From positions 1-32,693 of the forward strand of contig VGTG01000057.1 of NCBI GenBank assembly GCA_016874795.1: DNA of 32,693 bases, given 5' to 3'. The position numbers and the translations under genes were made by a program. The stretch is from Deltaproteobacteria bacterium (GTDB lineage: Bacteria; Desulfobacterota; Binatia; UBA12015). The notes below the pieces were generated by a model that was given only the letters and a program-made list of their open reading frames with translations, was not told where the DNA came from and did not search any database. Below are positions 1 through 32,693 of the stretch, one piece after another (positions within the stretch are counted from its first letter, which is position 1; every line of letters starts with the position of its first letter).

Positions 1-369
1 GTAGCAGCCCGCGCCGTCGGTGCCGGCATAGAAGTCGGCCGCGCTGCACTCAGGAAGATTCGAGTTGTTCGTGTTGGTATTGATGATCTGCAGGTTGTTG
101 TGCTGCGCATCACCACCGACCGGGCGCACGTCGTAGTACTGGCCCATGAGGAACTGGCCGATGCCGTTCGGATTCAACGTCGGGCCAGCACGCGTGAAGC
201 CGGTCTCGTTAGGCAAGATGTCCCCAAGTACCCCAACGACGCCACCGAACATCAAGCCGGTGTCGTTCTCGTAGATATCCTCTTGGGCGAGAGCGATGGT
301 GCCGGACAGGGCGACGAACCCTGCTACGGCCAACCCAAGGAACGCCCTCGCGGGTCCGCTACGCTTCAT
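1..369 (-). CDS. Exported protein of unknown function, 5' part only (runs off the window)
   Basis: The reading frame is open from an ATG at 369 to the window edge (123 codons, no stop). It begins with a clear Sec signal peptide: MKR, a hydrophobic core, and an ALA cleavage motif at about residues 26-28. The mature part opens with QEDIYEND and later contains YYDVRP and a run of Asn/Thr (IINTNTNN), the kind of sequence seen in beta-rich secreted proteins, but I do not recognise the family. Two Cys are visible in the last third. A strong Shine-Dalgarno (GAGGAGGT) precedes ATG 369. A second in-frame ATG at 387 has its own GAGGAGG, so the protein could be six residues longer. The gene is transcribed away from the NTF2-like gene upstream. 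That it is a real exported protein is fairly sure; its function is unknown. Confidence 0.75.
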   Translation of the reverse strand, partial: MKRSGPARAFLGLAVAGFVALSGTIALAQEDIYENDTGLMFGGVVGVLGDILPNETGFTRAGPTLNPNGIGQFLMGQYYDVRPVGGDAQHNNLQIINTNTNNSNLPECSAADFYAGTDGAGCY

Positions 370-399
370 TCCTACCTCCTCTTTCATACCTTCCTCCTC
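364..399 (-). repeat. Tandem 18-bp duplication of Shine-Dalgarno plus start codon
   Basis: On the minus strand two adjacent 18-nt units (399-382 and 381-364) each read GAGGAGG, five variable bases, then ATGAA. They match at 15 of 18 positions. Each unit therefore supplies a ribosome-binding site and an in-frame ATG (387 and 369) for the exported protein. Which start is used cannot be decided from sequence; both would keep the signal peptide. Confidence 0.8.
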
Positions 400-520
400 T
401 CGGGAAAGCTTTGCTCACCAAATTCGGATCAACCGCTTCCGCCAATCTTCTCCCTTTCGGCGGTTCCCCTTACTCCTGCACGACGGGTCCGAGGAACCCT
501 CGAACACCCGGCTTGAAACC

Positions 521-546
521 GGGGGGCTGGAACGCCACCGCCCCCC
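521..546 (-). terminator. Possible terminator hairpin after the NTF2-like gene
   Basis: The arms GGGGGGC (521-527) and GCCCCCC (540-546) form a perfect 7-bp stem around a 12-nt loop. It lies about 55 nt downstream of the stop of the minus-strand gene ending at 600. A second small stem (CCCGG/CCGGG) sits right beside it. There is no clear T-run after it on the minus strand, so it may be a stabilising hairpin rather than a true intrinsic terminator. The rest of 400-599 holds nothing else I can identify. Confidence 0.35.
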
Positions 547-599
547 TCGGCCAGGCTCCCCTCTCCGCCCGTGCCGTTACAACGAAATCGACCCTCGAT

Positions 600-1055
600 T
601 CAACCCCTGAAGCCGAAAGGCCACCTGTACCACGCCCCGTTCTCGAAGACCCACCGCTCCGAGACCAGGGACGTGCTCTCCATGTCCGCGAAATGCGGCT
701 TGTTGAAGCGATGCTTGAGCTCGACGTCAACCTCTGCGCCGGCTTCGTCGAGATGAACACCCTGAACCGCAGCGCCCGTGTGGATCACCAGGCCCTGGCC
801 TTCGCGACCGAACCCGGCCGGCGTGACGCGGCGGCGATACGCCTCGGCCATGTACTGGTACGCACCCGAGACGTCGCCCGAAGTCTTCAGATCCCAGAAG
901 TACTGCGCGCGTCGCGCGAGCGCCTTCTCGGAGTGCTGATTGAGCGGCCAGATCGCCTGGTACCACGCGGCGCCGAGCCCTGCTGTGAGCACGATCGCGG
1001 CGACCGAGCTCCCCAGGATGAGCGGCGCACGCTTGCTCGACACGGCCTCGGACAT
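600..1055 (-). CDS. Small membrane-anchored protein, NTF2-like/SnoaL-like outline
   Basis: This is a 151-residue protein starting at ATG 1055, with a GAGGGAGG purine run just upstream; an open frame continues upstream to 1151 without a good ribosome site. A short polar N-terminus (MSEAVSSKR) is followed by one hydrophobic segment (about residues 10-30), then a soluble domain of about 120 residues. That domain begins with an Ala/Arg-rich helix (EKALARRAQYFWDLKTSGD) and ends in alternating beta strands finishing VFENGAWYRWPFGFRG. The pattern (helix with 'W..l..gD...aY.y', strands, final 'W...dG.W' strand) resembles the NTF2-like/DUF4440 fold, but I see no catalytic motif. It is probably anchored in the inner membrane facing the periplasm. 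The gene is divergent from the glycosyltransferase at 1375. The function is unknown and the fold assignment is tentative. Confidence 0.65.
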   Translation of the reverse strand: MSEAVSSKRAPLILGSSVAAIVLTAGLGAAWYQAIWPLNQHSEKALARRAQYFWDLKTSGDVSGAYQYMAEAYRRRVTPAGFGREGQGLVIHTGAAVQGVHLDEAGAEVDVELKHRFNKPHFADMESTSLVSERWVFENGAWYRWPFGFRG

Positions 1056-1122
1056 TCCTCCCTCGACGGTCGCCTCAGCGGCGAACACGAGCCCTCCTCC
1101 CCGGTTGCGGGCGAGTCCGAGA

Positions 1123-1151
1123 CGTATAGCCCCCACCGGCAAAGAATGCAA
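1123..1151 (-). promoter_or_regulatory. Candidate sigma70-type promoter for the NTF2-like gene
   Basis: On the minus strand TTGCAT (1151-1146) is followed after exactly 17 nt by TATACG (1128-1123). The -10 matches TATAAT at its first four positions; the -35 keeps only TTG. Transcription would start near 1116, about 60 nt before the ATG at 1055. The correct spacing supports it and the weak -35 limits confidence. Confidence 0.35.
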
Positions 1152-1236
1152 CGAAACCGGGCTTCCTGGCTTCGAGATGCCGCTCTCGCCGTGCCCTGGT
1201 TTGCTGGCTCGATGTCACTGGCATTCCGCGCCCGCC

Positions 1237-1298
1237 GGACCTGAAAGTGTCCGCTGGCGCAGGATAGACGCCTGCCCCGTCGGAAATCTTTCAGGTCC
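1237..1298. repeat. 11-bp perfect inverted repeat in divergent promoter region
   Basis: GGACCTGAAAG at 1237-1247 is the exact reverse complement of CTTTCAGGTCC at 1288-1298, with 40 bp between. The position, 77 bp before the GTG start of the plus-strand operon and about 90 bp upstream of the candidate minus promoter, suits a pair of operator half-sites or an RNA stem in the leader of the plus operon. Confidence 0.55.
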
Positions 1299-1374
1299 TT
1301 CGCGCTTGGGCGCACCCTTCCAAGGGCTACATCGGAGCCTGGCGTCGCAATCTTTAGGGTTTGGAGGTACCACC

Positions 1375-2946
1375 GTGGTCGCTGTGGCATCGCGCCGCGA
1401 AAGTGCCATGCGCTCGCGGATCTGGATCGGAATCTTGCTCCTGGCGTCGCTCGGCGCCGGGGCGCGGCTGCCGGACCTCGATGCGCCACTCCTCGAGGGA
1501 GCCGCCGGGAAGCAGACGCACACGGCGATGGTGGCGCGGAACCTCTATCTCGGGCGCTCGACGTGGCTACGACCGATGGTCGACGACGTGGGCCGCCCCG
1601 GATACTTCGTGAAGGAGCTGCCGCTCGTGCCCGCCGCGATCGCGGCGCTGTACGCCGTCGCGGGCCGTATCGACGAGCGGCTCGCCCGCTCCGTCGGCGT
1701 GATCGCGTGGCTCGCGGCGACGCCCGCGATCGTCGGTGCGCTCCTGCCGTCGCTCGGGACGCGTGCCGCGCTCGTCGCAGGCCTCTGGTTCGTGCTTTCG
1801 CCGATGGGAATCGTGTACTCGCGCGCGGTGATGACCGACGCCGCCGCGGTCGCCGTCTCGCTCGCCGTCTTCATCGCCCTCATCGCGTGGCGGAGGCGTC
1901 CGGCACTTCCGCGCGCGCTCGCTACGAGTTTACTCTTGACGATCGCCTTTCTGCTGAAGCCACACGCGCTCTTCTGGCTCGCCCCCGCGGCGGCCGTGCT
2001 GGCGCTGATGCGCGGCGACGACGGCTCGCGGCCGAGCGGCACCACGATCGCGACGCTCGCGGCGACGAGTGTCGCCGGCCTCGCCGCGGGCACGCTCTGG
2101 TACCTGCACGCGGCCGCAATCCATCGAGAGTATCCGATCCCCGGAGCCATGGTGGCCGAAGGCTGGATCGATCCCGCGCTGCTCCTCCGCGCCGACACGT
2201 ACCGCGAGCTCGCGCGGCAAATCGTCTTCGTCGTCTTCACGCCGGTCGGAGCCGCGATGGCGCTCTTCGGCTGCCTCCGTGGAAAGCGCTTCTCGCTGGT
2301 CGAGCGCGCGCTCCTCGCCTGGGGCGCGGGGACGGTGCTGCAGAGCCTCGTCCTCGCGACGCGGCTCTTCGACGATCTCGCCCGCGGCACCGAGTACTAC
2401 CAGCTCGCCCTCGTCCCCGTCGCGTCCCTGCTCGTCGCGCGCGGCGTGGAGGAAGCGTGGCGCTGGGCGGAGGCGCGCTCGCCGCGACTCGCGTTCGTCT
2501 CGACGGCCGCCCTGCTGCTTCTCCTCGTCGCGGGAGCGCTCGTGGAGACGCGCGCGGCGACCCGGATCCCGAGGCGCTATGCGAGCCTCATCGCGGACTG
2601 CGCCGCCGTGCGCGAGCGGACCCGACCCGACGAGGAGATCCTCGTCCTCGCGGACCGGGGTGGGACGGTCCTCTACTACTGCGACCGGCGCGGGCGGACG
2701 TTCCGCCTGCCCGACCGAAGCGCCACCGTCCACGTCGCGGGAAGCAGCGAGATCGCACGTCGCGATGAGATCGCCGCCGTGCTCGCGACGGCGAGCTACG
2801 TCTACCTCCCCTTCCCACGGGACGTGATGCGCGACGCGCCCGATCTCGTCGAAAAGCTCGACGCCCACTGGAAGCGCGTTCCGCTCGGCGGGAGCGGGTC
2901 GCTCCTCTTCGCACGCGACTCCGAAGCGAACGGGTTCCGCCGTTGA
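1375..2946 (+). CDS. Integral membrane glycosyltransferase (GT39/ArnT-PMT-like, GT-C fold)
   Basis: The protein has 523 residues if it starts at GTG 1375, which has GGAGGT six bases upstream. An ATG at 1408 gives the cleaner N-terminal membrane segment (MRSRIWIGILLLASLGAGA) but lacks a good ribosome site. About ten hydrophobic segments alternate with Arg-rich loops. The first periplasmic loop after TM1 carries LPDLDAPLLE, the position of the acidic catalytic residues of this superfamily, followed by AMVARN and a GYFVKELPLVP stretch like the usual 'PPLY' region. A soluble C-terminal part follows the last TM. The family transfers sugars from polyprenyl-phosphate donors to lipid or protein acceptors on the outer face of the inner membrane; donor and acceptor here are unknown. 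The gene overlaps the next one through TTGA, so the two are probably translationally coupled. Confidence 0.8.
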   Translation: MVAVASRRESAMRSRIWIGILLLASLGAGARLPDLDAPLLEGAAGKQTHTAMVARNLYLGRSTWLRPMVDDVGRPGYFVKELPLVPAAIAALYAVAGRIDERLARSVGVIAWLAATPAIVGALLPSLGTRAALVAGLWFVLSPMGIVYSRAVMTDAAAVAVSLAVFIALIAWRRRPALPRALATSLLLTIAFLLKPHALFWLAPAAAVLALMRGDDGSRPSGTTIATLAATSVAGLAAGTLWYLHAAAIHREYPIPGAMVAEGWIDPALLLRADTYRELARQIVFVVFTPVGAAMALFGCLRGKRFSLVERALLAWGAGTVLQSLVLATRLFDDLARGTEYYQLALVPVASLLVARGVEEAWRWAEARSPRLAFVSTAALLLLLVAGALVETRAATRIPRRYASLIADCAAVRERTRPDEEILVLADRGGTVLYYCDRRGRTFRLPDRSATVHVAGSSEIARRDEIAAVLATASYVYLPFPRDVMRDAPDLVEKLDAHWKRVPLGGSGSLLFARDSEANGFRR

Positions 2947-4187
2947 GCGGCCCGCTGCCCTGGCAGAAGCGGCTCTCGCACCGGCTCAAGGCGGAGCTGT
3001 ACGCGCACGAGCGACTGGACGAGGCGCTCGATCGATGCCTTCTCGAGGGCTCGCGAGGTCCGCTGCGAACGTGGCTCGCCGAGCACCTCCTTCTACGGCT
3101 GCTTCCGGAGCGTCGCCTTCGCGAGACGCCCTTTCGCTCCCCGAACGCGTCGAGCGATCTCCCGGGGCGTGTTCGAATCCTGTCCTTGATTCCTCCGGAG
3201 GATACGAGCGGCGGAAGCCGCCCCGCGTTGCTCGCCGCCGAGCTACATCGTCGCGGCTTCGCGATCGAGTGGCTCTGGGCTCTGCCGATCTTTCCGTGGC
3301 CGCGCCGCCGGCGTCCGGAGATTGCGCGCGTTGCCGCACGTCGGATCGATCCTGCGTCGAGCGGGCGTGCGATGCACGCGAGCGAAGCGGCCGACCTCGT
3401 CCTGCTCGAGGCTCCGCATCCCGAGCTCTGGCACGCCGCGCGCGAGCTGCCGCGCCGCGGACCGATCGTCTACGAGGCGATCGATCTCTGGGACGGCGCG
3501 CTCGGCGTCGGTTGGTACGACCGAAACGTCGAGGATCGCGTGCTCGCCGAAGCGGACCATCTCCTCGCGACCTCGGCGCTCCTGGTGGACGAGGTGACGC
3601 GGCGGAGCCGCCGAGAGGTCGATCTCGCGCCGAACGCGATCGACCTCGAGCACTTCCAGCGCGCGGGTCCCAGGCCCGCCGATCTCCGCAGCGGGAATCC
3701 GACCGTCGTCTACGTCGGCGCGCTCTGGGGAGAATGGGTCGACCTGGCGCTCGTCGAGTCGCTCGCTCGAGCGGCTCCGGAGGCCGCGATCCATCTGATC
3801 GGACCGCTCGGGGGACGCGCCGTGGCGCAGCGATCCAACCTCCACGTGCTCGGACCGCGACCGCGGAGCCAGATCCCCGCGTATCTCGCCGCGGCCGACG
3901 TGGCGATCGTGCCGTTCACGCCCGAGCGCATCGCGACCGCCGTGAGCCCGCTCAAGGTCTTCGAGTATCTCGCACTCGAGCGGCCTGTGGTCGCGACGCC
4001 GCTTCCCGAGCTCGCGGGCGTTCCGGGCGTGACGATCGCGAGCGGAACGGCGGCGTTCGTCGAGGCGGTGCGAACGGCGTCGTCGAAGCCCTTCCCGCAG
4101 AAGGCGGTGCGCGACTACCTCGAGCAGCACACCTGGGCGGCCCGCGTCGACCGCCTGCTCGAGATCACTCGACTCGCTCGTCGATGA
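2943..4187 (+). CDS. GT-B fold glycosyltransferase (GT4/family 1-like)
   Basis: The protein has 414 residues. The start is taken as TTG 2943, which overlaps the upstream stop as TTGA; no ATG exists near the N-terminus. Residues about 76-230 form the N-terminal Rossmann domain (RVRILSLIPPED with a glycine-rich SGG). The C-terminal domain starts at TVVYVGALWGEW (about 254-265). The donor-site signature SPLKVFEYLALERPVVAT (335-352) is typical of GT4 enzymes and contains the expected Glu. The protein has no membrane segment and probably acts at the cytoplasmic face on a nucleotide-sugar. Compared with GT4 relatives, the first 70 residues are an extra Arg/Leu-rich region. Together with the gene before it, it forms a two-gene plus-strand operon beside the glycan genes on the other strand. 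Its last 23 bp overlap the 3' end of the convergent GT2 gene. The acceptor is unknown. Confidence 0.8.
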   Translation: MSGPLPWQKRLSHRLKAELYAHERLDEALDRCLLEGSRGPLRTWLAEHLLLRLLPERRLRETPFRSPNASSDLPGRVRILSLIPPEDTSGGSRPALLAAELHRRGFAIEWLWALPIFPWPRRRRPEIARVAARRIDPASSGRAMHASEAADLVLLEAPHPELWHAARELPRRGPIVYEAIDLWDGALGVGWYDRNVEDRVLAEADHLLATSALLVDEVTRRSRREVDLAPNAIDLEHFQRAGPRPADLRSGNPTVVYVGALWGEWVDLALVESLARAAPEAAIHLIGPLGGRAVAQRSNLHVLGPRPRSQIPAYLAAADVAIVPFTPERIATAVSPLKVFEYLALERPVVATPLPELAGVPGVTIASGTAAFVEAVRTASSKPFPQKAVRDYLEQHTWAARVDRLLEITRLARR

Positions 4188-5214
4188 TCGAGGTGTCGTC
4201 GTCGCCGCGCGAGTGCGCCGCGAGCATCTCGCCGAGGAGCCCGCTCGTGAAGAGCTGCAGACCGGCGAGCGAGACCAGAACGCCGAAGACGAGCAGCGGA
4301 TGGCGCCCCTGGATGTGTCCGTAGAGAAGGCGGAGCCAGCTGATGTAGCCGATCACCGAAAGTCCGATCGTCATCAGGAAGACGCCGGGCAGGCTGAAGA
4401 AGTGCGCTGGTCGCGCATCGAACCGCGTCAAGAACATCACGGTCACGAGGTCCATCATGCCGCGCAGAGCGCGCCCCCAGCCGTACCGCGAGCGCCCGAA
4501 CCGCCGCGGTCGATGCTGGACCTCGATCTCGCCGACGGTGTAGCCCTTCCACGCGGCGACGACGGGGATGAACCGGTGCAGCTCGCCGTAGATGCGGACG
4601 TCGCGCACCACCCAGCCCCGATACGCCTTGAAGCCGCAGTTGAGGTCGTGCAGCTCGATCCCGGAGACGGCGCGCACGGCGAGGTTGAAGAGCCGCGAGG
4701 CGATGACGCGCGCCGTCGAGTCGTGACGCTTCCGCTTCCAGCCGCTGACGAGGTCGTAGCCGAGCGCGAGGACGCGCAGCATGCGCGGGATCTCGCGCGG
4801 GTCGTCTTGCAAATCGCCGTCGAGCGAGACCACGACGTCGGCGCGCGCGTGCGAGAAGCCGACGGAGAGAGCGGCCGCCTTGCCCAGATTGCGACGCAGC
4901 CGGTACGCGCGGATCTCGGGATTCTCCTCCGCGAGCCCGCGCAGAACCTCGAAGGACCCGTCCGTCGAGCCGTCGTCGACGACGAGGATCTCCCACCGGG
5001 GTGACGCGCTGCCGCGCGCGATGCCGAGCGACGTCCAGTCCTGCTCGGGGTCGTCGAGGACCGCGCGACACTCCTCCACGAGGAGAGCGAGGCTCGCGCG
5101 CTCATTGTGGATCGGCACGACGAGCGAGATGTCCGGCGTGGCCTCGCCTCGATCGGGCACGGCCGCGACGAGCGTCCGCCGCGCATCCTCCAGTCTGCGT
5201 CGCGCTTCGGCCAA
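4165..5214 (-). CDS. GT2 glycosyltransferase with two C-terminal membrane segments (DPM1/GtrB/ArnC-like)
   Basis: The protein has 349 residues from TTG 5214, five bases after the upstream gspE-type stop. An ATG at 5313 would overlap that gene by 95 bp and adds only low-complexity Arg/Ser, so I prefer 5214; GTG codons a little further in are also possible. GT2 motifs are clear: SLVVPIHNER (30-39), VVDDGSTDGS (78-87), and the metal-binding SLDGDLQDDP (130-139) with the DxD at 132-134. The acceptor region has NCGFKAYR (192-199). Two hydrophobic hairpins at about 272-296 and 305-328 match polyprenyl-phosphate sugar transferases, which move a sugar from UDP or GDP to undecaprenyl phosphate. Such an enzyme would supply lipid-linked donors to the GT39 protein at 1375. 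It is the last gene of the long minus-strand block. The exact sugar is not deducible. Confidence 0.85.
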   Translation of the reverse strand: MAEARRRLEDARRTLVAAVPDRGEATPDISLVVPIHNERASLALLVEECRAVLDDPEQDWTSLGIARGSASPRWEILVVDDGSTDGSFEVLRGLAEENPEIRAYRLRRNLGKAAALSVGFSHARADVVVSLDGDLQDDPREIPRMLRVLALGYDLVSGWKRKRHDSTARVIASRLFNLAVRAVSGIELHDLNCGFKAYRGWVVRDVRIYGELHRFIPVVAAWKGYTVGEIEVQHRPRRFGRSRYGWGRALRGMMDLVTVMFLTRFDARPAHFFSLPGVFLMTIGLSVIGYISWLRLLYGHIQGRHPLLVFGVLVSLAGLQLFTSGLLGEMLAAHSRGDDDTSIIDERVE

Positions 5215-5218
5215 CCGC

Positions 5219-6955
<1,737 letters not shown>

Positions 6956-6987
6956 CGGTGCGGACCCCTCGCCCGAAGTAGCACGAT

Positions 6988-7017
6988 GGGCGCCCTCCCG
7001 CCATTTCGGGGGCGCCC
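6988..7017 (-). terminator. GC-rich hairpin between the reductase gene and gspE
   Basis: GGGCGCCC (6988-6995) pairs with GGCGCCC plus neighbouring G (7010-7017), and CCG (6998-7000) pairs with CGG (7007-7009). This leaves a two-base bulge and a CCATTT loop. It lies about 70 nt after the stop at 7089 and about 33 nt before the GTG of gspE, in a 133-bp gap that is the longest in this minus-strand block. No T-run follows it on the minus strand, so it may be an attenuating or mRNA-stabilising structure. Confidence 0.4.
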
Positions 7018-7088
7018 GGGGAGCCTCGGTGCTCCGCTTTCCCAGCTCCGCTCTCGTAGAGGCTCAGACGGAGGGGCGTGCCGGGCAT

Positions 7089-8036
7089 TCACGCGGAAGC
7101 GAGAAGATCCCCGAGAGTCTTCCGCCAGGGGATCGCCGTCTCCCAGCCGAGCTCGGCGCGCGCCTTTCCCGGATCGCCGAAGGACGCGGCGATCTCGGCA
7201 CGACGCTGGCGGTTCGCCGCCGTCCGGACCTCGGGCTCGATGCCGGCGATCGCGCAAAGGTCGCGCAGGACGTCCCCGACTGCGACCGCCCGGCCGCGGC
7301 AAAGGTTGTAGGCCTCGCCGGACCTTCCGCGCCGGAGAGCCGCCGCGTAGCCGCGAACGACGTCGCGCACGTCGGTGAAATCGCGTCGCGACTCGAGATT
7401 GCCGACCTCGATCACGGGCTCTCGATCTCCGCGGGCGATCGAGGCCACCTGCGCAGCGAAATCGGGACAGACGAAGTCCGTCGTCTGGCCCGGTCCGGTG
7501 TGGTTGAACGGACGGGCGCGCACGACGTCGACCTCCTTCGCGAGAGCGAAGGCGCGGCCCGCGAGGTCGGCGGCCGCCTTGCTCGAGGCGTACACGGTGG
7601 TCGGACGCAGCGCCGCGTCCTCGCGGACCGGCAGCTCCGATTCGGGAACGGCGCCGTAGATCTCCCCGGACGTCACCAGGAGGACGCGCGTGCCGCTGCC
7701 GCGACGCGCCGTCTCCTCGAGCAGGTTCACGGCGCCCATCGCGTGCACGGCGTACGCCTGCGAGGCGTTCCGATCCGCCTGAGGCGGCGAGGCGAGGCCC
7801 GCCAGAAGGACGACTGCTTCGGGAGAAGACCGATCGAGCGCCGCGGCGACCTGCGCAGCATCCGTCACGTCGCACGGCAGGACCGGGATCTCGCCCACGC
7901 CCCCGTCGAGCACGAGCCGCGACGGCGTTTCGCTCTTCGGCCTCGCTGCCCCCCACACCTCGTCTCCCGTCCGGGAGAGCTCGCGCGCCAGGTAGCCGCC
8001 TGCGAAGCCGGTGACCCCGACGATCAGGACGCGCAT
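7089..8036 (-). CDS. rmd: GDP-6-deoxy-4-keto-D-mannose reductase (extended SDR)
   Basis: The protein has 315 residues and belongs to the NAD(P)-dependent epimerase/dehydratase family. The Rossmann glycine motif is GVTGFAG (7-13), the catalytic pair is Y149-x3-K153 (YASSK), and the upstream Ser sits in VTSGEIYG. RPFNHTGPGQ and RRDFTDVRDVV are signatures shared by GDP-6-deoxymannose reductases (RMD) and the related GDP-mannose dehydratase branch. RMD reduces the 4-keto group made by Gmd to give GDP-D-rhamnose. The gene starts nine bases after the gmd stop, which strongly supports this role over other epimerases. GDP-talose synthesis or another GDP-6-deoxyhexose reductase remains possible. It is cytoplasmic and supplies sugars for surface glycan. 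Confidence 0.82.
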   Translation of the reverse strand: MRVLIVGVTGFAGGYLARELSRTGDEVWGAARPKSETPSRLVLDGGVGEIPVLPCDVTDAAQVAAALDRSSPEAVVLLAGLASPPQADRNASQAYAVHAMGAVNLLEETARRGSGTRVLLVTSGEIYGAVPESELPVREDAALRPTTVYASSKAAADLAGRAFALAKEVDVVRARPFNHTGPGQTTDFVCPDFAAQVASIARGDREPVIEVGNLESRRDFTDVRDVVRGYAAALRRGRSGEAYNLCRGRAVAVGDVLRDLCAIAGIEPEVRTAANRQRRAEIAASFGDPGKARAELGWETAIPWRKTLGDLLASA

Positions 8037-8045
8037 CGGAGCGAG

Positions 8046-9029
<984 letters not shown>

Positions 9030-9091
9030 TCAATCCCTACGTTCTGCCCTACCCACTGGCAAGCGAGGCTTCCGGCGGCCTCCGCGAGACT

Positions 9092-10033
9092 TCAGACCAC
9101 GACGTCGTCCGCCGCGGGATCGTACGCGGCGTCATCGCGCACACCGGAAGCGAAAGCGCGCGCCCACGAGAAGGCGACCGCGAAGTACGCCGGCCAGAAG
9201 GCGAGCAGGAAGAGAAACTCGCCGGGAGCGTAGCGGGCCGTCCAAGCGAGAGCGCGCGCCGTGCGCGTGAAAGGAAGCCCGAGCGCGAGGCTCGGATGCC
9301 GCACGACGACCTGTCCCGGCAAGCCGCCGAGCTTGCGCGCACGCCCGGAAGCGAAGCCGAGCACCTTCATGTAGCGGAACAGCGCTTTCCAGCCGGCGGG
9401 CGTCTGGTGGCGGACGCGCATCCGCGGATCGAACAGCATGTGCTCGCCCGCCTGCCACAAGCGCCAGTCGAGGAGCCAGTCTTCTGAAGCGCGCGTGTCG
9501 GGGAATCCGCCGTGGCGCTCGAAGACGGCGCGATCCATCGCGAGGCATGCCGACGGGATCTGCCAGGTGCGCCGCAGCGGCACCCCGGGAAGCGACTCCT
9601 TGAACTCGAGGAGGTGGCGGACGCGTGCCGAAGGCGAGAGATGGTCGGGCGGAAGGATCGCGCCGCCGACCGCGGCGACGCCCGCGTCGAGCGCGACGAC
9701 GGCGCGCGCGAGGAGGTCTGGATGCGCGACGCAGTCCGCGTCGAGGAAGAGGAGGCGGCGCGCTCGCGCGCGCTCGACGCCCCGATTCCGCGCCGTTCCC
9801 GGATAGGCGCGCTCGCGCAGCCGAACGACCTGGAGATCGAGCCGTCCCCCCACCGCGCGCGTGAACGGCTTCGCGATCCGCTCGGTCGCGCCGTCCGGCG
9901 AGCTGTCGGCGACGATCACCTCGAAGGGAGGAGGCTCGCGCTGCACGCAGAGCGACGCGAGACACTGTCCGATCGTCGCGTGCGCGCGATACGCCGGAAT
10001 CACGACCGACAGGACCGGCGGGACCTCGCTCAA
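9092..10033 (-). CDS. GT2 glycosyltransferase
   Basis: The protein has 313 residues from TTG 10033, whose last two bases are the first two of the lptD stop (TTGA). No ATG lies near the N-terminus, and the GT2 fold begins immediately (VLSVVIPAYRAH, residues 7-18), so this start fits well. The second motif is VADSSPDGA in place of the usual DDGS. The DxD motif is FLDAD (96-100) with ARNRGVERAR before it. SEDWLLDWRLWQ is the usual acceptor/catalytic 'ED' region. A hydrophobic segment near about 271-293 suggests C-terminal membrane association. The sugar and acceptor are unknown; the position between lptD and gmd suggests a role in LPS or another surface polysaccharide. Confidence 0.82.
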   Translation of the reverse strand: MSEVPPVLSVVIPAYRAHATIGQCLASLCVQREPPPFEVIVADSSPDGATERIAKPFTRAVGGRLDLQVVRLRERAYPGTARNRGVERARARRLLFLDADCVAHPDLLARAVVALDAGVAAVGGAILPPDHLSPSARVRHLLEFKESLPGVPLRRTWQIPSACLAMDRAVFERHGGFPDTRASEDWLLDWRLWQAGEHMLFDPRMRVRHQTPAGWKALFRYMKVLGFASGRARKLGGLPGQVVVRHPSLALGLPFTRTARALAWTARYAPGEFLFLLAFWPAYFAVAFSWARAFASGVRDDAAYDPAADDVVV

Positions 10034-12468
10034 TACACGGCTCCGAAATCCGGCGCCGAGGCGGCCGGCGTCGGGAAGACGTTGGCGAATTCCGCGAACG
10101 GCGACTGGCCGAAGGTCCCGAGCCCGACGAGCGAGAACCGGAAGCGGAACTCGATCTCGTCCGGGTTCACGCGGTCGACGAACGCCGCGTCGAACGTCCA
10201 GCAGTCGCAGCCGGAGATCACGCGGAATCCGGCCCAATTCTCGAGGAACTCGCCTTCGTCCGCGTCGAAGCGGCCGAGGTAGGACAGCGCGAGGTGGTTG
10301 TTGAGACGGACCGTGGTCGCGGCGTTGAGGTTCTGCACCGCACCGCCGCTGTTGAACTGGTAGAAGAGCGATACTTGATTGACGGGCCGGAGCTCGGGTC
10401 GGAAGATGTCCGAGTCGCCGACGATCGGCCGCGGGTCCCAGAGGTTCGCGCCGACGTTCGCAAAGACGAACTTGTTGTCGGCGACCGAGTAGACCGTCCG
10501 GCTGTTCAGGCCGGCCCAGCGCACCGGCGTGAGGCGCAGGAACGTGTCCACGCCGGAGAGGTGCTCCTTCTTCTTCGGGTCGTCCGCGGTGGCGAAGATG
10601 GGTCGCGAGATCTCGTAGCTCTGCTGGACCTGCGCGCGGCCGAGCTCGCGGATCTGGCCAGCGCTCACGCCGGTCGGCAGGGCCGGCGCCGGGGGGCCGT
10701 ATGGCTCTTCGCCGATGCTCGGGCTCGCGAGCGTCTCGCCGGGAGGCGTGTCCGAGTCGAGCGTCAGTCCGCCGAACTTCCCGAGCAGTCGCGTCAGGAC
10801 GCCATAGGTGACGAGGTTGCGCGCGTTGATCCGATCGAGCGCGTCGTAGATCGGGATGTCGTCCTGGTTGACGAGCGGGATGTAGTTGTAGCGCAGGAAC
10901 GGCTCGATCGTGTGCTTGACCTTCGTCAGCTCCGAGCTTTTCTCGAGCTCGTAGATGCGCGACACCTCGGACTGGATACCGGTGTTGAACTGGAGGATCT
11001 CGCGGCTCTGGAAGCGCTGGTCGACCGTGCGCGTGTCGAACATCCCATCCATCTGAGGCGGCACCGGGAACTCGTTGTTGACGAGGTAGTAGAGCGTCTC
11101 GCGCAGGATCAGATTGAACGATCCGAAGGCGTAATTTCCGAGTCGATACGGCATCATTGCCTGCGGAGCGAAATCGAAGCGCGGTCCGGAGCTCAGCGGC
11201 GCGCGGTAGTAGTAGACGGCCTGCGTGTTCGCGCCGAGCCGGAGCCCCTCGAACAGCGGCGGCGTCCTCGCGTTCAGCGTGAGCCGTGGGATCGGCTGCG
11301 GGACTCGGCTCTGCTTCTGGATCAGGTCCTGGTACCAGACCGCCTCGGCCTTCATGAGGCCCCAGGGCTGCACCTTCACGATGCCCGCTTCGGAGATCGT
11401 GTAGCGGATCGTCGTCAAGAAGAGGTTCGTCGCCGGGACGTACGAGAGGGTGTTCATCTCGCGCAGGAAGAGGTTGTCGCTGACGTAGAACGGCCGGAGG
11501 TAGATGTCGCTCTCCCAGGGACCGGGCTGCTGGTGGTAGCCGATCACGCTCCAGCGGTTCTCCGGGATGTCCGGGTCGGCGAGCTGGTCGATGTCGACCA
11601 CCTCGCTCTCCTGATCGCCGCGGATGCTCTCGTTGAAGTAGCTCAGGGTCATGCGTCCGCCGGCGTCCGGTGAAAGCAGGTAGCGGTAGTCCGTGAGAAT
11701 GCCGATGCGCGCCGACGTCTCGACATCGAGCGAGATCGTCGCGTCGCTGCTCTTGTTGATCGCCCAGTAGAACGGCTGGGTGTACTGGAAGCCGCGTGCG
11801 TTCGAGATGCCGAACGCGGGGAACAGGAAGCCAGACTGGCGATCGCGCAAGACCGGGAAGAGTCCGTACGGAAACTTCAGGATCGGCGTGCCTGCGACCT
11901 TGAACGTGCCCTCGCGGACCTCCGCCCACCCGCCGAGTGTGACGTCGATCTGCTCCGCCTCGATGCTCCAGTCGGGCGCCCCTTCGCTGCAGAGGCAGGT
12001 CGTGAACTCGCCTTCCCAGATGCGGTAGCTGTGCCCGATGTCCTTCTCGAGACGATCGCCGTCGAGAAGGAAGCGCGAGTCGCGCAGGAAGATCTCGCCG
12101 TTCGTCAAGTATCCCGTCTCGTCCTGCATCTCGACCCACGCGTGCTCGGCGTGCACGCGCCCCGAGGGATCCTCGAGCACGACGCTGCCGGACGCGTCGG
12201 CCTGCCCCGTCACGCGCTGGTACGAGATCTCGTCGGCGGCGAGGATCGACGTGCCGCTCGAGATCACGACGTCGCCGGCGGCCTGCACCTCCTCTCCGTC
12301 CTCGCTGTAGGTGATGCTGTCTGCGTCGATCGAGACGGAATCGTCCTTGCCTCCGGCCCCGATTTCGAAGAGCCCCTCGGCGGGATCGCCGTGCGCGGTG
12401 GTCGCGACGGACGCGACCGCGAGCACGAGGACGAGCGCGAGGCTGCGGTAGTCCTCGGGGCGCCTCAT
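10030..12468 (-). CDS. lptD: LPS-assembly outer membrane protein LptD
   Basis: The protein has 812 residues with a signal peptide (core LALVLVLAVASVATTAHG, cleavage near 27). An OstA/LptA-like beta-jellyroll follows (about 45-150; VSIDADSITY, VQAAGDVVIS, ADEISYQ), then a long C-terminal barrel domain with LKFPYGLFPVLRDRQSGFLFP, a conserved LptD stretch. Cys pairs C158/C160 and C754/C756 are placed one near the N-terminal domain and one near the C-terminus, as expected for the inter-domain disulfides of LptD. It forms the outer-membrane translocon that inserts LPS. The ATG overlaps the folC stop as ATGA, and its own stop overlaps the GT2 TTG. No lptE is visible nearby. Confidence 0.93.
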   Translation of the reverse strand: MRRPEDYRSLALVLVLAVASVATTAHGDPAEGLFEIGAGGKDDSVSIDADSITYSEDGEEVQAAGDVVISSGTSILAADEISYQRVTGQADASGSVVLEDPSGRVHAEHAWVEMQDETGYLTNGEIFLRDSRFLLDGDRLEKDIGHSYRIWEGEFTTCLCSEGAPDWSIEAEQIDVTLGGWAEVREGTFKVAGTPILKFPYGLFPVLRDRQSGFLFPAFGISNARGFQYTQPFYWAINKSSDATISLDVETSARIGILTDYRYLLSPDAGGRMTLSYFNESIRGDQESEVVDIDQLADPDIPENRWSVIGYHQQPGPWESDIYLRPFYVSDNLFLREMNTLSYVPATNLFLTTIRYTISEAGIVKVQPWGLMKAEAVWYQDLIQKQSRVPQPIPRLTLNARTPPLFEGLRLGANTQAVYYYRAPLSSGPRFDFAPQAMMPYRLGNYAFGSFNLILRETLYYLVNNEFPVPPQMDGMFDTRTVDQRFQSREILQFNTGIQSEVSRIYELEKSSELTKVKHTIEPFLRYNYIPLVNQDDIPIYDALDRINARNLVTYGVLTRLLGKFGGLTLDSDTPPGETLASPSIGEEPYGPPAPALPTGVSAGQIRELGRAQVQQSYEISRPIFATADDPKKKEHLSGVDTFLRLTPVRWAGLNSRTVYSVADNKFVFANVGANLWDPRPIVGDSDIFRPELRPVNQVSLFYQFNSGGAVQNLNAATTVRLNNHLALSYLGRFDADEGEFLENWAGFRVISGCDCWTFDAAFVDRVNPDEIEFRFRFSLVGLGTFGQSPFAEFANVFPTPAASAPDFGAVY

Positions 12469-13745
12469 GCCGACGTCTCCGCCGCGGATTCGACGGAGGA
12501 CCCGGTCTCGAACACGCTCGCGCGGCCGCTCCGGCGCAGCCAGTCCTCGTAGATCTCGCCGACGAGGAACAGCGAGCCCGCTGCCAGGATCGGCGTCCCG
12601 TCGTCCTCGCGCGCGAGCCGATCGATCTCCGCCGCGGGAGCGCCCCCGACGCGCGTCGGGACGAACGGCGAGAACTCCGACGCGAGCACCGCCGGATCGG
12701 CGGCGCGCGGCTGGCGGAGCGGAACGACGACGACCTCGCGCGCCGCGGGCCGCAGCTCCGCGGCGATCTCACGCCAGCGCTTGTCCGCGAGCGCGGCGAA
12801 GACGAGGCGGACCGGCCCTCCGGCGACCGCGCCGATCTCGCGCCGAAGAGCGGCCGCACCGTCCGGATTGTGGGCGCAGTCGAGGATCACGCGAGGTCTC
12901 TCGCGGACGACGTCGATCCGTCCCGGCCACCGCACGCGAGCGAACGCGGTCCGGACGTGCTCTTCGCTCACGGCGAGGGCGGGAACCCGCGCCCCGAGCT
13001 CGCCGAGCAGTGCGAGAGCGATCGCACCGTTCTCGCGCATGTGCCGGCCGACGAGAGCAATCGGCGGCACGCGATCGCAAAACCCCCCCGCGTCGACGAG
13101 CCGCGCACCGACCTCGGCCCCGCGGGCATTCACGGCCGTGCGCGCTTCGTCGGGCAGCTTCGGCGCGAGCACGGTCGCCACGCCCGGCCGCAGGATCCCG
13201 GCCTTCTCGCGAGCGATCGCGGCGAGCGTATGCCCGAGGTAGTTCTCGTGGTCGAGGCCGATGCTGGTGATCGCGGAGCAGACCGGCTCGACGACGTTCG
13301 TCGCGTCGAGACGTCCGCCGAGACCGACCTCGACCACGGCGACGTCGATCGCAGATTCCGCGAACGAGAGGAACGCGAGCAGCGTCGACACCTCGAAGAA
13401 CGTGAGCCCGGTCTCCTCCGGCGAAGCGCACGAGCGGATCCGCGCGACGCCGTCCACGACCGCTTCCCGCCCGATCTCCGCGCGTCCGATGCGGATCCGC
13501 TCGGTGAAGTGGACGAGATGAGGCGAGGTGTAGATCCCGACCCGATGGCCCGCGGTCACGAGCGCCTCGTGGACGAGTGCCGCGGTCGAGCCCTTGCCGT
13601 TCGTGCCGGCGATCAGGACCGACGCGAACCGCCGATCGGGCCGTCCGAGCGCGTCCAGTGCCGCGCGCACCCGCTCGAGCTTCAGGTCCCAGCCGCGGGA
13701 CGCCTCGAGCCCGTAGAGGTACGCGATGGTCTCGGAGTACGTCAC
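12465..13745 (-). CDS. folC: Bifunctional dihydrofolate synthase / folylpolyglutamate synthase
   Basis: The protein has 426 residues from GTG 13745, which overlaps the accD stop as GTGA. An upstream open frame continues over accD but encodes nonsense. Mur-ligase-type ATP binding is seen in the P-loop GTNGKGST (47-54), followed by TSPHLVHFTERIRI, EVGLGGRLDATN and the C-terminal DCAHNPDGAAALR. The enzyme adds glutamate to dihydropteroate and to folates in the cytoplasm. Order trpA-accD-folC is a conserved bacterial arrangement. The stop overlaps the lptD ATG. Confidence 0.94.
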   Translation of the reverse strand: MTYSETIAYLYGLEASRGWDLKLERVRAALDALGRPDRRFASVLIAGTNGKGSTAALVHEALVTAGHRVGIYTSPHLVHFTERIRIGRAEIGREAVVDGVARIRSCASPEETGLTFFEVSTLLAFLSFAESAIDVAVVEVGLGGRLDATNVVEPVCSAITSIGLDHENYLGHTLAAIAREKAGILRPGVATVLAPKLPDEARTAVNARGAEVGARLVDAGGFCDRVPPIALVGRHMRENGAIALALLGELGARVPALAVSEEHVRTAFARVRWPGRIDVVRERPRVILDCAHNPDGAAALRREIGAVAGGPVRLVFAALADKRWREIAAELRPAAREVVVVPLRQPRAADPAVLASEFSPFVPTRVGGAPAAEIDRLAREDDGTPILAAGSLFLVGEIYEDWLRRSGRASVFETGSSVESAAETSA

Positions 13746-14590
13746 CGCGGTTGCCGCGTGAGCACGCGCAAGACCCGTCCCAAGGTGGATCGGATCTCCG
13801 CGCGCGGCACGACGCCGTCGATCATTCCGGAGCGAAAGACCGTTTCCGCCTTCTGGAAGTCCTCCGGCAGCTTCTCTCCGATCGTCTGCTCGATCACGCG
13901 CCGGCCCGCGAAGCCGATGCGCGCTCCCGGCTCCGCGATCTGGACGTCGCCGAGCATCGCGAGAGAAGCGGCGACGCCGCCGGTCGTCGGATCGGTCAGA
14001 ACGCAGACGTAGGCGAGGCCCGCTTCGCGCAATTGGACGATCGCGTCGCTCACGCGCGCCATCTGGAGGAGCGAGAGCGTGCCTTCCTGCATGCGAGCAC
14101 CGCCCGACGCGACGAACGCGACCATCGGGCAACCCCGCTCACACGCCTCCTCCGCGAGCCTCGAGAACTTCTCCCCCACCACCGTCCCCATGCTGCCACC
14201 GAGAAAGCGGAAGTCGAAGAGTGCGATCGCAGTTTCGACGTCTTCGATCCGCGCGAAGCCGGTGACCAGTGCCTCGGCGCGGCCGGTCGCTTCCCGGGCC
14301 GCCGCGACGCGGGCGGGATACGGCCGGCTGTCGACCCAGCCGAGAGGGTCCGAGGCCGTAAGCGAAGCGTGCGTCTCGCGGAACGTGCCGCGGTCGACGG
14401 TGAGCCGAACCCGTTGCGCGACCGTCACCGGCAGATGGTGGTCGCAGCGCGGGCAGACGTTCAGGCGGCGCTCGACCTCCTTTCGGTAGACGGGCTCGGC
14501 ACAGCCCGGGCAGCGCAGGAAGAGGGCCTCGGCGCCCTCGCCCTCCGCCTCGCTCGGAGGAGTCTCGACCTCGCGATCGCCCGCGGTCAT
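13742..14590 (-). CDS. accD: Acetyl-CoA carboxylase carboxyltransferase subunit beta
   Basis: The protein has 282 residues, typical for AccD. The N-terminal zinc ribbon has C27, C30, C46 and C49 (CPGC and CPRC). The crotonase-like carboxyltransferase domain has the FLGGSMGTVVGEK region, ASGGARMQEG for acyl-CoA binding, and GFAGRRVIEQT. With AccA it transfers carboxyl from biotin to acetyl-CoA, the first step of fatty acid synthesis. The ATG at 14590 overlaps the trpA stop (ATGA). An acidic stretch of about 22 residues precedes the zinc ribbon. accA is not in the window. Confidence 0.95.
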   Translation of the reverse strand: MTAGDREVETPPSEAEGEGAEALFLRCPGCAEPVYRKEVERRLNVCPRCDHHLPVTVAQRVRLTVDRGTFRETHASLTASDPLGWVDSRPYPARVAAAREATGRAEALVTGFARIEDVETAIALFDFRFLGGSMGTVVGEKFSRLAEEACERGCPMVAFVASGGARMQEGTLSLLQMARVSDAIVQLREAGLAYVCVLTDPTTGGVAASLAMLGDVQIAEPGARIGFAGRRVIEQTIGEKLPEDFQKAETVFRSGMIDGVVPRAEIRSTLGRVLRVLTRQPR

Positions 14591-15414
14591 CGCCCCCGTC
14601 CGGAGCGGTGCGTGGCTCGCTTCATGTCGCGGGCGAGGCTGCCCACCTGCGCGACCGCATCCGCCCGGTCCGAGGCCGCCTCGATCCGTCGCGAGATCTC
14701 GGTGCCGACCACCACCGCGTCCGCCATCTGCGCGACCGCGGTGGCCTGCTCCGTCCGCGTGATCCCGAAGCCGATGCCGACCGGGAGCGGCGTCCGTGCT
14801 CGAATGCGTGCGACGAGGCCCGCGATCGCCTCGGTGTCCGCCGCCTTCACTCCCGTCGTCCCCGCCACCGACACGAAATAGACGAACCCGGAGGCGACGC
14901 CGAGGACGCGGTCGATCCGCTCCGCCGTGCTCGTCGGCGCGAGGAGGAAGATCATGTCGATGCCGCTCCGGCGCAGTGGCAGGCGCAGCTGGTCGGCCTC
15001 GTCCGGCGGCATGTCCACGCAGAGGAGGCCGTCGACGCCGACGCCGCTCGCCGCCTGGGCGAGACCTTCCGCGCCGAACGCGAGGAACGGGTTCGCGTAG
15101 CCGAAGAGCACGATGGGAACTTCGGAACGCTTGCGGAAGCGCGCGACGAGGTCGAGCACCCCGGTGAGCGTCGTACCGGCCTTCAGGGCGCGCTCCGCGG
15201 CGCGCTGCAGCGCGGGCCCGTCCGCCATCGGATCGGAGAACGGCACGCCGAGCTCGATCACGTCCGCGCCGGCCTCGACGACCGCGTCTAGGAGGCGCTC
15301 CGTCGTGTCGATCCCGCCGTCGCCCGCCATCAGGAACGGGACGAAAGCGGCCTCGTCGTGCTCGCGGAGAGCGGCGAACGTCGCGGGGAAGCGATTCGCC
15401 GGCGGCCGGCTCAC
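14587..15414 (-). CDS. trpA: Tryptophan synthase alpha chain
   Basis: The protein has 275 residues from GTG 15414, which overlaps the trpB stop as GTGA; no better start exists in frame. It is a TIM barrel that cleaves indole-3-glycerol phosphate and channels indole to TrpB. The catalytic acids are in place: E54 in [11 protein letters not shown] and D65 in DPMADGP, matching Glu49 and Asp60 of the Salmonella enzyme. The mobile loop VAGTTGVK and the phosphate-binding GFGIT are also present. Confidence 0.95.
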
Positions 15415-16619
15415 GCGCTCTCCCCGCGGAGCTGCACGCCGCGCGCGCTCGCGACCGTCTCCATGTCCTTGTCGCCACGCCCGGAGAGGTTGACGAGCAG
15501 GATTTGATCGCGGCCCATCGTCGGCGCGAGCCGGATCGCGTGCGCGATCGCGTGCGAGGACTCGAGCGCCGCGATGATGCCCTCGCTGCGAGCGAGGCGC
15601 TCGAGCGCGTCGAGCGCCTCGTCGTCCGTCGCGGTGACGTAGCTCACGAGGCCGTGCTCCTTCAGATAGGCGTGCTCGGGGCCGACGCCCGGATAGTCGA
15701 GACCGGCCGAGACCGAGTGCGCCTCGCGGACCTGTCCGACCTCGTCCTGCAGCAAGTACGAGCGCGCGCCGTGCAGCACGCCCGGCGTGCCGGCGGTGAG
15801 CGTCGCCGCGTGGCGCCCCGAGGAGACCCCGTGACCCGCTGCTTCGACGCCGACGGCGCGCACCTCGGCGTCGCCGAGGAACGGGTAGAAGAGCCCGATC
15901 GCGTTCGAGCCGCCGCCGACGCACGCGATCAGCACGTCCGGGAGCCGACCCGTCGCCGCGAGCATCTGACGGCGGGCTTCGCGGCCGATGACGCACTGGA
16001 GATCGCGCACGAGCATCGGATACGGATGCGGCCCCGCCGCGGAGCCGATCATGTAGAAGGTGTCCGCGACGTTCGCGATCCAGTCGCGGAGCGCCTCGTT
16101 CATCGCATCCTTCAGCGTCCGGCTGCCGCTCTCGACGACGCGCACGGAAGCGCCGAGGAGCTTCATCCGGAAGACGTTCAGCGCCTGACGGCGCACGTCC
16201 TCCGCGCCCATGAACACCTCGCACGGAAGCCCGAAGTGCGCCGAAGCCGTCGCCGCTGCGACGCCGTGCTGTCCCGCGCCGGTCTCGGCGATGATGCGGG
16301 TCTTCCCCATGTGCACGGCGATCAGGATCTGGCCGATCGTGTTGTTGATCTTGTGCGCGCCGGTGTGACACAGGTCCTCGCGCTTCAGGTAGATGCGTGC
16401 GCCACCGAGCTCGTCGCTCAGGCGGCCCGCGAGCGTCAGTGGCGTCGGGCGACCGACGTACTCCGAGAGGAGCCGGCGCAGCTCGCTGCGGAACTTCGGG
16501 TCCTTGCGGATGACGGCGTAGGCCTGCTCGAGCTCGAGCAGCGCCGGCATCAGCGTTTCGCTGACGTAGCGACCGCCGAACTCGCCGAAGTGTCCGCGCC
16601 GGTCAGGCAGTTTTTGCAT
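15411..16619 (-). CDS. trpB: Tryptophan synthase beta chain (TrpB1 type)
   Basis: The protein has 402 residues, the usual size for TrpB. It makes tryptophan from indole and serine using PLP. The PLP lysine is K90 in [19 protein letters not shown] supplies the catalytic Glu; GGGSNAIG binds the PLP phosphate. The start [17 protein letters not shown] is the classic TrpB1 N-terminus, which pairs with TrpA. The ATG at 16619 lies within the last 17 bp of trpF, so translation is coupled. Confidence 0.97.
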
Positions 16620-17217
16620 TGTCGATCAGCTCCCGCATGCGCGTCGCATCCTTGATTCCGGGCGCGCTCTCGACGCCGCTCGCGACGTCGACCGCGAACG
16701 GGCGGAGCGTTCGCACCGCCGCCGCGACGTTGTCCGGCGCGAGTCCGCCGGCAACGATCAGCCGCTCCCGCGGGAACGGCTTCGCCCAGTCCCACGCGAA
16801 GCTCTCGCCGCCGCCGCCGTACCCGCCGCCCGCACCTCCCTCGCAGAGGTAGTACGCGGGCTCGCCCGCGCCGAGGGCACGGTCCGCGTCCTCGGGCGTC
16901 CGGAGGCGGACCGCGCGGATCACGGGACACGGCCACCCGCCGAGCAGCTCCGTGGGCTCGTCGCCGTGGAGCTGGATCGCCGAGAGCGCGAGGGTCTCGC
17001 GGATCTCCTCGATCTCCTCACGGCTCGCGTCGACGAAGACGCCGACTCGCCACACCGAGACGGGCAGCGCCTCGACGATCGAGCGCGCCGTCGCGACGTC
17101 CACGTGGCGACGGCTTCCCGGCCAGAAGTTGAGGCCGATCATGTCCGCGCCGGCCTCCGCCGCGGCCGCGGCGTCCCCGGGACGCGTGATGCCGCAGATC
17201 TTCACGCGGACGCTCAT
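16603..17217 (-). CDS. trpF: Phosphoribosylanthranilate isomerase, unusual active-site loop
   Basis: The protein has 204 residues. It isomerises phosphoribosyl-anthranilate to CdRP. The TIM-barrel landmarks are present: [10 protein letters not shown] (6-15) with the general-base Cys C8, [25 protein letters not shown] and the phosphate-binding DVASGVES. The odd part is residues 122-140. Where the family usually has 'LLD' (general acid Asp) then a short Gly loop and FDW, this protein reads YYLCEGGAG, then a Tyr-Gly run, then SFAWDW. So C125 or E126 stands at the expected Asp position, and the loop is enriched in Gly. The ATG at 17217 overlaps the trpC stop. Operon position makes the identification secure; whether E126 replaces the acid is open. 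Confidence 0.93.
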
Positions 17218-18035
17218 GCCGACTTCCCACCGCCGAGCATCGCGCGCAGCGCCGCTCCCGGATCGGTCGCGGTCATGAACGCCTCGCCGACGAGGAACGC
17301 GTCGACGCCGGAGCCTCGCAAGCGGTCGAGATCGGCGCGGTTCCGAAGGCCGCTCTCGGCGACGACTCGCGTTCCCGAAGGAATTCGTTGCACGAGGCGC
17401 TCGGTCGTCTCGAGCTCGGTCCGGAACGTCCGCAGATCGCGGTTGTTGATGCCGAGGAGCGCTCCCTCGCAGCGCAGAGCGGCCTCGAGCTCCACGTCGT
17501 CGTGGACCTCCACGAGCACCTCGAGGCCGATGTCGCGCGCCGCTCCGAAGAGGCCGACGAGCGCCTCCGCCGAGAGCGCCGCGGCGATGAGGAGCACCGC
17601 GTCCGCGCCCGCCGCTCGCGCCTCCTCGAGCTGATAGGCGTCGAGGACGAAGTCCTTCCGGAGAACAGGGATCGAGACCGCTTCGCGCACGGCCGCGAGA
17701 TGAGCGAGCGCGCCGCCGAAGAACTTCTCGTTCGTCAGGACCGAGATCCCCGCCGCGCCCGCCGCTTCGTAGCTCCGCGCGATCGCGACCGGATCGTAGG
17801 GATCGCGCAGGACGCCGCGCGAAGGCGAGCGGTGCTTGCACTCGGCGATGATTCCGGGCGAGCGCTCGGCGAGCGAGCGCAGGAGGCTTCGGCGCGCCGT
17901 CGCGTAGCCCGGGGCACGACGCAGATCCTCCACGGTGCGCACCGCGCGAGCGCGCTCGATCACCTCGCGTTCGTTGCCGACGATCTGCGCGAGGATGTCG
18001 GGGAGCGGTCGTGTCTCGCGGCTCTCCACGGTCAC
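17214..18035 (-). CDS. trpC: Indole-3-glycerol phosphate synthase
   Basis: The protein has 273 residues from GTG 18035, which overlaps the trpD stop as GTGA. A second GTG two codons in (18029) has AGGGGAG seven bases upstream and may be the true start. The TIM-barrel catalytic set is complete: E65 and K67 in AECKHRSPSRG, K127 in VLRKDF, E176 in VLVEVHDD, N198 in GINNRDL, and E227-S228 in VAESGL. It closes the indole ring from CdRP. It is a separate gene from trpF, unlike the fused enterobacterial protein. Confidence 0.96.
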   Translation of the reverse strand: MTVESRETRPLPDILAQIVGNEREVIERARAVRTVEDLRRAPGYATARRSLLRSLAERSPGIIAECKHRSPSRGVLRDPYDPVAIARSYEAAGAAGISVLTNEKFFGGALAHLAAVREAVSIPVLRKDFVLDAYQLEEARAAGADAVLLIAAALSAEALVGLFGAARDIGLEVLVEVHDDVELEAALRCEGALLGINNRDLRTFRTELETTERLVQRIPSGTRVVAESGLRNRADLDRLRGSGVDAFLVGEAFMTATDPGAALRAMLGGGKSA

Positions 18036-19090
18036 GCTCCCCTGCTAGCATCCGCGTGCCCCGCCTGCGTGGCCTCCGCGAGGCGACGCAAGACGTCGCG
18101 CGCGCCGCCGCTCGCGATCGCTTCGCCTGCGAGACGTGCGCCCTCGGCGAGGCTCTCGGCGCGTCCTGCCACGTGGAGCACCATTCCCGCGTTCGCCGCG
18201 ACGACGTCCGCGCGCGGACCCGGCGCTCCGTCGAGCACCTCGCGAACCGCCTGCACCGACTCCTCGAGCGTCTCGGCGTGCACCGCCTCCGGCGGCGCTT
18301 CGGGCAGACCGAAGGTCGAGGCATCGACGACGAGCTCGCGAACGGAATCTCCCCGGATCTCGACGACGTCGGCGGGAGCGGCGAGCGAGATCTCATCGAG
18401 ACCGTCGCGGCCGTGCACGACGAGAGCGTGCTCGACGCCGAGGATCCGAAGCGCGCCCGCGACCCGCTCGAGATCGCGCTTCGATGCCACGCCGACGACC
18501 TGACGCCGCACGCCGGCCGGGTTCGTGAGCGGTCCGAGCAGGTTGAAGATCGTCCGGACGCCGAGCTCGGTCCGGACCGGACCGACGTGCCGCATCGCCG
18601 GGTGGAGTCGGCGCGCGAAGAGGAAGCCGATCCCCACCTGGTCGATGCAGCGTCCGACCCTGTCCGCGGGCAGATCGATCGCGACGCCGAGCGCTTCGAG
18701 CGTGTCCGCGCCGCCGAACTTTCCCGAGGCTGCCCGATTTCCATGCTTGGCCACCGAGGCGCCGCCCGCAGCCGCGACGAGAGCCGCGGCCGTCGAGATG
18801 CTGAACGTTCTCCCGCCGTCTCCGCCGGTGCCGCAGTTGTCGACGAGCGGCTCGCGCCGGCTCGCCACCCGGTCGGCGCGCGCGCGCATCGTCCGGGCTG
18901 CGCCGACGATCTGGTCGACCGTCTCGCCGCGCACGCGGAGCGCCGCGAGAAAAGCGCCGACGAGCGCCGCGGACGACCCTCCCGACATGATCTCCTCGAC
19001 GGCCGCCGCGGTCGCGTCGGTTCCGAGCTCGTCACCGTCGAGGAGGCACGCGAGGGCGGAGCGGATGGCGACGCCGCCCTTCTGTGTCAC
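18032..19090 (-). CDS. trpD: Anthranilate phosphoribosyltransferase
   Basis: The protein has 352 residues from GTG 19090, with GGAGG six bases upstream and a GTGA overlap with the trpG stop. A longer open frame over trpG is a shadow. Key motifs are GTGGDGG (87-93) for PRPP, TFSIST, VAKHGNR (113-119) and [11 protein letters not shown]. The segment after KHGNR reads [13 protein letters not shown], a little off the common SSKxGSADVLE, but the Lys and Asp remain. It joins anthranilate to PRPP and is not fused to trpG. Confidence 0.95.
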
Positions 19091-19677
19091 CGCTTCCCTC
19101 CGGGCAAGCTCTCGAGAAAGTTTGCGAGAAGACGCTTTCCTTCCACCGTCAGGATCGACTCGGGATGGAACTGCACGCCTTCGAGCGGCCACTCGCGATG
19201 CCGCACGCCCATGATCTCGCGATCGCCTTCGTCCTCGGTCCACGCCGTGATCTCGAGGCTTTCCGGCAGACGGCTCCGCTCGATGACGAGGGAATGGTAG
19301 CGCGTCGCCTCGAAGGGCCGCGGAAGATCGCGGAACACGCCGGCGCCCGAGTGATGAATCGCGGACGTCTTTCCGTGCATGATCTTCGAAGCGCGCACGA
19401 TCTCGCCGCCGAGCGCCGCGCCGATCGACTGGTGTCCGAGGCAGACGCCGAGCGTCGGGATCTTTCCTCCGAAGCGCTGCACGGCGCCGACGGAGATGCC
19501 CGCCTCCGCGGGTGTGCACGGCCCCGGAGAGAGGACGATTCCGGAGGGATGCTTCGCTTCGATCGCGTCGAGCGTGATCGCGTCGTTGCGGTGGACCTCG
19601 ACCTCGGCGCCGAGCTCGCGGAGGTACTGCACGAGGTTGTAGGTGAAGGAGTCGTAGTTGTCGATCATGAGGATCAT
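19087..19677 (-). CDS. trpG: Anthranilate synthase component II (glutamine amidotransferase)
   Basis: The protein has 196 residues from ATG 19677, with AGGAG eight bases upstream and ATGA overlap with trpE. A second ATG is three codons in. It is a class I amidotransferase: [11 protein letters not shown] at the N-terminus, nucleophile C79 in GVCLGHQ, and H171/E173 in GVQFHPES. It delivers ammonia from glutamine to TrpE. PabA is the close relative, but the position between trpE and trpD supports TrpG; it may also serve folate synthesis. Confidence 0.95.
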
Positions 19678-21182
19678 GCGGACGGCTCCTCTGGACGAAG
19701 CTCCGCGAAGTCCTCGGCCATCGCGACCGCGGTCAGAAGCGCGCGCGCCTTCCGCACGCACTCCTCGTGCTCGTACTCGGGATCGGAGTCGGCGACGATG
19801 CCCGCGCCTGCCTGCACGTACGCACGCCCGTTCGCGAGGAGAGCGGTGCGGATCGTGATCGCCATGTCCATCGCGCCCGAGAAGCCGAAGTAGCCGAGCG
19901 CGCCGCCGTAGATCCCGCGCCGGCACGGCTCGAGCTCGTCGATGATCTCCATCGCACGCACCTTCGGCGCACCGGAGAGCGTGCCTGCTGGAAAGGCCGC
20001 GCGGAGCGCGTCGATCGCGTCGAACTCGGGAGCGACCTGCCCCTCGACGTTGGAGACGATGTGCATGACGTGCGAGTAGCGCTCGATCACGAACTGCTCC
20101 GTCACGCGCACGGTGCCCGGAAGAGCGACGCGGCCCACGTCGTTCCGCCCGAGGTCGAGGAGCATGACGTGCTCGGCGCGCTCCTTCGGGTCGGCGAGGA
20201 GCGCCTCCGCGAGACGATCGTCCTCCTGCGGCGAGGCGGCGCGGGGATGCGTCCCCGCGATCGGGCGGACCATCATGCGTCCGTCCTCGAGACGGACCAG
20301 GACCTCCGGCGACGAGCTGACGACGGCGAAGTCCCCGAGCTCGAGATGCGTCAAGTACGGCGAAGGATTGATCGAGCGCAGGCAGCGGTAGACGTCGAAG
20401 GGGTCAGCCGTCGTCTCGTGGGAGAAGCGCTGCGCGAGGACCACCTGGATGATGTCGCCCGCGCGGATGTACTCCTTCGCGCGCTCGACGATCGCGCGGA
20501 ACTCTTCGGGTCGCAGCGTCGACTCGGCGGTGCGCGGCTGCGAGGGACGGAAGCGCACGGGCAACGGCGCGACGGGACCGTCGAGGCGCGCCGCGAGGTT
20601 CTCGATGCGTCTCTCCGCCTCGGCCCGGCTCTCCTCCCGCCGGCTCTCGTCCGTCACGTCCGCGTGGGACACGAGAAGAATCCGCTGCTGGCGGTTGTCG
20701 AACACCGCGAGGGTGTCGACGAGGAGCAGCACCATGTCGGGCATGCCGAGGTCGTCGGGCGGCGGCGACTCGAGCTTCTCGATCCAGCGGACCGCGTCGT
20801 AGGCGACGTAGCCGACGAGGCCTCCGGTGAGACGCGGCAGACCCGGCGGTGCGGCGACGCGGTAGCGAGCGAGGAGATCGCGCACGAAGGCGAACGGGTC
20901 GACGTTCCCATGCTCGTCGACCGCTCCGTCCCGCCACTCGACGCGCACGTCGCGCCGGCGCGCGACGACGACCGCGGCCGGGTCGGTTGCGATGTAGCTG
21001 TATCGCCCCCAGCGCTCGCCGCCCTCGGCGCTCTCGAGCAGACACCCGTAACGACCGTGGTGGAGCTTTCGGAACGCGGTGACGGGCGTGTCGCGATCGG
21101 CGAGGAGCTCGGCCCAGACGGGTACGTGCGTCACACCTTCGGCGAGGCGCTCGAACTGTGCGGCGGAAGGCGAGATCCGCAC
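19674..21182 (-). CDS. trpE: Anthranilate synthase component I
   Basis: The protein has 502 residues from GTG 21182, with GGAGGAG seven bases upstream. It converts chorismate and ammonia to anthranilate. The chorismate-binding core contains [56 protein letters not shown] and [16 protein letters not shown] at 48-51 is the tryptophan-binding motif, so feedback inhibition by Trp is expected. It follows the SPOR gene after only a few bases, which leaves no room for a leader-peptide attenuator. Confidence 0.96.
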
Positions 21183-21186
21183 GGTC

Positions 21187-21885
21187 TCACTCCTCCGCCA
21201 GATAGGCGCGCGTGAACTGCTCCTCGTCCTTCAAGCGCACCAGCACCGCCGTCGCGGACTCCATCGTCGGGAAGCGTCCGACACGGACCCGATAGACCGG
21301 CTCGTCCCGGTAGACGACCTCGATCGCGTACGCGTTGTAGCCGCGCTGGCGGAGGCGCTGCACGATCCGCCGCGCCGTGTACGCGTCCTTTGTCGCGTTC
21401 ACCTGCACGCTCCACCTGCCGCGCGGCGCTCCGACCATCGACGAATCGCGTCCCGCGGTCGGAGCGGCGACGACCTGCGTCGGTGCGGAGGCCGTCGGCG
21501 AAGGTGCGATGGCGCGCTCGGTCGCCTTCGGCGAAGGCGCCGCACTCGGACCCGGGCTCGCCGTCGGCGCGGGCTCCGTCGGTGAAGGCGCGGGACGGAC
21601 CGCGAGCTGCAAGCCGGCGCTCGGCTCGGCACCGGGCTCCGCGGGTGCGACTGGCGCGTCCGGTGCGGCGGGAACGCTCCTGCTCGCCGTTCCCGTCCTC
21701 CCCATCGAAGCCGGATCGATCGGCAGACGCTCGACGCGCTCCTCGCGCGCGAGACGGCTCTCCTGCAGGCCCTTTCCGACGAAGATCCCGAGGAAGAACA
21801 CGACCAGCGAGCCGCCGAGGAAGACGAGGATCAGCCCGAAGACCTCGAGCCACCCGAACTCGAACCGCCGCGACCCGCCCGCCAT
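21187..21885 (-). CDS. SPOR-domain membrane protein
   Basis: The protein has 232 residues. A cytoplasmic stub is followed by one membrane segment (about 13-36), a low-complexity Ala/Pro/Thr/Ser linker (about 70-150), and a C-terminal SPOR domain (155-232; RWSVQVNATKDAYTARRIVQRLRQRGY and YRVRVGRF). SPOR domains bind glycan strands lacking stem peptides at division sites; FtsN and DedD have this architecture. The gene starts three bases after the argS stop, and argS-SPOR pairs are common in proteobacteria. The role at the septum is inferred from the domain; it has no FtsN-specific motif that I can point to. Confidence 0.9.
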   Translation of the reverse strand: MAGGSRRFEFGWLEVFGLILVFLGGSLVVFFLGIFVGKGLQESRLAREERVERLPIDPASMGRTGTASRSVPAAPDAPVAPAEPGAEPSAGLQLAVRPAPSPTEPAPTASPGPSAAPSPKATERAIAPSPTASAPTQVVAAPTAGRDSSMVGAPRGRWSVQVNATKDAYTARRIVQRLRQRGYNAYAIEVVYRDEPVYRVRVGRFPTMESATAVLVRLKDEEQFTRAYLAEE

Positions 21886-21888
21886 GGC

Positions 21889-23547
21889 CTACATCCGATC
21901 CGGAGCGCTCACGCCGAGGATGCCGAGGCCCGCGGCGATGGTGCGCTGGACGACGTGGAGGAGGACGAGCCGGGCCGTCACGCGCTCCGGCGCCTCGTCG
22001 CCGAGGATGCGGTGCCGGTTGTAGTAGCGATGCAGGCTCGCCGCGAGCTCCTGCAGGTAGAAGACGATCCGGTGCGGCTCGAGCTCGCGCGCCGCGAGAG
22101 CGACGGTCTCCGCGTAGAGAGCGATCTGGCCGATGAGCTCGAACTCCTCGCTCTCGCCGAGCGGCTCGAGAAGGGACGCATTCGCCGGTCCCTCCGGCAC
22201 CGCGACGCCCTGACGGCCCGCTTCCGCGAAGAGGTTCGAGATCCGAGCGTGTGCGTACTGGACGTAGAAGACCGGATTGTCCGTCGAGCGTTTGCGGGCG
22301 AGGTCGAGATCGAACTCGAGATGGCTGTCCGACTTCCGGCAAAGGAAGAAGAAGCGAGCGGCGTCGACGCCGACCTCGTCGAGAAGCTCGTCGAGCGTGA
22401 CGTACTCGGCGCGGCGGGTCGACATCTTCACCTGCTCGCCGTGCCGCGTGAGCGTGACGAACTGGTAGATCACCGCGCGGATCGTCGAGATGTCGTGCCC
22501 GAGCGCGACGAGCGCCGCGGCGACGTCTCGGTGCTGCGAGATGTGATCGGCGCCGAGGACGTCGACGATCAGATCGAAGCCCCGTGCGAGCTTGTCCTCG
22601 TGGTAGGCGATGTCCGGGAGCCGGTAGGCGGGCTCTCCCGTCCCCTTCACCAGAACGCGGTCCTTCTCGAGGCCGACCTTCTCGCCGACCAGCCACACGG
22701 CGCCCTCGCGGCGGTCGACGAGGCCGCGCTCGTCGAGAGCGGCGACGACGCGCTCGATCGCGCCCGACGCGTAGAGCGAGTCCTCGTTGAAGTAATGATC
22801 GAAGACGATGCCGAGGCGCTCCTGGGTGCGCCGGATCTCGGCGAAGATCGCGCTCTCGGCGGCGGCGCGAAAGGCGTTGCCCTCGTGGTCGGCGAGCGAT
22901 TCCCCGTGCTCGTGGCGCAGCGAGCGCGCGATGTCGCGAATGTAGTCGCCCTGGTAGCCGTCCTCCGGGAACTCCGAGGGTCGTCCGATCTCCTCGAGGT
23001 AGCGCGCCCGCACGCTCGCTCCGAGAACCTTCATCTGCCGGCCGGCGTTGTTGAAGTAATACTCGCGCTCGACCGCGTATCCTGCGGTCGAGAGGAGGCG
23101 CGCGACGGTGTCGCCGAGGACCGCGTTCCGGCCGTGTCCGACCGTCAACGGACCGGTCGGATTCGCCGAGACGAACTCGACCTGGGCGCGCTTTCCCGCC
23201 TCTTCCGAAACGACACCGAGAGCCGGCTCGGCCGAGAGACGCGCGAGCTCGGACCTCCAGAAGCCGGGCGAGAGCCGCAGGTTGAGAAAGCCCGGGCCGG
23301 CGACCTCGGAGGAGGTGATCCAGCCTTCGGGGTCGTCGAGGTGCTCGCGCAGGATCTCCGCGATCGCGCGCGGCGACTTGCGCTCGCTGCGTGCCATCGT
23401 CAGCGCGAGGTTGCTTGCAATATCGCCATGCTCGCGATCCTTCGGCACCTCGACCGAGACGGGCTCGTTCGTGCTGGAGCCGAGCTTGCCCTCTCGTCGC
23501 GCGGCCGCGAGCGTTCGCTCGAGGACCTCCTCGATCCGCCGCTTCAT
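21889..23547 (-). CDS. argS: Arginyl-tRNA synthetase
   Basis: The protein has 552 residues, normal for bacterial ArgS. It is a class I synthetase that attaches arginine to tRNA-Arg. The HIGH motif appears as TVGH (135-138) within SANPTGPLTVGHGRNAVLGD; the KMSKS-like motif is KMSTR (374-378), followed by the DALR anticodon-binding domain ending in HVVQRTIAAGLGILGV. The N-terminal Add1 domain has KDREHGDIASN. ATG 23547 lacks a strong Shine-Dalgarno (CGGGCGG just before). It is the first gene of the long minus-strand block and divergent from the beta-helix gene. Confidence 0.96.
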   Translation of the reverse strand: MKRRIEEVLERTLAAARREGKLGSSTNEPVSVEVPKDREHGDIASNLALTMARSERKSPRAIAEILREHLDDPEGWITSSEVAGPGFLNLRLSPGFWRSELARLSAEPALGVVSEEAGKRAQVEFVSANPTGPLTVGHGRNAVLGDTVARLLSTAGYAVEREYYFNNAGRQMKVLGASVRARYLEEIGRPSEFPEDGYQGDYIRDIARSLRHEHGESLADHEGNAFRAAAESAIFAEIRRTQERLGIVFDHYFNEDSLYASGAIERVVAALDERGLVDRREGAVWLVGEKVGLEKDRVLVKGTGEPAYRLPDIAYHEDKLARGFDLIVDVLGADHISQHRDVAAALVALGHDISTIRAVIYQFVTLTRHGEQVKMSTRRAEYVTLDELLDEVGVDAARFFFLCRKSDSHLEFDLDLARKRSTDNPVFYVQYAHARISNLFAEAGRQGVAVPEGPANASLLEPLGESEEFELIGQIALYAETVALAARELEPHRIVFYLQELAASLHRYYNRHRILGDEAPERVTARLVLLHVVQRTIAAGLGILGVSAPDRM

Positions 23548-23600
23548 CCGCCCGGCCGCTCGGCGTGCCGGAGGCTCTGGTTCCGGCTCCGCACGACTTG

Positions 23601-23629
23601 TCGCTACCGGGTTCCCAGAAGACTTTCAA
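23601..23629 (-). promoter_or_regulatory. Candidate promoter for the argS-trp-lptD block
   Basis: On the minus strand TTGAAA (23629-23624), five of six matches to the sigma70 -35, is followed after 17 nt by TAGCGA (23606-23601), a weak -10. The start would fall near 23594, about 47 nt before the argS ATG. The surrounding 23600-23790 is visibly less GC-rich than the genes on either side. No Trp-rich leader peptide or T-box-like signature is evident here. Confidence 0.4.
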
Positions 23630-23776
23630 TTGTACGGGTCGCCACGGGTGTGGGACGCGCACCACGTAGTTTCCGGCGATGGAAATCGCGTTGGAGGCTT
23701 CAAGTTCGAGAACGCAGCTGATATGGGTGCGCCTTCCAGGGTCGCAGATTCCACAGTCCCGTAACCTCAACCTCAT

Positions 23777-23800
23777 CCCCGAGCCTTTTGTTTCTCGGGG
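23777..23800 (+). promoter_or_regulatory. Stem-loop just upstream of the beta-helix gene ribosome site
   Basis: CCCCGAG (23777-23783) pairs perfectly with CTCGGGG (23794-23800) around a T-rich 10-nt loop. The stem ends five bases before the AGGAG (23806-23810) of the plus-strand gene. There is no T-run after it on either strand, so it is not an obvious terminator. A 5'-UTR role in mRNA stability or translation is inference. Confidence 0.5.
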
Positions 23801-23815
23801 AAACCAGGAGTGGCC

Positions 23816-25744
23816 ATGGGAGCCTCCAGGTCTTCGAAGACAGCCGCGGCAAGGGTACGAACGAGCATCGCGCTCGCTTCGACCTGGATTTCGGCGATCG
23901 GCCTCTCGGCGCAGCCGGCCGAGGCGCAGCCGTCGACCGACTGGCGCGACTACACGATCGTGGCGCGCGAGCGCCTGCTGATCGATTCCAACCTCAACAT
24001 CAACGGGAGCTTCGCGGTCATCGACGCCGAAGGCCTCCTGCGCGTCGGGCAGGCCACCTTCCAGCACGACGGCGCGCCCGACCCGCTGATCGCCGCGGAC
24101 ATGGTCGTCCTCGTGCAGCAGTCGTCGGTCGTCGACGTGTTCACGAACTCGCTGCAGCAATCGCCGACGGCCCAGATCCGCGGCACGCTGACCCGGCCGT
24201 TCCACTTCCCTCTCGGGATCGTCCTGCCGCCGCTCCCGGCGGCGGTGTTCGATCCGTGCATCCCGAGCGCGCAGGACTTAGTCCTGCCGAACGGGGACAC
24301 GCACCAGCTCGTGCCCGGATGCTACGGCCGGGTCACCGTTCGTCAGGACGCCCACCTCGTCCTGGACGCCGGGGTCTACCGCTTCCGCGATCTGATCGTG
24401 AGGAAGCGGGGGGAGATCCTGACCCAGGGCGGAGCGGTCGACGTGAACGTCCGCGAGCGGATCCTGACCGAGGAGGACGCGAACCTTCGCGCCTCGAGCG
24501 GCGATCCGGACGACCTGCAGTTCTGGATCGGCTCCGACGGGGGCTCCCAGACCTCGATCGGGAAGTTCTCCACCGTGATCGGGACGCTCTTTGCACCGAA
24601 CGACACGGGCTTCGACTTCAAGCGGAACGTCACGCTGATCGGCAGCGCGGTCGCCCGGACCGTACGACTCGCCGGCGAGCACGGCGAGCGCCCCCCGACG
24701 CCGACCCCGAGCCCGACTCCGACACCCACGCCGACGCCAAGTCCCACGCCGACGCCGACGCCCACACCGACCCCAACGCCTACGCCGACCCCGACTCCGA
24801 CGCCGAGCCCCACGCCGACCCAGGTGCCGCCGACGCCCACGCCCACGATGCCCTTCCAGCCGTCGCCGACGCCGACTCCCTTCTGCAAGGAGGACGTCGA
24901 CGCGGCCTGCACCCTCTACGTCGTCAGCAGCTCGGCGCCGGTTCCGCCGGCGTTCTCGAAGCTGCAGGCGGCCGTCGATGCAGCCGGCCCGACCGACGTG
25001 ATCTGCGTCTTCGCGAGAACCAACGAGAACGTCGTGATCGACGAGGGTCACACCATCGAGGTCACGCAGTGCACCGTCGCCGAGGTGACGGCGACGAGCT
25101 CCGCGTCGCCGGCGATCCGGATCGCCGGGACGCCGAAGGTCCTGATCATCGGGCTCGACACCGTCGGCGGCAGCGCCGGCTTCCAGGTCGACGGCAACGG
25201 CCACGAGCTCCGCGGCGTACGCGCGCGCGGCAGCGCCGGCTGCGGAATCGTCGTCAACGGCGACGGGAACGAGGTCTCCGTCAACCGGGTCGAGCAGAAC
25301 GCGCAGTGCGGGCTACGCCTCGTCGGTGACGGCAACCGCGCGCGCAACGGCAAGTATAGCGAGAACCCCGTCGGGATCGAGGTGCCCGGAGATCGGAACG
25401 TGCTGCGCGGCGTGACGGTCGAGTGGAACTCTGGCGCCGGAGCGGTCGTCACCGGTGCGGGGAACGAGCTGAACGGCGTGCGCGCGTTCGACAACGTCGG
25501 CAACGGGTTCACGATCCGCGGAGCCGGCAACAAGCTGCTCTCGAGCCAGGGTGACGACAACGGCGGCAACGGTGTCCGCGTCGAGACCCAGGCAAGCGGT
25601 ACGCTCGTGAAGAGCGATGCGGTCGAGGACAGCGGCGCCTGCGGCTTCCTGGTCGAGGGAGCGGGAACGAACGACGGCGGTGGGAACAATACCGTCAACG
25701 GACGCCGCTTCGAGAACATCGAAGCCGGCGGGTGCTTCCACTGA
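23816..25744 (+). CDS. Exported protein with Pro-Thr linker and C-terminal beta-helix-like repeats
   Basis: The protein has 642 residues from ATG 23816, with AGGAG five bases upstream (a GTG at 23810 overlaps that site). A signal peptide ends near AEA (35-37). The N-terminal domain (about 38-290) is rich in beta-type sequence ([67 protein letters not shown]), like exported polymer- or surface-associated proteins that I cannot name. Residues 293-355 are an almost pure Pro-Thr/Ser linker. After CKED, residues about 370-642 contain Asn/Gly-rich repeats such as [33 protein letters not shown] and [14 protein letters not shown], the pattern of right-handed parallel beta-helix (PbH1) repeats. Such proteins are often secreted lyases or surface adhesins. 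No catalytic residues can be assigned. It is a single-gene unit. Confidence 0.88.
24692..24880 (+). repeat. Pro-Thr (PT)n coding repeat
   Basis: About 63 codons alternate Pro with Thr, occasionally Ser, giving a near hexanucleotide CCNACN periodicity. The third bases vary (ACG, ACC, ACT, ACA; CCG, CCC, CCT), so the peptide repeat is maintained with many synonymous changes. It encodes the flexible linker between the two domains of the exported protein. Such linkers are typically stiff, protease-resistant spacers. Confidence 0.9.
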
Positions 25745-25767
25745 GGCGCAGCGATGCGAGTGTGTGT

Positions 25768-25922
25768 GAGCCGCGAGGGGTGTGGGGCGCGCTCCGGGTC
25801 GCATCGTCACCGTACGACCATCGTCGCGGCGTGGAGCGCCGTCGCGCAGCGACGGCGATTCGGGGGAACCTGCCTACGCGAGCACGTGCGACCCGGAGCG
25901 CGCCCCACACCCCTCGCGGCTC
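25768..25922. repeat. Palindromic element: perfect 36-bp inverted repeat around an 83-nt core
   Basis: The segment 25768-25803 (starts GAGCCGCGAGGGG, ends GGGTCGCA) is the exact reverse complement of 25887-25922. The 83-nt core holds a second hairpin at 25837-25857: arms CGCCGTCGC and GCGACGGCG with a GCA loop. The element sits between two convergent gene ends, 24 bp after the beta-helix stop and 36 bp before the rplQ stop. It has no evident ORF of its own, no T-run and no obvious target duplication. It could be a bidirectional terminator, an extragenic palindromic repeat, or a MITE-like insertion. Confidence 0.85.
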
Positions 25923-25958
25923 CACCGAGACGACTACGCGACGGCCGCCCCTCTCCTG

Positions 25959-26393
25959 CTATTTCGCGGCTTCGGCTTCGGTGCTCGTCTTCTTGGTGCG
26001 GCGGCGCTTCCGCTTCTTCTCGGACTCGACGCTCTCGGACGTGCCGGTGAGTTCGATCATCGAGAGGCGCGCGGCATCGCCGACGCGCGTGCCCAGCTTG
26101 ATCACGCGCGTGTAGCCGCCCGGCCGCTCCGCGAACCGCGGCGCGACGTCATCGAAGAGACGGCGCACGACCTTCGGATCGCGCAGAAACGCGATCGCGC
26201 GGCGGCGCGCCGCAAGCGTCCCCTGCTTGCCGAGCGTCACCATCCGGTCGGCGAAGCGGCGGACTTCCTTCGCCTTCGCGTCGGTCGTGCGAATCCGGTC
26301 GCGGGCGAGAAGCTCTCGCACCAGGTTCCGGTACAGAGAGGCCCGATGCGCCGAAGTGCGGCTGAGCTTCTTTCCTGAATTCAGATGTCGCAT
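25959..26393 (-). CDS. rplQ: 50S ribosomal protein bL17
   Basis: The protein has 144 residues. The N-terminal [20 protein letters not shown] is the hallmark of bL17, followed by [26 protein letters not shown] and the [17 protein letters not shown] core motif. It sits near the peptide exit tunnel. The last 25 residues ([12 protein letters not shown] then acidic/Ala) are an extension. ATG 26393 has GGAG eight bases upstream. It is the last gene of the alpha operon, as usual. Confidence 0.97.
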
Positions 26394-26412
26394 TGTCGTG
26401 GCTCCGCCCGGC

Positions 26413-27447
<1,035 letters not shown>

Positions 27448-27498
27448 GTTCAACTCCCCCGATCGTCCGGTCTTGCACCGGCCGTCGTCGAGCCGTCC

Positions 27499-28125
27499 CT
27501 ATTTCGAGTACAGCTCAACGATGAGCGTCTCGTTGATCGGCATGGTGAGATCCGCACGCTGCGGGAATGCCTTCACCACGCCCGTGAATGCCTCGCGATC
27601 GAGCTCCAGCCACTCCGGAACTCCGCGGCGCTGCGACAGCTCGAGCGATTCGACGATGCGCGCGACCTTCCGGCTGCCCTCGCGGACGGTCACCTTGTCG
27701 CCTTGCTTGACGAGGAACGACGGGATCGTGACCTTCCGACCGTTCACCGCGAAGTGACCGTGGCGCACGAGCTGGCGCGCTTCCGCGCGCGAGTTCGAGA
27801 AGCCCATGCGGTAGACCGTGTTGTCCAGGCGCCGCTCGAGCAGGACGAGCAGCGTCTCTCCGGTGACCGTGCGGCCGCGCTCCGCCTCGTGGAAGTAGCG
27901 GCGGAACTGCCGCTCGAGGACCCCGTAGATCCGCTTCACCTTCTGCTTCTCACGAAGCTGGACGCTGTACTCCGAGAACTTGTGCCGCCCCTGGCCGTGC
28001 TGGCCTGGGGGGTAGTTCCGGCGTTCGATCGCGCACTTGTCCGTGAAGCAGCGTTCGCCCTTCAGGAAGAGCTTCATCCCTTCCCGACGGCACATCCGGC
28101 AGACGGATGCGGTGTTTCGCGCCAC
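27499..28125 (-). CDS. rpsD: 30S ribosomal protein uS4
   Basis: The protein has 208 residues from GTG 28125, with AAGGAGAG upstream and one base after the rpsK stop. Zinc-type uS4: C9, C12, C26 and C31 near the N-terminus, then [21 protein letters not shown] and the S4 RNA-binding domain [17 protein letters not shown]. It nucleates 16S 5'-domain assembly, and in several bacteria it represses the alpha operon. Confidence 0.97.
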
Positions 28126-28126
28126 G

Positions 28127-28609
28127 TCAAACTCTCCTTCGCTTGGGTGGCCGGCACCCGTTGTGCGGGATCGGCGTCACGTCCCGGATCATGGTGACCG
28201 AGAATCCGGCCGCCTGCAGGGAGCGCAGAGCGGGCTCGCGCCCTCCGCCCGGTCCTTTCACGAAAACCTGAACCGTCCGCATGCCCGCGTCGGCGGCCTT
28301 CTTCGCGGCACTCTCGGCCGCGAGCTGCGCCGCGAACGGAGTTCCCTTGCGCGAGCCCTTGAAGCCGACCGAGCCGGCGCTCGCCCAGGACACCGCACCG
28401 CCCGTCGTGTCGGTGATCGTGACGATGGTGTTGTTGAAGGTGGAGTGGATGTGCACCACCCCCTCCGACACCATCCGGCGACCCTTCTTCCGCTTCGCGG
28501 CACCACCGGCCGCGGCGGGAGCGGCCGGAGGCGCTGCGCCTGCGGCGGGCTCGGCCTTCTCGGCCGCCGCCTCGCGCCCGCTCTCTTCGTTGTCTTCCGG
28601 TCTTGCCAT
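28127..28609 (-). CDS. rpsK: 30S ribosomal protein uS11 with N-terminal extension
   Basis: The protein has 160 residues, about 30 longer than usual. The core (from about 45) has [58 protein letters not shown], and the end [14 protein letters not shown]. The first about 38 residues are Ala/Pro/Glu-rich low complexity ([10 protein letters not shown], then [12 protein letters not shown]). It is part of the 30S platform near the mRNA exit. ATG 28609 follows rpsM by ten bases. Confidence 0.96.
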
Positions 28610-28619
28610 CTACTCTTCC

Positions 28620-29003
28620 TCAGCCCTTCGGCGGAGCCATCTTCTTGCCGGCGACCGTGCGGCGCGGTCCCTTCCGCGTGCGCGCATTCGTGTGCGTGCG
28701 CTGGCCGCGAACGGGCAGATTCTTTCGGTGACGAAGGCCGCGATAGCAGCCCAGGTCGACGTAACGCTTGATGTTGAGGGTGACCTCGCGGCGGAGGTCG
28801 CCTTCGACCTTGTACGACTGGTCGATCACGCGGCGGATGCGCTGGACCTCGTCCTCGCCCAGGACGTCGGTCTTCGCGCTCCCCTCGACCTGGGCCTCGC
28901 TGCAGATCTTCAGCGCGAGGCTCCGGCCGATGCCGTAGATGTAGGTCAAGCCAATGTCGATTCGCTTGTTTCTCGGAAGGTCGACGCCAGCAATGCGTGC
29001 CAT
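28620..29003 (-). CDS. rpsM: 30S ribosomal protein uS13
   Basis: The protein has 127 residues from ATG 29003 (GGAGG three to four bases before); a longer frame upstream is not coding. The start [26 protein letters not shown] and the end [17 protein letters not shown] are diagnostic. It lies in the 30S head and contacts tRNA and the 50S subunit. Confidence 0.97.
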
Positions 29004-29020
29004 GGATCCTCCGGACCGCC

Positions 29021-29134
29021 TCAGCCCTGACGCTGCTTGTGACGCGGATTGACGCAGATCACCCGCACTACGCCTTGACGGCGGATGACCTTGCACTTCG
29101 GACAAATCTTCTTGACGGAAGGACGGACTTTCAC
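29021..29134 (-). CDS. rpmJ: 50S ribosomal protein bL36
   Basis: This is a 37-residue gene from GTG 29134, with AGGAG seven bases upstream. The sequence starts [17 protein letters not shown] and ends PRHKQRQG. The zinc ligands C11, C14, C27 and H32 are all present, so this is the zinc-binding form. It lies between infA and rpsM, the classic position. Confidence 0.97.
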
Positions 29135-29144
29135 GGCTGCACTC

Positions 29145-29363
29145 CTACTTCGCTCGATACGTGATGCGTCCGCGGCTCAGATCGTACGGCGAGAGCTCGA
29201 CCGTGACCTTGTCGCCGGGGAGAATCTTGATGTAGTGCATCCGCATCTTTCCCGAGATGTGGGCGATGATGCTGTGGCCGTTCTCGAGGGCCACTCGAAA
29301 CATCGCATTCGGCAGGGATTCCTGCACCACACCGTTGACCTCGATCGCATCTCCCTTGGGCAT
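29145..29363 (-). CDS. infA: Translation initiation factor IF-1
   Basis: The protein has 72 residues, the standard length, with a single OB/S1 domain: [52 protein letters not shown]. It binds the 30S A site during initiation. Between map and rpmJ, with 18 bp after map. The Shine-Dalgarno is weak. Confidence 0.97.
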
Positions 29364-29381
29364 CGTCGCTCTACTGCGCCC

Positions 29382-30158
29382 TTACGGGTGCTCCGTCCCG
29401 AGCGACGTCAGGATCTCGGGACCATTTGCGGTCACGGCGACCGAGTGCTCGAAGTGCGCCGACAGGCGGCGGTCCTTCGTCACGGCGGTCCACCCGTCCT
29501 CGAGAACCTCGACCTCGTACGTTCCCGCGCAGACCATCGGCTCGATCGCGAGCACCATTCCTTCCTTCAGCCGAGGGTTCTGACCGCGGCTCACGTAGTT
29601 CGGAACCTGCGGCTCCTCGTGGAGACGCTGTCCGATCCCGTGGCCGACGAAATCCCGCACGACGCCATAGCCGTGCGCCTCGGCGTGCGTCTGGATCGCC
29701 TCGGAGACGTCGCGAATGCGGTTTCCGACGCGCAGCTTCTCGATGCCGCGATCGAGCGCTTCGCGCGTCACCCGGATCAAGTCGTGCGCTTCCCGGCTCG
29801 TCTGGCCGACGCCGACCGTCAACGCGCCGTCGCCGTAGTAGCCCTTGCGTACCACGCCGAAGTCGAGGCCGACGATGTCACCGTCCGCGAGCACGCGCCT
29901 CGGAGAAGGCATGCCGTGCACGACTTCTTCGTTGATCGAGACGCAGAGGGTCGCGGGATAGACGCGCCCTCCGACGACGTAGCCCTTGAAGGCGGGCTCG
30001 GCGCCGCTCTCGCGCGTCCACTGCTCTGCATAGCGATCGAGTTCGCCGGTCGAGATTCCCGGACGCACGAGCTCGCTCAAGCGCGCGAGCGTCTCGGCGA
30101 CGATCTGGCACGCGGAGCGGATCAGGTCGATCTCCCCCTGGCTGCGACGCACGATCAT
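29382..30158 (-). CDS. map: Methionine aminopeptidase, type I
   Basis: The protein has 258 residues from ATG 30158, which overlaps the adk stop (ATGA). The pita-bread metal site is complete: D99 (GLDFG), D110 (YGDGA), H173 (GHGIG), E206 (IEPM) and E237 (FEHS). It removes initiator methionine from nascent proteins. Its place between adk and infA is a common spc-operon arrangement. Confidence 0.97.
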   Translation of the reverse strand: MIVRRSQGEIDLIRSACQIVAETLARLSELVRPGISTGELDRYAEQWTRESGAEPAFKGYVVGGRVYPATLCVSINEEVVHGMPSPRRVLADGDIVGLDFGVVRKGYYGDGALTVGVGQTSREAHDLIRVTREALDRGIEKLRVGNRIRDVSEAIQTHAEAHGYGVVRDFVGHGIGQRLHEEPQVPNYVSRGQNPRLKEGMVLAIEPMVCAGTYEVEVLEDGWTAVTKDRRLSAHFEHSVAVTANGPEILTSLGTEHP

Positions 30159-30820
30159 GCCGCGCCTCGGCCGGCGAGGCCTTCGAGCAGCCTCTGGAAG
30201 ACGTCGTCCCGTGAGCCCGTACCGTCGACTTCGACGAGCGCGTTGCGCTTGCCGTAGTAGGCGAGAAGCGGCTCGGTCTCGCGACGGTAGACCTCGAGGC
30301 GCGCGTGGATCACGTCTTCCCGGTCGTCGTCGCGCTGATAGAGCTCGCCGCCGCAGCGATCGCAGACGTCCGGCTTCTTCGGCGGGCTGGAGACGAGGTG
30401 GTACATCGCGCCGCACGGGCGGCAGGTACGTCGCGAGGAAAGACGCTTGATCACGACTTCCGCGGGCACGCGCAGGCTCAGCGCGAGGAGCGGACCTGCC
30501 TCGCCGTTCAGCTTCTCGAGGTCCTCTGCCTGGCGGATGGAACGCGGAAAGCCGTCGAGGATGTAGCCGCGCGCGCAATCCGGCGCGCCGATCCGATCAC
30601 GCACGATTCCGAGCATGATCTCGTCGGGAACGAGCTCTCCCCTGTCCATCAGCCTTTTTGCCTTCTTGCCCAATTCCGAACCACGCTGCGCTTCGTCGCG
30701 GAGCATTCCACCCGTCGAGATGTGCGGCACCCGAAGGTGCTCTGCCAGCAGATCCGCCTGCGTACCCTTTCCCGCTCCCGGGGGTCCCATCAGGACGAGG
30801 TGCGATCGGCTCACTGCCAT
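30155..30820 (-). CDS. adk: Adenylate kinase (zinc LID type)
   Basis: The protein has 221 residues. The P-loop is GPPGAGKGT (12-20); HISTGGMLRD binds AMP; GYILDGFPRS is family-typical. The LID carries four cysteines C133, C136, C153 and C156, so a structural zinc is expected. It equilibrates ATP, ADP and AMP. It lies 18 bp after secY. ATG 30820 has only a weak ribosome site. Confidence 0.96.
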   Translation of the reverse strand: MAVSRSHLVLMGPPGAGKGTQADLLAEHLRVPHISTGGMLRDEAQRGSELGKKAKRLMDRGELVPDEIMLGIVRDRIGAPDCARGYILDGFPRSIRQAEDLEKLNGEAGPLLALSLRVPAEVVIKRLSSRRTCRPCGAMYHLVSSPPKKPDVCDRCGGELYQRDDDREDVIHARLEVYRRETEPLLAYYGKRNALVEVDGTGSRDDVFQRLLEGLAGRGAA

Positions 30821-30838
30821 GTGGACGCCGCGGCTCTT

Positions 30839-32149
30839 CTAACCGCGCCGCCCGCGAATACGGCCGCGCTTCATGAAACCTTCGTAGTTTCGAGTCAGGA
30901 GGTGTGTCTCCATCTGCGCGACCGTATCCAAAGCCACTCCGACGACGATCAGGAGCGCCGTCCCACCGAAGAAGAACGGCACGTTGAACTGCTGGATCAG
31001 GATCGTCGGAAGGACGCACACCGCCGAGATGTAGATCGCTCCGCCGAGAGTGAGCCGCGTCAGGATACGGTCGATGTAGTCCGCCGTCCGCTTGCCCGGC
31101 CGGATACCTGGGATGTACCCGCCGAACTTCTTCATGTTGTCGGCGACCTCGACCGGGTCGAAGGTCACCGCGGTGTAGAAGTAACAAAAGAAGACGATCA
31201 GCACCACGTAGACGACGTTGTAGAGGAGGTTGCCCGGGGACAGCAGCTCGGCCGCCCGGTCCGCCCACGGGTGCTGGAGGAAGCTCGCGATCGTCCCCGG
31301 GAAGATCAGGATCGACGACGCGAAGATCGGCGGAATGACCCCCGCCGTGTTGATCTTGAGAGGCAGGTGCGAGCTCTGGCCGCCGTACATGCGCCGGCCG
31401 ACGACGCGCTTCGCGTACTGGACCGGAATGCGCCGGTGCCCGCGCTCGACGAAGATGATGAAGCCGATCACGACGACCATCAGAGCGGAGATGAACAGCA
31501 CCGTGAAGAGCGAGAGCTCGCCCTCGTTCATGAACTGGACCGTCGTCGTCACGGCCGAGGGAAGTGCCGCGACGATGCCCGCGAAGATCACGAGCGAGAT
31601 GCCGTTCCCGATGCCCCTCTCGGTCACCTGCTCGCCGAGCCACATGATGAAGGCCGTGCCCGCGGTCAAGGTCACCATGCTCATCAAGCGGAACGACCAG
31701 CCCGGGTTGTACACGACGCTGGCGCCGCCCGGGGCCTGGATCTGCTCGAGCCCGATGCTGATGAAGAGGCTCTGGATCAGGGCCAGGACGACGGTGCCGT
31801 ACCGCGTGTACTGCGTGATCTTGCGGCGGCCGGCTTCGCCTTCCTTCTTCAGGTTCTCGAGGGTCGGGATGACGACCGTCAGAAGCTGCAGGATGATGGA
31901 CGCGCTGATGTACGGCATGATGCCGAGCGCGAAGATCGAGAAGCGCTCGAGCGCGCCTCCCGAGAACAGGTTGACGAGCCCGAAGACGTCGTTGGACGCC
32001 TCGGCGAAGAACGCCTGCATCGCCTTGCCGTCGATGCCCGGCGTCGGGATCGCGACCCCGACCCGGTAGACGGCGATCATACCGGCGGTGAAAAGAAGCC
32101 GCTTCTTCAGCTCCTCGACGCGCAGCGTGTTCGAGAAGCCCGTCGTCAC
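30839..32149 (-). CDS. secY: Preprotein translocase subunit SecY
   Basis: The protein has 436 residues from GTG 32149, overlapping the rplO stop as GTGA. Ten membrane segments are visible. Family signatures include YRVGVAIPTPGID, GIMPYISASIILQLL, YTRYGTVVLALIQ and, near the end, GGTALLIVVGVALDTVAQME. It forms the SecYEG protein-conducting channel in the inner membrane. Confidence 0.97.
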   Translation of the reverse strand: MTTGFSNTLRVEELKKRLLFTAGMIAVYRVGVAIPTPGIDGKAMQAFFAEASNDVFGLVNLFSGGALERFSIFALGIMPYISASIILQLLTVVIPTLENLKKEGEAGRRKITQYTRYGTVVLALIQSLFISIGLEQIQAPGGASVVYNPGWSFRLMSMVTLTAGTAFIMWLGEQVTERGIGNGISLVIFAGIVAALPSAVTTTVQFMNEGELSLFTVLFISALMVVVIGFIIFVERGHRRIPVQYAKRVVGRRMYGGQSSHLPLKINTAGVIPPIFASSILIFPGTIASFLQHPWADRAAELLSPGNLLYNVVYVVLIVFFCYFYTAVTFDPVEVADNMKKFGGYIPGIRPGKRTADYIDRILTRLTLGGAIYISAVCVLPTILIQQFNVPFFFGGTALLIVVGVALDTVAQMETHLLTRNYEGFMKRGRIRGRRG

Positions 32150-32589
32150 TCGATCACCTCGGCCGTTCCCCCCTGGCTCTCGATGGCCTCGCGGGCGGAG
32201 CGGCTGAAGCCGTGCGCCTTGACGGTGAGCTTCCGGTCGAGCGCGCCGGTGCCCAGGATCTTGATCGGCAGGCCGGTCTTGCGTGCGACGCGCGCGCGCA
32301 ACATGGCCTCGGGGTCGACGACGCTGTCCGCGTCGAAGCGCGAGAGGGTCGTCAGGTTGACGACCTGCATCTCGCGACGGAACGGGTTGTGGAAGCCGCG
32401 CTTCGGCAGACGACGCTGAAGCGGCATCTGGCCGCCCTCGTAGCCGGGCTTCGAGTTTCCGCCCGAGCGCGAGTTGCGGCCCTTGTGTCCGCGGCCCGCG
32501 GTCTTGCCGTTGCCGGATCCGGTGCCGCGGCCGACGCGCTTGCGCGCGCGGCGCGATCCCGTTCCGGGCTGGAGGTTGGAAAGATCCAC
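32146..32589 (-). CDS. rplO: 50S ribosomal protein uL15
   Basis: The protein has 147 residues from GTG 32589. The N-terminal half is a basic, Gly-rich tail (RKRVGRGTGSGNGKTAGRGHKG, broken here only by family-typical Gly) and QMPLQRRLPKRGF; the C-terminal part has LTVKAHGFSRSAREAIE. Immediately after rpmD and before secY, the standard order. Confidence 0.96.
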   Translation of the reverse strand: MDLSNLQPGTGSRRARKRVGRGTGSGNGKTAGRGHKGRNSRSGGNSKPGYEGGQMPLQRRLPKRGFHNPFRREMQVVNLTTLSRFDADSVVDPEAMLRARVARKTGLPIKILGTGALDRKLTVKAHGFSRSAREAIESQGGTAEVIE

Positions 32590-32594
32590 GGCGA

Positions 32595-32693
32595 TCAGCC
32601 CTCCTCGACCGCGAGCAGGTGAGCGACGGCGCGGATGCGGCCGCGCATCTGCGGCGTGTCCGCGACCATCGAACGCGAGCCGCGCCGGCGAAG
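32595..32693 (-). CDS. rpmD: 50S ribosomal protein uL30, C-terminal part
   Basis: An open frame enters from the window edge and stops at TGA 32597-32595. The 32 visible residues, LRRRGSRSMVADTPQMRG then IRAVAHLLAVEEG, match the C-terminal half of uL30 (cf. 'vxDtPxxrGmixkVxhLV'). It lies directly before rplO, as expected. The start lies outside the window. Confidence 0.9.
   Translation of the reverse strand, partial: LRRRGSRSMVADTPQMRGRIRAVAHLLAVEEG

Follow-up and report, generated by a model that had tools for sequence, protein, structure and literature searches.

A perfect 36-bp inverted repeat beside rplQ belongs to a low-copy family of dispersed palindromes whose arms drift in step

The inverted repeat between the beta-helix gene and rplQ is one copy of a family of dispersed palindromes (family A), represented by at least seven copies in the host genome. 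The copies are dispersed, share a core, lie 3′ of genes and have arms that have drifted in pairs. On balance, we favour the reading that family A is a low-copy family of palindromes of about 150 bp that are tolerated after genes and whose arms are homogenised at the DNA level. It would be an old palindrome, perhaps useful after genes.

Geometry and fold of the element

A repeat search of the window, i.e. the whole 32,693-nt stretch of DNA analysed here, recovered the geometry described in the initial annotation, with arms complementary at 36 of 36 positions and 83 nt apart (Table 1). A script that required a 12-base seed, a minimum of 18 matched bases, identity of 90% or more and a spacer no longer than 250 found this to be the only inverted repeat in the window, while looser criteria also returned longer-spaced or imperfect repeats, the runner-up being 34 nt at 74%. 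The same script found no such repeat in 400 kb of order-2 Markov sequence, nor in 320 kb of the congener G001. Chance is a poor explanation for a 36-bp inverted repeat.

The element occupies 155 of the 214 bp that separate the stop of the beta-helix gene (25744) from that of rplQ (25959). The fold energy of positions 25755–25935 was −134 kcal/mol (z = −10.8), shuffled sequences averaging −88.6 (sd 4.2), and that of the opposite strand was −133.9 kcal/mol (z = −10.5); none of 200 shuffles matched either strand. The 9-bp hairpin previously noted within the core was present in the minimum-energy fold, pairing 25837–25845 with 25849–25857 (coordinates counted by hand). Its seven modelled pairs (helix 3) were preserved in all five aligned copies, with 100% of cells paired.

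Table 1. Coordinates of the element, its neighbours in the window and example copies of family B
Feature	Position	Strand	Description
Left arm	25768..25803	+	36 bp, 36/36 complementary to right arm
Core	25804..25886	+	83 nt, asymmetric; from core alignments; sets element orientation
Core hairpin	25837..25857	+	9 bp, GCA loop; minimum-energy fold
Right arm	25887..25922	+	36 bp
Beta-helix gene	23810..25744	+	Right-handed beta-helix protein, PF13229; stop 23 bp before element
rplQ	25959..26393	-	Ribosomal protein L17, PF01196; stop 36 bp from element
argS	21889..23547	-	Arginyl-tRNA synthetase; split from rplQ by beta-helix gene and element
Family B examples	L079:10958-11137, L085:12987-13172, L044:4342-4527		

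Copies of family A in the host genome

The host genome (G000), from an uncultured bacterium, is a draft of 6,266,316 bases (6.27 Mb) in 360 contigs, with an estimated contamination of 2.46%. It contains six full-length copies of family A, including that of the window (C57), and one half-copy, all in unrelated contexts. A DNA search of the genome added the copies on C104, C60, C87 and C40 and the half-copy on C82, of which only the right half was present (read by eye). The sixth full copy, on C110, was found with a covariance model built from five copies. All seven loci came up again when the C60 copy served as the query of another DNA search. The covariance search evaluated 150 out of 15,537 initial candidates, so that a few more copies are possible. 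The initial annotation had named multiple copies with differing flanks as support for a mobile or REP-like family, and copies of this kind, six full and one remnant, are what the searches returned. Because of them, its option of a dispersed extragenic palindrome is right, all seven copies lying outside called genes; the qualifier "genome-wide" was too strong for the seven found at this depth of search.

A full copy measures about 150 bp. Its outer stem is long (30–36 bp) and encloses an asymmetric, conserved core that carries a small hairpin. The arms paired at 36/36 positions in C57, 31/31 in C104, 30/30 in C60, 28/30 in C87, 27/30 in C40 and 29/30 in C110, the last having a mismatched segment inward of the paired stretch of stem. 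The cores of five compared copies were 15–34% different. Among the six full copies there were two core types, one shared by C60, C87, C40 and C110 and the other by C57 and C104. The orientation relative to the upstream gene was mixed.

Within the limited searches made, family A is so far known from the host genome alone, and its sequence distribution is best read as lineage-restricted. Strict filters gave no copy in 57 relatives, and laxer filters none in three congeners plus ten further members of the family. For each genome these model searches scored 52 or 150 candidates out of an initial list of hundreds to thousands, so that diverged copies could be missed, in the host genome as well. A model search of 67 sources, including 800 kb of the host genome and 320 kb of G001, yielded no added copy, and eight further weak matches (E = 0.24–0.89) at seven places. 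In 49 sources, 37 of them from 80 rplQ loci, there was no match at E up to 0.1, and blastn gave no DNA match in plasmids or phages at E up to 1e-5. Neither the species-genome collection nor IMG/VR gave a match to the core pattern. This is a partial negative, as the pattern was drawn from the C60/C87/C40/C110 type, misfits the C57/C104 type, and was run on collections from which the host's own records were possibly excluded. Two weak DNA matches within the family, one in G013 (E = 2.6e-4) and one in G006 (E = 2.9e-4), were rejected since their surroundings fold without a long stem, and a match on L091 (E = 3e-5) in the model search of 67 sources was a family D hairpin (see below) unrelated to family A.

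The RplQ proteins of the congeners were 82–83% identical to that of the window. The closest named relatives by RplQ were MAGs titled bacterium, Deltaproteobacteria and Proteobacteria, with Candidatus Binatia further down, so that a position of the host within Binatia is tentative; the second match, titled Klebsiella pneumoniae, is presumed to be a mislabelled MAG.

Other hairpin families in the same genome

In 800 kb of the host genome we found 25 long inverted repeats, none of which was family A. Sorted by hand, 15 were assigned to family B, four to family C and three to family D, leaving three others. Family B has palindromic 178-bp bodies that differ from the first copy by at most four bases and are bordered by CTAG on both sides in 13 of the 14 examined. 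Its arm occurred 122 + 123 times in the host genome (at most two mismatches) and not at all in three congeners. From its sequence, family B looks like a recent MITE burst. Family A is unlike such a burst, with diverged copies, variable arms and no duplication detected. Several family B arm matches lay about 100 bp from contig ends, and the burst therefore probably fragments the assembly.

Family C (L084:17654-17821, L088:12506-12602, L104:1-164 and L106:1-162) was also palindromic, with the arm TGCACCGCCGTCGAGATAGCGTCAA and with CTAG at its ends, or part of it where a contig starts inside the element; the version on L088 was shorter (97 bp). Family D (L091:9952-10036, L099:6079-6165 and L114:14277-14359) comprised near-perfect hairpins of about 85 bp with loops of 3–7 nt.

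Genomic placement

All seven copies of family A were located 12–90 bp downstream of a stop codon, one between convergent genes, six between tandem genes and none between divergent genes, with genes called by a custom GC3-based script rather than a standard caller and the bounds of the C82 remnant estimated. Under a crude independence model, the probability of seven out of seven after-stop placements was about 0.003. About 43% of the intergenic bases in an 800-kb sample of the host genome lie within 100 bp 3′ of a stop, and 9 of 15 family B copies (14 of the 15 sample copies and one on L044) were within 100 bp of one, partly because the CTAG flank can supply a TAG stop. Given this background and the family B count, the 3′ bias of family A is suggestive, and its placement only mildly unusual. 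The neighbouring genes include rplQ, groEL (28 bp upstream of its copy), a multihaem cytochrome c gene and an acetyl-CoA hydrolase/transferase gene.

In all three congeners argS directly follows rplQ on the same strand, an order also present in L138 and L139, which are the closest named relatives. At greater distance the arrangement is not general: out of 83 loci inspected, 9 had argS no more than 800 bp from the rplQ match, and these five belong to the nine. Since the beta-helix gene and the element separate these two genes in the window, the element looks to be at one edge of an apparent lineage-specific insertion; insertion of the element by itself does not follow from this comparison. The argS leader (approximately 23548–23637, minus strand; AATTGAAA...GGGAACC.GGTAGCGACA) resembled those of the three congeners by eye and is possibly a regulatory signal. 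Inside the beta-helix gene, positions 24695–24843 encode a Thr/Pro-rich repeat linker with a degenerate 6-bp repeat array.

Evolution of the arms

The arms were compared in five copies, leaving out the C110 copy and the C82 remnant, neither of which is in alignment A2. Within copies there were 5 mismatches in 150 positions, whereas combining arms of different copies among these five gave at least 25 mismatches in every arrangement (mean 32.75); pairwise, the arms of different copies differed at 1–9 of 30 positions. Greater arm identity within than between copies, as observed here, is expected of an inverted repeat maintained by template switching. The initial annotation had taken the perfect identity of the arms as a sign of recent origin or active maintenance. 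Recent origin does not agree with the divergence of arms and cores between copies, and active maintenance gains support from it, as the arms have stayed paired within each copy. A long inverted repeat with perfect arms tends to be taken for young, and family A argues the opposite in its own case, its copies being diverged from each other and mostly self-matched.

Changes on both sides were found in 13 of 56 modelled pairs, a number reached by none of 500 column shuffles, and with the structure slid by 1–3 columns at most two pairs had changed on both sides; the copies are related, so the counts are not independent events, and the shuffle control ignores relatedness. Among the 150 cells of the outer 30 pairs there were one T–G wobble and four non-pairs. 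Helix 2 and the inner pairs of helix 1 had more wobbles, and the element is thus not devoid of RNA-type pairing. In C110 the sequence GCGCG-CGGAG-GGCGC in one arm faces GCGCG-CTCCG-GGCGC in the other, an exact 5-bp inversion of the kind that template switching can leave. Any homogenisation of the arms is incomplete, as is evident from the mismatched inner segment of the C110 stem and from the three mismatches in C40.

According to PMC8794818, G–U is the commonly presumed intermediate of compensatory changes, and template switching can create and maintain hairpins. According to PMC8604942, template switching homogenises arms and inverts spacers; that paper also cites earlier work on short repeats in non-coding proteobacterial DNA. 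The paired drift in family A suggests copying from arm to arm at the DNA level, with or without selection on the hairpin. Such selection may also keep the arms paired, and the two are not separable in these data. Apparent compensatory changes often count as proof that an RNA is functional, and family A offers a natural test of whether template switching in DNA, rather than selection on RNA, can yield them.

Beyond these observations, we infer past mobility, template switching and any effect on RNA. Copies would have spread as non-autonomous DNA and would survive mainly at tolerated sites just 3′ of genes. Their arms would be kept identical by replication of one arm from the other on a folded-back strand, and the stem would drift in step on both sides because one arm is copied from the other. 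A transcript running in from either flanking gene would fold here into a hairpin of high stability, which would probably protect or end it. A reading as intrastrand triplex repeats, as described in part of PMC4666352, was set aside; one arm per full copy was 57–63% purine.

Alternative explanations

Selection on RNA is central to the alternative that the element is a functional bidirectional 3′-end structure, which would block read-through or stabilise or process 3′ ends and so keep its stem. We regard this as unlikely, though deserving serious weight: the position of all copies shortly after stop codons and of none between divergent genes, the equal fold strength on both strands, the copy between convergent genes, that close behind groEL and the G–U pairs of the inner stem speak for it. 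It is opposed by the near absence of wobbles from the outer stem, the mixed orientation relative to the upstream gene, the finding of seven copies, and the three congeners, in which no inverted repeat follows rplQ. The element also has no U-tract and the terminator scan reported nothing at it; an intrinsic terminator was rejected, with no site called on either strand and flanks devoid of a T-run. A conserved core and a covarying stem would likewise suit a structured non-coding RNA family with several copies, which we hold to be very improbable. No Rfam family was assigned to positions 25600–26100, where the one match up to E = 1, MIR1858, scored 30.6 bits against a gathering threshold of 137. 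We take MIR1858 to be a plant family. A sigma-70-type scan, which covers that type alone, predicted no promoter at 20000–32693, and the mixed orientation relative to the neighbours does not favour an RNA family either. An assembly artefact is barely credible: the draft state of the genome and its estimated contamination would allow for one, but the copies lie inside contigs and have different flanks and diverged cores.

Mobility, as proposed in the initial annotation, is unproven: no target duplication was found, no autonomous partner recognised and no clean empty site seen. The suggested check of the flanks revealed no direct repeat above random expectation at any of the six full copies, and no transposase partner was recognised. 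Four sites were compared for an empty site (rplQ, groEL, CoA-transferase and cytochrome), of which rplQ was informative, and none was clean. Among the matches of a DNA search of the fragmented host assembly (E ≤ 10; 40 of 162 scored), no longer element with the same ends was recognised. A classical MITE, which would be the deleted form of an insertion sequence and rely on a transposase specific for fixed terminal repeats, seems improbable to us. Its size, terminal repeats, dispersion and confinement to the host genome all fit, and the same genome carries the apparent recent burst of family B, but the terminal inverted repeats of family A are not fixed, as the arms differ between copies. A repeat class with copy-specific arms is a further reading, which we consider quite unlikely: here the core and the property of being a perfect palindrome would be inherited, and continual template-switch copying would maintain the palindrome. 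The terminal sequence would then drift freely and could not serve an ordinary transposase for recognition, and spread would require either the core or the folded hairpin.

Comparison with known systems

Template-switch-maintained hairpins resemble the palindromes of family A in having homogenised arms, multi-base compensatory changes and short inversions, as reported in parts of PMC8794818 and PMC8604942. The cases described there concern RNA genes as well as short repeats within coding genes of yeast, whereas family A is a dispersed bacterial repeat, and in the open-licence literature we found no description of template switching in a repeat of that kind. Nor did we find in that literature a described case of a dispersed palindromic repeat in the phylum of the host.

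RUP, NEMIS/Correia and ERIC MITEs are, like family A, short, non-coding and dispersed, with paired ends (PMC2229807, in part); they have terminal repeats with TA ends and target duplications, in contrast to the variable arms of family A, where no duplication was detected. REP/BIME sequences with GTAG or CGTC tags share with family A that they are extragenic palindromes near the 3′ ends of genes, with subfamilies that have alternative complementary stem residues (PMC3733652, in part). As described in the same source, REPs are high-copy repeats of 20–40 bp with a terminal tag, most GTAG-family stems being 6–9 bp, and GT pairing is often observed. Family A, with seven copies found, is about 150 bp long and has a stem of 30–36 bp, no such tag visible at the ends inspected and few such pairs in its outer stem.

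YPAL/RU-2 of Yersinia (approximately 168 bp) is similar to family A in length, in forming a stable hairpin, in its intergenic location and in being neither A+T-rich nor bounded by TA, a likeness of descriptions (PMC2229807, in part) rather than of compared sequences. YPAL has been listed among stem-loop families with a predicted conserved structure, and excerpts of that paper (PMC2267715) make no mention of compensatory changes. The description of YPAL in PMC2229807 includes target duplications of 3–26 bp, empty and filled sites and seven contiguous pairs, whereas family A has nearly perfect stems of 30–36 bp and no duplication was found. Family A occurs at several unrelated loci, forms hairpins and is extragenic in all seven cases, as dispersed bacterial palindromic repeats are. 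Because it departs from the defining features of both MITEs and REPs in the tests run, it is best filed under this broad kind only, as YPAL/REP-like in placement and folding.
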